Assembly: GCA_021323595.1 (NCBI GenBank)
Contig: JAJPKR010000002.1
Location: 1 to 64,000 of the forward strand
Direction: 5' to 3'
Length of the DNA: 64,000 nucleotides
Source of the DNA: Terriglobia bacterium
GTDB taxonomy: Bacteria; Acidobacteriota; Terriglobia; Terriglobales; SCQP01
Shown: positions 1 through 64,000 of the stretch, in pieces
Layout: each line of letters begins with the position of its first letter
Numbering within the stretch: position 1 is the stretch's first letter
Made by a program: the position numbers and the translations under genes
The notes under the pieces: generated by a model
Told to the model about the DNA's origin: nothing
Database searches by the model: none
The model's input: the letters and a program-made list of their open reading frames with translations, nothing else

Positions 1-639
1 ATCCAGGAAGGCAATATCGGCTTGATGAAGGCGGTGGACAAGTTCGAATATCGCCGGGGCTATAAATTTTCCACCTACGCGACCTGGTGGATTCGGCAGG
101 CGATCACGCGCGCGATCGCCGATCAGGCGCGCACCATCCGTATTCCCGTGCACATGATCGAGACGATCAACAAGCTGATCCGTACCTCCCGGCAGCTGGT
201 GCAGGAGTTGGGCCGCGAGCCCACCAGCGAAGAGATCGCCAAGCGCATGGATATTCCGGTGGCCAAGGTGCGCAAGGTGCTGAAGATCGCGCAAGAGCCG
301 ATCTCCCTGGAAACGCCGATCGGCGAGGAAGAGGATTCCCATCTTGGGGATTTCATTGAAGATCGCGGCGTGATTTCTCCCGCCGACGCGGTCATCAATG
401 TCAACCTGAAAGAGCAGACCTCGCAGGTGCTGAAGACGCTGACGCCGCGCGAGGAGAAAGTCATCAAGATGCGGTTCGGGCTGGATGACGGCAGCGAGCA
501 CACGCTCGAGGAGGTTGGCCAGTCGTTTGCCGTCACCCGCGAGCGCATCCGCCAGATTGAAGCCAAGGCGCTGCGGAAGCTGCGCCATCCCTCGCGGAGC
601 CGCCGGTTGCGCGCCTTCGTCGAGGGCATGACCGAATAG
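1..639 (+). CDS. rpoD: RNA polymerase primary sigma factor (RpoD-like), C-terminal part
   Basis: Open at the left edge: the frame reads through base 1, so the N-terminal half lies outside the window. The visible part starts in region 2 with the -10-recognition helix ([18 protein letters not shown]). Region 3 follows ([13 protein letters not shown]), and region 4 has the helix-turn-helix ([20 protein letters not shown]) and the typical end [20 protein letters not shown]. The tryptophan-rich region 2.4 and the [16 protein letters not shown] signature belong to group 1 (housekeeping) or close group 2 sigma factors. The protein recruits core RNA polymerase to vegetative promoters, in line with the TTGACA/TATAAT-type boxes seen elsewhere in the window. 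Group 1 versus group 2 cannot be settled without region 1.1. Confidence 0.95.
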
Positions 640-674
640 AGAAGCGCGCCGCTTCCGTCGCCAAGCTTGTCGTC

Positions 675-1592
675 ATGCGAAGCGTGGGCCTAGCCGCGGC
701 GCTCTGGTTTATCCTGTGGATGGCTCCGTCCGCGCCGCGGCCTGCGGCTGGTGACGAGCCGCATCCGCCGCAAGAACATCTTGTCAGCGTTCCCGCCGGC
801 CCTGCCGCCGGCGCGGACACCGCGGCAACGATCGCGCGGGCGTGCGCCGCCGCCTTGCACCCGCAGTTCCTGCTGGACAATTTGCGCTTGCTGGCGACTC
901 CCCAGGCGGTGGACGGGGTGCAAATGATGGCAGTCGAAGACTGGCGCCCGGCGCACGGGGCGGCGGTCGAAGATCGCTCCAGGATTTTGTTCTACAAGAC
1001 CGTGGAACTGGAGGTGCCGCTGACGGAAGACGGCCGCCCGATTTCGGCGAGCGAGTTGGCGAAAGCGCGCCGCGCGCTGCAACGCGCCGAAGCCGGCGTC
1101 GATGCGCAGTGGAACCCGGCGGAAACTGCCGGACGGCTGATCCAAATCGACGGCCAAATCGTGGACGTCGGGCCCTTGCTGCGCCGCTTCGAGTGGCGAC
1201 CCATCGGCACCTGTGAATACATGGGCCACGCTTGCGTGGAGTATCAGTTCGCGCCGCGCGCCGGCGCCACGGTCGAGTCGCGGGCGGAGCGCATCATGGC
1301 GGCGATGGCCGGCCGGCTCCGCCTCGACCCGTTTAGCGGGCAGGTCTTGCAGGTCCGCTTCCACAACGTGCGACCGGTGCGCTTTGGATTCGGTTTGCTG
1401 GCCAGCTTTAGCCAGATCGAAGGTGAATTTGAGATGCAGCCCGCCGGCCCCGGCTGGGTTTGGAAAGACACCGTCGTCCATTTGCACGGCCGCGAGCTCT
1501 GGTTCGACAGGTCGGGGACGCTGGACAAGCAATATCTCCTACAGCGCGGAGAACAAAGCACCCACCGCGGAGGGCGGCAGGGCCGCCGTTAG
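675..1592 (+). CDS. exported protein of unknown function
   Basis: A 305-residue protein I do not recognise. The first ~26 residues ([20 protein letters not shown], then PRPAAG) look like a Sec signal peptide, so export to the periplasm or envelope is likely. The body is mixed alpha/beta with no obvious catalytic motif. The middle has a beta-rich stretch around the residues [20 protein letters not shown], and the end is polar and basic. It sits 35 nt after the sigma factor on the same strand and could be cotranscribed, but no functional link is visible. No strong Shine-Dalgarno sequence precedes the ATG. Coding is supported by length, by the signal peptide and by the lack of a better frame. 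Confidence 0.7.
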
Positions 1593-1659
1593 TCGGCGGG
1601 CGCGAACACCCGCGCGGTCGCGGCCGGGAGCGCCGCCGATCTCGTATCATGGTTCCTAC

Positions 1660-1896
1660 ATGACTCCTCTGAACGTCACTTTCAGCTACATGGGCGAAGT
1701 CGGGGCCGGGCAAATGCGGCGGTTGGCCGAGGCCTTGAGCGTTTACGGATTGCGGGGCCTTCAGTTGGACGAGAAGGCCAAGACCATTACCATCGAGTTC
1801 GACGCCGCGCGGCTCGACAACGATTTGGTCCTGGCGGTCGTGAAGAACTGCGGGATCAGCGCCACCGGACAAGTCGAGACCTCGGTCGTGGCCTAG
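1660..1896 (+). CDS. small HMA-like fold protein of unknown function
   Basis: A 78-residue protein starting at ATG 1660. A longer in-frame reading begins at 1213 but overlaps the preceding gene and has an Arg/Ser-rich, non-protein-like composition, so I reject the extension. The order (strand FSYMGEV, helix [14 protein letters not shown], strands [14 protein letters not shown], helix [13 protein letters not shown], short strand) resembles the beta-alpha-beta-beta-alpha-beta of heavy-metal-associated domains. It lacks the CxxC metal motif, so metal binding is not predicted. A TATCAT box at 1645-1650 lies 9 nt before the ATG, hinting at a very short leader. It is followed 22 nt later by msrA. 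Function unknown. Confidence 0.65.
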
Positions 1897-1918
1897 TCGA
1901 AACCGTTGGAGGGATTCT

Positions 1919-2395
1919 ATGCCATCGGAAAAAGCGCTATTCGCCGGCGGCTGCTTTTGGGGAGTGGAAGCCGCATTTCGCAAGATCCCCGGCGTGGTGG
2001 CGACCACGGTGGGCTATTCGGGCGGCACGGTTCCGAACCCCACCTATGAGCAGGTTTGCACGGACACCACCGGCCACGCGGAAACCGTCGAGGTCGAATA
2101 CGATCCGGCGCGCGTCAGCTATGAGCAGCTGCTGCAGGTTTTCTGGGAAAACCACGATCCCACCCAGCTCAACCGGCAGGGTCCGGACGTCGGGCGGCAG
2201 TACCGCTCGGCGATTTTCTATTTGAACGCCGCTCAGGAGCGTGCCGCCCGCGCCGCTCGCGACGCCCTGGCCGCGAGCGGCCGCTATCGCCGCCCGATCG
2301 CCACCGAGATCACGGCCGCCGGGCCCTTTTATCGCGCCGAGGATTATCATCAGCAATACCTCGAAAAGCGCGGCCTGGCGCATTGCCATCTCTAG
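1919..2395 (+). CDS. msrA: peptide-methionine (S)-S-oxide reductase MsrA
   Basis: Reduces the S-epimer of methionine sulfoxide in proteins and free methionine; a cytosolic repair enzyme. The 158-residue protein carries the catalytic GCFWGVE motif (Cys near residue 12), the VGYSGG segment, the [20 protein letters not shown] substrate-binding stretch, and the [12 protein letters not shown] end typical of the family. The C-terminal resolving cysteine would be the Cys of the final HCHL. The start is well supported by the RBS GGAGGG at 1908-1913, 5 nt before the ATG. The gene is convergent with the downstream M28 peptidase. No msrB is next to it. Confidence 0.97.
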
Positions 2396-2406
2396 CCGCC
2401 GGTGCG

Positions 2407-2423
2407 CGCCCCGCGCCGGGGCG
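2407..2423. terminator. GC-rich hairpin between convergent genes
   Basis: Six-bp inverted repeat CGCCCC/GGGGCG with a 5-nt loop in the 62-nt gap between msrA (+) and the M28 peptidase (-). There is no T-run, so intrinsic termination is only possible, not shown. Confidence 0.25.
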
Positions 2424-2457
2424 GGCAACCGAACCGCGCCGCGCGCCAGCGGGTGGT

Positions 2458-4110
2458 TTACCGCGGGGGGCGGACCGGCGGGCGCTGGGCGCCGGCGGAC
2501 GGCGCAGGATTGAGCAAGCGATCGAAGATCGAGGGCCCTTGCGGCGGCGGTACCGGCTTGCGCGGCAGCATGCCGTCGCGATTCGCCGCCAGGTAGGCAA
2601 AGCTGGCCACGATGACGGCGTTGCGCTGCATATCCCACGGCGGCACGCGTTCGTAGAAGTCGGCGTTCGAGTGGTGGGTGCGGGTCTCGTAGTCGAGCGG
2701 GTCCTGAATGAATTGGAAGCCGGGGAGGCCGACGGCGTCGAAGGATAGGTGGTCGGTGCCGCCAGTATCGCGGATCGTCAGCGTCTGCATGCCGAGATCG
2801 TGGAAGGGCTCCATCCACGCGCGGAAGATGGGCGCGACCATGTCGTTGCCCTGCAGATAAACGCCCCGGATCGCGCCTGCGCCGTTGTCCACGTTGAAGT
2901 AGCAGTCCAGGTCATGCCATTCCGGCAGGAGTCGCATCGTCGCTGGATCGCCGAAGTGCTGTTTCACATAGGCCCGCGAGCCTAGCAGCCCCTGCTCTTC
3001 GCCGGTCCAGAGGCCGATGCGGACGGTGCGGCGCAACCGAACACCGCTCTGCGCGAGGATTCGCATGGCTTCCATCATCACTGCGGAGCCCGCGCCGTTG
3101 TCGGTGGCGCCGGTGGCGAAATGCCAGGAATCGAAATGAGCCCCGATCATGACCACTTGATGCGCGAGCGCCGGGTCGCTGCCCGGCAGCTCGCCGACGA
3201 TGTTGAAGGAGTTCACGTCCTGGGCGCCCATCGCGTTCTCGTCATCGAGTTGGAGGGTGACGGGGATGTGCTTGGCGAGGGTGCGCGCGATGCGCCCGAA
3301 TTCTTCGTCGGCCAAAACCACTTGCGGCGGCGTCGGGGGGGCGTCGGCGCGCGGGGAGACGAAGCCGCGGTTGAACACCGTACCGTCCACGGAGCGGGAG
3401 CTGCCCGGCCATAGCACCGCCGCCACGCCTTGCTCGAGCAGGAACTGCATCTGCTTGCGGGTGAACTGGAGGCGTGCCACGAATTGGGCGATGCGGTCGG
3501 GCGGAAAGCCCGCGCGGGGCGGCGGCGCCAGCATCATCGCCGCGAGCTGGTCGGCCGTGTAACGCTCGGCGTCGGGCTTGAAGTCGGGCTCGATCGCCGG
3601 CTCCTCGCCCATGAGCACGAATGCGCCGCGCAGGCGGCCTTGATACTGGGCGAAATCGGCCTCGCGGTCGAGCTTCACTTGGATCGCTTCGGCGGTGACC
3701 GGGCCGTGGGTGCCGGGCGTCCAGGCCAGGGGATAGGCGATGATCGTGTACGCCTCCGGCCTGAGCGCGAGGAGCGTGAAGCGCGAGTTTTGCCAGCTCC
3801 GGCCGAACGGCCCCCAAGGCTCCAGGTGCGCTTGGCGCACTCCCCAACCGGTAAGCGTCTGTTCCGCGTATTCGGCCGCTTTCAGCGTATTGGGCGAGGC
3901 GGTCAGCCGCGGGCCGTACACGTCGGTGAGATAACTCAGGACTGTCATCACTTGAGAGTGGCCGAAGCCCTGCTCTTTGATCGCGTGAATCGCGGCCAGG
4001 TCGGCTTCCGTGAGCTGTTGCGCGGCGAGCGGGACGCTCGCTCCGGCCGATGCCAATGCCAGCATGAGGATGAGGCGGGCGAGGCCGCCTGGAATCTTTC
4101 CGGTACGCAT
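2458..4110 (-). CDS. secreted M28-family zinc peptidase
   Basis: Predicted metallo-aminopeptidase or carboxypeptidase of family M28, 550 residues. Residues 1-31 form a signal peptide (hydrophobic ARLILMLALASAG, cleavage near PLAAQQ). A PA-like inserted region spans roughly 130-285. The catalytic domain is about 295-515: first zinc ligand in GAHFDSW (His325), bridging Asp337 in GATDNGAG, catalytic Glu pair in WTGEEQGLLGSRAY (371-372), further ligand Asp408 in FNVDNGAGA, and the last His in THHSNADFYE (479-480). All ligands are present, so it should be active. I chose ATG 4110 over the longer 4164 start because AGGAGAG lies just upstream and the signal peptide then begins properly. A TTGCCC-17-TACATT promoter lies at 4136-4164. 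The exact substrate is not predictable. Confidence 0.93.
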   Translation of the reverse strand: MRTGKIPGGLARLILMLALASAGASVPLAAQQLTEADLAAIHAIKEQGFGHSQVMTVLSYLTDVYGPRLTASPNTLKAAEYAEQTLTGWGVRQAHLEPWGPFGRSWQNSRFTLLALRPEAYTIIAYPLAWTPGTHGPVTAEAIQVKLDREADFAQYQGRLRGAFVLMGEEPAIEPDFKPDAERYTADQLAAMMLAPPPRAGFPPDRIAQFVARLQFTRKQMQFLLEQGVAAVLWPGSSRSVDGTVFNRGFVSPRADAPPTPPQVVLADEEFGRIARTLAKHIPVTLQLDDENAMGAQDVNSFNIVGELPGSDPALAHQVVMIGAHFDSWHFATGATDNGAGSAVMMEAMRILAQSGVRLRRTVRIGLWTGEEQGLLGSRAYVKQHFGDPATMRLLPEWHDLDCYFNVDNGAGAIRGVYLQGNDMVAPIFRAWMEPFHDLGMQTLTIRDTGGTDHLSFDAVGLPGFQFIQDPLDYETRTHHSNADFYERVPPWDMQRNAVIVASFAYLAANRDGMLPRKPVPPPQGPSIFDRLLNPAPSAGAQRPPVRPPR

Positions 4111-4135
4111 GAACTCTCCTGGTTGGGCTCTCGCC

Positions 4136-4164
4136 AATGTAGGCGGAAACGCGAAGAAGGGCAA
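4136..4164 (-). promoter_or_regulatory. sigma-70-type promoter for the M28 peptidase gene
   Basis: On the minus strand, TTGCCC (4159-4164), a 17-nt spacer and TACATT (4136-4141). Each box matches 4 of 6 consensus positions with ideal spacing. The predicted transcript start is just downstream, giving a leader of about 20 nt that contains the AGGAGAG RBS. Confidence 0.5.
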
Positions 4165-4403
4165 GTCGCCGGCCCGCCCGCAGCCGCCTTTCCCAACCCG
4201 CCAGCCGGCGCCGCGCGGCGCGGCCGGGAGCGGCGCCAGGAGGCGGGCTGGGTCGCAGCGGCTGCGGAGTGGCTGGCTTAGCGGGCAGATCCCGCCTGAA
4301 CTCCAGGACAGTGCTTGGGACGGTAACTACGCGGATGCAGGTTAAATTCAGAAACTTTCTCGCCGATACCATTACCTTGCAGCACTTGTTTCCCCGCGCG
4401 CCC

Positions 4404-6809
4404 ATGTCTGCATCCTCCTCGACCCCCGACGCGATACCGCATGCACCGGTCGCGGACTGGCTGGCGGTTCTGCCAACCGGCGCCGCGCTCCTCGACTCTG
4501 ACCTGCGCGTCACCTACGCCAACGAAGCGCTAGGGCGTTTGCTGGGACGCAGCCCGAGCCGGCTGGTGGGTCGCGCGTGGTCGGAGATCGAGGCGGAAAG
4601 CCTCGACATTCAAGCGGCATTGCGGCAAATCTGGAGCGGCGAGAGATCCAGAGTGCACATGGAGGCGCGCTGCCGGCGGGACGCCGGCGCCACCTTCTGG
4701 GCGCAAGTCACCGCCATCCTCGTCACCCTGCCCGTGGCGGTCGAATTCAGCGGCGCCGACCGCTTCCGCGGGGCGGGCCGGCGCGGGACGGCGCGCCACG
4801 GCGATCGCCGCGGGGCCGCGCCGTGCGGTGGCGCGCGGCCGCGCGCCATCCTGGTCTTGCTCGAGAGCATGGACTTGCGCAAGCAGGCGGAGCTGCGCCT
4901 GCGCGCTTCGGAACGCCAATACCGGATCCTCTTCGAAAAGAATCTGGCCGGCGTCTATCGCAGCAGCTTGGACGGGCGCATTTTGGATTGCAACGACGCC
5001 TTCGCGCGCATGTTCGGCTTTGCGTCCCGGCAGGAAGCGATGTTGTCGCGGGCGCAGGATTTCTATGTCGTGCCCGAGCAGCGCGAGCGCTGGCTGGAAT
5101 TGTTGCGCGACCGCGGTTCCTTGAACAGCTATGAAGCTTGCCTGCGGCGCAAGGATGGGCAGCCGGTGTGGGTGCTGGCGAATGAATCGCTCCTGCCCGT
5201 GGCCGAGGGCCAGCCGCCGATCATTCAGGGCACGATGCTCGACATCAGCGAGCGCAAGGCTTCCGAAGAGGCGCTGCGCCGGGAGCGCGATTTCGTCTCG
5301 GCGGTGCTGGACGGTTCGGGGATGCTTGTGGTCGTCTTGGACGCGAGCGGCCGCGTCGTGCGGTTTAGCCGCGGCGCCGAGCAGACCACCGGCTTTGCGG
5401 CCGCGGAGGTGGCCGGCGAGCCCGTCTGGCAGCGGCTCCTGCCGCGCGAAGCGGAAGCGCCATCGCGAGAGTTCATGGCGCAAGCGCGGGCGGGCGCGCG
5501 CCCCGCCCAGAGCGAGTTCGATTGCCTCACCAAGTCCGGTTTGAAGCGGCGGATCGCGTGGTCGTTTTCCTATCTGCTGGACGAGAAAGGAGAGTTGGCG
5601 CACGTCGTCGCCACCGGCGTGGATATCACGGAGCGCCGCAGCTTGGAAGGACAATTGCGGCAGGCGCAAAAGATGGAGGCGATCGGCCAGCTCGCCGGCG
5701 GTATCGCTCATGACTTCAACAATCTCTTGACGGTCATCACCGGTCATTGCGATCTCTTGCTGAGCCAGCCGCCGGAAAGCATTCCCGGCTTCGTGCTCGG
5801 GCGCGCGGCCAAAATCAAAGTTGCCTCGGACCGCGCCGTGGCGCTGACGCGGCAACTGCTGGTCTTCAGCCGCACGCAGGAGATGGCGCCGCGCACTCTC
5901 AGTCTCAACGAAGTCATTTCTCGCACGCGCGAGATCCTGCAACCGCTCATCGGCGAGCATGTGAAGATTCGGGAAATTCTGGGAAAAGATCTCGGCCTGG
6001 TCCACGCCGACCCCATCCAGCTCGAGCAGGTCATGATGAATCTGGCGATCAATGGGCGCGATGCGATGCCGCAAGGCGGCGTGATCTTGATCGAGACCGC
6101 CAACGTCGAGCTGGACGCTGCCTATGCCCGGCTTCGTCCCGGCGTCGCGCCGGGAGCGTACGTGCAGCTTTCGGTCAGCGATACCGGCACGGGCATGGAC
6201 GCCGCCACGCAAGCGCGCATCTTCGAGCCGTTCTTTACGACCAAGGAGCAAGGACGCGGCACCGGCTTGGGGCTGGCGACTGTGTATGGCATCGTGCGGC
6301 AGAGCCGCGGCTACATTTGGGTGTATAGCGAAGTCGGGCGCGGGACCACGTTTCACATCTATCTGCCGCGCGTCCAGGAGGGCCAGGAAGCCCCGTCCGT
6401 GCCCGTGCCGCGCCCGGCGCGGGCGCCGGCGCCACCCCAAGCGGTTGCCACAGTGCTGCTGGTCGAAGACGACCCCGCCGTGCGGCAGATCGCGCGTGAG
6501 CTCCTGGAGGCGGGCGGGCATCGGGTGCTCGAGGCCGACGGGGCCGCGCATGCCCTGCAATGGGTCGAGAACGCACGGGACCCTATAGACGTGTTATTGA
6601 CCGACGCGTTCATACCCGGCTTGCCTGGGCCCGATCTGGCCCGGCGCGTTCGCGCGCGCCATCCCAAATTGAAGGTGCTGTTCACATCCGGATTCACCGT
6701 GAATGCGCTCGCTCAGCACGGGCTGTCGGAGGCGGCCGAAGGCTTCGTGCCCAAGCCGTTCACCGCCGCCGCGCTCGCGCGCCAGGTGGCGGCGGCCCTC
6801 GGCAGCTAG
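4404..6809 (+). CDS. three-PAS hybrid sensor histidine kinase with receiver domain
   Basis: Soluble hybrid two-component kinase, 802 residues, with no membrane segment. Order: PAS1 about 14-110, PAS2 about 170-290, PAS3 about 295-415, HisKA with phospho-acceptor His436 in GGIAHDFNNLL, HATPase_c (N box NLAINGRDAMP, G1 DTGTGMD, G2 GRGTGLGLATVYGIV), then a receiver from about 685 with acidic pocket VEDDP and phospho-acceptor Asp734 in LLTDAFIPGLPGP; the conserved Lys is in VPKPF. HDFNN kinases of this type usually work as phosphorelay hybrids. A longer in-frame start at 4269 exists; ATG 4404 gives the better PAS boundary but no clear RBS supports it. Between PAS1 and PAS2 is an odd Arg/Gly-rich stretch (see findings). 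No dedicated partner regulator is adjacent, so the output is unknown. Confidence 0.9.
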   Translation: MSASSSTPDAIPHAPVADWLAVLPTGAALLDSDLRVTYANEALGRLLGRSPSRLVGRAWSEIEAESLDIQAALRQIWSGERSRVHMEARCRRDAGATFWAQVTAILVTLPVAVEFSGADRFRGAGRRGTARHGDRRGAAPCGGARPRAILVLLESMDLRKQAELRLRASERQYRILFEKNLAGVYRSSLDGRILDCNDAFARMFGFASRQEAMLSRAQDFYVVPEQRERWLELLRDRGSLNSYEACLRRKDGQPVWVLANESLLPVAEGQPPIIQGTMLDISERKASEEALRRERDFVSAVLDGSGMLVVVLDASGRVVRFSRGAEQTTGFAAAEVAGEPVWQRLLPREAEAPSREFMAQARAGARPAQSEFDCLTKSGLKRRIAWSFSYLLDEKGELAHVVATGVDITERRSLEGQLRQAQKMEAIGQLAGGIAHDFNNLLTVITGHCDLLLSQPPESIPGFVLGRAAKIKVASDRAVALTRQLLVFSRTQEMAPRTLSLNEVISRTREILQPLIGEHVKIREILGKDLGLVHADPIQLEQVMMNLAINGRDAMPQGGVILIETANVELDAAYARLRPGVAPGAYVQLSVSDTGTGMDAATQARIFEPFFTTKEQGRGTGLGLATVYGIVRQSRGYIWVYSEVGRGTTFHIYLPRVQEGQEAPSVPVPRPARAPAPPQAVATVLLVEDDPAVRQIARELLEAGGHRVLEADGAAHALQWVENARDPIDVLLTDAFIPGLPGPDLARRVRARHPKLKVLFTSGFTVNALAQHGLSEAAEGFVPKPFTAAALARQVAAALGS

Positions 6810-6846
6810 CGGCGAAGCCGGAACCGAGGCCGGAGCGGCGCGGGCG

Positions 6847-8691
6847 TTAGCCGCGCGGCGTGCCTAGCCAGCTCTCGCGCAGCGCCTTTTCCGCCACCGT
6901 GGCATCCGGCCTGGGAACGATCGCGCATCGCGAGCGGTGCGGCGGCTCGGGCGTGATCGTGGCGGAAAACGCCTGGAAATGCTCGGTCACGGCGATGACC
7001 GCGGGCTGGCCGGGAGGCAATGCCCTGAGCACATCCGCGGCGTCCGCGCCGACCGTTTGGCCGTTGATCGCGGTGATTTCGTCATCCACTCCAAGACCCG
7101 CTCGCGCCGCGGGGCTGTCGGGCGCCACCATCACCACGCGCGTGCCTTCGGTAACCAGGCCGGTGAAAGATTTTCGATCCGGTGGGATCGAGCATTCGAC
7201 CTGCAATCCGGCCGCGGCCACGTAATCGTTGAAAGGGAGTTCTGCGACGCCGTTCACGTAGCGGGCGAAGAAGTCCTGATAGGAAACCCCGCTTACCGTC
7301 TCCAGGGCAGCTTCGAAATCGGCTTCTCGATAGCCTCGTCCGGGCAAATAATAGCTGGCGCGCGGCCCTTCGTAAAAGTGCTGGTACATATAGCGCATGA
7401 CCGTATCGAGCGAGAGCCGCCCGGCGCTGCGCCGGCGCAGGTCGAGATCGAGCATGGCGCCGAGCAGTTCGCCTTTTTGATAGTAGGAAATCGTGGTGGC
7501 GCGCTGATTGGTCTCTTGGTACAGCGGCGTGCGGTCGTGGAACCAAGCCGTCAAGGAGGAGTCGGCGGCGCTCATCGAGGCGTGGCCGGGTTGCTGCTCG
7601 AATCGCCCGAAGGAACCTCCGAGCTGGCGCAAGTATTCTTCCGGAGACTCCAAGCCGGCGCGCTCGACGCTGATGTCGCCGTAGTACTGCGTCAGGCCCT
7701 CGGCGATCCAGAGCGAGCGCGTGGGATCGGGGCGCTGGTAGTCCCAGGGGCCGAGCGGCAGCGGGCGCAAACGCTTGACGTTCCATTGGTGAAAGAATTC
7801 GTGGGCGGCGTCGTCTTCGGCGCCGCGCAGGCCCGCCGGCTCGCCGAGCGCGGCCGGAATGATGATTTGCGTGCCGAAAAGGTGTTCCATCCCGTCGCCC
7901 GGACTCTGCGGATCAAAGTGAAAGAAGAAGGAGTAGGTACGAAGGTCGGCGGGTGGTCCGAACACCGTATTCTCGACCGCGACGATGCGGCGCAGCGCCG
8001 CGATCAGGGCGCCGTGATTGCCGCCTTCGGGCCGGTAGCTATGAATCAAGATCCGGTAGGTGCGGCCGTCTTGCACGAAATTGTCGAGACTGAAATTGGG
8101 CGCGGCTTCGATCGGGGCGTCGATGAAAATGTCGTAGTTGGGAAAAGTCAGCGTGGTTTGGCCCGGCGCGCCTAACTCATCGAGCACCTTCCAGCCCTCG
8201 GGGGCTGCGATGCGCAAGGAGACCGGGTCGGCCTTATGGCCGGCGAAATAGGCGAAGACCGGCCCGCCATTGACATTGGCATGGGTGCGATCGAGTTGCG
8301 CGAACGAACCCGTCAGGGTATTCGCGTACACGCGATAAGAGACTGTCAAGGCGTGGCAGCCGCCGCTATCGATTTGCCAGCGCGAGGGTCCCAGGCGGGT
8401 CAGTTTGATGGCAGCCGCGGGGTCCGATGCGCATTGGGCCGCGAGGTTCTGCACGTTCACGGCATAGTTGTAGATGCTGTACCGGCCGGGATACCACGCC
8501 GGCATCAGCAGTTGCAGGCTGGCCGGCAAGGCGCCGCCATCGCGCGCGGCGGCCTGAATCGTGACGCCGATCAGATGATTCGCGGGATGAGTGAGATCGA
8601 GATTATAAGCGATCGTGAGCGGCGCCGGCGCCTGCGCCGCGGCGAGGGAAATCAGGCAGACGCAGAGACCGGCCAAGGCGAATGATTTCAT
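6847..8691 (-). CDS. secreted M61-family (glycyl aminopeptidase-like) metallopeptidase with PDZ domain
   Basis: Family M61 zinc peptidase of 614 residues. Residues 1-20 are a signal peptide (LAGLCVCLISLAAAQ). A beta-sandwich N-domain follows to about 245. The gluzincin-like catalytic domain carries HEFFHQWNVKRLRP with the HExxH zinc motif at His297-Glu298-His301; the third ligand Glu lies in the downstream WIAEGLTQYYGD. The C-terminal PDZ domain (about 505-570) contains VAPDSPAARAGLGVDDEITAINGQ. All catalytic residues are present. Characterised relatives such as Sphingomonas glycyl aminopeptidase remove N-terminal Gly or Ala. Convergent with the histidine kinase gene. No SD is visible; a TATCCT box lies 7 nt before the ATG (see findings on leaderless starts). 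Confidence 0.93.
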   Translation of the reverse strand: MKSFALAGLCVCLISLAAAQAPAPLTIAYNLDLTHPANHLIGVTIQAAARDGGALPASLQLLMPAWYPGRYSIYNYAVNVQNLAAQCASDPAAAIKLTRLGPSRWQIDSGGCHALTVSYRVYANTLTGSFAQLDRTHANVNGGPVFAYFAGHKADPVSLRIAAPEGWKVLDELGAPGQTTLTFPNYDIFIDAPIEAAPNFSLDNFVQDGRTYRILIHSYRPEGGNHGALIAALRRIVAVENTVFGPPADLRTYSFFFHFDPQSPGDGMEHLFGTQIIIPAALGEPAGLRGAEDDAAHEFFHQWNVKRLRPLPLGPWDYQRPDPTRSLWIAEGLTQYYGDISVERAGLESPEEYLRQLGGSFGRFEQQPGHASMSAADSSLTAWFHDRTPLYQETNQRATTISYYQKGELLGAMLDLDLRRRSAGRLSLDTVMRYMYQHFYEGPRASYYLPGRGYREADFEAALETVSGVSYQDFFARYVNGVAELPFNDYVAAAGLQVECSIPPDRKSFTGLVTEGTRVVMVAPDSPAARAGLGVDDEITAINGQTVGADAADVLRALPPGQPAVIAVTEHFQAFSATITPEPPHRSRCAIVPRPDATVAEKALRESWLGTPRG

Positions 8692-8698
8692 GCCGCTC

Positions 8699-8704
8699 AG
8701 GATA
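8699..8704 (-). promoter_or_regulatory. candidate -10 box placed for a leaderless M61 mRNA
   Basis: Minus-strand TATCCT ends 7 nt before ATG 8691, which would put the transcript start at or 1 nt before the start codon. No -35 box and no SD are evident. Confidence 0.35.
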
Positions 8705-8760
8705 CATTGAGACCATCGGAGCGGGCAGGGAATCGGCGTAGCCGGACCTACGCGCGTCGC

Positions 8761-12438
<3,678 letters not shown>

Positions 12439-12458
12439 GCGGATTCAATCTCGCTTCT

Positions 12459-12467
12459 AGTATAGCA
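12459..12467 (-). promoter_or_regulatory. extended -10 promoter for kgd
   Basis: On the minus strand, TGCTATACT (extended -10 TGn plus TATACT, hexamer 12459-12464), with no convincing -35, as is allowed for extended -10 promoters. The predicted start near 12452 leaves a leader of about 14 nt before GTG 12438. Confidence 0.5.
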
Positions 12468-12657
12468 ACCGCTCTGTATCGCTCCTTTGTCGGCCCCGTT
12501 TCGAGGATTATCCGCCAGTATGCCGGCCTGGCGCCGGGGTGCGCGAAGCGGCCCGGGCCGGGAGCGCCCAGGGCTGGGTCGCAGCCGTAGTGGCGCTGCT
12601 GGGCCGTCCGGTGCGCTGCGGGGGCCTTGGGTGGGACCGGCCGAGGGTGTGGATCGC

Positions 12658-14124
12658 TCAGCGGAGCATTTGCGCCGCGGAACGGCTGGCGAACTCGAGC
12701 ACGCGATTGGGGAACACGCCCAGCCAAATTACCACCGCCACGCAGGCGATCATCACCAGGCTGAAGGCGCCCGTCATCGGCGGCGCGGCGATCTCTTCGG
12801 CGGGTTGCCGCATGTACAGGAAGACGACCACGCGCAGGTAATAGAAGGCGGCGAGGGCGCTGTTCAGCACCGCGATCACGGTCAAGCCAACGAGATGGGC
12901 GTCGAGCGCGGCCCGGAAGACGTACAACTTGCCGAAAAAGCCCCCGGTCAACGGCACGCCGATCAGCGAAAACAGGAACAGCGACAAGCAGAACGCCGGC
13001 ACCGGAAACCGGAAGCCGAGGCCGGCGTAGTCTTTCACATCCACGTACCGCTCTTCGCGGTGGGCGAAGTGACTGACTACGGCGAAGGCGCCGATATTCA
13101 TCGCCACGTAGGCGGCCAAATAGAACATCACCGCCGAGATTCCCTCCGGCCCCAACGCGGCGAAGGCGACCAAGACGTAGCCGGCGTGGGCGATGGAGGA
13201 GTAGGCCAGCATGCGCTTGATGTTGGTCTGGAGCAGGGCCGCGATGTTGCCTAGGCACATGGAAAGGATGGCGGCCACATAGACCATCCAGAACCACGCG
13301 TGGCCGCTGGAATGCAGCGCCACGTAGAAGATCCGCAAGAAAATGGCGAAAGCGGCGGCCTTCGGGCCGGCGGACATGAAACCGGTGACGGGCGCGGGCG
13401 CGCCTTCATACACGTCGGGAGTCCACACTTGAAACGGCGCGGCGGAAACCTTGAAGCCCAAGCCGATGAACATCAGCGCTCCGGCCAGCAGCAGCACGCG
13501 GTCGGCTTCGCCGCCGCCGACGATCGGTGTCAGCGAGGCGCGCGCGACATCGTAAAGCTGGGTCGTGCCGGTCGCCCCATAGACCAGGGCGATCCCGTAG
13601 AGAAAGAACGCCGTGGCGAACGAACCGAGCAGGAAGTACTTGAGCGAGCTCTCCGTCGAGCGCGGCGCATGGCGGCGGTAGCCGGCGAGGACATAGGTGG
13701 AGATAGAGCTGATTTCGAGGCTGATGAAGATCATGATCAGCTCCACCGAGCCGACCATGAAGGTCATGCCGACCGTGCCGAAAAGCAGCAGCGCGTAGAA
13801 CTCGCCGCGCTCGAGGTGCTGCGTCGGCAGGTAGTCCATCGAGAGCAGCACCACTACCACGGTGGCGCCGATGATGACGAAATCGAAGAAGACGGTGAAG
13901 CCGTCCACCCGAAACATGTGCTGGAAGGCGTCGCCGGGATTGGCGGCCTGGATGAAGACCGCGCCGAAGGCCAGCAGCGAGCCGAGCAGCGCGACATAGG
14001 CGCCGAGGCGGCCGCGGTTGCCGGCGCGTCCGCCGCCTTCGATGAGCATGAGCACGGCGCCGAAGCCGGCCAGCACCAACTCCGGCAGGATGCGCCAGTA
14101 AAACTCCGCGGGGACCAGGCTCAT
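12658..14124 (-). CDS. nuoN: NADH-quinone oxidoreductase subunit N
   Basis: Antiporter-like membrane subunit of complex I, 488 residues with about 14 hydrophobic segments. The proton_antipo_M core includes ISTYVLAGYRRH, the lysine-bearing TESSLKYFLLGSFATAFFLYG and the GLGFKVSAAPFQVWTPDVYEGAP loop that identifies NuoN. The conserved intramembrane Lys and Glu residues for proton translocation are present. Its start overlaps the nuoM stop by 4 nt (ATGA), implying translational coupling. It is the last gene of the operon; the 219-nt gap that follows holds no gene and carries the kgd promoter. Confidence 0.97.
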   Translation of the reverse strand: MSLVPAEFYWRILPELVLAGFGAVLMLIEGGGRAGNRGRLGAYVALLGSLLAFGAVFIQAANPGDAFQHMFRVDGFTVFFDFVIIGATVVVVLLSMDYLPTQHLERGEFYALLLFGTVGMTFMVGSVELIMIFISLEISSISTYVLAGYRRHAPRSTESSLKYFLLGSFATAFFLYGIALVYGATGTTQLYDVARASLTPIVGGGEADRVLLLAGALMFIGLGFKVSAAPFQVWTPDVYEGAPAPVTGFMSAGPKAAAFAIFLRIFYVALHSSGHAWFWMVYVAAILSMCLGNIAALLQTNIKRMLAYSSIAHAGYVLVAFAALGPEGISAVMFYLAAYVAMNIGAFAVVSHFAHREERYVDVKDYAGLGFRFPVPAFCLSLFLFSLIGVPLTGGFFGKLYVFRAALDAHLVGLTVIAVLNSALAAFYYLRVVVFLYMRQPAEEIAAPPMTGAFSLVMIACVAVVIWLGVFPNRVLEFASRSAAQMLR

Positions 14125-15692
14125 CGGCGGCCTCCCGGTGCCGACGCAGGCACGCGCGCCGGCGGAGCCAGGAAAAGCTCCGCCAGGCGATTGGCTTCCG
14201 GCCGGGCCTGCGCGGCGTAGGGCGCGAGGTTTGCGCGAGTCGCGGTGGACACCTTGTTCAGGAAGAGCGGCGAGGCGAAGCCCATCACCAGCACCAGTAC
14301 CCCCAGCACCCCGAGCACGAAGCCTTCGCGAAAGTCGAGATCGGCGAGCGAGAGGTTGGCGGGACGCTTGATTTCACCCCACAGCGTGTCGCGCGTCCAT
14401 TTGAGCAGGTACATGGCGGAAACGATCACGCCCACGGCGGCGGTGATCCCGTAGCCGTGACGTGCGACAAAGGCGCCGAGCATGAGCAGGAATTCTCCCA
14501 CGAAGCCGTTGAGCGGCGGCAGCCCCACTGACGACATCACCATCAGCAGGAAAAAGCCGGCGTAGATGGGCATGGCGGTCGCGATGCCGCCGTACTCGGA
14601 AAGATCGAACGTATGGCGGCGCTCGAAGAGCATCCCGACCAGGATGAACAAGCCGGACGTCGAGACGCCGTGATTGAGCATCTGATACACCGCGCCCTGG
14701 GTGCCGATGGCGGTGAAGGTGAAGACTCCGACGATGATCAGCCCCATATGGCTGACCGAACTATAGGCCACCAGCTTCTTCATGTTCTTTTGCGAGAACG
14801 CCACCAGCGCACCGTAGATCAGCCCGATCAGGCCGAGGATGACGATCCAGTGGGCCGCGCGCTGCGACGCCCGGGGAAACAGCGTCAGGTTGAAGCGCAG
14901 CAGTCCATACGCACCCATCTTGAGCAAGACGCCGGCCAGCAGGACGGAGCCGGCGGTGGGCGCTTCCACGTGCGCGTCGGGAAGCCAGGTGTGGAACGGG
15001 AACAACGGCACCTTGATGGCGAAGGCGATGAAGAAGCCCAGGAAGAGCCACATCTCCGTGCCCGCGGTAAGGTGAAACGTTCCCGCGCGCAAGCCCGCGA
15101 GAATGCCGGGGAAGCTGAACGTGCCGGTGAGGTTATAAAGCCAGATGATGCAGGCCAGCATTAACAGCGAGCCGGCCATCGTATAGAGAAAAAATTTGAC
15201 GGCGGCGTAAATCCGGTTCTCGTGGCCCCAAATGCCGATCAGTAAGGCCATGGGAACGAGCGACACTTCCCAGAAAACGTAAAAAAGGAACAGGTCCAGG
15301 CTGGCGAAGACGCCCAGCATGCCCGTCTCGAGGATCAGCAATAGGAAGTAAAACGCCTTGACGTTGTGCTGAATGCCTTTCCAGGAAACCAGCACGCCCA
15401 GGAACGTCAGCAGCGTGGTCAGCGGCAACAGCCAGAGGCTGATGCCGTCGATGCCGAGGAAATAATGGATCTGGAAAGCCGGAATCCAGGCCTTGTTTTG
15501 AACGAACTGGTAGCCCGTCTGCGCCGAATCGAAATGAAACGGCAGGTGGAGCGAGAGCAGGAATGTGGCCAGCGAGAAAATGAACGCGGTCCAGCGCACG
15601 GCGCGATGGCTGCGGGCCAGCAAAATCACGCCGCCGCCGATCGTCGGCAAAAACAGCACCCAGGACAAGATCGTATGGTTCAGATATCCCAT
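14121..15692 (-). CDS. nuoM: NADH-quinone oxidoreductase subunit M
   Basis: Antiporter-like complex I subunit, 523 residues. It is recognised by FYVFWEVSLVPMALLIGIWG, KFFLYTMAGSLLML, FAIKVPLFPFHTWLPDAHVEAPTAG (split here; the key part is PLFPFHTWLPDAH) and KNMKKLVAYSSVSHMG. The glutamate of FWEVSL and the lysines in KFFLYT and IKVPLFP are the channel residues of the family. It lies in the minus-strand nuo operon, 8 nt after nuoL and overlapping nuoN by 4 nt. Inner-membrane proton pumping module. Confidence 0.98.
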   Translation of the reverse strand: MGYLNHTILSWVLFLPTIGGGVILLARSHRAVRWTAFIFSLATFLLSLHLPFHFDSAQTGYQFVQNKAWIPAFQIHYFLGIDGISLWLLPLTTLLTFLGVLVSWKGIQHNVKAFYFLLLILETGMLGVFASLDLFLFYVFWEVSLVPMALLIGIWGHENRIYAAVKFFLYTMAGSLLMLACIIWLYNLTGTFSFPGILAGLRAGTFHLTAGTEMWLFLGFFIAFAIKVPLFPFHTWLPDAHVEAPTAGSVLLAGVLLKMGAYGLLRFNLTLFPRASQRAAHWIVILGLIGLIYGALVAFSQKNMKKLVAYSSVSHMGLIIVGVFTFTAIGTQGAVYQMLNHGVSTSGLFILVGMLFERRHTFDLSEYGGIATAMPIYAGFFLLMVMSSVGLPPLNGFVGEFLLMLGAFVARHGYGITAAVGVIVSAMYLLKWTRDTLWGEIKRPANLSLADLDFREGFVLGVLGVLVLVMGFASPLFLNKVSTATRANLAPYAAQARPEANRLAELFLAPPARVPASAPGGRR

Positions 15693-15700
15693 CGTTGTCG

Positions 15701-17731
15701 CTACCGCACTCCCACCACCAAAACGTAGAGGACCACGACCACCGCGCCCAGGCCGACCCAGCTGGCGTAGCTGCGGATGTTGCCGGATTCTTGTCGCCGC
15801 AAGCCGCTGCCCACGCCGCGCGCGAAGGTGGCAATGCCGTTCACGGTACCGTCAATCATCCCCACATCCACGATGCGCCAGAGCACGACGCGCGAGAAGG
15901 CGGCGAGCGGGCGGGTAAAGACCAGCCCGTACAATTCGTCGATCCAATACTTGTTGAAAACGAGCCGATAGAGGCCGGCCAGGGAGTGCTTGAGGTTCTC
16001 GGCCGCCTGGCGGTTCTTGACGTAGTAGAACCAAGCCAGCAGCAGCCCGACCACCGCGACGCTGATGGAGATGAGCGATACGCTCAATTCGCTCGCTGCC
16101 GGATGGGTGGGCAGAACCACGCCGGTGTTGAAAACCGGCGCCAGAAAGTTCTCGAAACGGTCGCCAAGCCCGATGTAACCGCCGAAGGCCGCCAAGATGC
16201 CCAGGATGATGAGCGGCACGGTCATGCTGGCGGGCGATTCGTGCGGATGGGCGGCTTCATGGGCCGGCGGATGCGCGGCCTGGTGCTCGGCGTGGCCGGC
16301 GGTGAAGCCCGCGTCCACGCTATGCGCTTCCACCGCCCGCGGCTCCTGGCCGGTGGGGTGCGAAAGGGCGGCGGTCTCCGGACCGGCGAGGAAGGTGACG
16401 AACAGCGCGCGGAACATGTAGAACGACGTCATCAGCGCGGCGATCGTGCCCACGGCCCACCAGAACGCGTTCGGATGCTGCCCGGAGAGCACCTCGTAAA
16501 GGATCTTGTCCTTGCTGAAGAATCCGGAAAAGCCGGGGATGCCGGAGATCGCGCAGGTGGCGATCAGAAACGTCCAGAACGTGATGGGCACGTACCGCCG
16601 CAGGCCGCCCGGCGCCAGCGCTTGGATGCGGAACATGTCCTGCTCGCCCGACATCGCATGGATGACGCTGCCGGCGCCCAGGAACAGCAGGCCCTTGAAG
16701 AAGGCGTGCGTCATCAGGTGGAAGATGCCGGCGCCGTAGGCCATCGCGCCGCAGGCCATGAACATATAGCCCAGTTGGCTGACGGTCGAGTAGGCCAGGA
16801 CCTTCTTGATGTCGCGCTGCAAGATGCCGATGGAAGCGGCGAAGATCGCCGTCAGCGCGCCGGTCGCCAGCACCACCGAGAGCGCCAGCGGCGCGCGATC
16901 GTAGATCGCCGCCGAGCGGCAAACCATGTACACGCCGGCCGTGACCATGGTGGCCGCGTGAATCAGCGCCGAGACCGGCGTCGGGCCTTCCATGGCGTCG
17001 GGCAGCCAGACGTAGAGCGGAATTTGCGCCGATTTGCCGGTGGCGCCGACGAAGAGCAGCAGGCCGATGACGGTGAGCAAGCCGCTCCAGGCATGCTCGA
17101 CCGGCATCTGGCGCACCTGGGCGAAGACGGTGGTGTAGTCGAAGGAATGGAAATGATCGAAGATGAAAAATAGCCCGATGAGGAAGCCGAAATCCCCGAT
17201 CCGGTTGGTGATGAACGCCTTCATGCCGGCGGCGGAGGCGGAGTCCTTGCGGAAGAAGAAGCCGATCAGCACGTAGCTGGCGAAGCCCACGCCCTCCCAG
17301 CCGATGAACATCAGCAGGTAGTTGCCGGCCAGCACCAGCAGCAGCATGAAGAACATGAACATATTGAGGTAGGCGAAGAAGCGATAGAAGCCTCCCTCAT
17401 GGGCCATGTAGCCCAGCGAATAGACGTGGATGAGCAGGCCGACGCCGGTGACGATCAACATCATCACCAGCGAGAGCTGGTCGAGTTGAAAGCCGTAGGG
17501 GATCGTGAGCGGGCCGGCGGCGATCCAGGGCGAATGCGTCTCGAGGTAGGGAACCGTGATCCGGCTCCATTGCGAGACCACCCACAGCGCGTCGACGAAG
17601 GCGGCGGCGGGGAAGAGCACGCCGACCCAGCCGGCAGTTTTTTGGCTCCAAGTCCGCCCCAGCAGCAAGTTGCAGGCGAAGCCCAGGAAGCACAGGAAGG
17701 GAATGAGCCAGAGGTGAAGGTTCGGATGCAT
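15701..17731 (-). CDS. nuoL: NADH-quinone oxidoreductase subunit L
   Basis: Distal proton-pumping subunit of complex I, 676 residues with about 16 membrane segments. Diagnostic stretches are FFMLLLVLAGNYLLMFIGWE, GVGFASYVLIGF, KSAQIPLYVWLPDAMEGPTP and QRDIKKVLAYSTVSQLGYMF. The C-terminal part carries the lateral helix region and final anchor helix typical of NuoL. Between two late membrane segments (about residues 455-515) there is a hydrophilic loop rich in His and Ala (GHAEHQAAHPPAHEAAHPHE). His-rich loops occur in other NuoL proteins, so it need not be special. ATG 17731 is 15 nt after nuoK. Confidence 0.98.
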   Translation of the reverse strand: MHPNLHLWLIPFLCFLGFACNLLLGRTWSQKTAGWVGVLFPAAAFVDALWVVSQWSRITVPYLETHSPWIAAGPLTIPYGFQLDQLSLVMMLIVTGVGLLIHVYSLGYMAHEGGFYRFFAYLNMFMFFMLLLVLAGNYLLMFIGWEGVGFASYVLIGFFFRKDSASAAGMKAFITNRIGDFGFLIGLFFIFDHFHSFDYTTVFAQVRQMPVEHAWSGLLTVIGLLLFVGATGKSAQIPLYVWLPDAMEGPTPVSALIHAATMVTAGVYMVCRSAAIYDRAPLALSVVLATGALTAIFAASIGILQRDIKKVLAYSTVSQLGYMFMACGAMAYGAGIFHLMTHAFFKGLLFLGAGSVIHAMSGEQDMFRIQALAPGGLRRYVPITFWTFLIATCAISGIPGFSGFFSKDKILYEVLSGQHPNAFWWAVGTIAALMTSFYMFRALFVTFLAGPETAALSHPTGQEPRAVEAHSVDAGFTAGHAEHQAAHPPAHEAAHPHESPASMTVPLIILGILAAFGGYIGLGDRFENFLAPVFNTGVVLPTHPAASELSVSLISISVAVVGLLLAWFYYVKNRQAAENLKHSLAGLYRLVFNKYWIDELYGLVFTRPLAAFSRVVLWRIVDVGMIDGTVNGIATFARGVGSGLRRQESGNIRSYASWVGLGAVVVVLYVLVVGVR

Positions 17732-17746
17732 GGGTCCGGAGCGGCC

Positions 17747-18049
17747 TTAGAGCTTCATCAGATCCATTCGATCGACGTTAAGGGTCTGGCGGGCGCGCAC
17801 GACCGCGATGATGATGGCCAAGCCCACCGCGGCTTCCGCGGCGGCGACCACCATGACGAAAAAGACGAACAAGTTGCCGGAGATCGAGTGCAGGGCGTGG
17901 CTGAAGGCCACGAATGCGAGATTGACGCCGTTCAGCATCAGCTCGATGGAGATGAAGATGCTGACGATATCGCGCTTGAAGAAAAAGCCCGCCACGCCGA
18001 TGCAGAACAAGATGGCGCTCAGGATCAGGTAATAGGAGAGGGGAATCAT
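17747..18049 (-). CDS. nuoK: NADH-quinone oxidoreductase subunit K
   Basis: Small three-helix membrane subunit, 100 residues, the usual family length. Conserved glutamates lie in [15 protein letters not shown] and [12 protein letters not shown], and both are needed for proton transfer in homologues. Its ATG overlaps the end of nuoJ by 4 nt, so the two are probably translationally coupled. Confidence 0.98.
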
Positions 18050-18708
18050 CGGCCGTCTCCCTGGGCGCGGGCATGCGCCGGTTCCGATTCCGGCTGCGGG
18101 GCGGGCTCGATGACCGCGCCGCCCATGGCATTGGGCGGAACGCTCAGGGCCTCGGCCATGGCGCGCGTGGGCACGCCGGCGTGCACCCTCGTCGCGCGCG
18201 GCGCCGCGCCGTGGCGCTCCTCGCGGCGCGCCGCCAGCAGCACCGCGCCGGTCACCCCCACCAGGAAGAGAACGGAAGTCACTTCAAACGGCAGCAGAAA
18301 CTCGTGGAAGAGCGCCTGGCCTACCGCGGCCACCTGCACCAGATAGCCGCCCGTGCGCACCGGCGTGGCGCCGAAGGCGGCGGCGAAGAATCCCGCCAGC
18401 TCGACCAGCAGCAGCGCCATCACCGGATACCCGATCGCCTGCGCCACCTTGCTGCGCCGCGTCGGTTCCGGCACGTCCGCGTTGAGCAGCATGATCACGA
18501 ATACGAACAGCACCATGATCGCGCCGGCATAGACGATGATCTGGATAAAGGCGATGAACTCCGCCCCCAGCAGCAGGAACAGCACCGCCAGCGCGCCCAT
18601 GACCGCGACCAAGGAAAGGGCGCTGTAGATCGGCGCGCGCTGCACGAGCAGGTTGATCGCTCCCGCCAGCGCGATTCCGCCGAAGATGAAAAACAGTGCA
18701 GGATGCAT
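18046..18708 (-). CDS. nuoJ: NADH-quinone oxidoreductase subunit J with C-terminal extension
   Basis: Five-helix membrane subunit of complex I, 220 residues. The core contains [40 protein letters not shown] and [10 protein letters not shown], which identify NuoJ; the IVYAGAI stretch is the pi-bulge helix linked to proton coupling. The membrane part ends near residue 165. About 50 further residues form a Pro/Ala/Glu/Arg-rich, probably disordered tail ending ARAQGDGR, longer than in many NuoJ proteins. It follows nuoH by 18 nt; in canonical operons nuoI would sit between them and it is missing here. Confidence 0.97.
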
Positions 18709-18726
18709 TGCGCCACCGACCTTAAT

Positions 18727-19746
18727 TCACTTCATCACGCTCAAGACCACCCCGGTGATCAAGACATTGGCCAGCGCCAGGGGAACCAGGAACTTCCACC
18801 CGAACGCCATGAGCTGGTCGTACCGGAAACGAGGCAATGTGCCTCGCACCCAAATGTACAGGAATAAGAAGAAGCCGACCTTGAGGCAGAACCAGAAAAC
18901 CGGCAGCCAGAGCTGCAGCTGCGGCGGCCCGAAGACCGGGCCGTGCCAGCCGCCCAGGAACACCAGCGTCGCCACGCAGCTCACCGTCACCATGTTCACG
19001 TATTCGGCCAGGAAAAACATCGCGAACTTCATGGAGCTGTATTCGGTGTGATAGCCGGCGCCCAGCTCGCCTTCCGCCTCCGGCAGATCGAAGGGAATCC
19101 GGTTGGTTTCGGCGAATGCGGCGGTGAGATAAATGCAGAACGCCACGAACTCGGGAATGATGTACCAGATGTGGCTCTGCGCCTGGACGATCTGGCGCAA
19201 ATCCAGGGAGCCGGCGATCATGACCGGGCCGATCAGCGCCAGGCCGAGCGCCAGTTCGTAGCTCACCATCTGCGAACCGCCGCGCAGCGACCCCAGGAAG
19301 GAGTACTTGCTGTTTGACGACCAGCCCGCCAGCACGATGCCGTACACGCCCAAGGACATCACGCCCAGGAGAAAGAGCAAGCCGATATTGATGTCGGCGA
19401 TCTGGAACTGCGTGGGATAGCCGAACAAATGAAAGGTGCCGCCGATCGGCACGACCGAGATCGCCACCAGCGCCACCACCACCGAGATCATGGGCGCCAT
19501 GAGATACAAAAGCTTATGGGCGGCGGCGGGCGTGACCTCTTCCTTGAGGATGAACTTGATGGCATCGGCGGCCGGCTGCAGGAACCCGTAAGGGCCGACG
19601 CGGTTGGGGCCGACGCGCGACTGGATGTGGGCGACGATCTTGCGCTCCGCCAGCTGGATGTAGGCCACCAGCGTGAGCAAGACGAACAGCGCGATCGCAC
19701 ACTTGATCAGCGAGATCAGGATGAAGATTCCGGTGGGCATGGACAT
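18727..19746 (-). CDS. nuoH: NADH-quinone oxidoreductase subunit H
   Basis: Membrane subunit that forms the quinone-entry chamber with NuoB and NuoD, 339 residues. Signature segments: AERKIVAHIQSRVGPNRVGP, PAADAIKFILKEEVTP, FAETNRIPFDLPEAEGELGA and the C-terminal WVRGTLPRFRYDQLMAFGWK. The conserved Glu and Arg residues of the E-channel loop are present. An in-frame alternative ATG lies two codons in (19740). Only 5 nt separate it from nuoG. Downstream comes nuoJ, with no nuoI in between. Confidence 0.98.
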   Translation of the reverse strand: MSMPTGIFILISLIKCAIALFVLLTLVAYIQLAERKIVAHIQSRVGPNRVGPYGFLQPAADAIKFILKEEVTPAAAHKLLYLMAPMISVVVALVAISVVPIGGTFHLFGYPTQFQIADINIGLLFLLGVMSLGVYGIVLAGWSSNSKYSFLGSLRGGSQMVSYELALGLALIGPVMIAGSLDLRQIVQAQSHIWYIIPEFVAFCIYLTAAFAETNRIPFDLPEAEGELGAGYHTEYSSMKFAMFFLAEYVNMVTVSCVATLVFLGGWHGPVFGPPQLQLWLPVFWFCLKVGFFLFLYIWVRGTLPRFRYDQLMAFGWKFLVPLALANVLITGVVLSVMK

Positions 19747-19751
19747 GTCGG

Positions 19752-22052
19752 CTAGCGAGCCTGGCCGGGAAGCAGCAGGCGCTTCTCCATCACCTCGTTG
19801 ATGGCGTGGCTGTAGCGGCCCAGGGTGCCGTCGGAAAAAAGGGTGTCGTGATTGGAGCGGATCAAATGCGGCGCGCTCCGATGGGGCACCGCGCCGTTGA
19901 GCGGCACGGCCAGCGCGCTGCGGCCCGCCGCCAATTGCACCACGCTGACGTTGTAACCCTTAACGTGGGCGCGAATCTCGGCGAAGACCCGGTCCGGATC
20001 GGGCCGGCCGAAGTCGACGCCCATCAGCCGCGCCAGGGCGTGAATGATCTCCAGATCGGACTTGCCGCCGGGCCAGGCGGCGGCGCGGCGCGTCGCCTGC
20101 ACTTCGCCGCAGGTGTTGGTCAGGGTGCCCGTCTTTTCGTAGGCGGCGAGCGCGGGCAGCACGATATCGGCTTCCTTCGCGGTTTCGGTCAAAAAGAGAT
20201 CTTGCACGACCAGGAAGCTGCGGCGCAGGTTCGCGGGGTTGACCGGATCGAGCCGCAACGGATTCGCCCCCACCACATAGAGCGCGGCCAGCTCGCCGCG
20301 ATCCAGAGCCTCCGCCATCTCCCGTTGGTTGAGGCCGGCTTCGGCGGGCAACCGCGCCCCCCAAAGGGCTTCGAACCGGCCGCGCGCGGCGGCATCGCTG
20401 ACGCTCTCATACCCGGGCAGCAGGTCGGGATACAAACCCATGTCGGCAGCGCCGTGGGAATTGGAATGGTCGGCGAGGCCGATATAGCGCGTCTGGCCTG
20501 CGAGCCGTCCGCCCAGCGCCACCAGTGCGCGAATGTCGTCGCCGCGCAGCTCGGAGCCGAAGATGATGACCACATTCGACTCTTTTTCCAGTTCCGCCTT
20601 GAATTCTTCCAGGCCGCCGGAGATGGGCTGCGGGTCGGGGGGCGGCAACTGCGGGTAGCGTTTTTCTTCCGCCGGACCGACGGCGCTCAATCGCGCCGCC
20701 ACCGCGCCGCCCTGCCCGGCCAGGTATCGGACCGCCGCCCCTTCCGCCCCCTCGGCCACCACCGCCATGCGGTGCGCTTGGCGGCGCAGCTTGATCTCCC
20801 GGTGATGGAGCACGTACAGGCGGGTGCCGCTGAGGCGGTAGCCCCAGCGCACATTCCAGGCGAGCAGGGGATGCTCGTAGGTGGGATCGCCGCCCACCAG
20901 CAAGACCGCGGAGGCCGTCTTCAGCGACGCCGCGGCGGCGAGCGGCGGCGCCGAACCTGTCGCGCTCGTGCCCGCCAGTGCGTCGTAGAGCGTGGGCAGG
21001 TCGGCGCTGCGGTGGTGGTCGATATTATTGGTGCCCAGCACCTGGCGCGCCAGCCGCTGCAGTTGATAGCTCTCTTCGTTGAGGGCGCGGGTCGAGCCGA
21101 TCACGCCGAAGCGGCCGCCCTGCTGCTGGATCGCGCGCCAGCGCCGGGCGACAGTCTCGAGCGCTTGCGCCCAGCTCACCGGCTTGAGTTCGCCGTCGAT
21201 GCGCGCCAGCGGCGTCTTCAGCCGCTCGGCATGCTGCGTGAAGTCGAAGCCGTACCGCCCCTTGATGCAGAGGAATTCCCCGTTGATGCCGCTGGCGTCG
21301 CGATTGTCGCCCCGGATAATGCGATCGTTGCGTACACCCAGCGTGGTGCGGCAGCCGTCGCCGCAAAAGGTGCAGATCGCGCCGACGTGCTTCATCTCCC
21401 ACGGGCGCGTCTTGTAGCGGTAGGCGCCGCTGGTCAGCGCTCCCACCGGGCAGATGTCGATGCACATCCCGCACTCTTCGCACTCCAGGTGATCGCCGGC
21501 GTTCGGCAGGATCGTGGAGAGGATCGCCCGATTGCCCACCCCCAGCGCCCAGACGTCCATGCCCTCGCCGCAGACCCGCACGCAGCGGTAGCAGAGGATG
21601 CAGCGCGGGCGATCGTAGAAGACCACCGGTGACCACTGCTGCTCGTCCCGATGCCGCTTGGGCTCGTCGAAACGGCCGGTGCCGGTGCCGTACGTGAGGG
21701 TCATGTCCTGCAATTCGCACTCGCCGCCCTTGTCGCAGACCGGGCAGTCGAGCGGGTGATTGGTCAGCAGGAACTCATTCGTCGTCTTGCGCGCCTTGTG
21801 CACCGTCGGCGTGTCGGTGCGCACCACCATGCCCTCCGCGACAGGCACGGTACAGGCGGTCTGGAGCTTGGGCATCTTCTCGATCTCAACCAAGCACATG
21901 CGGCAAGCCGCTTGCACCGACAAATTGGGGTAATAGCAAAAGCACGGAACTTCGATGTTGACGGCGCGGCAGGCCTCGATCAGCAGCGTGCCCGCGGGCA
22001 CTGTGATCGCGCGTCCATCAATGGTGAGGTGGACGGAGTTGTTTTCAGGCAT
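19752..22052 (-). CDS. nuoG: NADH-quinone oxidoreductase subunit G
   Basis: Iron-sulfur subunit of the complex I hydrophilic arm, 766 residues. A 2Fe-2S ferredoxin domain comes first (CFCYYPNLSV...CRMC...TACT), followed by the His/Cys-ligated cluster region LDCPVCDKGGECELQD and the two 4Fe-4S motifs CILCYRCVRVC and CGMCIDICPVG. A fourth set, CTFCGDGCRTTLGV, precedes a molybdopterin-oxidoreductase-like domain that runs to the end. ATG 22052 is chosen because the ferredoxin domain starts at once (MPENNSVHLTIDGRAI); the longer reading to 22214 runs inside nuoF in another frame. It overlaps nuoF by 8 nt, implying coupled translation. Confidence 0.98.
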   Translation of the reverse strand: MPENNSVHLTIDGRAITVPAGTLLIEACRAVNIEVPCFCYYPNLSVQAACRMCLVEIEKMPKLQTACTVPVAEGMVVRTDTPTVHKARKTTNEFLLTNHPLDCPVCDKGGECELQDMTLTYGTGTGRFDEPKRHRDEQQWSPVVFYDRPRCILCYRCVRVCGEGMDVWALGVGNRAILSTILPNAGDHLECEECGMCIDICPVGALTSGAYRYKTRPWEMKHVGAICTFCGDGCRTTLGVRNDRIIRGDNRDASGINGEFLCIKGRYGFDFTQHAERLKTPLARIDGELKPVSWAQALETVARRWRAIQQQGGRFGVIGSTRALNEESYQLQRLARQVLGTNNIDHHRSADLPTLYDALAGTSATGSAPPLAAAASLKTASAVLLVGGDPTYEHPLLAWNVRWGYRLSGTRLYVLHHREIKLRRQAHRMAVVAEGAEGAAVRYLAGQGGAVAARLSAVGPAEEKRYPQLPPPDPQPISGGLEEFKAELEKESNVVIIFGSELRGDDIRALVALGGRLAGQTRYIGLADHSNSHGAADMGLYPDLLPGYESVSDAAARGRFEALWGARLPAEAGLNQREMAEALDRGELAALYVVGANPLRLDPVNPANLRRSFLVVQDLFLTETAKEADIVLPALAAYEKTGTLTNTCGEVQATRRAAAWPGGKSDLEIIHALARLMGVDFGRPDPDRVFAEIRAHVKGYNVSVVQLAAGRSALAVPLNGAVPHRSAPHLIRSNHDTLFSDGTLGRYSHAINEVMEKRLLLPGQAR

Positions 22053-23337
22053 GGGCAAACTCCCGCTCGTAGGGGCAGGGACGCCCCGCCAGGTGGTCCT
22101 CGAACTCTTGGCGCCACTTCTGGATGATGGAAATCGTCGGCATCGCGGCGGCGTCGCCCAAGGCGCACAAGGTGCGCCCCAAGATGCTTTGCGCCACGTC
22201 GAACATGACATCAATGTCCTCGCTGCGCCCGCCGCCCAGGTGGAAGCGAGTGAGCGTCAGCTCCAGCCAGTTCGTGCCTTCGCGGCAGGGCACGCACCAG
22301 CCGCACGATTCATGGCGATAGAAATGGATGATCCGCTTGGCGAACTTCACCATGCAGGTGCGATCGTTCACGACCACCACGCCGCCCGAGCCCAAAAACG
22401 ACCCGAGCTTGGCGACCGAGTCGAAATCCAAGTTGACCCCGAGCGCTTCTTCCGCGTTCAGCAGCGGCGTGGAACTGCCGCCGGGCACGACCGCCTTGAG
22501 CGCGCCTCCCTGCACCCCGCCGCCGATCTCCTCGATCAGGCGGCGCATGGGGAAGCCGAGCGGCAGCTCGTAAACGCCGGGATTGTGCACATGCCCGCTC
22601 AAGCAGGTGAGCTTGACCCCGCCGGCCTTGGGCAGGCCGAGCTTGAGGAACCATTCGCCGCCGTTCAGGATGATGTGGGGCACGCTGGCCAGGGTCTCGA
22701 CGTTATTGATCACCGTCGGGCAGCCGTAAAGCCCGCTGGTGGCGGGGAAAGGCGGCTTGATGCGGGGAATGCCGCGCTTGCCCTCGAGCGATTCCAGCAG
22801 CGCCGATTCCTCTCCGCATTCATACGCGCCCGCTCCGGTATGGGTCATCAAGTCGAAATGGAAGTTCGTGCCGCGCAATTTCTTGCCCAGGTAGCCCGCG
22901 TCGTAGGCTTCGGCGATCGCGCGATCGAGAATGTCGATCAGGTAGCGGTATTCGCCGCGCACGTAGATGAAGCCGCGTTCGGCCCCGATCGCGATCCCGG
23001 CGATGGCCATGCCTTCGAGCAGCGAGAAGGGGTCGAACTGCATGATCAAGCGGTCTTTGCAGGTGCCGGGCTCGCTTTCGTCGGCGTTGCAGACGACGTA
23101 CTTGGGCTTGGGCGACTGGCGCGGAATAAAGGACCACTTCAGGCCGGTCGGGAAGCCCGCGCCGCCGCGGCCGCGCAGGGCGGAGGTCTTGACCTCCTCG
23201 ATGATCGCCTCCGGCTTCATCTTCAGCGCCTTCTCCAGCGCCTTGTAGCCGTCGCTGGCGAGATAGCCCTTGAGGGTGGCCGCAGAAGGGTCGTCGAAGC
23301 GCTTGCTGACCACGCGAATTTCGAGCGGATGTGCCAT
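22045..23337 (-). CDS. nuoF: NADH-quinone oxidoreductase subunit F
   Basis: FMN- and NADH-binding subunit, 430 residues, the entry point for electrons into complex I. Motifs: NADH/FMN loop RGRGGAGFPTGLKWSF, CNADESEPGTCKDR, AGAYECGEESALLESLEGK, and the N3 4Fe-4S ligands in ESCGWCVPCREGT plus the Cys of GRTLCALGD. ATG 23337 shares one base with the TAA of nuoE (TAATG). The longer reading to 23574 is an overlap inside nuoE and has no family similarity. It overlaps nuoG by 8 nt. Confidence 0.98.
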   Translation of the reverse strand: MAHPLEIRVVSKRFDDPSAATLKGYLASDGYKALEKALKMKPEAIIEEVKTSALRGRGGAGFPTGLKWSFIPRQSPKPKYVVCNADESEPGTCKDRLIMQFDPFSLLEGMAIAGIAIGAERGFIYVRGEYRYLIDILDRAIAEAYDAGYLGKKLRGTNFHFDLMTHTGAGAYECGEESALLESLEGKRGIPRIKPPFPATSGLYGCPTVINNVETLASVPHIILNGGEWFLKLGLPKAGGVKLTCLSGHVHNPGVYELPLGFPMRRLIEEIGGGVQGGALKAVVPGGSSTPLLNAEEALGVNLDFDSVAKLGSFLGSGGVVVVNDRTCMVKFAKRIIHFYRHESCGWCVPCREGTNWLELTLTRFHLGGGRSEDIDVMFDVAQSILGRTLCALGDAAAMPTISIIQKWRQEFEDHLAGRPCPYEREFAHA

Positions 23338-23825
23338 TACGCTTTCTGCCGGTATTCCGCCAGCACCTGATCGGCCCGGGCGGGGTCGAGATTCTGGTGG
23401 AAATCGTAGTTGACCTGCAGCGCTGGCGCCCACGAGCAAGCGCCGATGCACTCGACTTCCTCGATCGAGAACACGCCGTCGGGCGTGACGTCGCGCTGCT
23501 CCAGCCCGAGGCGTTTGCGGCAATGTTGCAGCAGCTCCTCGCCGCCCCGCAGCAGGCAGCTGATGTTCGTGCACACCTGGACGTGGTAGCGCCCCACCGG
23601 GTGGGTGCGCAGCATCGAGTAGTAGCTGATGGTCTCGCGCACCGCGAGTTCGGTTTCGCCCAGGCGCTCGGCGATCTCCCGGATGGCCTCCGGCGTGAGC
23701 CAGCCCAGTTCGTCCTGGGCGTAGAGCAGCATCGGCACCAGCGCGGAGCGCCGCTGCGGGTAGGCTTCGGCGAGCCGTGTGAGCTTGGCATCGAGTGTGG
23801 GGCTAAAGACGGACATAATTCCCAT
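23337..23825 (-). CDS. nuoE: NADH-quinone oxidoreductase subunit E
   Basis: Thioredoxin-fold 2Fe-2S subunit (cluster N1a), 162 residues. A helical N-terminal part contains YAQDELGWLTPEAIREIAER. The four cluster cysteines lie in VCTNISCLLRGG and ECIGACSWAP, with the usual spacing. Two starts are possible, 23825 and, four codons in, 23816 (MSVFSPTLD). The stop codon overlaps the nuoF start. A 64-nt gap to nuoD contains no gene. Confidence 0.97.
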   Translation of the reverse strand: MGIMSVFSPTLDAKLTRLAEAYPQRRSALVPMLLYAQDELGWLTPEAIREIAERLGETELAVRETISYYSMLRTHPVGRYHVQVCTNISCLLRGGEELLQHCRKRLGLEQRDVTPDGVFSIEEVECIGACSWAPALQVNYDFHQNLDPARADQVLAEYRQKA

Positions 23826-23889
23826 TCGCGGGCGGCTGGTCTCCGCCCCAACGCTAGCAATTCCTGTCGACCACGTACCGCAGTGCGGG

Positions 23890-25098
23890 CTACCGATCCA
23901 CGTCGCCCAGCACGATATCGATGCTGCCGATGATCGCCACGACGTCGGCGATCAGCCGTCCTTCGATCATCTTGGGCAGCGCCTGCAGATTGCAAAACGA
24001 CGCGGCCCGCATGTGGCAGCGATAGGGCTTGGTGGTGCCGTCGGCGACGACATAGTAGCCCATGATGCCGCGCGGAGATTCAATCGCTTGGAAGACCTCG
24101 CCCGGCGGCACGCGAAAGCCCTCGGTCACAATCTTGAACTGGTAGATCAGCGCTTCCATCTCCGCTTTCATGTGGTCGCGGTCGGGCAGCACGATGCCGT
24201 CGGCGTCGGCCTTCCACGGACCCTCGGGCATGCCGTCCAGGGCCTGGCGGATGATCTTGACGCTCTCGCGCATTTCCGCGATCCGCACCAAATACCGGGA
24301 GTACACGTCGCTCTCGGTGCGGGTGGGCACGTCGAACTGGAACTCGTCGTAGCTGGAATAAGGATTCGTCTTGCGCAGGTCGAGCGGAACGCCCGCCGCG
24401 CGCAGCGAGGGGCCCGTCAGGCCCCAGGCGACGGCGTCTTCGGCGGAAATATACCCGACTCCCTGCGTGCGGCCGACCCAGATGCGGTTGGCGGTGAGCA
24501 AATCCTCGTATTCGTCGATCTTGCTCGGGAACATGGAGACGAAGTCGGCGACTCGCTCCATCAGCCCCAGCGGCGGCTCCAGGGCCAGCCCGCCGATGCG
24601 GAAATACGAGGTCATCATGCGCTGGCCGCTGACGAACTCGAAGATCTTCTGCAGCTCCTCCCGCTCGCGGAAGCAATAGAGGAATACGCTCATGGCGCCG
24701 ATATCGAGCGCGTGCGTGCCCAGCCAAACCAGGTGGCTGTTGATGCGCGTCAGTTCGTTCAGCATGACGCGGGTCCAGCGCGCGCGCCGGGGCACCTCCA
24801 AGCCCAGCAGCTTCTCGACCGCCAGCACGTAGCAAAGATTATTGGTGAGCGGGCTGAGATAATCGATGCGGTCGGTGAGCGGTACGACCTGATGGTAGTA
24901 CTTCGATTCGCAGGACTTCTCGATGCCGGTGTGCAGATACCCGATGTCGGGCAAGGCGCGCACCACCATCTCGCCGTCGATCTCCAGCACCAAGCGCAGC
25001 ACCCCGTGCGTGGAGGGATGCTGCGGCCCCATGTTCAGGATGAGGTTGCGGCCGGTGGTCTCCGTATCCACGCCGGGCGCGGTGGTGAGTTCGGGCAT
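23890..25098 (-). CDS. nuoD: NADH-quinone oxidoreductase subunit D
   Basis: 49-kDa-type subunit that lines the quinone site with NuoB, 402 residues. It carries LNMGPQHPSTHGVLRLVLEI, with the His of the quinone-binding loop, GYLHTGIEKSCESK and the C-terminal RCHMRAASFCNLQALPKM plus GSIDIVLGDVDR. ATG 25098 overlaps the nuoC stop by one base (TAATG); the reading to 25149 adds 17 residues unlike the family. NuoD needs NuoB for electron transfer, so the missing nuoB in this operon matters. Confidence 0.98.
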   Translation of the reverse strand: MPELTTAPGVDTETTGRNLILNMGPQHPSTHGVLRLVLEIDGEMVVRALPDIGYLHTGIEKSCESKYYHQVVPLTDRIDYLSPLTNNLCYVLAVEKLLGLEVPRRARWTRVMLNELTRINSHLVWLGTHALDIGAMSVFLYCFREREELQKIFEFVSGQRMMTSYFRIGGLALEPPLGLMERVADFVSMFPSKIDEYEDLLTANRIWVGRTQGVGYISAEDAVAWGLTGPSLRAAGVPLDLRKTNPYSSYDEFQFDVPTRTESDVYSRYLVRIAEMRESVKIIRQALDGMPEGPWKADADGIVLPDRDHMKAEMEALIYQFKIVTEGFRVPPGEVFQAIESPRGIMGYYVVADGTTKPYRCHMRAASFCNLQALPKMIEGRLIADVVAIIGSIDIVLGDVDR

Positions 25099-25607
25099 TA
25101 GCGGTACCCCTCGACGGGATAATCCTTGCGCATCGGGTGTCCCTCCCAATTATCCGGCATGAGAATGCGGCGCAGGAACGGATGGCCGGAGAAACGCACC
25201 CCGAAAAGATCCCAAACCTCGCGCTCGTGCCAGTTGGCCGCTGGCCAAATGCCGGTGACGGACGGGATGGGCTGCTCCGGCTCCGTCCAAACTTTCAAGC
25301 GCAGCCACTCGTGGCGCGACAGGCAATACAGATGATAGTTGACCTCGAACCGCGGGTGGTTGGGGAGGCGGTCCACGGCGGTGAGGTCAGCCAGCAGGTC
25401 GAAGCGCAATTGGCTGTCGTCGCGCAAATACTCCGCCACCGCGGGCAGCAGCGCTGCGGTGACGGTCAGGGTCAGCTCCCCGCGATCGAATTTGCCGCCC
25501 ACGACCGCTTCCGGGTTCCAGTCCAGGAGGCGCTGCCAAACCGGATGATCGGCGGGCTTGGCCGCCACCGGCTGCGCGCTGAAGATGGGTAGGTGGTCGA
25601 GAGGCAA
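25098..25607 (-). CDS. nuoC: NADH-quinone oxidoreductase subunit C
   Basis: 30-kDa-type peripheral subunit, 169 residues. The signature runs WHEREVWDLFGVRFSGHP, with RRILMPDNWEGHPMRKDYP after it. NuoC and NuoD are separate proteins here, not the fused NuoCD of Escherichia coli. It starts only 9 nt after the nuoA stop, leaving no room for nuoB, which normally sits between the two genes. Confidence 0.98.
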   Translation of the reverse strand: MPLDHLPIFSAQPVAAKPADHPVWQRLLDWNPEAVVGGKFDRGELTLTVTAALLPAVAEYLRDDSQLRFDLLADLTAVDRLPNHPRFEVNYHLYCLSRHEWLRLKVWTEPEQPIPSVTGIWPAANWHEREVWDLFGVRFSGHPFLRRILMPDNWEGHPMRKDYPVEGYR

Positions 25608-25616
25608 AGAGCGTCC

Positions 25617-26030
25617 TCAATGAATAGGACTGGCGGGCCCGCCTTCGGCGCGCTCGGGCTGGTTCCAGTCGAACACGCCCTTTTGCCAGATGTAGGCGAA
25701 GCCCGCCAGTACGATCCCGATGTACACCAGCATTTCGACGAAGCCCAGCCATTTGAGCTGGCGGAAAACCACCGCCCAAGGCAGCAGGAACACCGCCTCG
25801 ACATCGAACAGGATGAAAACGATGGCGACCAAATAAAACTTCACCGCGAAACGGCGGTTGGCGTCGCCTTGCGGCGTTATGCCGCATTCATAGGCGGCGC
25901 TCTTGACCTTGCTGCGCCGCCGCCAGCCGATCAGCTCGGAGATGGCCACCAGCCCCACCGCCAGCCCCACCGCCAGGATGAGCTGGATCAGGATCGGCAC
26001 GTAATTGCTCATGTAAGACGAGGCGGGCAT
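25617..26030 (-). CDS. nuoA: NADH-quinone oxidoreductase subunit A
   Basis: Small membrane subunit, 137 residues with three hydrophobic helices. The diagnostic loop is KSAAYECGITPQGDANRRFAVKFYLVAIVFILFDVEAVFLLPWA (key parts YECG and FDVE), which surrounds the quinone cavity. It is the first gene of the operon; the promoter at 26130-26159 would give a leader of about 90-110 nt. An alternative start six codons in (26012, MSNYVPIL) is equally plausible. The next gene is nuoC, not nuoB. Confidence 0.97.
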   Translation of the reverse strand: MPASSYMSNYVPILIQLILAVGLAVGLVAISELIGWRRRSKVKSAAYECGITPQGDANRRFAVKFYLVAIVFILFDVEAVFLLPWAVVFRQLKWLGFVEMLVYIGIVLAGFAYIWQKGVFDWNQPERAEGGPASPIH

Positions 26031-26067
26031 GTTGGGTGGCGATCTCCCGAATCGACCCGGCGAGCGA

Positions 26068-26076
26068 TGCTATACT
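26068..26076 (+). promoter_or_regulatory. extended -10 box on the opposite strand inside the nuo leader
   Basis: Plus-strand TGCTATACT (TGn plus TATACT at 26071-26076), with no good -35. It could start a transcript near 26083 toward the 26184 gene. That RNA would overlap the nuo leader in antisense. Confidence 0.35.
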
Positions 26077-26129
26077 CGCGGCGTTGGCGCTCGCCGAACT
26101 GCTGACGACGCTGCCAACGGAAACATTTC

Positions 26130-26159
26130 ACTATAGGTGTCAGCGCGGAGCAGTGTCAA
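26130..26159 (-). promoter_or_regulatory. strong sigma-70 promoter of the nuo operon
   Basis: On the minus strand, a perfect TTGACA (26154-26159), an 18-nt spacer and TATAGT (26130-26135, 5 of 6). It points at nuoA, with the predicted start about 26123. It is one of the best promoter matches in the window and is suitably placed to drive the 12-gene operon. Confidence 0.8.
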
Positions 26160-26183
26160 GAAGCGCACGGCGGCGCGGCAAGG

Positions 26184-26726
26184 ATGGCGGGATTCGGCTT
26201 CAACACGGATGTTCGCGTCGGCGGCGAGATCTATCACGTTCAGACCGAACCGTGCCAGCGCCCCACCACCGCGATCGAGACCAGCATCTTTCAAGCCGGG
26301 CTGGTGCAGTACGTGCGGCGCATCGAGTGCCAGGGCGCCGACGGCCTGGAAGAACAGGTGCGGGCGCAGCACGGGGCCATCATCGCCGAGCTGCGCAGCG
26401 GCGCCCTGCGCGGCCTCGGGCCCAGCCTGGAATTGGACTGGCTCAACGCTCCCGAATCCCACCACGCCTCCCACACCCTCCTGCTGACGCTGCGTGTGGC
26501 CTGTGGGCAGCAGCCGGCGGCGGCCTGCCACGTGCGCGCAAGCTTGCGGTGGGAGTCCGGCGAGGAGACGCTGGTCATCGCCGAAGGCTTCAGCGATCAG
26601 CAGGGCCGCGCCGATTTGCAGCTAACCCTGCCGCCCGCCGCCGGCCAGCGCCGCGCGCCTTTGCGTTTGTCGCTCGAGGCCGAGCGCGGCCTCTGCTTGG
26701 GCCGCCGCCAATTCCGGTTGAGCTGA
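26184..26726 (+). CDS. conserved-looking protein of unknown function
   Basis: A 180-residue protein with no signal peptide or membrane segment. The N-terminal half begins FNTDVRVGGEIYHVQTEP, a pattern I associate with small uncharacterised acidobacterial proteins, and continues with beta strands and a helix (EEQVRAQHGAIIAELRSG). The C-terminal half, about residues 95-180, looks like an immunoglobulin-like or CNA-B-like beta sandwich (ACHVRASLRWESGEETLVIA, then strands ending GRRQFRLS). It is transcribed divergently from the nuo operon. The AAGG before the ATG is too close to serve as a normal RBS. No function can be assigned. Confidence 0.7.
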   Translation: MAGFGFNTDVRVGGEIYHVQTEPCQRPTTAIETSIFQAGLVQYVRRIECQGADGLEEQVRAQHGAIIAELRSGALRGLGPSLELDWLNAPESHHASHTLLLTLRVACGQQPAAACHVRASLRWESGEETLVIAEGFSDQQGRADLQLTLPPAAGQRRAPLRLSLEAERGLCLGRRQFRLS

Positions 26727-26867
26727 GCGCCCGGACCCAGCCGCCGCGCACGGGTCTGCTACTATGAAAAGGTCACGGCGCCGAGCGCCGATTACCGTAC
26801 AATCGCTGGTCCGGCGCATCCCCCCAATGGGGCGGAGACCGGGCGTCGCGGCCTGGGGGAGACGACG

Positions 26868-27239
26868 ATGAGCCTGCAACCTGCAATCGCAAAGTTTATG
26901 GAGAAGCAAGCAACCGTGCGCCTGCCGCAGTTTCAGCCCGGCGACACGGTGCGGGTGCACGTGCGCATCAAAGAAGGCGACAAGGAGCGCATCCAGGCAT
27001 TTGAGGGTGTTTGCATCGCGCGCAGCGGCCGGGGCGGGCGAGAGTCGTTCACCGTTCGCAAGATTTCCTTCGGCCAGGGCGTGGAGCGCATTTTTCCCGT
27101 GCAATCGCGCGTCATCGAACGCGTGGAAGTGGTGCGCCAAGGGCGCGTCCGGCGCGCCAAGCTGTATTACCTGCGCCAATTGCGCGGCCGGGCCGCGCGC
27201 ATTCGCGAGCAGGAGACCGCGACCGTCGGCGCCCCGTAG
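26868..27239 (+). CDS. rplS: 50S ribosomal protein L19
   Basis: Ribosomal protein at the 30S-50S interface, 123 residues. Family stretches are [51 protein letters not shown] and [10 protein letters not shown]-rich SD (GGGGGAG) lies about 7 nt upstream of ATG 26868. It is followed by rnhB, and rplS-rnhB adjacency is common in bacteria. The usual upstream partners (rpsP, rimM, trmD) are not present; the gene before it is unrelated. Confidence 0.98.
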
Positions 27240-27259
27240 CGGCTCCCGAATCGAAGGCC

Positions 27260-28009
27260 GTGCGCAACGCGAATGCGAAGGCGGCATTGCCGTCGGCCGA
27301 GACTGCGCCGCCCCAGGCGGCGCGCCGCCGTCGCGATGACGACCAAGCGCCGGAGTTGGTGTGCAGCTCGCGGTTCGAGCGGCGCGCCCGGCAGCAGGGG
27401 GCGCGGCGCGTGGCCGGAGTGGATGAAGTCGGTCGCGGCGCGCTGTTCGGCCCCGTGGTTGCCGCCGCCGTCATTCTCGATCCGCTCCACTTTCCCCGGG
27501 GGCTGAACGATTCCAAACGCCTCACCCGCGAAGAGCGGGAGGCCTTGGCGCCGCGCATTCGCCGCCAGGCGATCGCCTGGGCCCTGGCCGCCGTGGACGC
27601 GGGGCGCATCGATTACGTCAATATATATCAGGCCTCGCGCTTGGCCATGCAGGCGGCGGTGGAGGCGCTGGCGCCGCCGCCGGATTGGCTGCTCGTGGAT
27701 GCCGTTCCCCTCGACTGGCCGGGACCGCAGCAAGCCATCGTGCATGGCGATGCGTTGTCGTTCTCGATCGCGGCGGCCTCGATTCTCGCTAAGGTGCACC
27801 GCGACGAACTCTTGCGCAAGTGGGACGCGATTTTTCCGGCCTACCGTTTGGGTTCCAACAAAGGCTACTCGACGCCGGATCACCTTGCCGCGCTGAATGC
27901 CTTCGGGTGCACGCCGCTGCATCGCCGCAGCTACCTTCCCGTCGCGATGCAGCTTTCGCCAGGGGAGACCTGGCTGCCCTTTCCACCCGGAAATGGTGGC
28001 GAGGACTGA
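27260..28009 (+). CDS. rnhB: ribonuclease HII
   Basis: Removes RNA from RNA-DNA hybrids and starts ribonucleotide excision repair. The core shows VAGVDEVGRGALFGPVVAAAV with the catalytic Asp-Glu pair, LNDSKRLTREER, the next Asp in LLVDAVP, and the last in HGDALSFSIAAASILAKVHRD (key part ASILAKVHRD); GSNKGYSTPDHLAAL follows. All four acidic residues appear to be present. The start is uncertain: GTG 27260 lies 20 nt after the rplS stop, but most family members begin near SSRFERRAR, which would suit GTG 27359 or TTG 27356. The extra 33 residues are Ala/Arg/Asp-rich. Any reading upstream of 27260 lies inside rplS and is rejected. Confidence 0.93.
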   Translation: MRNANAKAALPSAETAPPQAARRRRDDDQAPELVCSSRFERRARQQGARRVAGVDEVGRGALFGPVVAAAVILDPLHFPRGLNDSKRLTREEREALAPRIRRQAIAWALAAVDAGRIDYVNIYQASRLAMQAAVEALAPPPDWLLVDAVPLDWPGPQQAIVHGDALSFSIAAASILAKVHRDELLRKWDAIFPAYRLGSNKGYSTPDHLAALNAFGCTPLHRRSYLPVAMQLSPGETWLPFPPGNGGED

Positions 28010-28273
28010 CTCCTTGGGACCTGTCCCTTCAGCCGATTAACGCGGCGGATGCGGAGCATAGTTGGTTACTTGGCGCGCAGCAGCGGGGAGAGCACCATGC
28101 CTTTGTGCCGGGGCGAGCGCAAGTTTTTCCGGACTGTGACGATCCATTGCAATGAATGGATCGAAGCTGCCGCCGGGGGGCTGGAGCCGGCCCGCGCAAC
28201 TGGTTGGGTTCAAGCGCCTTGAGGACGGGCATCGGCGCAAGGACAAGGCCGTGAGTAACGGCGAAGGAATTGC
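28010..28273. other. 264-nt intergenic stretch without a convincing gene
   Basis: I see no protein-like ORF on either strand. It holds a perfect 8-bp inverted repeat, GATCCATT/AATGGATC with a 6-nt loop (28141-28162), not followed by a T-run. A structured RNA or operator is possible but not supported further. Confidence 0.4.
28141..28162. repeat. perfect inverted repeat (8-bp arms)
   Basis: GATCCATT, 6-nt loop, AATGGATC, in an otherwise GC-rich gap. It is AT-richer than its surroundings. Possible hairpin or binding site for a dimeric regulator of the 28274 gene; no direct support. Confidence 0.35.
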
Positions 28274-28582
28274 ATGGGGATGATGTCCGGGAGGTCCGCT
28301 AGCAAAGGAGGGGAAATGGTCAGCGCCATCGATTTCAAGGATTCATGGCTGCCGCACCTGGTCGAGCCAGGCAGCGTGCTGGTCATGACCAACACGGATG
28401 ATGACAACAGCGCCAGCGAGAGCTTTTGCGCGCTGTTGCACTGCCCCTTCTGTCTGCGCCTGGTCGTGGTCACCGAACAGCAATTTAGCGGCGAAGCGGT
28501 CGTCACCTGCGGCGCCAAGGATTGTCCCGCTACCTTCTACTTGCGGGACGGCCTGCCGGTGGACCTCAGCATGCAAAATTAG
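28274..28582 (+). CDS. small zinc-ribbon-like protein of unknown function
   Basis: A 102-residue protein with two cysteine pairs, HCPFC (Cys57 and Cys60) and TCGAKDC (Cys79 and Cys84), which could bind one zinc ion as a ribbon; Cys52 lies just before. The N-terminal half is polar and acidic (TNTDDDNSASES). Two starts compete. ATG 28274 has AAGGA 5 nt upstream. ATG 28316 (MVSAIDFKD) has a stronger AGGAGGGG that ends 2 nt upstream, and would give 88 residues with the ribbon intact. The gene is convergent with the VWA gene. I do not recognise a family. Confidence 0.65.
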   Translation: MGMMSGRSASKGGEMVSAIDFKDSWLPHLVEPGSVLVMTNTDDDNSASESFCALLHCPFCLRLVVVTEQQFSGEAVVTCGAKDCPATFYLRDGLPVDLSMQN

Positions 28583-28611
28583 AATCGAACTCCGCCCCGG
28601 CCGCCATGACC

Positions 28612-29769
28612 CTACTGCGCGGTCGCCGGTGGATCGGCAAAATATCCCTCGCGCGCGCGAATCCGCAAATTCTTGCGATCCCCCACCAGCTGAATCTTGA
28701 TCCTGCGGAAGGTTCCGTCCATTTGCGGCCGGTCGGAGCGGTAAGCCAGCGTATATTGGCTGCGTAATTCCGCCGCAATCTGCGCGAAGGCGCCGGCCAT
28801 CTTTCCCGGACGCACGTTGAACGAGCGGCCGCCCGCGACGTCGGCAAGATGGCGCAGGGCGCCCGCGCCCGAGTAGCCGAAATCGCCGTAAAACGCGGGA
28901 TCGGCGGCGATCACCGCATAGAGCACGGTGTTGGAATCGAGCAGCGCGCGTTCCGCGTCGCGGGGCGTGTGCACGCTGCCCTGGTCGTCGCCGTCGGTGA
29001 TGACCACGATCGCCTTCCGCCCCACTTGCTGTGCCAGCCGGTCTTGGCAAGCGTCCACGATGGCGTCCCAGAGGTGCGTCGCGCCGGTGCTGCCGGCCGG
29101 GAACGTCCCCGGATTGAGAATCGAGCCCCCGCCGCCGCCCCCGCCGATATGCGCCTGCTCCACCGCCGCGTCGAGCAAGCTGCGCGAGGAGGTGAGGTCT
29201 TGCAGCAGATGGGTATCCACGTCGAACCCGAGCACGAAGGCGAGATCGCGCGGCGTGATCACTTGCTCGAAAAATTCGCGGCTCACCACCTGCTCTTCCT
29301 CGAGCAGCCGCTCTTGGCTCGGGCTGGTGTCGATGAGCCAGCCCAGGGTAAGCGGCAACTGCTGCTCGGCGGAGAAGAATCGAATTTGCTCCGGACGCCC
29401 GTCCTCAAAGACGCGGAAATCGGCGCGCGTCAGGCCGGGCACGTATTCGCCGTGTCGGGTTTGCACGCTGAACGAGACGTTCACCAAATTCGCATTCGCG
29501 ACGATTGTGGGAATGCCCGACTGCGTTTGCCGAGGCCGCGAAGCGGGGGCGGTCGCGGCTGCGCCGGGTGGCGGCGGCGCGGGGATGGCGACGGGATTGG
29601 GCCGTGCGGCGCTCGCCGCCGCCGGCACCGGCAGCGGGGCGCCGGCAGTGTTGGCTTGCGCGGGCGCGCGCAGCGTCGGCCCGCTCGCCGGCGGCGGCAG
29701 CCGCTGTGCCGCCAGCGCGCCGCACAGCAACAACCATGGCACCAGCAAATCGACGCGCGACCTAGGCAT
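28612..29769 (-). CDS. secreted VWFA-related domain protein (acidobacterial type)
   Basis: A 385-residue exported protein. The signal peptide is RVDLLVPWLLLCGALAAQ. A Pro/Ala-rich linker (to about residue 95) precedes a VWFA-related domain with VRFRVFED-like RADFRVFEDGRPEQIRFF, MIDAS motif WLIDTSPSQ (DxSxS as DTSPS), the Gly-rich loop HIGGGGGGGS, VVITDGDDQG (second MIDAS Asp) and the C-terminal YTLAYRS segment. Such proteins are strongly expanded in Acidobacteriota and have no established function; metal-dependent protein binding is the general role of VWA domains. ATG 29769 follows an AGAGGG RBS; the reading to 29844 is rejected because the signal peptide begins at 29769. Confidence 0.9.
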   Translation of the reverse strand: MPRSRVDLLVPWLLLCGALAAQRLPPPASGPTLRAPAQANTAGAPLPVPAAASAARPNPVAIPAPPPPGAAATAPASRPRQTQSGIPTIVANANLVNVSFSVQTRHGEYVPGLTRADFRVFEDGRPEQIRFFSAEQQLPLTLGWLIDTSPSQERLLEEEQVVSREFFEQVITPRDLAFVLGFDVDTHLLQDLTSSRSLLDAAVEQAHIGGGGGGGSILNPGTFPAGSTGATHLWDAIVDACQDRLAQQVGRKAIVVITDGDDQGSVHTPRDAERALLDSNTVLYAVIAADPAFYGDFGYSGAGALRHLADVAGGRSFNVRPGKMAGAFAQIAAELRSQYTLAYRSDRPQMDGTFRRIKIQLVGDRKNLRIRAREGYFADPPATAQ

Positions 29770-29925
29770 AAACACCCTCTTTAAGTATGACGCGCCGAAC
29801 CGGGCGTGCTTGCGCTCGGACCTCCGGCGCATTTGCGCGCGCATCCGACGGCGCTGGAGGGCGGCGATGCGATCGCGCCTGTCCGCGCGAGCGGTGTCGT
29901 GCCGCTGCGCGGCGAGTTTTTTCTC

Positions 29926-29955
29926 TTGACACCATCGCCGCGCAAATTCTATACA
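29926..29955 (+). promoter_or_regulatory. sigma-70 promoter of the Lys/Ala micro-gene
   Basis: Perfect TTGACA (29926-29931), an 18-nt spacer, and TATACA (29950-29955, 4 of 6). The predicted start near 29962 gives a leader of about 55 nt to ATG 30018. Confidence 0.75.
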
Positions 29956-30017
29956 TGGCCTAGTTCCGCGGGAAGTCGTAGTTGGGCTTCGGCGGTTTTA
30001 GTTATAGGAGAATAGCA

Positions 30018-30083
30018 ATGGCAAAAGCCACGAAGAAGCCGGCCAAGAAGGCGGCGAAGAAGACGGCGAAAAAGAAGAAGTAG
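30018..30083 (+). CDS. 21-residue Lys/Ala-rich micro-protein (histone H1-tail-like)
   Basis: Encodes MAKATKKPAKKAAKKTAKKKK: eleven Lys, six Ala and no acidic residue. It resembles the PAKKA repeats of eukaryotic histone H1 tails and of the Lys-rich tails on some bacterial HU-like proteins, so nucleic-acid binding is a fair inference but not shown. Evidence for a real gene is positional: a TTGACA-18-TATACA promoter, an AGGAG RBS (30005-30009) 8 nt before the ATG, and a perfect 12-bp terminator 22 nt after the stop. An in-frame stop lies at 29979-29981, so it is not the tail of a larger upstream ORF. It could instead be a dual-function small RNA. Confidence 0.75.
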   Translation: MAKATKKPAKKAAKKTAKKKK

Positions 30084-30105
30084 CCGCTCGATTCGCATCT
30101 TGGGA

Positions 30106-30132
30106 AAAAGGGGACGGCTGCCGTCCCCTTTT
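30106..30132 (+). terminator. perfect intrinsic terminator
   Basis: A 12-bp perfect stem, AAAAGGGGACGG pairing with CCGTCCCCTTTT, around a 3-nt CTG loop, with the 3' arm ending in four Ts. It is the cleanest terminator in the window. It ends the 30018 micro-gene transcript just before the Sua5-type gene, so the two are probably not one operon. Confidence 0.85.
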
Positions 30133-30139
30133 GTCGTCT

Positions 30140-30808
30140 ATGGGGTCCACGGCGCGCCGCATCGTCATCAATCCGCTCCAGCCCGAACCGGACCGCATTG
30201 CGGAACTCGCCGCGCTGTTGTGCGCCGGTGCAGTCGTGGCCGTGCCGACCGACACGGTTTACGGCTTGGCGGCCGACGCCGCCGATGCCGCGGCGGTGGC
30301 CCGCGTCTTTGCCGCCAAGGGCCGCGAGGAAACCAAGCCGCTGCCCATTTTCATCCGCGATCGCGCGCAGGCGCGGGAGCTGGCGCAAGCCTGGCCGGAG
30401 GCGGCGGAGCGTTTGGCGGAAGCGTTTTGGCCGGGAGCCTTGACCCTGATCGTGCCGGCGCGCCGGGATCTGGCCGCTTGGCTGCCCGCCGGCCAGGAGA
30501 CGATCGCGCTGCGCCAGCCCGCGCATGCACTGGTGGCGGCGCTGCTCGCCGCCACCGGCCGCGCGCTCACCGGCACCAGCGCCAATCGCAGCGGCCAGGC
30601 GCCCTGCCGCAGCGCCGCCGAGGTCGCCGCGCAGCTCGGCGATCGCATCGCCGCCATCGCCGACGGCGGGCCGAGCGCTCCCGGCGCCCAGCCCTCGACC
30701 ATCGTGGACGTGAGCGGCGCGCGCCCGCGCCTCGCGCGCGCGGGCGCGATTCCCGCCGCCGCCATCGCCGCGGTCGTTCCTTTGACCGACCCTGGCGCAC
30801 CCGCTTAG
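30140..30808 (+). CDS. Sua5/YciO/YrdC-type L-threonylcarbamoyladenylate synthase
   Basis: Makes threonylcarbamoyl-AMP from Thr, bicarbonate and ATP for the t6A37 modification of ANN-decoding tRNAs. 222 residues: YrdC domain with GAVVAVPTDTVYGLAADA, the KGREETKPLPIFI (KxR...SKP-like) loop, WPGALTLIVPA, and TGTSANRSGQAP near the nucleotide site. It is of YrdC length plus a short tail and lacks a full Sua5 domain. ATG 30140 is preferred to TTG 30131, which lies inside the terminator. There is no SD before it, and the promoter is not obvious. The next gene starts 3 nt after its stop. Confidence 0.92.
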   Translation: MGSTARRIVINPLQPEPDRIAELAALLCAGAVVAVPTDTVYGLAADAADAAAVARVFAAKGREETKPLPIFIRDRAQARELAQAWPEAAERLAEAFWPGALTLIVPARRDLAAWLPAGQETIALRQPAHALVAALLAATGRALTGTSANRSGQAPCRSAAEVAAQLGDRIAAIADGGPSAPGAQPSTIVDVSGARPRLARAGAIPAAAIAAVVPLTDPGAPA

Positions 30809-30811
30809 GCC

Positions 30812-31402
30812 ATGCGCCGCGTGCTCATCATTCCCGCGCTGGTGCTGGCGGTCGTCGTCGCCTATGCGGCGGTGGTCTTCACGCGCATCCAGGCGCAAGC
30901 GCGGCGCGACGACGCGCGGCCCGCCGACGCAATCGTGGTCTTCGGCGCCGCCGAATACCACGGCCGGCCGTCGCCGGTCTTGCGGGCGCGGCTGGATCAC
31001 GCCCTCCTGCTTTATCGCCGCGGGTTGGCCCACGTGCTCATCACCACCGGCGGCGCCGGCGGCGATTGGCGCTACACCGAAGCCGGCGTGGCGCGTGACT
31101 ACCTCGAGGAGCAAGGCGTGCCGGGCGCGGCGATTTGGGCCGATTCCAAGGGCTACTCCAGCGCCGACGCCGTCGCCGACGTCGCCGCCATGCTGCGCGC
31201 CCACGGTCTCCATTCGCTGCTCATCGTCAGCGACGGCTACCACATCTACCGCGTCAAGGAAATGTTCGAGGCGCGCGGGCTGGCTGCCTATGGTTCGCCG
31301 CGTCCCGACCCCGCCGGCGCCCAGGCGGGCTGGCGCTACCGATGGCTGGTGTGCCGCCAGGTCGTCGCCTACTTGATGTGGCGCTGCGGCTTCCACGTCT
31401 AG
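30812..31402 (+). CDS. YdcF-like (DUF218) membrane-anchored protein
   Basis: A 196-residue protein with one N-terminal membrane anchor (LIIPALVLAVVVAYAAVVF) and a DUF218/YdcF domain. The nucleotide-like loop ADAIVVFGAAEYHGRPS begins the domain, followed by LLLYRRGLAHVLITTGGAG, the ESxxSTxxxN-equivalent KGYSSADAVADV, and IVSDGYHIYRV. Relatives include SanA and ElyC, which affect envelope integrity, but the biochemical function of the family is not settled. It starts 3 nt after the preceding stop, so the pair is probably cotranscribed. Confidence 0.88.
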   Translation: MRRVLIIPALVLAVVVAYAAVVFTRIQAQARRDDARPADAIVVFGAAEYHGRPSPVLRARLDHALLLYRRGLAHVLITTGGAGGDWRYTEAGVARDYLEEQGVPGAAIWADSKGYSSADAVADVAAMLRAHGLHSLLIVSDGYHIYRVKEMFEARGLAAYGSPRPDPAGAQAGWRYRWLVCRQVVAYLMWRCGFHV

Positions 31403-31484
31403 CCGGGCCCCGCCGACTCGCAACGCGCCAGGCGCCGAACCGACCGAAAAGGTCGCGTGCAGGCTTTTCCCGGTGGCGCTGCCG

Positions 31485-33830
31485 TTATCGCGGCGTCACG
31501 GTGAGCGGGACGGAGATGAGGTCGTCGGAACTGCCGCCGACCATGACGTCGTAGACGCCCGGCTCGACAACGTGATGCATGTTCACGTCCCATTGCGCGA
31601 GCGCGCTCGCGGGCAACGTGACCTCGACCTGGCGGGATTCGCCTGGCGCCAGCGCCACGCGCGTGAAGCCGCGCAGTTGCTCGACCGGCTGCGCGACCAG
31701 GCTGACGCGCTCGTGAATATACACTTCCGCCACCTCCGTGCCGGCGCGCGTGCCGGTATTGGTCACGGTGAACCGAACCGTAACCGGCTCGGCCGGTCCG
31801 ATCTCCGTCGCGCTGAGGCTCAGATTCGAGAAGCGAAACGTCGTGTAGCTGAGGCCATAGCCGAACGGATATAGCGGCTTGCGGTCGGTGCCGATCCAAG
31901 GGACGTTGTCGGAAGGGCTGTGATTGTAGAAATCCGGCAAGTCGCCGACGCTGTGCGGGATCGTGATCGGCAGCTTGCCGCTGGGATCGATCTGGCCGAA
32001 GAGCGCCTCGGCCACGGCGGTGCCGCCCTCCTGCCCGGGGTACCAAGCTTCGAGCATCGCTGGCGCGTGCGCGGAGAGAAAATTCGTCGCGATCGGGCGG
32101 CCATTGATGAGCACGACTGCCGTCGGCACGCCCGTTGCCAGGATGGCTCGCGCCAATTCGTCTTGCGCGCCGAAAAGTTCGAGCGAATCGCGATCGCCGA
32201 GGTGCTGCAAGCTCCAGGCCTCGCGGTCGATGGATTCGTTCTCGCCGATCACCAGCACCACCACTTGCGCCTGTTTGGCCGTGGCCACGGCTTGCGCGAT
32301 TTCGCGCTGCTGCGCGGCGGGGTCGGGCAGGGTGATGCCGTTCTTGTACCAGGCCAGCCAGGGCGGCGTCTGCGGCGTGATGTCGTCCGTGATCTTGCAG
32401 CCCTGGGCATACAGGACCCGCGCGCGGCCGGCGGCGAGGGCGCGAATGCCGGCGAGCACGCTGACTTCGTGCGCGGGCTGCCGGCTGTAGCCGCCGAGAT
32501 GAACCTCAGCCGCATCGGGACCAATGACGGCGATCGTGCGATCACGGGCGAGGTCGAGCGGCAACAGGCCGTCGTTCTTGAGCAGGACCAGGCTCTCCCG
32601 CGCCGCTTCGAGCGCCAGCTCGCGGTGGGCCGCGTTGCCCAGGATCGCGGCGGCGCGATCCGGGTCTTCGTAGGGATGGTCGAACAGCCCGAGGCGAAAC
32701 TTGGCGGCGAGAACGCGGCCCGCGGCCGCGTCGATCGCACTCTCGGCAATCGCGCCGGCCCGCACCTGCGCCGGCAAGGTGTGGTATACCGCGCCGTTCG
32801 AGAGGTCGTAGTCCACGCCCGCGGCCAGCGCCAGCCGCGCCGCGCCGGCGAAATCGGCGGCGGTGTGATGACGGTTCACCAAATCTTCGAGCCCGCCGCC
32901 ATCGCTGGTGATATAGCCGTCGAAGCCCCACTCCCGCCGCAACACCTGCGTGAGCAGCCACCGGTTCACGCTCGATGGGATGCCGTCAATTTCGTTGTAC
33001 GACGCCATGACGCTGCCCACGTGCCCGCGTTCCACGGCAACTTGAAAGGGATAGAAGAAATTGGCGCGCAGAATGCGCTCGGAGATGTTCACCGCCCCGA
33101 TGTTGGTGCCCCCTTCGGGCTGGCCGTGCGCGGCGAAGTGCTTGGCGGTGGCCAAGACATGATCGCGCGGAATCAAATAGCCGGTTCCTTGCAGTCCCTC
33201 CACTTCGGCGAGCCCCATCCGGCTGACCAGATACGGGTCTTCGCCGAAGGTCTCTTCCGTGCGTCCCCAGCGCGGTTCGCGGCCGAGATCGAGGTCGGGT
33301 GCGAAGACCTGGTCCACGCCTTCGGCGGCGGCTTCATTGCCGGCGGCGGTATAGATGCGCAGGGCCAGCGCCGGATCCCAAGTGCTGGCGAGCCCGATCG
33401 GCATCGGAAACATGGTTGCGCCCGGCGACATGAAGCCGTGCAGCGCCTCGCCGAAAAACAGGACGGGAATGCCGAGCGGCGTCTTTTCCAGTTGGTAACG
33501 CTGCACCGCATTGCGCAGGATCGTCGCCGTGCGCGCATCGTAGGGGTGCGCCATGTCGTTCATGCGCCGCATGGCGGCGGCGAATTCCGACGGCTGGAAC
33601 GTGCCCGTGGGATCGAGCAGGCCGCCCTGGCCGAAGCTCGGCAAAAGCTGCGCGATCTTTTGCTCGAGCGTCATGCGCCGCAACAAATCGGCCACCCGGT
33701 CGCGCACGGGCAGGTGTGGGTTGCGGTATGCGGGAGGCGCCGCTGGCGGCGTGGTCGTTTGCTGGCCGGGCCGGGGAGCGTTGGGCGGGAGGAAAGCGCA
33801 AAGCAGCAAAACGAGGGCGGCGGGCGTCAT
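31485..33830 (-). CDS. exported glycoside hydrolase family 3 beta-glucosidase-like enzyme
   Basis: A 781-residue enzyme for beta-glucosides or xylosides. The signal peptide covers about residues 1-22, followed by a Pro/Thr linker. The (alpha/beta)8 domain contains APDLDLGREPRWGR, ATAKHFAAHG and the nucleophile Asp310 in GFDGYITSDGGGLEDL. The second alpha/beta domain (about 370-610) includes LLKNDGLLPLD and VIGPDAAEVHLGGYS. A fibronectin-III-like C-terminal domain carries RAGTEVAEVYIHERVS and PVEQLRGFTRVAL. Full-length for a three-domain GH3. ATG 33830 is selected by the signal peptide; longer readings enter the riboswitch region. A TACAAT box lies upstream at 33858-33863. The substrate cannot be fixed from sequence. 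Confidence 0.94.
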   Translation of the reverse strand: MTPAALVLLLCAFLPPNAPRPGQQTTTPPAAPPAYRNPHLPVRDRVADLLRRMTLEQKIAQLLPSFGQGGLLDPTGTFQPSEFAAAMRRMNDMAHPYDARTATILRNAVQRYQLEKTPLGIPVLFFGEALHGFMSPGATMFPMPIGLASTWDPALALRIYTAAGNEAAAEGVDQVFAPDLDLGREPRWGRTEETFGEDPYLVSRMGLAEVEGLQGTGYLIPRDHVLATAKHFAAHGQPEGGTNIGAVNISERILRANFFYPFQVAVERGHVGSVMASYNEIDGIPSSVNRWLLTQVLRREWGFDGYITSDGGGLEDLVNRHHTAADFAGAARLALAAGVDYDLSNGAVYHTLPAQVRAGAIAESAIDAAAGRVLAAKFRLGLFDHPYEDPDRAAAILGNAAHRELALEAARESLVLLKNDGLLPLDLARDRTIAVIGPDAAEVHLGGYSRQPAHEVSVLAGIRALAAGRARVLYAQGCKITDDITPQTPPWLAWYKNGITLPDPAAQQREIAQAVATAKQAQVVVLVIGENESIDREAWSLQHLGDRDSLELFGAQDELARAILATGVPTAVVLINGRPIATNFLSAHAPAMLEAWYPGQEGGTAVAEALFGQIDPSGKLPITIPHSVGDLPDFYNHSPSDNVPWIGTDRKPLYPFGYGLSYTTFRFSNLSLSATEIGPAEPVTVRFTVTNTGTRAGTEVAEVYIHERVSLVAQPVEQLRGFTRVALAPGESRQVEVTLPASALAQWDVNMHHVVEPGVYDVMVGGSSDDLISVPLTVTPR

Positions 33831-33918
33831 AAGCGGCGGTCTTTCCGTCGAGCGAGAATTGTAGCTCGCCCGGTGAGTCACTGTGGCCACCGGCGCTGGC
33901 GGGCGGTCGCCGTCATGG

Positions 33919-33924
33919 TATGCT
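33919..33924 (+). promoter_or_regulatory. extended -10 box ahead of the cobalamin riboswitch
   Basis: TATGCT preceded by TGG (TGn-type extended -10), with no clear -35. It would start transcription near 33931, just before the conserved riboswitch core. Confidence 0.45.
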
Positions 33925-33931
33925 CGGGTTC

Positions 33932-34130
33932 GTAGTCGAGTGCTTTGGGTGATCCCGCGTGCGCGGGATTGAAAAGGGAAGCCGGGTGTGATTCCCGCGC
34001 GGCCCCGCCACTGTGAACGGCGAGTCCGCCCTCGCGACAACCACTCGAGCCGCCCGCTGCGGCGGGAGAACTCGGGGAAGGAAGAGGGACGGATGCTGAA
34101 CCGTAAGCCAGGAGACCTGCCCAGGGTATT
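33932..34130 (+). ncRNA. cobalamin (B12) riboswitch
   Basis: The conserved elements occur in the right order: GGGAAGCCGGGTG (33976-33988), the GCCACTG core (34007-34013), a GGGAAGG-like element near 34075-34082, GGATGCTGAACC (34091-34102), and the B12 box AAGCCAGGAGACCTGCC (34105-34121). This is the adenosylcobalamin-type aptamer, which usually lowers expression of uptake or synthesis genes when B12 is plentiful. It lies about 200 nt before a TonB-dependent receptor on the same strand. The expression platform between 34131 and 34317 is GC-rich; whether it blocks transcription or translation is not resolved by eye. Outer edges are approximate. Confidence 0.95.
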
Positions 34131-34317
34131 TGGTCCGCCGCGGCAGCCCGGTGAGGCCGCGAGCGCGGAAAGCGTCTGACCTAGTGCGGGACCGGCGTGT
34201 GCGCCGGCCGCCGGGCGCGCTGGCGTTCGCTCCTTTCCCGCCGCCGCTGCGCGGACGCAGGCTCCCCTGCGGAGCCATCGCTGCCGCCGGCGCGGGCCGG
34301 CGGCCCGAGGATAACCC

Positions 34318-36732
34318 ATGTCGCAGCGGGCGCTAGCCGCCTTCGTTCTTGCCCTGGCCACGCTGGCCTGGGCCGCTCAATCCCCCATTCTGCGTGGCGT
34401 CGTGGAGGACGCCTCCGGCCGGCCGCTCGCGGGCGCGAGCGTGCGCCTCCTAGATGCGCGCGGCCACGTCCTTGCCGCGGCGGTGACCGGCGCCGCCGGA
34501 CGTTTTCATTTGCCGCTGTCGCCGCAAGCGCGTCGCCTGCGCATCTCCCGGCCCGGCTTCCTGGGGCAGACGCGCGCGCTCGAGCCTGGGGCCGCCGCCG
34601 TCTCGGTCCGGCTCGCCTTGGCGACCCTGCGCCAGACGATCCTCGTGGCCGCGACCGGCACGCCGGTGCCCCGCGCGCAACTCGGCATGGCTGCCTCCCT
34701 AATCACACGCGCGGAGTTGCAAGCGGCGCAGCCGCTCACGCTCGCTGACGCCTTGCGGGTTGCGCCCGGCCTGGGGCTGGTCGTATCCGGCCAGGTGGGT
34801 GCGCTCACCACCCCCGCCATGCGCGGCGGCGAGCCCCAGTTCATCAAGATCCTGCTGGATGGCATTCCGCTGCAGCGCTTCGATTTCGGCAGCTATATCC
34901 TTTCCAATCTGCTGCCCGGTGATCTCGAGCGCATCGAGATCGTGCGCGGCCCTGACAGCGTGATCCATGGCTCGGCGGCGGCGAGCGGGGTGATTGATCT
35001 GCACTCGCGCACCGGCGCCGGCGTGCCGGGGCCGGAGATGGACGCCGAGGGCTTGGGCGGCGCCTACGGCACGTATCAGCAGAACGAGCAGGTGCTCGGC
35101 TCCTGGAAGAGCGGCGATTATGCCTTCGATTTCGGTCAGCTCGGAACTCACAATCAAGTTCCCAACGCTAAATTTCGCACCACGAATTACGGCGGCGACT
35201 TCGGCTTCGATCTCCCCGGCCGCTGGCGCTTGCGCGCGGTGGCGCGGCGGATTTTCTCCGCGTCGGGCGAACCCGGCACGATCGATTTCTACGGCTTGGC
35301 CGACAACTCCTTCGAGCGCCAGGGCGAGACCTACCAGCGCTATACGCTGGGCCGCCAGATGACCCCGGCTTGGTCGAGCCGCATCGCCGTTGGGCAATCC
35401 ATCGTTGGCTATTTCTTCGACACGCCCGCCGCCACCGGCATTCCCGTCGCCACGCCTTTCGGTCCCGCCACGGTCGGGCTGCCGGTGCTGATTCGGGGTG
35501 CGAATGGTTTCAGCGTCAGCGGCCAGGCGTTGCTCGACATTGGCGGGGCCTTCCCTTCGATCACGACCTTCCACACCGCGCGGCGCGATCTCGATTGGCA
35601 ATCGGCCGTCACGCTTTCGCCGGCATGGAGCTTCGTCGGCGGCTACCGGTACGACAACGAAAATGGCGTGGGCTCGTTTCAGGCGCCGCTGAGCCGGCAC
35701 GACAACGGCATCTTCGCGCATCTGGGCGGCGGGTTCGGCGAGCGCTTCTTCGCCAGCGTCGGGGCGTCGGAGGATTGGAATACGCCCTTTGGACGCTCGT
35801 TCAATTCGCAGGGCGCGTTGGCTTGGCTCGTGCGACCAAGCGGCGGCGGCTGGCTGGGGGCGACGCGGCTGCGCGCCAGCGCCGGGACGGCGCTCGAGGA
35901 TCCAAATTTGTTCCAGCAAGCTTCATCCCTTGACCTGATCTTGCTCGGCGCCGGGCAGGAAGATCTGATCGCCGCCTTTCATGTGCAGCCGATGCGGCCC
36001 CAACGCGCGCGCAGCGGCGATTTCGGTCTCGACCAGTTCTTCGCGGGCCAAGCCTTGCGCCTGAGCGTGACCGGCTTCGATGCTCGCTATTACGATCTGG
36101 TCGAGTTCGTGCCGCCCAATGGCTTGCTCTCGCTGGGCGTGGCGCCCAGCGTCGCGCAGGAGGTGGGCAACACCTTCGGCGGCGCCGACGTGAACTCGCT
36201 CTCGGTGGCGGCCAAGGGCGCCGAAGTGGCGCTGGAGGCCGCCACCGGGCCGTTGCGGCTCGGCGCTGCCTACACGCTGCAAGACGCGCGCGTGCTCCGC
36301 AGTCTGTCCTCCGACGCCCTCTTTCCCAGCTTCAATCCCGCGTTTCCGAATATTCCCATCGGCGCCTTCGCGCCGCTGGCCGGGGCGCGGCCGTTTCGCG
36401 TGCCGCCGGGAACCTTTAGCGCGCACATGGCCTGGCATGCGGCGCGCGGCACGCTGGCGGCGACGTATTGGTGGGAGAGCCGGCGGGACGACAGCACCTT
36501 CCTCTCCGACGTCAATTTCGGGCCCACGCTCCTGCTGCCGAACCACGACCTGGATCCGGCCTTCGCGCGCCTGAACCTGAGCGGATTCGTGCCGCTGGGC
36601 CGCGGCGTGGCGCTGGAAGCGGTGGTGGAGAACGTGCTCAACGACCGTGCCGTGGAAGTGATCGGCTTTCCCGCGCCGGGCGTCACCGCGCGCGTCGGCC
36701 TCCGCCTGGCGTGGCCGCTGGCGCGGCGTTGA
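34318..36732 (+). CDS. TonB-dependent outer-membrane receptor, probably for cobalamin
   Basis: An 804-residue outer-membrane transporter. Signal peptide LAAFVLALATLAWAAQ; carboxypeptidase-regulatory-like domain about residues 24-100 (LRGVVEDASGRPLAGASVRL); plug domain about 120-225 with LADALRVAPGL, IKILLDGIPLQ and IEIVRGPDSVIHGSAAASGV; the remainder is a beta barrel. The upstream B12 riboswitch makes corrinoid uptake the most likely role, a BtuB-like job, although the sequence is not a close BtuB match by eye. The last residues (LAWPLARR) lack the usual terminal Phe. A GAGG RBS lies 6 nt before the ATG. No btuCDF or TonB genes are in view. Confidence 0.9.
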   Translation: MSQRALAAFVLALATLAWAAQSPILRGVVEDASGRPLAGASVRLLDARGHVLAAAVTGAAGRFHLPLSPQARRLRISRPGFLGQTRALEPGAAAVSVRLALATLRQTILVAATGTPVPRAQLGMAASLITRAELQAAQPLTLADALRVAPGLGLVVSGQVGALTTPAMRGGEPQFIKILLDGIPLQRFDFGSYILSNLLPGDLERIEIVRGPDSVIHGSAAASGVIDLHSRTGAGVPGPEMDAEGLGGAYGTYQQNEQVLGSWKSGDYAFDFGQLGTHNQVPNAKFRTTNYGGDFGFDLPGRWRLRAVARRIFSASGEPGTIDFYGLADNSFERQGETYQRYTLGRQMTPAWSSRIAVGQSIVGYFFDTPAATGIPVATPFGPATVGLPVLIRGANGFSVSGQALLDIGGAFPSITTFHTARRDLDWQSAVTLSPAWSFVGGYRYDNENGVGSFQAPLSRHDNGIFAHLGGGFGERFFASVGASEDWNTPFGRSFNSQGALAWLVRPSGGGWLGATRLRASAGTALEDPNLFQQASSLDLILLGAGQEDLIAAFHVQPMRPQRARSGDFGLDQFFAGQALRLSVTGFDARYYDLVEFVPPNGLLSLGVAPSVAQEVGNTFGGADVNSLSVAAKGAEVALEAATGPLRLGAAYTLQDARVLRSLSSDALFPSFNPAFPNIPIGAFAPLAGARPFRVPPGTFSAHMAWHAARGTLAATYWWESRRDDSTFLSDVNFGPTLLLPNHDLDPAFARLNLSGFVPLGRGVALEAVVENVLNDRAVEVIGFPAPGVTARVGLRLAWPLARR

Positions 36733-36779
36733 AACGCGGCCGGGCGCACGGGGAGCGCCGCCGGAGGGCCCGGCCCGCC

Positions 36780-37844
36780 TCATCTGGCCATGTGTTCGAG
36801 CATGGCGGCGATCGGCTGGCCTTGGCCGCTCGCCGGCAGGGCGGCGGCGAAGAGGTCGCCGTGCCGCTCCAGCCGCTGCCGCATGGTGCGGATGGTGAAC
36901 TGCGTCGGATCGAGGCCGGACTTGACATCGCTCCAGCGCAGCGGCGCGGAAACCGGCGCGCCGGGACGGGGGCGGGGCGAGTACGGCGGCGGCACGGTCT
37001 TGCCCTTGGCGTTCTGCCGGTAATCGAGGTAAACCCGGTCTTGCGGCCGCCGCGCCACCGGCCACACTTCGGTGACGAGGTCGGGAAGCGCTTGGGCCAC
37101 GTGCTTGAAGATGAGATTGGCGAACGTGGAGCTCTGTTCGAACGTGCAGCCCGCCGCCAGAGGGATGAACACGTGCATGCCAGTGGCGCCGGACGTCTTG
37201 GGCAAGCCGAGAATCTCGAAACGCTCCAGCACGCGGCGCACCTCGCGTGCCACCCGGACGACGTCCTCGAACCGTGCGCGCGGGCCGGGATCGAGATCGA
37301 GCAGGATGAAATCCGGCTCATCCGGCGTCGTCGCGCGGCTCATCCAAACGTTGTGATCGATGCAGCCGAGGTTGACCAGGTAGAGCAGCGTCGGGCAGTC
37401 GTTGCACAGCACGAAGTTGATGCTGGAGCGCTCGCCCTTGCTCGGCAATTTCGTATAGGGAATCCAGTCCGGAAGTTGCAGGCCGGCTTCTTTTTGGAAG
37501 AAGTAGTCGCCTTCGATGCCATTGGGATAGCGCTTCAGCGTGTAGGGGCGGTTCAGCAGATGCGGCAGCAGAAACTCCGCGACGTCGTGGGTGTAATCGA
37601 GCAGATCGCGCTTGGTGTAGCCGTCGCCGGGGAAGAAAACCTTGCGCAAATTGGTGAGTGGCACGCGTATGCCGTCGATTTCCGGCTGGCCGCTCGCGGC
37701 CCCGGCGGCGAGGGGCAGCGGGCCTAGCAAGCGCCGCCCTTCGCGGCGGCGCTTGGCGGCGTCGCGCTGCTGGGAAGGCGTGCCGCGCCAGGGAGGCCGG
37801 CGCACGGCCCGTTTGCCGATCGCGCGGTCTTCGTAGTTGCCCAT
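36780..37844 (-). CDS. ligD: LigD-type polymerase/primase domain protein (stand-alone POL)
   Basis: A 354-residue archaeo-eukaryotic primase-type polymerase of the LigD family, used in gap filling during non-homologous end joining. Visible features: LTNLRKVFFPGDGYTKRDLL, QKEAGLQLPDWIPY, INFVLCNDCPTLLYLVNLG, the catalytic DxD in FILLDLDPGP, TSGATGMHVFIPL, and RRPQDRVYLDYRQNAKGKT near the third carboxylate. ATG 37844 follows AGGAG with an 8-nt gap and lies 10 nt after the ligase stop, so both are one operon. In Mycobacterium and Pseudomonas LigD these domains are fused; here they are split. Confidence 0.93.
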   Translation of the reverse strand: MGNYEDRAIGKRAVRRPPWRGTPSQQRDAAKRRREGRRLLGPLPLAAGAASGQPEIDGIRVPLTNLRKVFFPGDGYTKRDLLDYTHDVAEFLLPHLLNRPYTLKRYPNGIEGDYFFQKEAGLQLPDWIPYTKLPSKGERSSINFVLCNDCPTLLYLVNLGCIDHNVWMSRATTPDEPDFILLDLDPGPRARFEDVVRVAREVRRVLERFEILGLPKTSGATGMHVFIPLAAGCTFEQSSTFANLIFKHVAQALPDLVTEVWPVARRPQDRVYLDYRQNAKGKTVPPPYSPRPRPGAPVSAPLRWSDVKSGLDPTQFTIRTMRQRLERHGDLFAAALPASGQGQPIAAMLEHMAR

Positions 37845-37854
37845 TTCCACGCTC

Positions 37855-39549
37855 CTAGCCGGCCGCGGGCGCCTCCCGCACGCACTCCCGCGGATCCTTG
37901 TCCTCGCGCAGGCCGAGAAATGCGGGCGCGCGCATCTTGCCGTCTTGGGTCCATTCCGCGAAGCGCACTTCCGCAACCAGCGCCGGCGGAACGGCATGGC
38001 CGCCGGCCACCGGCGGCAGGCCGGCGGAGGGTCCGGAAAGGGCCCGCATCTTCGCCAGCAGCATGCGCCGCGTGTCGCGGTCGAAGCCGGTGCCCACGCG
38101 GCCGACGGAATAGAAACGCCTCTTCTGCGGATCCCAGAGCGCCAGCAGCAAGGCCCCGAAATAATCGCGCGAGCCTTGCGGATCGGTATAGCCGACGATG
38201 ACCGCTTCCTGCCGGCATTGCACCTTGAATTTGAGCCACGCGGAGCTGCGCCGCTGCTCGTAGAGCGAGTCGAGGCGCTTGCCCACGATCCCTTCCAGCC
38301 GTTTGGCGCGCGCCCGCTCGAACAAGCCGATGCCGTCTTCTTCGATGTGATCGGAATAGCGGATTTCGCGGCTCGTGATCAGGTGCCGCTGCAGCCAGGC
38401 CTTGCGTTCCCGCAGCGGCGTGCGCAGTAGGCTGGCGCCGCCGGCATGGACCACGTCGAAGCAGTAGTACGCGACCGGAATTTCGGCGCGCAGGCGGGCG
38501 ATGGCGGCGGTGTCGGCCAGGTTCATGCGCCGTTGCAAGAGCTCGAAGCGGGAGCGGCCCTCGGCATCGAGCGCAACGATCTCGCCGTCGAGGAGAAAGT
38601 CGCCGTCGCTGGCGGGCAGCGCGTCGCGCACCACGGCGAGCTCGGGATAGACCCGCGTGATGTCCCGGCCGCTGCGCGAGACCAGGCGCGGCTTGCCGTC
38701 GCGGCGGAAGGCGAGCGCGCGCACCCCGTCCCATTTGACCTCGAAGATCCAATCCGGCGAGCGAAATGGCCTCGCGCTCAGGGTGGCGAGCATGGGGTGG
38801 AACGATCGCGGCAGCGGCGCGCGCGCCGCGCCGGGCAGCGCCGCCGCGCTGTCCGAGGCGGGGCGCTGGCGCGGAGACGGCGCCGCGCGCGGGCGGGCGG
38901 GCGCGGGCGCCGCCTTGGACGCAGCCTTGCCCCGCGCCGAGCCGCGCGCGCGCGCCTTGCCGGCGGCGGCGGGATCGGGCGCGGCCGAGGATTCCACGCG
39001 CAATCCGGAGATGACTGAGCCGGGATGCTGGGTGGCGAGGTCGCCAAACCGCGCTGCGTCATCGTGCTTCTTGATCAGCAGCCAAGGCCGCCCTTTCTCC
39101 TCCTCCCGCGGATGCATCCGCGCCAAGGCGAATGTTCCGCGCAGTTTCTTGCCGCGCAGGATGAACTTGATCTGGCCGCGTTCGTATTGTTTCAGCGGCG
39201 GTTCGTCGCCCACGATCTCGTAGGTGCCGAGATCCCACACGATCACCTCGCCCGCGCCGTAATTTCCTTCCGGGATAACGCCTTCGAAGCGGAGATAGTC
39301 GAGCGGGTGGTCCTCGGTTTCCATCGCCAAGCGCCGCACCTCGGGATCGAGCGTTGGTCCTTTCGGCACGGCCCAGGATTTCAGCACCCCGCCCATCTCC
39401 AGGCGCAAGTCGAAGTGCATGCGCGAAGCGCGGTGCTGTTGCACGCAAAACCATCGCGGCCCGCCCTGCGGCACCGCCCGGGGCCGCGCCGCCGGCTCGG
39501 GCGTCGTCGCGAAGCGCCGCTTGCGTTCGTACTCCTTTAGACTGGGCAC
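37855..39549 (-). CDS. ligD: LigD-type 3'-phosphoesterase plus ATP-dependent DNA ligase
   Basis: A 564-residue end-joining ligase. Residues 1-160 are the 3'-phosphoesterase (FCVQQHRASRMHFDLRLEM, with the metal-binding His/Asp, then EGVIPEGNYGAGEVIVWD). A ~90-residue Ala/Arg/Lys-rich linker follows. The ligase domain from about 250 has motif I FEVKWDGVRAL with the AMP-accepting Lys272, DFLLDGEIVALD (motif III region), EGIVGKRLDS (motif IV) and AWLKFKVQCRQEAVI (motif V). The OB-fold domain ends with VRFAEWTQDGKMRAPAFLG. The start is GTG 39549 with GGAGG 10 nt upstream. It is followed by the POL gene. Ku, the usual partner, is not in the window. Confidence 0.93.
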   Translation of the reverse strand: MPSLKEYERKRRFATTPEPAARPRAVPQGGPRWFCVQQHRASRMHFDLRLEMGGVLKSWAVPKGPTLDPEVRRLAMETEDHPLDYLRFEGVIPEGNYGAGEVIVWDLGTYEIVGDEPPLKQYERGQIKFILRGKKLRGTFALARMHPREEEKGRPWLLIKKHDDAARFGDLATQHPGSVISGLRVESSAAPDPAAAGKARARGSARGKAASKAAPAPARPRAAPSPRQRPASDSAAALPGAARAPLPRSFHPMLATLSARPFRSPDWIFEVKWDGVRALAFRRDGKPRLVSRSGRDITRVYPELAVVRDALPASDGDFLLDGEIVALDAEGRSRFELLQRRMNLADTAAIARLRAEIPVAYYCFDVVHAGGASLLRTPLRERKAWLQRHLITSREIRYSDHIEEDGIGLFERARAKRLEGIVGKRLDSLYEQRRSSAWLKFKVQCRQEAVIVGYTDPQGSRDYFGALLLALWDPQKRRFYSVGRVGTGFDRDTRRMLLAKMRALSGPSAGLPPVAGGHAVPPALVAEVRFAEWTQDGKMRAPAFLGLREDKDPRECVREAPAAG

Positions 39550-39585
39550 GGCTCGCCTGCCTCCACGATACAGCGCCGCCGTGGC

Positions 39586-41631
39586 TTACATGGCTTCGGG
39601 AACGGCGATGCCGAGCAGGTCGAGCGCCGCTGCCAGCCGCTGCCGCGTCACCGCCACCAGGCGCAGCAAGAAGGCGCGGCGCCCGGCGTCGGCCTCCGCC
39701 AGCACGGGCGTGCGGTGATAGAAGTTGTTGAACGCCTGTGCCAGCTGAAAGGCGTACTTGGCCAAATAGGCGGGTTCGGTCGTGACGATCGCTTGCTCGG
39801 CCACGCTTTCGAGCCGCGCCGCCAATTGCACGAGCTCCCACAGCTCGTTCGGCTCCAAATAGTGCTCCCAATCGTCGGGGGCGGCCGCCCCCGCGAGCGG
39901 TTGTTCCGCCGCCGCGCCTTCCTCGCCGCCCTTGCGCAGGATGTTGCCCGCGCGCACGGCGGCGTATTGCACGTAGGGCCCGGTTTCGCCTTCGAAGCTC
40001 AAGGCCTCGTCGAGATCGAAGGCGATGAGCGCGTTCTTGGTGAACTTGAGCAAAAAATACCGCAGCGCGCCGATCGCGATCGGCTCGGCCAGTGCCAGTT
40101 GCGCCGCCTCGTCGCGCTCGGGGTGGCGCGCCTGGACCTCGCGCCCCGCGCTTTGAATTAGCTGGTCCATCAGGTCGTCGGCTTTGATCCCAAAGCCCTT
40201 GCGTCCGGAGACCTCGACGTGCGCGCGCTGGCGCGCCTCGGGACTCAAGCTCAAGCCGAGCTGTTCGGCGCAGCGGGGCGAGAGCGCGACCATCTCGTAG
40301 CTGAAATGAACGCTGTGCTCGGCGGCTTCTTGCTCGCCGAGCGCCCGCAGCCCGGCGGCGACGATGTCCTGCAAATACGCCTGGCGGGCGTCGATCACGT
40401 TGAAGACCCAGCGGGCGCCCCCGAAGCTGGGTGCGTCTGCGGCGCCCTCGGTGTCCGTGACCCAGGGCGCTCCTGGCGCCGAACTCCAGCGCCGATAGTG
40501 GAAGTCGCGGCCGAGCTTGCCCAGCTTCCAAAGCTGATAGGCGATGTCCTTGCCGACGTAAGTGACGGTGCCGTTCGAGCGCACGATCACCTTGCTGTCC
40601 TCGCCCTCGCCTTCCTCCGGCCCCGCCGTGCCCAGGTCCATGACCCAGCAGCCGGCGTTCTTGCCGGCGGTTTCCCGGCGAATGGCCCCGCTGCGCTTCA
40701 GGCGTTCGAAAGCGGCGTCCCAGAAATGCAGGCGCAGAATCTCGCTCTCGCGCGGCAGCAGGTCGTAGGCGACGTTGAGGCGGCGCATGGTGCGGAGATG
40801 GCACGTCACGATGGCATCCGCCACCGCCTCCGCCAGCGCCGCGGTTTCGTTGCCGCCGTGCTCGATCGCCGCCAGCGCCGCGCCTCGCCAAGCCAGCGCG
40901 TCCGGCTGCTCTTCGTAGTGGCGCGAAATTTGCGCGTAAAGATCCCAGCAGCGATAGTCGAACGAATACGCTGCGCGCGTGACCCCCGCCGCCAGTGGCA
41001 AATTTTGTGGGGGCGCGCTGATCGCGCCCTCGCGCTCCAGCCGCTGCCGCTTTTCCTCCCAGCCGGCGATTTCGGCACGCAGCGCCGCGGCGTCTTGGTG
41101 CAGTACGTGCTCGAAGGCGGCGGCCACGTCGGCCACTTGCACGCCAGTGTTGTCGATGTAGTTCTGCACCTCCACGTTTTCCCCGCGATATCGCAAAAGA
41201 CGCACAAAGGTGTCGCCCAGCGCCGCGTTGCGCAAGTGGCCGATATGGGCGGCTTTGTTGGGATTGATGTTGGTATGCTCGACGATCGCCTTGCCGCCCA
41301 AGCGCGGCTGTAGGCCGGGATCGCGGCGCTGCCCGGCCAAAGCCGCGAACACCTGCGAGCGCCGGACGAAGAAATTGAGATAGCCGCTCCCGGCCGCTTC
41401 CACCCGGGCGAAACCTTCCGGCAGGGGAAAGGACGCGGCGAATTCCTGCGCCAGCGCGCGTGGCGCCCGGCGCAGTCGCCGCGCCAGCTCGAAGCAGAAG
41501 GGCAGCGCCAAGTCGCCGAGCTCGGGCCGCGGCGGCTGTTCGATGGCGACGTTGGCCAGTTCCACTTGCCAATGCCGGGCGGCGAACTCCACCACCGCCT
41601 GGCGCAGGCGCTCTTCGAGGGCGAGCAGCAC
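39586..41631 (-). CDS. argS: arginyl-tRNA synthetase
   Basis: Class I synthetase charging tRNA-Arg, 681 residues. The N-terminal additional domain (about 1-110) is followed by NINPNKAAHIGHLRNAALGD with the HIGH motif near residue 130, the Rossmann domain with WVFNVIDARQAYLQD, a KMSKS-like site in SGRKGFGIKADDL, and the DALR anticodon-binding domain from about 555 (PYVQYAAVRAGNILRK onward). It is longer than the ~577-residue E. coli enzyme, mainly in the catalytic-domain insertion around 165-300. The start is GTG 41631, since no ATG fits the N-terminal domain. A perfect TATAAT lies 5 nt upstream and no SD is present, so the mRNA may be leaderless. Confidence 0.97.
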   Translation of the reverse strand: MLLALEERLRQAVVEFAARHWQVELANVAIEQPPRPELGDLALPFCFELARRLRRAPRALAQEFAASFPLPEGFARVEAAGSGYLNFFVRRSQVFAALAGQRRDPGLQPRLGGKAIVEHTNINPNKAAHIGHLRNAALGDTFVRLLRYRGENVEVQNYIDNTGVQVADVAAAFEHVLHQDAAALRAEIAGWEEKRQRLEREGAISAPPQNLPLAAGVTRAAYSFDYRCWDLYAQISRHYEEQPDALAWRGAALAAIEHGGNETAALAEAVADAIVTCHLRTMRRLNVAYDLLPRESEILRLHFWDAAFERLKRSGAIRRETAGKNAGCWVMDLGTAGPEEGEGEDSKVIVRSNGTVTYVGKDIAYQLWKLGKLGRDFHYRRWSSAPGAPWVTDTEGAADAPSFGGARWVFNVIDARQAYLQDIVAAGLRALGEQEAAEHSVHFSYEMVALSPRCAEQLGLSLSPEARQRAHVEVSGRKGFGIKADDLMDQLIQSAGREVQARHPERDEAAQLALAEPIAIGALRYFLLKFTKNALIAFDLDEALSFEGETGPYVQYAAVRAGNILRKGGEEGAAAEQPLAGAAAPDDWEHYLEPNELWELVQLAARLESVAEQAIVTTEPAYLAKYAFQLAQAFNNFYHRTPVLAEADAGRRAFLLRLVAVTRQRLAAALDLLGIAVPEAM

Positions 41632-41636
41632 ACCTG

Positions 41637-41642
41637 ATTATA
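41637..41642 (-). promoter_or_regulatory. TATAAT -10 box 5 nt before the argS start
   Basis: Consensus TATAAT on the minus strand, ending 5 nt before GTG 41631, so transcription would begin at the start codon. There is no SD and no good -35. Confidence 0.55.
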
Positions 41643-41701
41643 GAAGGGCGCCCGCGGCCGCTCGCGAGCTCGGCGCCGGACCGCGGGCGGCGCGGCGGGC
41701 G

Positions 41702-42472
41702 CTAATGCGCCACGATCAGGTTGTTGCGAACACTGAAGACCCCGGGGATGCTGTTCACGGCAGTGCCGGCCAGCGTCTTGTCGAGCTGCGAATCTACGAC
41801 GCCGTCGAGCGTCACATGCCCGTTGTTGACGATGATGCGGATCGGGTGCGCGGGATTGAGCCAATAACGCCGCAGCGCCGGGTTGCCGTAGATCGCCCGC
41901 GCCGCCTCAAAGCGAATCTCATCGTCGAATTGCGAGGTGGGCGAGACCCGAATGTGATCGACGATGCCGCGCACGCCCTTGGTGCCGGCGATGATGTCCA
42001 GGGCGGAATCGCGATCGGCGTAATTGAGGACTTCGCCGCCCACGGTCACCACCCCGTTGCGAACCTGCAGCGTCAGATTGTTGAAGATTTGGCCCATGCC
42101 GATGCGGTCGTAGGTCAGCCGCTGCGCCAAGTCATGCTGCAATTGCTGATCGGGCACGGGCGGTGCGTTGACGCGCAGGCGGGCGATAATTCCGGTGACG
42201 GAGCCGACGGAGCGCGCCTTATGATTGGCTTCCAGGTAGTCGCGATAGTTAGGGACCGAGCCGGTCAGGGTCACCACTTGGTCGTTGACGGTCGCGCGGA
42301 CGCCTTCGAGGCCTTTGGTTTGGGAGAATTGCTCGGTCAGATAGCGTTGAATCTGCGCATCCAACGCGCGCGTCTGGCCGGGCTGGTTTTGCCCGGTCCG
42401 CGTCATCCCTTGAGCGCCGCCGAGCAAGCCGATCATGGCTGCCAACGCCCACAGCCAGCGAGAACCGTGCAT
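41702..42472 (-). CDS. exported protein with three BON domains
   Basis: A 256-residue envelope protein. Signal peptide: residues 1-22 (WLWALAAMIGLLGGAQG). Three BON repeats follow at about 32-100, 105-170 and 178-255, each with the glycine-bearing strand pair of the domain: VVTLTGSVPNYRDYLEA, VVTVGGEVLNYADRDSA and HVTLDGVVDSQLDKTLA. BON domains are linked to phospholipid or membrane association, as in the E. coli outer-membrane protein DolP (YraP) and OsmY. ATG 42472 has an ideal AGGAGG 7 nt upstream (42480-42485). Divergent from the CapA-like gene, with 64 nt between starts. Confidence 0.88.
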   Translation of the reverse strand: MHGSRWLWALAAMIGLLGGAQGMTRTGQNQPGQTRALDAQIQRYLTEQFSQTKGLEGVRATVNDQVVTLTGSVPNYRDYLEANHKARSVGSVTGIIARLRVNAPPVPDQQLQHDLAQRLTYDRIGMGQIFNNLTLQVRNGVVTVGGEVLNYADRDSALDIIAGTKGVRGIVDHIRVSPTSQFDDEIRFEAARAIYGNPALRRYWLNPAHPIRIIVNNGHVTLDGVVDSQLDKTLAGTAVNSIPGVFSVRNNLIVAH

Positions 42473-42536
42473 GGCCGCACCTCCTAAATCGTGTCGCCTG
42501 TATCCGTTGCTTGAGACGTATGGGAGGGGAAGCCGG

Positions 42537-43568
42537 TTGCCAGTTTCGATCCGGCGTGGGCGGCGGCGCGGGTCGCGACCGTGGCGCACAGCGCGCCTTC
42601 GTGGCGCAACGGCGTGGCTGCTGCTCGCGGCGCTCGCGCCCGCGCAAGCGCCGCCGGCGCGCGCGAAATTGATTGCGGTGGGAGATATCATGCTCTCGCG
42701 CGGCGTCGCCGTGCGGCTGCGCCGCTACGGGCCGGACTACCCGTTGGCCGGCGTCGCCGCCTATCTGCGCGGTGCCGACCTGGTCTTCGGCAATTTGGAA
42801 TGCACGCTGCAAGCCGGACCGCCGGTGCCGCGCCACGCGCTGCGGTTCCGCGCCGCGCCGCGCGAGGCGGCGGCGCTCGCCGCAGCCGGATTCACGGTGC
42901 TGTCGCTGGCCAACAATCACAGCCCGAACTATGGACCGGCGGGGCTGCGCGCCACCTTCGCCGCGCTCGACGCCGCCGGGCTCGCCTATGTCGGCGCCGG
43001 CCCGGACCGGGCGGCGGCGCGGCGCCCGGTGGTGATCGTGCGCCGAGGCATCCGCTTCGCCTTTCTCGCCTATGCCGAGGGAGATATCGTGCCCGCCGGT
43101 TACGCCGCCGGCCCCCGCCGAGCGGGCGTGGCCTTCATGAATCTCCAGACGCTGGCCGGCGATGTCACCCGCGCTCGCGCCGCCGCCGACATCGTGATCG
43201 TCTCCATGCACGCCGGCCGCGAGTACCAGCCGCAGCCCGATGCCGCGCAGATCGCCTTCGCTCATGCGGCGATCGCGGCCGGGGCCGACGCCGTCATCGG
43301 CCATCACCCTCACGTGGTGCAGACGATGGAGTGGTATCGCGGCAAGCCCATCTTCTACAGCCTCGGCAACTTCATCTTCGATCAGAGCTGGTCGCAGCCG
43401 ACACGGCTGGGGTTGGCCGTGGAGTTGACGTTCACGCGCGCCGGTCTCGTCGCCTGGCGCCCGCAGCCCGTGCGCATTAGGGATGCCGCCCAGCCGCGCT
43501 TGCTCTCCGGGCCGGCGGCGGCGGCGGTGCTCGCGCGCCTCGGCCCGGGCGGCCGCTCGGCGCCCTAG
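42537..43568 (+). CDS. CapA-family (PGA synthesis-like) metallophosphatase-fold protein
   Basis: A CapA-like protein of 343 residues. The TTG 42537 start is chosen because GGAGGGG lies 7 nt upstream; the product then begins with a basic region and a hydrophobic stretch (ATAWLLLAALAPAQA) fitting a signal peptide. Longer ATG starts (42435 or 42471) would run into the divergent BON gene. The domain shows IAVGDIMLSRGV, DLVFGNLECTL, LSLANNHSPNYGPAGL, IVSMHAGREYQPQP and the His pair in VIGHHPHVVQ, the metal-site pattern of the calcineurin-like CapA group, plus PIFYSLGNFIFD. CapA in Bacillus takes part in poly-gamma-glutamate production; here no capB/C genes are present, so the role is unknown. It overlaps lpxD by 4 nt at the 3' ends. 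Confidence 0.88.
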   Translation: MPVSIRRGRRRGSRPWRTARLRGATAWLLLAALAPAQAPPARAKLIAVGDIMLSRGVAVRLRRYGPDYPLAGVAAYLRGADLVFGNLECTLQAGPPVPRHALRFRAAPREAAALAAAGFTVLSLANNHSPNYGPAGLRATFAALDAAGLAYVGAGPDRAAARRPVVIVRRGIRFAFLAYAEGDIVPAGYAAGPRRAGVAFMNLQTLAGDVTRARAAADIVIVSMHAGREYQPQPDAAQIAFAHAAIAAGADAVIGHHPHVVQTMEWYRGKPIFYSLGNFIFDQSWSQPTRLGLAVELTFTRAGLVAWRPQPVRIRDAAQPRLLSGPAAAAVLARLGPGGRSAP

Positions 43569-44593
43569 CCCTTCGCTGCCGGTTTGATGGCGGCGCGCAG
43601 CTCCTGGACGCTCTTGGCCAGCTCCCCCAGCTTGGCGAACACCGCCGTGCTGCGCAGCCATTGCCGATGCTCGAACGCGGGCGAGCCGCTGTACATCACC
43701 CCCGGCTCCAAGTCGCCGTGCGTGCCGCTCTGCGCCGTCACGATCGCGCCGCGCCCGATCGTGCAATGGCCGGCGACGCCAACCTGGCCGGCGAGCAACA
43801 CGCCGTCCTCGATCGTGGTGCTGCCGGCGATGCCGACTTGGGCGCAGAGAATCACATTCTCGCCGATGCGGCAGTTGTGCGCGACTTGCGTCAGATTGTC
43901 GATTTTGGTGCCGGCGCCGATGCGAGTCAGGCCGAGTGTAGCCCGGTCCACGCAGCTATTCGCTTGCACCTCCACGCGGTCGCCGAGGGCGACGGCGCCC
44001 GCCTGGGGAATCTTTTCGTGGCTGCCATCCGCCCGGCGCGTGAAGCCGAATCCGTCGCCGCCGATCACGACGCCGGGCTGCAAGATCACGTCGTCGCCCA
44101 ACTGGCAATCCTCGCGCACGATCGCATGGGCGTGGGCGAGAAAATTGCGGCCCACCCGCACTCCGTCGTACAACACCACGTGCGGGTGGATCACCGCGCC
44201 ATCGCCGATCTCGCATTCCGCGCCGATGACCGCGTACGCGCCGACATGGCACTCGGCGCCGAGCCGGGCCGTGGGGTGGATGCAAGCCGTGGGGTGCACA
44301 CCCGGCGCCGGCCGCGGCGCCGGGCGCAGCAGCGCGATCGCGCGCGCCAGGGCCAGCTGCGGCGCCGCCGAGCGCAGCAGCGGCAGGCGCGTTCCGCGGT
44401 AGTCGGGGCCGACGAGCAGGGCGCTGGCGGCGGTCGCGGCCGCGGCGGCGGTGAAGCGCGCATCGGTCACGAACGACAGGTCGCCGGCGCCCGCTTCCTC
44501 GAGCGGGGCGATGTTCCGGATTTCGATATCGGCGTCCCCCTCCAGCGCGCACTCGAGCCGTTGCGCCAGGTCGCGAAGAAGCATGATGGGCAT
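43565..44593 (-). CDS. lpxD: UDP-3-O-(3-hydroxyacyl)glucosamine N-acyltransferase
   Basis: Third step of lipid A synthesis: transfers the N-linked hydroxyacyl chain from ACP. 342 residues: N-terminal uridine-binding domain (LRDLAQRLECALEGDADIEI...GAGDLSFV), then a left-handed beta-helix of hexapeptide repeats from about 105 (PTACIHPTARLGAECHVGAY) with the catalytic His in LTQVAHNCRIGENV, and a helical C-terminus (WLRSTAVFAKLGELAKSVQE). Together with the TonB receptor it shows that the organism has an outer membrane. ATG 44593 has no SD; TACCCT lies 6 nt upstream. lpxA, lpxB and fabZ are not adjacent. Confidence 0.97.
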   Translation of the reverse strand: MPIMLLRDLAQRLECALEGDADIEIRNIAPLEEAGAGDLSFVTDARFTAAAAATAASALLVGPDYRGTRLPLLRSAAPQLALARAIALLRPAPRPAPGVHPTACIHPTARLGAECHVGAYAVIGAECEIGDGAVIHPHVVLYDGVRVGRNFLAHAHAIVREDCQLGDDVILQPGVVIGGDGFGFTRRADGSHEKIPQAGAVALGDRVEVQANSCVDRATLGLTRIGAGTKIDNLTQVAHNCRIGENVILCAQVGIAGSTTIEDGVLLAGQVGVAGHCTIGRGAIVTAQSGTHGDLEPGVMYSGSPAFEHRQWLRSTAVFAKLGELAKSVQELRAAIKPAAKG

Positions 44594-44599
44594 GCAACC

Positions 44600-44605
44600 A
44601 GGGTA
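44600..44605 (-). promoter_or_regulatory. candidate -10 box 6 nt before lpxD
   Basis: Minus-strand TACCCT (4 of 6) ending exactly 6 nt before ATG 44593, the spacing for a leaderless start. Weak alone; it counts as part of the repeated pattern described in the findings. Confidence 0.35.
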
Positions 44606-44622
44606 CCGAAGACCCCAGGAAT

Positions 44623-45186
44623 TTATCGCGGGTCGTCGGCCACGGGGCCGAGCGCGGCCGGGACGCTCCGGGTCTCATCCTCGCTGCTCGCGGCTGGGCG
44701 CGAAAAGAGCTCGCCCTGCCCCTCGCTCGCGCTTGCCGCGGGCCGGGTGCGCTGTTTCCCTCGCTGGCCGCCGATCACCCCGAGCACGAGCGCCTCCGCA
44801 ATCGCTTCGCGGGGAACGTAAACCCGCTGATAATCGGCCGCGACCGAAGCCGGGGCCAGGGTGAGCCCGGCGCCGTCGAGTTCGAGCAGATTGTTGGCCA
44901 GCACGCCTTCGATCACTTCATGGTCGTGCAAGCGCACCCGCACCCACAATCCCTGGAGCCGGGGCCGGCTGCCGCCTCCCTTGCGTTCGCCCAAGCGCTC
45001 GCCCACTTCGAAACTGCCGACAAAATACACCCCCTTCACGTCGGCTGCCGGGAGGCGCACCACCTGTCCGTCCAGTGACAGGAAGCGTAGGTCGCCGCCT
45101 TCCCGGAAGTCGACCGGGTCGAGGTAGCCGCGCAGCAGCGGGCGTCCGCGGGAGCGGATCAGGACCTTTTTGCGGGTCGAGGGCAT
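44623..45186 (-). CDS. DUF6982-like protein of unknown function
   Basis: A 187-residue soluble protein. Residues ~5-135 form two similar beta-rich halves: KVLIRSRGRPLLRGYLDPVDF...LDGQVVRLPAADVKGVYFVGSFE, then LWVRVRLHDHEVIEGVLANNL and QRVYVPREAIAEALVLGVIG. From memory this pattern matches DUF6982-type proteins of Acidobacteriota; a profile search would be needed to confirm it. The last 45 residues are polar and probably disordered. Beta-barrel folds of this type can bind ligands or RNA, but no function is established. A GACAAT box lies 11 nt before the ATG and an AGGA directly abuts it. Confidence 0.75.
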   Translation of the reverse strand: MPSTRKKVLIRSRGRPLLRGYLDPVDFREGGDLRFLSLDGQVVRLPAADVKGVYFVGSFEVGERLGERKGGGSRPRLQGLWVRVRLHDHEVIEGVLANNLLELDGAGLTLAPASVAADYQRVYVPREAIAEALVLGVIGGQRGKQRTRPAASASEGQGELFSRPAASSEDETRSVPAALGPVADDPR

Positions 45187-45285
45187 TCCTGTGGTTCATT
45201 GTCGCTTGCCGCCGCAATTTTCATATGCGAAAACCGCGGGGCGGTGGTACTATCAAGCGGTTCCGCGGCCAGCGTTATTTGAGCC

Positions 45286-45291
45286 TAAACT
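45286..45291 (+). promoter_or_regulatory. candidate -10 box 6 nt before xerC/D
   Basis: TAAACT (4 of 6) ends exactly 6 nt before TTG 45298, the first start codon of the recombinase frame. No SD is present. It fits the leaderless pattern. Confidence 0.4.
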
Positions 45292-45297
45292 TTTGAT

Positions 45298-46299
45298 TTG
45301 ACTGTAGTTAGATCACAAAACGGCCCGTCGGCGGGCTCGCCGCCCGCTGACGAGTACCCTTGTGGTACCGCGCCGGGCCCTCCTTGGCGGCCTGCCGAGG
45401 TAGAGGCCTACCTTCATCAAGCCAGGGTGGAACAAGGGCTGGCGGAGAATACCCTTGCCGCCTATGCACGCGATCTGGATCGGTTTGCTCGCTGGGCGGA
45501 GGCCCAGGATTGCGACCTGGTTTCATGCCGGCGTGCCGACCTCCAGCGTTTTCTCTTGAGCTTGCACGAGGCGGGCCTGGGTCCCGCCACCGTGGCCCGC
45601 CACTTGGTCAGCCTGCGGCGCCTGTTTCGCTTTCTGGTTTTGGACCGGATCCGGCCGGATGATCCCAGCGAAGGTCTGGAAGGACCGCGGCTGGGCCTGC
45701 GCTTGCCGAAGGCCTTGTCGGCGGCGGAGGTAGAGCGGCTGCTGGCGGTTCCGGCCGAGCCCGCTGCGACCCAGCCGGCGGCGCGCGCGCGCCAGTTGCG
45801 CGATATCGCCATGGTGCAGGTGCTTTACGCCAGCGGGCTGCGAGTCAGCGAATTGGTCGCCCTGCGGCTGGAGGACGTGGACCTGGAAATGGGACTGCTG
45901 CGCTGCCGCGGCAAAGGCGACAAACAGCGGCTGGTGCCGCTCGGCCGGTCGGCGGCGGCGGCCGTGCGCGAGTATTTGCAGCAGGGCCGGCGCCGTTTGC
46001 TGTCCGGCGGCCGGCTTGAGCGCGGCTGGCTGTTCCCCACCGCGCGCGGCCGGCCGATGAGCCGGCAGGCGTTTTGGAAGAAAATCGCCGCGTGGGGCCG
46101 GCGCGCCGGCCTGCGCGCGCGGCTTTCGCCGCACGGCTTGCGGCACAGCTTCGCCACCCACCTCCTGGAAGGTGGCGCCGATTTGCGCAGCGTGCAGGTC
46201 ATGCTGGGGCACGCCGATATCGCGACCACGCAGATCTACACGCACGTGGTGATGGATCGCTTGCGCCACGTTTACAAACAGCATCATCCCCGCGCCTGA
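45298..46299 (+). CDS. site-specific tyrosine recombinase XerC/XerD
   Basis: Chromosome-dimer resolution recombinase acting at dif, 333 residues including ~30 extra at the N-terminus. The SAM-like core-binding domain covers about 33-120 (YLHQARVEQGLAENTLAAYA). The catalytic domain has the complete set Arg182 (ASGLRVSEL), Lys206 (RCRGKGDKQ), His279 and Arg282 (SPHGLRHSFATHLLEGG), His305 (LGHADI) and nucleophile Tyr314 (IYTHV). TTG 45298 is the start; no later ATG or GTG would keep the core-binding domain whole. XerC and XerD cannot be told apart by eye. No attachment site or mobile-element gene is nearby, which supports the housekeeping role. Confidence 0.92.
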   Translation: MTVVRSQNGPSAGSPPADEYPCGTAPGPPWRPAEVEAYLHQARVEQGLAENTLAAYARDLDRFARWAEAQDCDLVSCRRADLQRFLLSLHEAGLGPATVARHLVSLRRLFRFLVLDRIRPDDPSEGLEGPRLGLRLPKALSAAEVERLLAVPAEPAATQPAARARQLRDIAMVQVLYASGLRVSELVALRLEDVDLEMGLLRCRGKGDKQRLVPLGRSAAAAVREYLQQGRRRLLSGGRLERGWLFPTARGRPMSRQAFWKKIAAWGRRAGLRARLSPHGLRHSFATHLLEGGADLRSVQVMLGHADIATTQIYTHVVMDRLRHVYKQHHPRA

Positions 46300-46358
46300 A
46301 GCCAGGCCGCGGCGGTGCTGGCGAAGCGCCCGCGCCGCGCGGGAAGGCGGGATACTTT

Positions 46359-47849
46359 ATGGCCGACTACATCTTCTTGATCGAGACGCGCTTTAGCCGC
46401 GAGCAGCAGGCCGCCGCCGCGCTGCTGCAGCGGCATTGCCAGCAGGCGGGATTGAACCTTTATCTGACCGGCGGGCCGATGCGCGACCTGCTCGCCGGCG
46501 CCCCCATCCGCACGCTCGATTTCAGCGTGGAAGGCAACCCGCTGCGCCTGCAAAAGGCCTTGGTCGCCGACGGGGTCGAAGTCCTCGCCGTGGACGCGGA
46601 GGAACAAACCCTGCGGCTGCGCTCGCAGGGCGTGCGGTTCCGCATCAGCGCCGCCCACTCCGAAGTCTTCGAGCAATTCGGCCGCCCGCCGGTCGTCAAG
46701 CCCGCGACCATCGTGGACGATCTGCGCCGCCGCGGCTTCACCCTCGACGCCATCGGCCTGTCGTTGAATGCCGCTTCGCGCGGCCTGCTGCTCGACCCGA
46801 CCAACGGCCTGGCCGATATCGAAGCGCGCCAGATCCGCATGATCCACAATTACGTCTTCTACGACGATCCCGTGCGCTTGCTGCGGGCGGTGCGGCTGCA
46901 AACCCGGCTCGGCTTTACGATTGAGGAGCGCACGGCCGGCCGCATGCAGGCGGCGCTGGAAGGCAATTACATCGAGCATGCGCATAGGCTTTCGCTCGGC
47001 CGCGAGCTCGAAGCCTTGGCCTACGAGCCCGATCCCGCCGCGGTCTTGAAGGCCCTCGAAGCGGCCGGCCTGCTTGAGGCCGCCTTTGGCAAGGGCTTGC
47101 GCACATCCAGGTTGGACATGGCGGCGCTCGCCAAGTTTCCATCTGCCGTGCAACAGCTTGAGGAAGTCGGCTTGACTCCCGACTCCGGCCCGGTGGCGCT
47201 GCGCTTCATTCTAGACGCGCTCCCGAGCAAGGAGCAGGCGGCGCTGCTGCGCTTGCCGCTCAGCAAACCTCTGGTCAGCGGCAGCCAAAAGCTGGCCGCC
47301 GACGCCAAAGCGCTGCAAAAGCAGCTTCTGGGCAAAGCCGGCGCCACGCTGGCCGCGCTCCACGACCTGCTGCATCATGCCCGGCCCGAAGCCGTGCTGT
47401 ATTTGTGCCTGACCGGCAATCCCAAGGTGCAGAGGAAAATCAAGGATTTCACCACCCGCATTCCCGAGCTGCGCCAGCAACTGCCGCTGCGCGAACTCCA
47501 GCAGTTGGGCGTGAATCCGGACGCGCCGGTGTTTCACGACATCATCGAAAAGATCTACCGGCGTCTGCTCGAAGGCAAGCTGCGCGGTGCCGAGCAGATT
47601 CAGGCGGCGCTTATGCAGGAAGCCGAACGCGCCGGCGCCCTCGCGCCGCCGCCATCCAAGACCGCGGCCAAGACCAAAGCCAAAGGCAAGGCGCGCGTCG
47701 CCGAAACCGCCGCCGAAGTCGCCGCCAAGCGCGCTGCCCCGGCCAAGCCGGGCAAAGCCAAAGCCGCCGCCGCGCCCGCCGGCAAGCCCGCCGCCAAGCA
47801 CGGCGCCAAACCCGCCCAGGCCAAGGCCGCCGCTCATAAGAAAAAGTGA
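46359..47849 (+). CDS. CCA-adding enzyme/poly(A) polymerase-like protein with Lys/Ala tail
   Basis: A class II tRNA nucleotidyltransferase-like protein, 496 residues. The head has GGPMRDLL (residues 38-45), but where the family has DxD it reads LDFSVEGN, with Asp54 kept and Ser56 in place of the second Asp. Later family motifs are present: VDDLRRRGFTLDAIGLSL, LLDPTNGLADIEARQIRMI and FYDDPVRLLRAVRLQTRLGF. The neck and body are helical to about 425. The last 70 residues (427-496) are a Lys/Ala/Pro tail ending AAAHKKK. It may be a degenerate or altered-specificity enzyme. ATG 46359 has GGAAGG about 11 nt upstream. It sits between xerC/D and dnaE, all on the plus strand. Confidence 0.85.
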   Translation: MADYIFLIETRFSREQQAAAALLQRHCQQAGLNLYLTGGPMRDLLAGAPIRTLDFSVEGNPLRLQKALVADGVEVLAVDAEEQTLRLRSQGVRFRISAAHSEVFEQFGRPPVVKPATIVDDLRRRGFTLDAIGLSLNAASRGLLLDPTNGLADIEARQIRMIHNYVFYDDPVRLLRAVRLQTRLGFTIEERTAGRMQAALEGNYIEHAHRLSLGRELEALAYEPDPAAVLKALEAAGLLEAAFGKGLRTSRLDMAALAKFPSAVQQLEEVGLTPDSGPVALRFILDALPSKEQAALLRLPLSKPLVSGSQKLAADAKALQKQLLGKAGATLAALHDLLHHARPEAVLYLCLTGNPKVQRKIKDFTTRIPELRQQLPLRELQQLGVNPDAPVFHDIIEKIYRRLLEGKLRGAEQIQAALMQEAERAGALAPPPSKTAAKTKAKGKARVAETAAEVAAKRAAPAKPGKAKAAAAPAGKPAAKHGAKPAQAKAAAHKKK

Positions 47850-47974
47850 CCCGGCCGGTTCGCCGCGGCGCGCCGTCAGAAGCGTTTGCGCGCTGGCGTC
47901 GCGAACGAAGCCCGGCATCGCCGCGCCCGCCTGCTGCGAGCCCGGCGCGAGTAGCCGGTTCGAGGGCGAGGCGC

Positions 47975-47980
47975 GATAAT
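47975..47980 (+). promoter_or_regulatory. GATAAT -10 box before dnaE
   Basis: GATAAT (5 of 6) lies 5 nt before TTG 47986 and 11 nt before ATG 47992, so the mRNA would have no leader or one of about 5 nt. No SD is seen. Confidence 0.4.
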
Positions 47981-47991
47981 AAACGTTGCCG

Positions 47992-50900
47992 ATGGCTTCG
48001 CCGTTCGTTCATCTGCACGTCCACTCCGATTACTCGCTGCTCGATGGCGCTTGCGACCTGCACAAACTCGTGGCGCGGGCGGCGAAGCTCGCCATGCCGG
48101 CGCTGGCGCTCACCGATCACGGCAATCTCTTCGGTGCCCTGAATTTCCACCAACTGGCGCGCGCCGCCGGCATCAAGCCGATCATCGGCTGCGAACTCTA
48201 CATCTGCCAGAAGCCCGACCATACTGCGCCGCCCGAAGGCGACGCCTACAACCATCTGATCGTGCTCTGCGAGAACGAGACCGGCTATCGCAACCTGGTC
48301 AAGATCGTCAGCGAGGCCAGCCTGCGCGGCTTTTATTACAAGCCGCGCATCAGCAAAGCGTTCCTCGCCGCCCACAGCGAGGGTCTGGTGGGGCTGTCGG
48401 CGTGCTTGAAGGGCGAGGTGCAGGAAAAGCTCATCGCCGGCCAGGAGGATGAAGCCGCGCGGGCCGCGGCCGAATTCCGCGACATCTTCGGCGCCGGCGC
48501 GTTCTACCTGGAAATTCAAGATCAAGGTCTGGAGCAGGAGCGGCGCCTGAATCCCGCGCTGGTGGCGCTGGCGGCGCGGACGGGCCTGCCGCTGGTCGCG
48601 ACCAACGACTGCCATTACCTGGAGCACGAGGATCACCGCATGCACGACGTGCTGCTGTGCATCCAGACCGGCAAGCGCGTGCAGGATGCGCAGCGCATGC
48701 GCTTCGGCAGCGATCAGTTCTATTTGAAAAGCGGCGAGGAGATGCTGCAGGTCTTCTCCGGCCTCGAGCACGCCGTGCACCGCACGCTGGAGGTGGCCGA
48801 GCGCTGCAATGTCGAGCTGCGGCCGGTCGAGTCGCCGTTTCCGCACTTCGCCGTGCCCGAGAACGAAACCCTCGACAGCTATTTCGAACGCGTGGTGCGC
48901 GAAGGCATGGCGCGGCGCGAGGCCGCGATCGCCGCGCGGCGGCGGGCGGGCCGCACCAAATATCCGCCGGCGGCCTACGCCGAGCGCCTGGAGCGCGAGA
49001 TTCGCGTGATCCAGGCGATGAAGTACGCCGGGTACTTTCTCATCGTCTGGGATTTCATCCGCTTCGCGCGCGAGCGTGGCATTCCCGTCGGCCCCGGGCG
49101 CGGTTCGGCGGCGGGCAGCTTGGTCTCCTATGCCATGGGCATCACCGACCTCGACCCGCTCGAGCACGAACTGCTCTTCGAGCGTTTTCTCAATCCCGAG
49201 CGCGTCTCCATGCCGGATATCGACGTGGACTTCTGCATGCTGCGCCGCGGCGAGGTCATCGAGTACGTCACGCAAAAGTACGGTCGCGAAAACGTCTCCC
49301 AGATCATTACTTTCGGCACGCTCGGCGCCAAGGCCGCGATCAAGGACGTCGGCCGCGCCATGGATTTGCCCTACGGCGAGGTGGACCGCCTCGCCAAGCT
49401 CGTCCCCAACCAGCTCAATATCACCCTCGACGACGCCATGGGCCAGTCGCCCGAGCTGCAGCGGCTTTATGAGACCGACAGCCGCGTGCGCGAGCTGCTC
49501 GACCTGGCGCGTCGCGTCGAAGGCTTATGCCGCAATGCCGGCATGCATGCCGCTGGCGTGGTGATCGCGCCGCGGCCGCTGACCGAGTTGGTGCCGCTCT
49601 TCAAGACCAACCGCGACGAAATCGTCACCCAGTTCGACATGAACGGGCTGGAAAAAATCGGCCTGCTGAAGATGGACTTCCTGGGACTGACGACGCTGAC
49701 CCTGCTGGCCGACGCGGTCCGCCTGGCGCGGGAAGTGGGCGACCCCGGCCTGAGCCTGGAGAATCTGCCCGACGACGATCCGGCGACCTACGAGCTCTTC
49801 CGCAAGGGTGTCACCGGCGGCATCTTCCAGTTCGAATCGGCGGGCATGCGCGACATCTTGCGCCGCTATCGTCCCGAGCGCCTGAGCGACCTGACCGCGC
49901 TCAACGCCATTTATCGTCCGGGGCCGATCCAAGGCGGCATGATTGACGACTTCATCGCCCGCAAGCATGGTCGCCGCGCCATCACCTACGAGCTGCCCGA
50001 GCTCGAGCCGATTCTGGCCGAGACGCTGGGCGTCTTCGTCTATCAGGAGCAGGTGATGCAGGCGGCGCACCGCCTGGCCGGCTATTCGCTCGGCGAAGCT
50101 GACATGCTGCGCCGCGCCATGGGCAAGAAGAAACCGGAGGAAATGGCGCGGCAGCGGGAAAAGTTCATTCGCGGCGCCGTCGCCAACGGCCTGCCGGCGG
50201 GCCCGGTGGAACGCGTTTTCGAACTGATGGCGCAGTTTGCCGGCTACGGCTTCAACAAGAGCCATGCCGCCGCCTACGCGGTGATCGCCTATCAGGCGGC
50301 TTATTTGAAGGCGCACCATCCGGTGGCGTTCATGGCCGCGCTGCTTTCGCACAGTGACAGCGGCAACCTGGTCAAGTACATCCGGGAATGTCGCGGCATG
50401 GGCATTGCGGTCGAGCCGCCGGATATCAACCTGAGCGCGGCGCGCTTCACGCCCGATGGCGGGCGCATCCGCTTCGGCTTGAGCGCGATCAAGAATTTGG
50501 GTGAGGCGGCGGTGGCGGCGATCTTGGATGCGCGCGCCGCCGCCGGGCCCTTCGCCTCGCTGTTCGATTTCTGCCGCCGCGCCGGCGGCCGCCTGCTCAA
50601 CAAGCGCGTCATCGAGAGCCTGATCAAAAGCGGCGCCATGGATGGCCTCGCCGGCCCGCCCGCCGCCGGCGTGCCGCCGCACGCTGCGCGCGCGGCGCTG
50701 CTGGCGCAGGTGGATGTCGCCATCGCGCGGGCGCAGCAGGACGAGCGCCGCCAGCAGATCGGCCAGCACGGCCTCTTCATCGATTTCGACGGCGCCGCCG
50801 CCCCGCCGGCCGAGACGCTGCCTGCGGTGGCGCCGTGGCCCGAAGAGCAGCGGCTGGCCTTCGAAAAAGAGGTGCTGGGATTTTTCGTCACCGGCCATCC

Positions 50901-51477
50901 TCTGGATCGCTACGCCGACGTGCTCGACGATCTCAACGTCGTGCCCCTCGAGGAGATCGACCGCCGGACCGCCCACGAAGAGTTCGCCGTCGCCGGCGTG
51001 CCCGCGGCGCTGCAAATCAAGCGCAACAAGCGCGGGGAAAGCTGGGCGGTGGCGCAGCTCGAGGACCGCGGCGGCCGCGCCGAACTGCTGTGCTTCGCCG
51101 AGCCGTTCCGCCGCCACGAATCGCTGCTGCGCGCCGCCGTTCCGCTTTGGCTGCGGGTGCGGCTGGCTTCCGACGATGACGCCGAAACCAAGCTGCAATT
51201 GATCGAGGCGCGGGAATTGGCCCAGGAGAAACCCGTCTTGCCGCGCGCCTTGCAGCTCCGGCTGGCGCTCGATGACTGGCCGCCGGAAGCCGCGGCCGAT
51301 TTAGCCGCCTTGCTCGCGGCCCGGCCCGGATCGGCTAAGATACATGTGCATGCGCGCTCGCGCCGTGAAGGCTTCGAGCAAATCTTGGAGCTGCAGCAGA
51401 CCGTGACTGCCGACACGCGCTTGCGCCGCGGTCTCGAAGCCCTGTGCGGGGCCGGCAGCGTTCTCGTCGTGGATTAG
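47992..51477 (+). CDS. dnaE: DNA polymerase III alpha subunit
   Basis: Main replicative polymerase, 1161 residues. It has an N-terminal PHP domain ([29 protein letters not shown]). The palm has the first two catalytic aspartates in MPDIDVDFC and the third in [34 protein letters not shown] and the [18 protein letters not shown] region are typical of DnaE1, and [18 protein letters not shown] follows. The tandem HhH region and OB-fold complete the C-terminus. No exonuclease insertion, so it is DnaE and not PolC. ATG 47992 is used; TTG 47986 is an alternative, 5 nt after a GATAAT box. accA follows after 8 nt, an adjacency also known in E. coli. Confidence 0.98.
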
Positions 51478-51485
51478 CCCTTCCC

Positions 51486-52448
51486 GTGGACCGTCCCGAT
51501 CCCAATTCGTCTCCCGAGCCCAGCCGCGACGAGCCGCTCCGTCAGGAGATCGAGCGCCTGCGCCATGAAGTCGAGCAATTGCGCCGCGGCCAAACCGAGC
51601 CGGCGGAGGCGGCGCCGCCGGAAAACGGAGCCGAGCCCGCAACCGTCAATCCGGCCTGGGAACGCGTGTTGCTGGCGCGGCATCCGCAGCGGCCCACCTT
51701 CTTGGATTTCGTCCGCGAGCTGTTTGCCGATTTCGTGGAGTTGCACGGCGACCGCCGCTTCGGCGACGACCCCGCGCTGCTGGGCGGCTTCGCCAGCTTT
51801 CAAGGCCGCCAGGTGATGCTCATCGGCCAGCAACGCGGCCGCGATGTTAAGGAAAAGATCCGTTGCAACTTTGGCATGGCCAAGCCCGAGGGCTATCGCA
51901 AGGCGCTCCGCCTCATGCGGCTGGCGGAGAAATTTCAGCGCCCGATTCTGACCTTCGTGGATACCCAGGGCGCCTATCCCGGCGTCGATGCTGAGGAGCG
52001 CGGGCAAGCCGAAGCGATCGCGCTCAACCTGCGCGAAATGGCGCGTTTGGGCGTGCCGGTGATCGCAACCGTGACCGGCGAGGGCGGCAGCGGCGGCGCG
52101 CTCGGCATCGCCGTGGGCAATCGCGTGCTTATGCTGGAGAACGCGATGTATTCGGTGATTTCCCCGGAGGGCTGCGCGTCGATCATGTGGCGCGACGCCG
52201 ACCGCAAGCAAGAGGCCGCCATGGCCCTGCGGCTCACCGCTCCGGAATTGCTGGGTTACGAACTGGTGGATGAGATTGTGCCCGAGCCCGCCGGCGGCGC
52301 GCATCTGGACGCGGCGGCGGCGGCGCGCTTGCTGGGCGAGGCGCTGCAACGCAACTTGGCCAGCTTCGAATCGCTCTCCCCGGGCGAATTGCGCGCCCAG
52401 CGCTATGAGCGCTTCCGCCGTTTAGGTCCTTTCTTCACAGAAGCTTAG
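51486..52448 (+). CDS. accA: acetyl-CoA carboxylase carboxyltransferase subunit alpha
   Basis: Transfers the carboxyl group from biotin to acetyl-CoA, making malonyl-CoA for fatty acids; partner is AccD (not in view). 320 residues starting at GTG 51486. After a polar coiled segment ([17 protein letters not shown]) come [55 protein letters not shown], and the oxyanion-forming glycine pairs in [20 protein letters not shown] and [16 protein letters not shown]. All core motifs are intact. It starts 8 nt after the dnaE stop with no separate promoter, so cotranscription is likely; a terminator follows at 52611-52657. Confidence 0.97.
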
Positions 52449-52610
52449 CCGCCCCGTGGGCCAGTTCCGTTGCGAACGTAAAAACTTCTCACAGCGGGCA
52501 AATCTTCCTCGCTCCGCTCCGGGCCGGAATGGTTAAGTACTGAATTCGCAACTACATGCCGTTTGGCGCACGGCGTGCTATGAGTCAGGACAGACGAAGT
52601 GGCGCAACCA

Positions 52611-52657
52611 AGGAAGGGCTCCGATCGCAATAGTGGTCGGGGCCCTTCTTAAATTTT
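52611..52657. terminator. hairpin terminator between convergent accA and the symporter gene
   Basis: A 14-bp stem, GAAGGGCTCCGATC (52613-52626) with GGTCGGGGCCCTTC (52635-52648), containing two G-T wobbles, an 8-nt loop and then TTAAATTTT. It probably ends transcription of accA and, read the other way, of the minus-strand symporter. Confidence 0.7.
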
Positions 52658-53897
52658 AGGAAGGCGCCACAGCCGCCGCTTCGGCCGGCGCCGGCGCCAG
52701 CGATTCCCGCTCCCAGCGGGCCAAAACGGCTGCCGCCAGGCAGTTGCCGACCACGTTGACCCCGGTGCGGCCCATATCCATAAGCTGATCGACCCCCAAC
52801 AGCAGTACTACGCCGGCCATGGGCAAGCCGAAGGAAGTCGCGGTCGCGGCCAGGATCACGATCGCCGCGCGCGAGACCCCTGCGACGCCTTTGCTGGTGA
52901 GCATGAGCGTCAGCATCATGAAAAGCTGCTGTGCCCAGCTCAGGTGCAGCCCGGCCGCCTGCGCGATGAAGAGCGCGGCCAGCGACAAATAAAGGGTCGA
53001 GCCCATCAGATTGAAGCTGTAGCCGGTTGGGATCACGAACGCCACGATCCGGCGGGAGACGCCCATGCCTTCCATGCGTTCGAGCGCGCTGGGCAGCGCT
53101 GCCTCCGAGCTCGCCGTCGAGAAGCCGATCAGCGCCGGTTCCCCGACGGCGCGCAGAAAGCGGCGCAACGGCACGCGTGCCCACAGCGCCGCGCCGCCCA
53201 GCACGATCACGCAAAAAGCCGCCAGCGTGATATAAAGCAGGCCGACCAGTTTGAGCAGCGGCAGCAGCACGCGGATGCCGTGGCCGCCGATGCTGAAGGC
53301 GAGCGCGCCGAAAATCCCGGCGGGCGCGAACCACATCACGTAGTTCGTGAAGCGGTACATCACCTGCGCCAAGCCCTCGCAAAACGCGTACACCGGTCCG
53401 GCGCGCTCGCCCGCCGCCGCCAGCGCCACCGCGAAGAACAGGCTGAAGACCACGACCTGCAGAATCTCGCCGTTGGCCAAGGCGGCGGCGAAGCTCTCCG
53501 GGAAGGTGTGCTCGATCAGGGTCGCGAGCAGGCCGCCGTGCGCGATGGGCGCGGCGGCGCTGCCGGCCGCCGCGCCCGCCAGGCCTAAGTGCACCCCCGC
53601 GCCCGGCTGCGCCCAGTTGGCCGCCGCCAGGCCCATGAAAAGCGCGATCGTCGTCGCCGCTTCGAAGAAGATCAGCGACTTCACTCCCAGCCGGCCGAGC
53701 TGCTTCAAATCGCGCGATCCGCCAATCCCGGCGGCCAGCGTGGCGAAGATGAGCGGTCCGACCACGGCCTTGATCAGCCGCAGGAAGATCACCTCGAGCG
53801 GCTGCGTCTTGACCGCCAGCGACGGCCAGAGCCATCCGGTCAGCACGCCGAGGATCATCCCCAGCACGATCCAGGTGGTCAGCGAGCGGATGCGCAT
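52656..53897 (-). CDS. dicarboxylate/amino acid:cation symporter (DctA/GltP family)
   Basis: A secondary transporter of the DAACS family, 413 residues with eight membrane helices and two hairpins. Markers: LRLIKAVVGPLIFATLAAGI (the PLIF motif at the substrate site), the serine-rich hairpin FSTASSEAALPSALERMEG, and PTGYSFNLMGSTLYLSLAALF followed by the C-terminal DQLMDMGRTGVNVVGNCLAA, the substrate-binding helix 8 (DxxR/TGxN type). Glutamate, aspartate or C4-dicarboxylates are the usual substrates and cannot be separated by eye. No SD is visible before ATG 53897. It stands alone. Confidence 0.93.
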   Translation of the reverse strand: MRIRSLTTWIVLGMILGVLTGWLWPSLAVKTQPLEVIFLRLIKAVVGPLIFATLAAGIGGSRDLKQLGRLGVKSLIFFEAATTIALFMGLAAANWAQPGAGVHLGLAGAAAGSAAAPIAHGGLLATLIEHTFPESFAAALANGEILQVVVFSLFFAVALAAAGERAGPVYAFCEGLAQVMYRFTNYVMWFAPAGIFGALAFSIGGHGIRVLLPLLKLVGLLYITLAAFCVIVLGGAALWARVPLRRFLRAVGEPALIGFSTASSEAALPSALERMEGMGVSRRIVAFVIPTGYSFNLMGSTLYLSLAALFIAQAAGLHLSWAQQLFMMLTLMLTSKGVAGVSRAAIVILAATATSFGLPMAGVVLLLGVDQLMDMGRTGVNVVGNCLAAAVLARWERESLAPAPAEAAAVAPS

Positions 53898-53979
53898 GGT
53901 AGCGGGAGGCCGGCGCGCCGGCGCGCGCTCGATCCATCAGGGAATACCGGCCCAGCCTACAAGGGCGCCGCGCAAAAAG

Positions 53980-54858
53980 CTAGCGGCGTCCGAACTGCAG
54001 CATGGGCAGCTTCGGTAGCCGCTCCTCGGGCACCGGCAGGCGGGCGTCGCTGTAGAACTCGCGCAGCCAGTCGCGATACTGGTCGCCGCCGTAGATGACC
54101 AGCGAGGCGGCGGCGCCGCCCATGATTTCATGCTCGGACTTCGGCGGCGCGGCGGCATCGAAGACCCGCTCCGACATGGCCGCGGGTACGTCCGCGTCGT
54201 TCGAACCGAAGAGAAAGAGCTTGGGCCCGGGATATTGCCGCACCCATGCCGTCACGTCGTAACCGCCGGCATCGCCCAGCAGCCAGCCGCTCAGCGGCAT
54301 GGCATGATCGGCGAACGCGCGCAAATTCGGAAACGGCGATTCGAGCACCAAACCCGCCACTTGCGGATGCGCGGCGGCGAGCGCGGCGGCGACCGCGGCG
54401 CCGATTTCCTCGCCGTGCAAAATCAGCTCGCGCGGCGGCACCCGGAGCGTGCCGGTGACGTACTGGTAGGCGGTCTCGCCGTCTTGGCGCATGCCCGCCA
54501 GGCTGGGACGCCCGCCGCTCTTGCCGTAGCCCCGGTAATCGATCAAAAAGACGTTGCTCTCCAGCTCTTGCAGCTTGATGATGTGCGCGGCTTGTTCGCT
54601 GATGTTGCCGCGCCGGGAATGGAAGAAAAGCACCGTGCGCTTCGCCCCCGCGTAGGGAATCCACCAGCCCGAGAGCGTGCTGCCGTCCGCGGCCGTCATG
54701 CGCACGTCGCGGGCGCCGTAGTCGCGCTGGATCTGCCAGTCGCCCCGCGGATACACGGCGGGCTGAAACAGCCAGCTCCGCACGTTGATGCCGACGATGA
54801 CCGCGTAGCAGGCGGCGAGCACCGCCACGGCCACCGCGGTGCGTCCCAGCAGCTTCAT
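53980..54858 (-). CDS. membrane-anchored alpha/beta-hydrolase-fold protein lacking catalytic Ser and His
   Basis: A 292-residue protein with one N-terminal membrane segment (TAVAVAVLAACYAVIVGI) and a hydrolase-fold domain of the kind annotated as serine aminopeptidase S33 / BAAT. FLIDYRGYGKSGGRPS is typical. The nucleophile elbow reads LHGEEIGA: Glu151 occupies the place of the nucleophilic Ser in GxSxG. Asp221 (GSNDADVP) is kept, but the region that normally carries the catalytic His (GxGH) reads GGAAAS (247-252). It is therefore probably not a classical serine hydrolase. ATG 54858 starts the membrane segment; a CATACT box lies 7 nt upstream and no SD is present. Divergent from the M50/CBS gene. 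Confidence 0.85.
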   Translation of the reverse strand: MKLLGRTAVAVAVLAACYAVIVGINVRSWLFQPAVYPRGDWQIQRDYGARDVRMTAADGSTLSGWWIPYAGAKRTVLFFHSRRGNISEQAAHIIKLQELESNVFLIDYRGYGKSGGRPSLAGMRQDGETAYQYVTGTLRVPPRELILHGEEIGAAVAAALAAAHPQVAGLVLESPFPNLRAFADHAMPLSGWLLGDAGGYDVTAWVRQYPGPKLFLFGSNDADVPAAMSERVFDAAAPPKSEHEIMGGAAASLVIYGGDQYRDWLREFYSDARLPVPEERLPKLPMLQFGRR

Positions 54859-54865
54859 CCGTTTC

Positions 54866-54871
54866 AGTATG
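54866..54871 (-). promoter_or_regulatory. extended -10 box 7 nt before the pseudo-hydrolase start
   Basis: Minus-strand TGG-CATACT (TGn extended -10; hexamer 54866-54871), 7 nt before ATG 54858. It fits the leaderless pattern. Confidence 0.4.
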
Positions 54872-54896
54872 CCAGGGCGGCTGGCGCGGCGCATGC

Positions 54897-54902
54897 CATA
54901 AT
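54897..54902 (+). promoter_or_regulatory. extended -10 box for the M50/CBS gene
   Basis: TGC-CATAAT (hexamer 54897-54902, 5 of 6) on the plus strand. The predicted start near 54909 precedes an AGAGGA RBS, which is 12 nt from ATG 54927. Confidence 0.4.
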
Positions 54903-54926
54903 CGCGTTAGAGGACCGCCAATCCCC

Positions 54927-56057
54927 ATGCCGAATTTGTCCAATCGCCGCTTGGCGCGCGTTTTCGGCATCGATATCGAGTTCCACTGGACCTGGCTGAT
55001 CATCCTCTACCTTTTCGGCTATTCGCTGGGGGTCTATTTCTCCCATGCCTACCACTGGGGCCTTTGGGTCGCTTGGACCACCGCGATCATCACCACCCTG
55101 CTATTTTTCGTCTCGGTCGTCTTGCACGAATTGGCCCATAGCCTCGCCGCCCGCCGCTACGGCCTGCCGGTGCACACCATTACGCTCTTCGTCTTCGGCG
55201 GCGTGAGTCAGTTGACGCGCGAACCCGAGCAAGCCGGCGCCGAATTCGTCATCGCCATCGTCGGGCCGCTGACCAGCCTCGTGCTCGGCGCCATCTGCCT
55301 CGGCCTGGCGCAGCTCGGGCCGCGGCACGTGCCGGTCATCGCGAGCCTTTGGTGGCTGGGCGCGGTGAATTTGATCTTGGCGGTTTTCAACCTGATCCCG
55401 GGATTTCCGCTCGACGGCGGCCGCGTGCTGCGCGCGATCATTTGGTCGGCCAACCGCAACTTTATAGCCGCCACCCATTGGGCCACGCGCATCGGCAAAA
55501 TCGTGGCGGTCTTGTTCATTTTCTACGGCGTGGTGATGTTCTTTCGCGGCCAGGGCATCAACGGCCTTTGGATCGCTTTCATCGGCTGGTTCTTGTTGAC
55601 CGCGGCCGAGCAGAGCTGGCGTCAAACCGAGGTCAAAAGTGCGCTCGAACATTTCACCGTGCGCGACCTCTCCAATCCGTTCTTCACCACGGTTCCCCCC
55701 GACGAGCCGATTGAATCCTATTTTCAGCAAGTCACCGACAGCCATAACTACCGGCCGAGCTTGGTGCTCACCGATGGCGACGAGTTGGTCGGTGTGATCG
55801 CGCCCGTGGATCTGCGCAATGCGCCGCGCCCGCAATGGCCGCTGCTGCGAGTCAAGGACCTCATGGTCCCGCGCGCCCGCCTAGCCACCGTCACCATGGA
55901 CGAAGGTCTCATGGAGGCGCTCGAGAAGATGGCGCTGCACGGGGTGAGCCAGTTGCCCGTGATCGATGACGGCCATGTGCGCGGCGTGATCCGCCGCGAC
56001 CGCATCTTGGAATTGCTGCAGAACGCGCTGAGCCAAAACGGCAACAAAGCCGGCTAG
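54927..56057 (+). CDS. site-2 protease family (M50) metalloprotease with CBS domains
   Basis: An integral-membrane zinc protease, 376 residues. Six hydrophobic segments cover about 15-235. The active-site helix has VVLHELAHSLAARRYG (HExxH), and the third ligand is in NLIPGFPLDGGRVLRA (the DG motif). Two CBS domains fill about 245-370 (VRDLSNPFFTTVPPDEPIE and VKDLMVPRARLATVTMDEGL); in this S2P subgroup they bind adenine nucleotides and may regulate cleavage. Substrates (membrane-bound regulators or signal-peptide remnants) are unknown; no anti-sigma factor is near. Start supported by AGAGGA upstream. Confidence 0.94.
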   Translation: MPNLSNRRLARVFGIDIEFHWTWLIILYLFGYSLGVYFSHAYHWGLWVAWTTAIITTLLFFVSVVLHELAHSLAARRYGLPVHTITLFVFGGVSQLTREPEQAGAEFVIAIVGPLTSLVLGAICLGLAQLGPRHVPVIASLWWLGAVNLILAVFNLIPGFPLDGGRVLRAIIWSANRNFIAATHWATRIGKIVAVLFIFYGVVMFFRGQGINGLWIAFIGWFLLTAAEQSWRQTEVKSALEHFTVRDLSNPFFTTVPPDEPIESYFQQVTDSHNYRPSLVLTDGDELVGVIAPVDLRNAPRPQWPLLRVKDLMVPRARLATVTMDEGLMEALEKMALHGVSQLPVIDDGHVRGVIRRDRILELLQNALSQNGNKAG

Positions 56058-56356
56058 GCCGGCCGCCGGCCCATTGCGGCGCCTCTCGCTCGTGAATCGC
56101 TGTCGCTGCGCTCGCGTGGCGCCAGGCTCTATCCGCTGTCGGGAAGGGCCCAGCGATGGTGCGGTGCCAGACGTTGCGGCACTCGCGCGGCACCCGGAAA
56201 TTCGCTGGCTCCAGTTTTAGGGCCGGCACCGTCGCCGGCCCATTGCGGCGCATCGGGAGCGCGCCATCCGATCGCTGCGGGGCACCACCGCGCCCGCAGT
56301 CCGCGCGCAACGAGCGGCCGCGCCGATGCGGGACCGCTCGTCGCGCTTTCGATCGC
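56058..56356. other. 299-nt intergenic region with a 19-bp direct repeat
   Basis: No protein-like ORF. The sequence CGCCGGCCCATTGCGGCGC occurs twice, at 56064-56082 and 56233-56251, 169 nt apart, and a GGTGCC/GGCACC inverted repeat lies between them. No promoter is obvious. Confidence 0.45.
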
Positions 56357-57148
56357 CTATTGAATCACTGCCGTCGCCGGCGTGACCTCCACCGGCGCGC
56401 TCAGCACGAAATGCACGACGGTCTCGGCGGGCAAGCTGATTTGCTTCGGCTTGGTCAGCTCTTCGCCGGCCACCCCAGCGCCGGCGCCGGCCAGCGCGCC
56501 GATTGCCGCGCCCTTGCCGCCCCCAGCCAAGGCTCCGACCAGAGCGCCGAGTCCGGCGCCGCCGCCGATCGCCTTCGCCGAGCGGCTGCCGCGCGAGGGA
56601 CCGACTTCGGACCAGCGGCCGTTCACGTCGTAACTCTGGCCGTTATAGCTGATTTGCGTGATCCTCAGCGCCAATTCCGAGCGGCCTTTGATGTGGCCCG
56701 AGGATGCGGCCAGCGAAACCGTGCCGCTGACGCTCGCGCCGCGCGGGATCACCACCTGATCGCCGATCACGACGGGGCTGGAGATGACCCCCGCGAAGCT
56801 TTCGCCGGCGGCGCTGTGATCGGAACTCAACGCTTGGCTCAGGCGCACGCTGATCGCCGTTCCCGAAGGAATGGTCACGGGCTGGGGCGCGGGCGGCGCC
56901 GAAGACGTCGGGGCGGCGGAGTTGTCCTGCGCGCTACGGCTCTCGGCGCGGCGGCGGGTGCGTTCGCGGCGGCTGCCGGAGGCCGTCGTCGTCGCGCTGC
57001 TGCCGCTCGCGCCGGTCGAGTTTGCCGGTGTGGCGGCGGGAGTGGCCGTGGTTTGATCGGCGGGATTATTGTGCGAGCAAGCGCCCCAAGCGAGCAGTGC
57101 CAGGGCGATGGCGAAGGTCAAGGCCGTCGTGCGCATCCGTGCAGTCAT
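56357..57148 (-). CDS. exported glycine-zipper protein
   Basis: A 263-residue envelope protein. The signal sequence (ALTFAIALALLAWGACSHN) ends with a possible but imperfect lipobox before Cys. A Ser/Thr/Ala/Arg-rich linker reaches about residue 90. A beta domain (TIPSGTAISVRLSQALSSDH...SFAGVISSPVVIGDQVVIPRGA) follows, then a glycine zipper (GGGAGLGALVGALAGGGKGA and AIGALAGAGAGVAGEE) of the type that inserts in or spans membranes, and a final beta strand. Function unknown; such proteins occur in Gram-negative envelopes. ATG 57148 follows AAGGAG with a 6-nt gap. The promoter is at 57220-57249. Confidence 0.82.
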   Translation of the reverse strand: MTARMRTTALTFAIALALLAWGACSHNNPADQTTATPAATPANSTGASGSSATTTASGSRRERTRRRAESRSAQDNSAAPTSSAPPAPQPVTIPSGTAISVRLSQALSSDHSAAGESFAGVISSPVVIGDQVVIPRGASVSGTVSLAASSGHIKGRSELALRITQISYNGQSYDVNGRWSEVGPSRGSRSAKAIGGGAGLGALVGALAGGGKGAAIGALAGAGAGVAGEELTKPKQISLPAETVVHFVLSAPVEVTPATAVIQ

Positions 57149-57219
57149 CGTAAGCTCCTTGCGTGCTTCTCGGATTTCGGGCCAACCCAAGCTGGCCTGC
57201 AATTCGGGTTCCTACAGTC

Positions 57220-57249
57220 AGATTAAGCAATTGTACTCTGGATTTTCAA
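57220..57249 (-). promoter_or_regulatory. sigma-70-type promoter of the glycine-zipper gene
   Basis: Minus-strand TTGAAA (57244-57249, 5 of 6), an 18-nt spacer and TAATCT (57220-57225, 4 of 6), in a locally AT-rich stretch. The leader would be about 65 nt, with AAGGAG at its end. Confidence 0.5.
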
Positions 57250-57491
57250 TAAGTTAGGCGCCCTGCTCGATGACGATTAAGGTCCGGGAAGAGCAAGTTT
57301 TTCTTACCCACGGATTCAATTCAGGCCCCCTGCGCCGGTTCGCGAACGGCCTGGTCCGCCGCCGCCGCCCGCTCGCGCCTTGGGCGCGCGAATCCGCTTG
57401 CCGCCCCAACCGGCAATAGCCGGGCTGATCGAATCGTTGCGTCGCCGCTGCAGCGCCGATTCCCGATCCGTGATCTCCGCCCTCGGCTGAG

Positions 57492-57497
57492 GATAAT
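57492..57497 (+). promoter_or_regulatory. GATAAT -10 box 6 nt before the 57504 start
   Basis: GATAAT (5 of 6) ends exactly 6 nt before GTG 57504, placing the transcript start on the start codon. No SD. Confidence 0.5.
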
Positions 57498-57503
57498 GAA
57501 CGT

Positions 57504-58553
57504 GTGCGGGCTTACGCCCATTTCATTCACGCCTGGGAGCGGCGGCTGGCCAGCCGCGATCCGCACAAGGTCGTCCGCCCCTTCGAATGGGGCTGGGAGT
57601 GGCTGCGCCGCACGCCCTGCGACGGCTTGCCGGCGCAGCCGGGCGGATTGCACGATCTCGCCGCCTGGAATCGCCGCGTGCTGGCCGACAGCGCCGGCTT
57701 TTTCGCTGCCGCGCCGGTGCGCGACTTCGAGCGGCAGGGCGAATGGCTGCGCTTCTCCTCCCCGGCGCCCGGCCCCTATCCGGAAAACAATATCGCTTGG
57801 GCGCGCTGGTTCCCGGCGCGCGGCCGCCCTGCGCGCGGCGCGGTGGTGGTCTTGCCGCAATGGAACGCCGACGGCGAGAGTCACATCGGCCTCTGCCGCC
57901 TGCTGCAGCGCGCCGGCATCTCGGCCTTGCGGCTGAGCCTGCCCTATCACGACCGCCGCCGTCCCGCCCATTTGCAGCGCGCCGAGTACACGGTGGATGC
58001 CAACGTCGGCCGCACCATTCATGCCGCCCGCCAGGCCGTCCTCGACACGCGCGCCGCGCTCGACTGGCTCGCCGCCGAAGGCTACGCGCGGCTCGGCATT
58101 CTGGGCACCAGTCTCGGTTCCTGTTATGCCTTTCTCGCCACCGCGCACGAGCCGCGGCTGCGGGTGAATGTCTTCAATCATGTTTCGGCCTATTTTGGCG
58201 ACGTGGTATGGACCGGCATGACCACCCGGCATGTGCGCGCCGGCCTCGCCGCCGCTCTCGATCAGGCGGACGCGCGCGAAGCCTGGCGGGTGATCAGCCC
58301 CGCCAGCTATTACCCGCGCATGCAAGGCGCGGCCAAACAGAACCTCTTGCTCTGTGCGCGCCACGATCTCTCCTTCTTGCCGGAGTTTTCCCGGGCGGTG
58401 CTCGCCGAGTTCCGCCAACGGCAGATTGCGCACGACGTGCGCTGGCTGCCCTGCGGCCATTACACGCTGGGCCAGCTCCCTTTCAATTTTCTGGACGCCT
58501 GGAGCATCGTGCGCTTCCTGCGGCGTCATCTCGCCTCGGAGCCCGCATGCTAG
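57504..58553 (+). CDS. alpha/beta hydrolase (possibly ABHD18-like)
   Basis: A 349-residue soluble hydrolase starting at GTG. The triad is complete: Ser203 in ILGTSLGSC, Asp288 in LCARHDLSF, His319 in PCGHYTLG. An N-terminal cap of about 90 residues precedes the core; VVVLPQWNADGESHIGLCRL and ISALRLSLPYHDRRRP mark the early strands. The pattern recalls the ABHD18-like hydrolase family, recognised from memory only. Its 3' end overlaps the next gene by 7 nt, so it is the first gene of a hydrolase/metallopeptidase/ATP-grasp operon. Substrate unknown. Confidence 0.87.
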   Translation: MRAYAHFIHAWERRLASRDPHKVVRPFEWGWEWLRRTPCDGLPAQPGGLHDLAAWNRRVLADSAGFFAAAPVRDFERQGEWLRFSSPAPGPYPENNIAWARWFPARGRPARGAVVVLPQWNADGESHIGLCRLLQRAGISALRLSLPYHDRRRPAHLQRAEYTVDANVGRTIHAARQAVLDTRAALDWLAAEGYARLGILGTSLGSCYAFLATAHEPRLRVNVFNHVSAYFGDVVWTGMTTRHVRAGLAAALDQADAREAWRVISPASYYPRMQGAAKQNLLLCARHDLSFLPEFSRAVLAEFRQRQIAHDVRWLPCGHYTLGQLPFNFLDAWSIVRFLRRHLASEPAC

Positions 58554-59719
58554 CCCCGCCTCGCCCCGCCGCCGCCCGCCGTCCCCGCCGGCTGCCGGCC
58601 GCCGTCGCCGCCATCCTCGATACCCCGATTCGCGAGCTGCGCCTGGCCATCGCCGGCTCGCCGCTGGAGCGCCCGATCGCGCGCCTCTACCGCGAGCTGC
58701 GCCGCGGCGGGCTCGAGCGCTTCCAGCCGCGCTGCTATCTCACCGACGAATGGGGCTGCCCCTCGGGCGAGCCGATCGTCGGCGTCCCCTTCTATCTCGC
58801 CGACCGCCGCCTCTCCTGGCTCGAGCGCGAGCTGAACGATCTCGAGAACCAGCGCGAGGTCATGATGTATTTGCGCCACGAAGCCGGCCACGCCTTCAAC
58901 TACGCCTACCGCCTGCATCGCACGCCGGAGTGGCGCGCGCTCTTCGGCCCCTTCCGCCGCCCCTATCGCGATCATTACCGTCCGGTGGCCTTTTCTCGCG
59001 AGTACGTCCGCCATATCGCCGGCTGGTACGCGCAAAAGCACCCCGACGAGGATTTCGCCGAAACCTTCGCCGTCTGGCTGACGCCGTCCTCGCGCTGGCG
59101 CGAGAAATATCGCACCTGGGGCGCGCTGCGCAAACTCGAATACATGGATCGCATCGCTCGCCAAGTCGGCGCCGTCGAGCCGTTGCGCCGGCGCGGCCGC
59201 AGCGACATCACCGCCGACGAAATGGAGATGACCGTCGCCGAATATTTCGTGCGCTCCGCCGACGATGCGCCGCCGCCCGCCGCGGAGCCGCCCGGCGGCG
59301 CCGATGCCGCGGCGGCGCGCGCCGCGGCGAGCGCCCGCTTGCGCGAGTTGCTCTCGGCGCGCGTCGCGCCCTCCCCGCCCCTGCCCACCGGCGCCCTCGC
59401 CCTCGATGCCGATCTCGCCGACATCTTCAACGTTTCGCCCCGCCGCCGCGGCGCCCGGCCCGCCGCCGCGCTCCTGGGAGCGCATCGTAAGGCGTTAACC
59501 GATAAGGTGACCTACTGGACCGGCGTACAGCGACCGGCGGTGAAAAAACTGCTGCAATCGATGGAACAGCGCTTGGCCGAGCTGGGACTGGCGGCGGATG
59601 CCGGCCGCGAAGCCGAGCACCTCGCCGAACTGGCCGCTTATGCCACCGCCCTCGCCCTCGCGCAGCTCGCGCGCGGCGCGCCGCCGCGCGATGGCCGGGG
59701 CGCCGGCGCGGTACGCTGA
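58547..59719 (+). CDS. putative zinc-binding metallopeptidase
   Basis: A 390-residue protein. ATG 58547 overlaps the previous gene by 7 nt; the longer in-frame reading from 57587 is only the hydrolase gene in another frame. The zinc motif is YLRHEAGHAFNYAYRL (HExxH at His111, Glu112, His115) with a downstream acidic ligand candidate in HPDEDFAETFAVWLTP (Glu172), the pattern of the uncharacterised zinc-binding metallopeptidase family. Residues about 60-80 contain CYLTDEWGCPSG. The C-terminal third (about 230-310) is Ala/Pro-rich and ends in a helical region (KLLQSMEQRLAELG). No signal peptide: probably cytosolic. The next gene begins 3 nt after its stop. Confidence 0.88.
   Translation: MLAPPRPAAARRPRRLPAAVAAILDTPIRELRLAIAGSPLERPIARLYRELRRGGLERFQPRCYLTDEWGCPSGEPIVGVPFYLADRRLSWLERELNDLENQREVMMYLRHEAGHAFNYAYRLHRTPEWRALFGPFRRPYRDHYRPVAFSREYVRHIAGWYAQKHPDEDFAETFAVWLTPSSRWREKYRTWGALRKLEYMDRIARQVGAVEPLRRRGRSDITADEMEMTVAEYFVRSADDAPPPAAEPPGGADAAAARAAASARLRELLSARVAPSPPLPTGALALDADLADIFNVSPRRRGARPAAALLGAHRKALTDKVTYWTGVQRPAVKKLLQSMEQRLAELGLAADAGREAEHLAELAAYATALALAQLARGAPPRDGRGAGAVR
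59712..59717 (+). promoter_or_regulatory. possible internal -10 box before the ATP-grasp gene
   Basis: TACGCT (4 of 6) lies 5 nt before GTG 59723 and inside the end of the previous gene. Weak on its own. Confidence 0.25.
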
Positions 59720-59722
59720 AGA

Positions 59723-60751
59723 GTGGGGATGGACAACCGGCTGAAAATCGCGGTCTTGTACGACACCTGGGAGGAAGACGAGGCCGCGCCCGCGCCCGAG
59801 CGCCCGCCCACCCGGAAGCGCCGCCGCAAGCGCGAAAAGCCCGATCGCGAGGAGATCTTCGACGCCCTCGCCAAGCTCGGGCACGAGCCCTCCTATTACG
59901 TGCTCGACGGACGCGAGGCGACCCTGCTCGGCTTGGCCAAGACCGATGCCGATCTCATCTTCAATCTCACCGAGTCGTTCGCCGGCGACGACACCAAGGA
60001 TATGCACGTCGCCGCCTTTCTCGACCTGCTCGGCCGTCCCTACACCGGCGCCGGCCCGCATGCCCTCTACCTCGCCCAAGACAAGGCGCTGGCGAAAAAG
60101 ATGTTCGCCTTCCACGGCATCCGCACGCCGTTTTTCGCCACCTCCTACCTCGGCAAGCTCGAGCACGCCCATGACATCTCCTTCCCGCTCATCGTCAAGC
60201 CCACCAACGAGGACGGCTCCATCGGCATCGATGCCGGCTCGGTCGTCGAGAGCGTGAAGGAGCTGATGGAGCGCATCCATTACATTCACGAGAAATTCGA
60301 CTCGCCGGCGCTGATCGAGGAATACATCCCGGGACGCGAAATCTACGCCTCGATCATCGGCAATGGCTCGCCGGAAGTGCTGCCGCTGATCGAACTCGAT
60401 CTCTCCAAGCTCCCCGAAGGCACGCCCAAGATCGCCAGTTCCGAGGTGAAGTGGGAGAAAGACACCGAGGCCTACAAGGTGACCAAATCGGCGCCGGTCG
60501 AGGACTTGCCCGAAGAGGTGGCGCGCAACCTTGCGGAAACGGCGCTGGCCGCCTATCGCACGCTCAAGTTGCGCGACTATGGCCGCATCGACATGCGTCT
60601 CAACAAGAAAAACGAAGTGTACGTCATCGAGGCCAATCCCAACCCCTGGCTGTCGAGCGGCGCCGAGTTCGCGATGGCGGCCAGAAAGGCCGGCCGCTCC
60701 TACACGCAGTTGATCGGCGAGATCGTGGAACTCGCCTACGCGCGCCGCTGA
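59723..60751 (+). CDS. ATP-grasp ligase related to D-alanine-D-alanine ligase
   Basis: A 342-residue ATP-grasp enzyme (GTG 59723, or ATG 59729). Order: N-terminal domain LKIAVLYDTWEEDE, an inserted basic patch (residues 30-39, TRKRRRKREK), LIFNLTESFAGDD, then the ATP-binding LIVKPTNEDGSIGID, LIEEYIPGREIYASI and the metal-binding RIDMRLNKKNEVYVIEANPN. In true Ddl the last motif reads ExNTLPGMT; here it is EANPNPWLSSGAEF, so the acceptor is probably not D-Ala. It likely forms an amide or peptide bond between unknown substrates. It lies 3 nt after the metallopeptidase gene. No murein gene is adjacent. Confidence 0.88.
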   Translation: MGMDNRLKIAVLYDTWEEDEAAPAPERPPTRKRRRKREKPDREEIFDALAKLGHEPSYYVLDGREATLLGLAKTDADLIFNLTESFAGDDTKDMHVAAFLDLLGRPYTGAGPHALYLAQDKALAKKMFAFHGIRTPFFATSYLGKLEHAHDISFPLIVKPTNEDGSIGIDAGSVVESVKELMERIHYIHEKFDSPALIEEYIPGREIYASIIGNGSPEVLPLIELDLSKLPEGTPKIASSEVKWEKDTEAYKVTKSAPVEDLPEEVARNLAETALAAYRTLKLRDYGRIDMRLNKKNEVYVIEANPNPWLSSGAEFAMAARKAGRSYTQLIGEIVELAYARR

Positions 60752-60877
60752 CGCCCACCCTCCCGCTGCCTTCCGGTTTTCCCTGGCCCTTTCCCGGTCC
60801 ACCGAACAGTTACCGCGCTCCCGCGCCTCTGGGCAAACTGGCGGCAACGTCAACCCTCCCGGTGGGGAAGGAGACAA

Positions 60878-61561
60878 ATGGCCACTCATCGCGCCACGCT
60901 GCCGGTTCGGCGCTCGGTTTCCGCCGGCGCCGGTCCCAAGAAGAAGCCGCCCGCTTCCGCGCCTGCTCGCCGCGTTCCCGCGGTCGAAACCATCGCCTGC
61001 GCCGCCAGCCGGTCGCAGCAGGGACACAGCACCAACCTCGACGCCTTTCACGTCGAGCGCGGCGAACGTCCCTGGGTTGCCGTCGCCGATGGCGAAGGCG
61101 AGGCGCCGGGTCCGGCCAAGCGCGCCTTGCAATTGCTGGCCGAACGCATCGCCGCGGCTGGCGCCGAGGCGGCGCCCGATTGGCCGCGCTGGCGCGAAGA
61201 GATCGCGGCCGCCGTGCCCGGCGGCGCCGGCTGCCCCTGGGCGGCCGCGCTGCTCGACTCGACCGGCACAGTGATCGGCGCCGCCGGGCCGGGAATCCGC
61301 GCCGCGGTGCTGATGCCCGGCGAAACCGCCTGCCGCTGGCTCGCCGATGGCGGCAAGTTCCAAACCTTCGCGCAGCCGCTGCTGCCCGGTGAGGTGTGCC
61401 TGCTGTTCACCGACGGCGCTTGGCGCCCTCTAGAGGCCGCCTGGGAGCAGGTGTTGGCGGCGATCGCCAACGTTTGGAGTTGGCCGGCGGCGTTGCTCGA
61501 CCTCGCCGGCCGCGCCGGCCGTCCCGACGACATGACCGTCGCCCTCCTCCGCCGCGGCTAA
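60878..61561 (+). CDS. PP2C-like phosphatase-fold protein, partly degenerate
   Basis: A 227-residue protein. Residues 1-35 are a basic, Pro/Ala-rich tail. The rest follows PP2C order: QQGHSTNLDAFHVE (Asp55 in the place of the NEDx motif), WVAVADGEGE (Asp71-Gly72, but GEGEAPG instead of GMGGxxxG), LLFTDGAWRPLEAAW, and GRPDDMTVALL with Asp217-Asp218. The acidic metal ligands are largely kept while the glycine motif is altered and the domain is short, so it may be a small PP2C or a sensor. Strong RBS AAGGAG before ATG 60878. It follows the ATP-grasp gene by 126 nt without a visible terminator. Confidence 0.75.
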   Translation: MATHRATLPVRRSVSAGAGPKKKPPASAPARRVPAVETIACAASRSQQGHSTNLDAFHVERGERPWVAVADGEGEAPGPAKRALQLLAERIAAAGAEAAPDWPRWREEIAAAVPGGAGCPWAAALLDSTGTVIGAAGPGIRAAVLMPGETACRWLADGGKFQTFAQPLLPGEVCLLFTDGAWRPLEAAWEQVLAAIANVWSWPAALLDLAGRAGRPDDMTVALLRRG

Positions 61562-61650
61562 ACCCGCGCCGCCCGCCCACGATTCCGCCCGGGTTCGCCG
61601 CACCGGCCGCGCCGTTCGATGCGCGGCGCCTCCAGCGGCGAGCGAGCGCA

Positions 61651-61656
61651 TATAAT
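61651..61656 (+). promoter_or_regulatory. TATAAT -10 box 6 nt before the amidohydrolase start
   Basis: Consensus TATAAT, exactly 6 nt before ATG 61663, so transcription should begin on the A of the start codon. No SD in between. One of the clearest cases of the pattern. Confidence 0.6.
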
Positions 61657-61662
61657 CGCCGC

Positions 61663-62943
61663 ATGAGTCGCCGCCTCTTGCGCTATTTCGCCCTCGCTCT
61701 CTCGTCGGTCACTCTCGGCGCGATGCTTTGTGCGCAGCAAGTCCTTGCGCTGCGCTCCGCCGGCTACGTGGACATCAACTCCGGCCGCCTGGTCCCGCAC
61801 GCGGTGATTCTCGTGCAGGGCGATACGATCACCGCCGTCGGCTCCAATCTGCCGGTCCCCGCCGGCGCCGAGGTCGTGGATCTCGGCGATCTCACGCTGC
61901 TGCCCGGACTCATCGACTGCCACGTCCATCTCTTCCTCCATCCCGGCGATGAGACGTTGCAGACCGTGCGCGAGTCCGTGCCCGAGCGCACCATCATCGC
62001 CACCTTGCAGGCGCGCGCCGATCTCATGGCTGGCTTCACCACCGAGCGCGACATGGGCACCGAAGGCGCCGGCTCGGCCGATACCGCGGTCAAGCAGGAG
62101 ATCGATCGCGGCGATATCCCCGGTCCGCGCCTGTTCATTTCCGGCAATGCCATCTCGATCACCGGCGGCCACGAAGACGCCCTCGGCTTCAATCCGGCCA
62201 TTCTCATCCCCGGCAACGCCACCTACGCCGACACCACCGACCAACTGATTCATGTCATTCGCGAACAGATCAAGCAGGGCGCCACGTTCATCAAGATCTA
62301 TGAGACCGGGCGCGACCGCCTGGTGAACGGCGTTTTTTCCACGCCCTACCAATACACCGAGGCGCAGCTCGCCGCCGCCGTGGCCGAGGCCCGGCGCCTC
62401 GGCACCTGGGTCGGCGTGCATGACATGGGCGAGCCAGGCACGCTCTACGCCGCCGAAGCCGGGGTGGAGTCGATCGATCACGCCGCGCAGCTCAGCGACG
62501 AGACCATGCGGCTGATGCGGGCCAAGCGCATCTTCGCCGTGCCCACCTTCACGATCTTCGAATATTTCGCCGACCATGCGCCCACGCCGGCGGCGAAGGC
62601 CGCCGAACAGGCCCTGCTCGACTACCATGCGCGCCAGTTCCGGCTGCAGTTGGCGGCGGGCGTGCCCTTCGCCATGGGCAGCGACGTGGGGCCGTTTCCG
62701 CACGGCACGCAGGCGCGCGAATTCGAGCTGATGGTGAAGTACGGCATGTCGCCGCTCGAGGCCTTGCGCGCGGGCACGATCCACGGCGCCGAATTGGTGC
62801 GCCTCGCCGACCACGTCGGCTCGCTCACGCCCGGCAAGTGGGCGGATATCGTCGCCGTCGCCGGCAATCCCCTCGATGACATCTCCGCGCTCACGCGCGT
62901 GCGCTTCGTCATGAAGGCGGGCAAGATTTATCGCCGCCCCTGA
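61663..62943 (+). CDS. exported metal-dependent amidohydrolase (imidazolonepropionase-like)
   Basis: A 426-residue member of the amidohydrolase superfamily with a signal peptide (residues 1-24, LALSSVTLGAMLCAQ). TIM-barrel metal ligands: His87 and His89 (GLIDCHVHLFLH), Lys211 (TFIKIYETG, the likely carboxylated lysine), His253 (WVGVHDMGE), His273 (SIDHAAQLS) and the Asp of FAMGSDVGPF. A composite beta domain is formed by both ends (ALRSAGYVDINSGRLVPHAV and GSLTPGKWADIVAVAGNP). All ligands are present. Relatives hydrolyse Xaa-Pro dipeptides, lactams or cyclic imides; the substrate is not predictable. Probably a leaderless mRNA (TATAAT 6 nt upstream). Confidence 0.92.
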   Translation: MSRRLLRYFALALSSVTLGAMLCAQQVLALRSAGYVDINSGRLVPHAVILVQGDTITAVGSNLPVPAGAEVVDLGDLTLLPGLIDCHVHLFLHPGDETLQTVRESVPERTIIATLQARADLMAGFTTERDMGTEGAGSADTAVKQEIDRGDIPGPRLFISGNAISITGGHEDALGFNPAILIPGNATYADTTDQLIHVIREQIKQGATFIKIYETGRDRLVNGVFSTPYQYTEAQLAAAVAEARRLGTWVGVHDMGEPGTLYAAEAGVESIDHAAQLSDETMRLMRAKRIFAVPTFTIFEYFADHAPTPAAKAAEQALLDYHARQFRLQLAAGVPFAMGSDVGPFPHGTQAREFELMVKYGMSPLEALRAGTIHGAELVRLADHVGSLTPGKWADIVAVAGNPLDDISALTRVRFVMKAGKIYRRP

Positions 62944-63033
62944 TCCGGCTACGCGGCGGCCCGGGCTGTCGTCCCCGGCTCGAAATTTGCGGCACCGGGG
63001 AGCCAGGGGCAGGCGTCCCGGCTTCGCTCGCGG

Positions 63034-63049
63034 GGCAGGCCTTCCTGCC
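63034..63049. repeat. small palindromic hairpin (REP-like)
   Basis: 6-bp stem GGCAGG/CCTGCC with a CCTT loop between two genes on the same strand. It might stabilise or end the upstream mRNA; there is no T-run. Confidence 0.3.
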
Positions 63050-63153
63050 TGCCAACTTCGCGCCGGGCTGCCGTTCCGGCCCGATGTTCTTTCCGCGCGC
63101 GTCCGCGGCGTGGCCGCCGCGCCGTCTCGGCAGCGCCCGTGCGCCGGCCGGAG

Positions 63154-63159
63154 TATAGT
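63154..63159 (+). promoter_or_regulatory. TATAGT -10 box before the Cys-rich unknown
   Basis: TATAGT (5 of 6) with no clear -35; the predicted start near 63166 gives a leader of about 23 nt to ATG 63189. Confidence 0.4.
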
Positions 63160-63188
63160 GGAACGTTAACGCCTGACGGTTGCGCATC

Positions 63189-63629
63189 ATGTCCTGCCCC
63201 TTCTTCATGCCCACCGACGAGTTCAAGGAATGGGCCTGGCACGCCCGGCCGCGGCTGCCGCTCGGCGAGCCCTGGCGCGGCTATTGCACCGCACCCGGCC
63301 ATGAGCGCGAGCGCCCCAGCGACGACGAGATCAAGCAATGGTGCAGTTTCGGCTACGCGCGCCATTGTCCGCGCCTGCCGGCGCAGCGCCATGCCGATAA
63401 GGTGGCGTTCAGCCTGGCGCGCGACAAAGAAGGCATCGTGCTGATCTATTACGTGCTGGAGATCGATCACACGCCCGGCGAGCACGGCACCCTGCAGTAC
63501 GACAGCCAGCAGGGCCGCTGGCTCAAGCCCCACCAGGATGCGCGCGTGCAGCGGCAAGCCGAGTGCTACCTCGATTCCTACCTGCGGCGCAAGGAAGTGC
63601 CGGTGCGTCCCGGTCACCCCTCTTCCTGA
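63189..63629 (+). CDS. Cys-rich protein of unknown function
   Basis: A 146-residue soluble protein. Four cysteines in the first 60 residues (Cys3 in MSCPFFMP, Cys33 in RGYCTAPGH, Cys52 in QWCSFGYA and Cys60 in RHCPRLP) could bind zinc or an iron-sulfur cluster. The second half is beta-rich (DKVAFSLARDKEGIVLIYYV, then EHGTLQYDSQQGRW) and ends in a helix. I recall similar CPFF-starting proteins in Acidobacteriota, all unannotated. TTG 63180 is an in-frame alternative start. It lies 2 nt before the thioesterase gene, so the two are probably cotranscribed. Confidence 0.72.
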   Translation: MSCPFFMPTDEFKEWAWHARPRLPLGEPWRGYCTAPGHERERPSDDEIKQWCSFGYARHCPRLPAQRHADKVAFSLARDKEGIVLIYYVLEIDHTPGEHGTLQYDSQQGRWLKPHQDARVQRQAECYLDSYLRRKEVPVRPGHPSS

Positions 63630-63631
63630 GC

Positions 63632-64000
63632 ATGTCCGCATCCGCGTTCGAGCCCCAAGGCAAGCCGGTGCGCGCCTCGCAGTCGGAAATGACTGAGGTG
63701 GTGCTGCCCAACGACGCCAATCCGCTCGGCAACTTGCTCGGCGGCAAGGTCATGCACTGGATGGATATGTGCGGCGCCATCGCCGCCCACCGCCATTGCG
63801 GCAGCTACGTGGTCACCGCCTCGTTCGATTACGTGGAGTTCCTCAACCCGGTGCGCGTCGGCGAGCTGATCATCCTCAAGGCCAGCGTCAATCGCGTCTT
63901 CCGCACCTCGCTCGAAGTCGGCGTCAAGGTGTTCTCCGAGAACGTGCTCACCGGAACCCGCCTGCACACCAGCTCCGCCTACATCACCTTCGTCGCGCTC
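63632..64000 (+). CDS. acyl-CoA thioesterase (YciA-like hot-dog), truncated by the window
   Basis: Open at the right edge; the first 123 residues are visible. Hot-dog thioesterase with TEVVLPNDANPLGNLLGGKVMHWMDMCGAIAAHRH (shown in parts: PNDANPLGNLLGGKVMHWMD; the catalytic Asn/Asp and helix are present), TASFDYVEFLNPVRVGELI and VKVFSENVLTGTRL, as in BACH and YciA enzymes that hydrolyse long-chain acyl-CoA. ATG 63632 lies 2 nt after the preceding stop. Confidence 0.92.
   Translation, partial: MSASAFEPQGKPVRASQSEMTEVVLPNDANPLGNLLGGKVMHWMDMCGAIAAHRHCGSYVVTASFDYVEFLNPVRVGELIILKASVNRVFRTSLEVGVKVFSENVLTGTRLHTSSAYITFVAL

Follow-up and report, generated by a model that had tools for sequence, protein, structure and literature searches.

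A short lysine/alanine-rich gene with its own promoter and terminator in Terriglobia: conservation, translation and a possible role as a non-specific polycation

Organisation of the locus

In the window, i.e., the whole 64-kb stretch of DNA analysed here, a very short gene, hereafter called the micro-gene, lies between a divergent gene for an acidobacterial VWFA protein and the gene for the t6A synthase Sua5/YrdC/TsaC (Table 1). It was described in the initial annotation as a promoter (TTGACA-18-TATACA), an AGGAG ribosome-binding site (RBS), a 21-codon open reading frame (ORF) and a perfect 12-bp terminator, and each of these elements is indeed present in the window sequence. The -35 hexamer starts at 29927, AGGAG stands some 9-10 nt 5' of the ATG at 30018, and the 21 codons close with a TAG stop at 30081-30083. 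The terminator arms (30106-30118 and 30120-30132) are perfect over 13 nt, with 1 nt between them and T's behind them, which on folding gives 12 bp and a 3-nt loop. Between TATACA and the ATG lies AGGAGAATAG.

Table 1. Features of the micro-gene cassette and of its flanking genes in the window
Feature	Position	Strand	Basis
Acidobacterial VWFA protein (TIGR03436), divergent upstream gene, context only	28612..29844	-	TIGR03436 match
Micro-gene promoter: T-rich stretch, -35 TTGACA (29927-29932), 18-nt spacer, TATACA (29951-29956)	29921..29956	+	Read from sequence
Micro-gene 5'-UTR stem-loop	29964..29997	+	Predicted fold, z -2.6 for 29964-30035
Micro-gene Shine-Dalgarno (SD) block GGAGAATAG	30007..30015	+	Sequence; SD in all homologous cassettes
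Micro-gene ORF, 21 aa MAKATKKPAKKAAKKTAKKKK	30018..30083	+	Sequence; third-position-biased substitution in homologues
Intrinsic terminator, 13-nt perfect arms and T-run	30106..30136	+	Inverted repeat; terminator in 142/144 homologous cassettes
Sua5/YrdC/TsaC (t6A synthase), downstream gene	30140..30808	+	Pfam PF01300 5e-54; TIGR00057
			

On both strands of the window, the micro-gene is the sole Lys-rich short ATG ORF. A start at TTG 29982, giving 33 aa, is formally possible, but the ATG at 30018 is the start supported by comparison with relatives. The stop on which the initial annotation relied to exclude a longer protein is found in frame just 5' of 29982 and, together with the ATG of the relatives, rules out that the ORF is the C-terminus of a longer protein. 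A generic sigma-70 scan did not call the promoter, because it requires a T at the last position of the -10 element, and a terminator scan did not call the repeat at 30106-30132, because its T-run belongs to the stem. Both elements nonetheless stand above chance by virtue of their conservation, TTGACA-17/18-TATAC recurring in homologous cassettes and a terminator being found in 142 of 144 of them. As the ATG of Sua5/TsaC lies about 8 nt beyond the terminator, expression of Sua5 in the window probably needs read-through.

Conservation in the family of the window

In the 12 genomes of the window's family where Sua5 was found, a homologous ORF of 18-25 aa invariably lies upstream of Sua5/TsaC, i.e., directly in 11 of them, with 161-263 nt from its stop to the PTDT motif of Sua5, and at about 0.5 kb in the remaining one. 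Promoter, SD and terminator are retained in all members, whilst the sequences of the terminator stems vary. Half of the family was missed by a search with a single peptide and those members were recovered by Sua5 synteny. The genome of the window further contains a second copy of the micro-gene, downstream of purE (L121, G000:C26:179000-181400, ATG at locus position 1228), which is divergent and encodes the 17-aa MAAKKKAAAKKPAKKKK behind a TTGACT-18-TATAT promoter, a very stable 5'-UTR hairpin and a strong SD AAAGGAGG, with a terminator of its own. A similar extra copy also follows purE in G009 (L008), and another one is found in G005 (L134).

Conservation across Terriglobia and beyond

At the level of the class Terriglobia, 146 distinct cassettes were gathered, encoding 86 distinct peptides of 14-32 aa, where the promoter spacer is 17 nt in 133 of the 146 and an SD precedes every ORF, mostly 9-10 nt 5' of the ATG; to enter this set, an ORF had to be rich in Lys/Ala and preceded by a promoter-like motif, and in the named-genome part the SD block and codon classes served as filters as well, so that the figures for composition, promoter, SD and codons overall reflect this selection in part. 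The bias weighs less on the terminators, the 5' hairpin, the KK spacing and the subset picked by Sua5 synteny. A sequence-only model built on 15 cassettes (R1) gave full-length matches, from the -35 element to the stop codon, through the order and in numerous families of the class, the best-ranked matches spanning this interval; the overall tally of the model (297/298 at E<=1) was left out as a presence count, being inflated by matches to the Lys/Ala tails of other proteins. In the four non-acidobacterial genomes used as controls, the matches of R1 covered the Lys/Ala part only and never extended to the promoter. With a strict promoter-to-ORF pattern, 92 of 150 genomes of the order matched with one copy each, of which about 90 are genuine, two (G038 and G043) looking unrelated, and the reversed pattern gave no match in the same 150 genomes; this pattern may exclude variants, as G005 and G009 carry the gene yet do not match.

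A pattern scan of named genomes gave at least 117 stretches. Of these, 80 were listed, and in 76 of them the ORF belongs to an acidobacterial genome, chiefly from Acidobacteriaceae (Edaphobacter, Granulicella, Terracidiphilus and Occallatibacter; order Terriglobales, class Terriglobia). The four non-acidobacterial matches among those listed were rejected: two belong to a longer ORF of acidic composition, one is part of a longer Lys/Ala protein and the last is a stand-alone Bdellovibrionales ORF without the acidobacterial promoter. This last ORF, in a metagenome-assembled genome (L167, 2564-2618, minus strand), reads MATKKKATKKKAAKKKTAKKKKK and has the SD GGAGAATAG and a terminator-like stem, which raises the question of a convergent or transferred relative. 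Similar cassettes are also scattered in other classes of Acidobacteriota (L267, L268, L271 and L278). As such, the conservation in relatives on which the initial annotation made its reading depend was looked for and encountered, ORF, RBS and terminator all being kept across the bacterial class, and its view of a self-contained gene is borne out by the class-wide retention of a cassette with its own promoter, SD and terminator.

Neighbouring genes, on the contrary, are not kept. Among the groups examined, Sua5 lies downstream in the window's family only, whereas the neighbours in Acidobacteriaceae, named by eye from sequence, are RsmE-like, CPBP-protease-like or serine-dehydratase-like, or a convergent coiled-coil gene. 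This variation outside the window's family argues for the autonomy of the micro-gene.

Evidence for translation

In 10 distinct genomes of the window's family picked by Sua5 synteny, codon positions 1, 2 and 3 differ by 8.4, 4.2 and 38.2%, respectively, with 274 synonymous vs 85 nonsynonymous differences. The bias recurs in the 50 ORFs found with R1 (18, 14 and 43%; 2550 synonymous vs 1958 nonsynonymous) and in the whole set of 146 cassettes, 136 ORFs and 86 peptides (8.4, 3.0 and 35.6%; 5598 vs 1789), although the latter figures are partly biased by the named-genome pattern, which restricts codon positions 1 and 2. Read in the two shifted frames, the whole set gives synonymous/nonsynonymous counts of 556/7122 and 82/7486. 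All these counts are descriptive, the compared pairs sharing ancestry. The 5'-UTR lengths are spread over the three phases, whereas ORF length varies by whole codons, i.e., by in-frame indels. Judged from these sequence comparisons, the micro-gene is almost certainly real and translated, and the substitution pattern shows what would be expected of a translated gene under purifying selection; a chance ORF is rejected by the class-wide conservation together with the codon bias.

Features of the transcript

A stem-loop just past the transcription start is predicted in most of the UTRs (mean z -3.4 over 146 UTRs). Its pairing amounts to 334 paired cells against 306 +/- 3.4 in column shuffles, the largest of 300 shuffles reaching 317, and it is kept while the sequence changes, the sequence being quite different in the window's family. 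This hairpin is a probable mRNA stabiliser. Besides, conservation of the SD block at 30007-30015 and in homologous cassettes extends further than in an ordinary SD; throughout the order, the block reads (G)GGAGAATAG, and it could be an extended SD or a regulator site.

Composition of the peptide and comparison with known systems

The peptides consist of K 49%, A 35%, T 6% and P 4%, a composition for which the search filter is partly responsible, and bear a net charge of +8 to +15 (median +11). KK doublets are 4 residues apart in 238 of 315 cases, compared with about 29 after shuffling, and are separated by Ala, Pro or Thr. The peptides differ in length and in exact residue order but agree in composition and KK spacing, a pattern that fits a non-specific polyanion binder following a backbone and matches H1 and AlgP tails. 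The resemblance to H1 tails proposed in the initial annotation thus stands, with about half Lys, a third Ala and KK pairs four residues apart.

The C-terminal domain of histone H1, Hc1 and Hc2 of Chlamydia, and BpH1 of Bordetella are characterised by a Lys/Ala/Pro/Thr composition with KK doublets. The micro-gene peptide shares both traits with them but is much shorter, no extended version of the gene occurs at the locus, and homology is undemonstrable at such low complexity. The ribosomal proteins bTHX and bL37, for their part, are strongly basic, 20-30 residues long and of fixed, non-repetitive sequence with Arg, Gly and aromatic residues; the micro-gene peptide is akin to them in size and basicity but is repeat-like and variable in length. 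A likeness in repeat structure is seen with the tails of AlgP (AlgR3) and PhaF in Pseudomonas, namely Lys/Ala/Pro low-complexity repeats of H1-like character with regular Lys spacing, and the Lys/Ala/Pro-dominated composition with regular KK spacing of this AlgP-type or H1-like kind was indeed found in the micro-gene peptides. Lys-Pro-Ala-Ala repeat peptides of the AlgP type bind DNA in vitro (PMC9239181). The AlgP and PhaF tails, however, are 154-195 residues long and sit on an N-terminal domain, whereas the micro-gene has its own promoter and terminator and encodes, behind the in-frame upstream stop, a whole protein of 14-32 aa with neither a globular or helical partner domain nor a long tail.

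Searches of Pfam, NCBIfam, PHROGs and PDB with the peptide gave no match, these tools being weak on a 21-residue low-complexity query, and no description of the cassette was found in the literature searched, the coverage of which was partial. The Global Microbial smORF Catalogue called genes down to 30 nt and mentions neither lysine nor Acidobacteria in its main text (PMC11364881); micro-gene entries may already be present there, unrecognised.

Proposed function and alternative explanations

The best explanation, and a fairly probable one, is that the micro-gene peptide acts as a non-specific polycation binding polyanions or nucleic acids. The micro-gene is strongly promoted and monocistronic, and its product is a free polycation of 14-32 residues; its near-consensus promoter, 5' hairpin and terminator look suited to high, insulated output, and the gene is presumably highly expressed. 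Disordered in solution, abundant and sequence-non-specific, the peptide would run along the phosphate backbone, neutralising or compacting DNA, or alternatively coat RNA, ribosomes or polyphosphate, in the mode of the histone H1 and AlgP tails but without a globular domain. DNA appears the likeliest single target, although composition alone cannot tell it from RNA, the ribosome or polyphosphate.

The same size and charge would also suit (i) a tiny ribosomal or ribosome-associated protein of the bTHX/bL37 type, specific to Acidobacteriota and filling a pocket of the rRNA, with which the single strict-pattern copy per genome, the strong promoter and the translation-gene neighbours of some groups, namely Sua5/TsaC in the window's family and, by eye, an RsmE-like gene in Acidobacteriaceae, are all consistent. 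Known tiny ribosomal proteins are fixed sequences containing Arg, Gly or aromatic residues; here, length drifts from 14 to 32 residues and conservation bears mainly on composition and KK spacing, so a ribosomal protein is unlikely and a non-specific binder fits better. Quite unlikely is (ii) a polycation organising polyphosphate or other granules instead of binding the nucleoid or RNA: AlgP, with the closest tail composition (Lys/Ala/Pro), associates with granules of polyphosphate and sets their spacing (PMC9239181), but it combines a helical N-terminal domain of 124 residues with a disordered C-terminal domain of 195 residues, and a lone 21-mer could not tether two things in its manner. Promoter, 5' hairpin and terminator also resemble those of (iii) a small RNA gene, the hairpin being backed by pairing, where an RNA of about 170 nt would be the functional product and the ORF incidental or dual-function; this is very doubtful given the strong third-position bias, the in-frame length changes and the SD preceding the ORF, and Rfam returned no family for the cassette at gathering threshold. 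Lys and Thr tRNAs carry t6A, and it could be imagined (iv) that t6A shortage stalls the ribosome on ANN-rich codons (Lys AAR, Thr ACN) of a leader peptide, relieves the terminator and raises Sua5/TsaC, for which the terminator between ORF and Sua5 and the 12/12 synteny in the window's family make an attractive local case; such an attenuator cannot explain a class-wide gene, the same ORF, promoter and terminator preceding other genes or a convergent gene outside this family, the terminator stem being the dominant fold without an evident antiterminator in the window transcript, and the peptide being conserved beyond its codons alone, which leaves it scarcely credible.

Returning to the non-specific polycation, a broader proposition can be put forward with somewhat less than even confidence, i.e., that Terriglobia, and possibly most Acidobacteriota, possess a nucleoid (or ribosome) peptide of some 22 residues that is nearly universal, highly expressed and hitherto undescribed, and which would be an H1-type tail existing as an independent gene and perhaps joined at times to the C-terminus of other proteins. 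If true, this nucleoid peptide would rank among the smallest known chromatin-type proteins. Acidobacteriota count among the most common bacteria of soils, and knowledge of their nucleoid is scant. Being class-wide and, with its some 22 codons, below the usual limits of gene calling, the micro-gene would be a core gene that has been overlooked; it would also offer a minimal natural model of the action of an H1-type tail without the histone and, as it is compact and monocistronic in genera available in culture (Granulicella and Edaphobacter), it lends itself readily to gene deletion, tagging and binding assays.

Further observations on Lys/Ala-rich tails and on the window

At one locus (L048, G178:C67, 193-1557), a GTPase-like ORF, ObgE-like by eye, runs in frame into SKQGRIKMAAKKAAKKATKK..., where QGRIKM resembles the translated SD block CAAGGGAGAATCAAAATG. 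Read from the sequence, this is possibly a micro-gene fused to the preceding gene, which would provide a route to Lys/Ala tails. In the window itself, the initial annotation had pointed to a neighbouring CCA-like protein with a tail of the same composition as the micro-gene peptide. The tail is real, a PolyA_pol/CCA-type enzyme carrying a Lys/Ala/Pro-rich C-terminal tail at 47640-47849, but the gene is not a neighbour, and a link between the two was rejected at a distance of 17 kb. Elsewhere in the window, a cobalamin riboswitch (RF00174, 110.6 bits) lies at 33930-34138 on the plus strand and overlaps the upstream end of a GH3 glycosidase ORF on the opposite strand.
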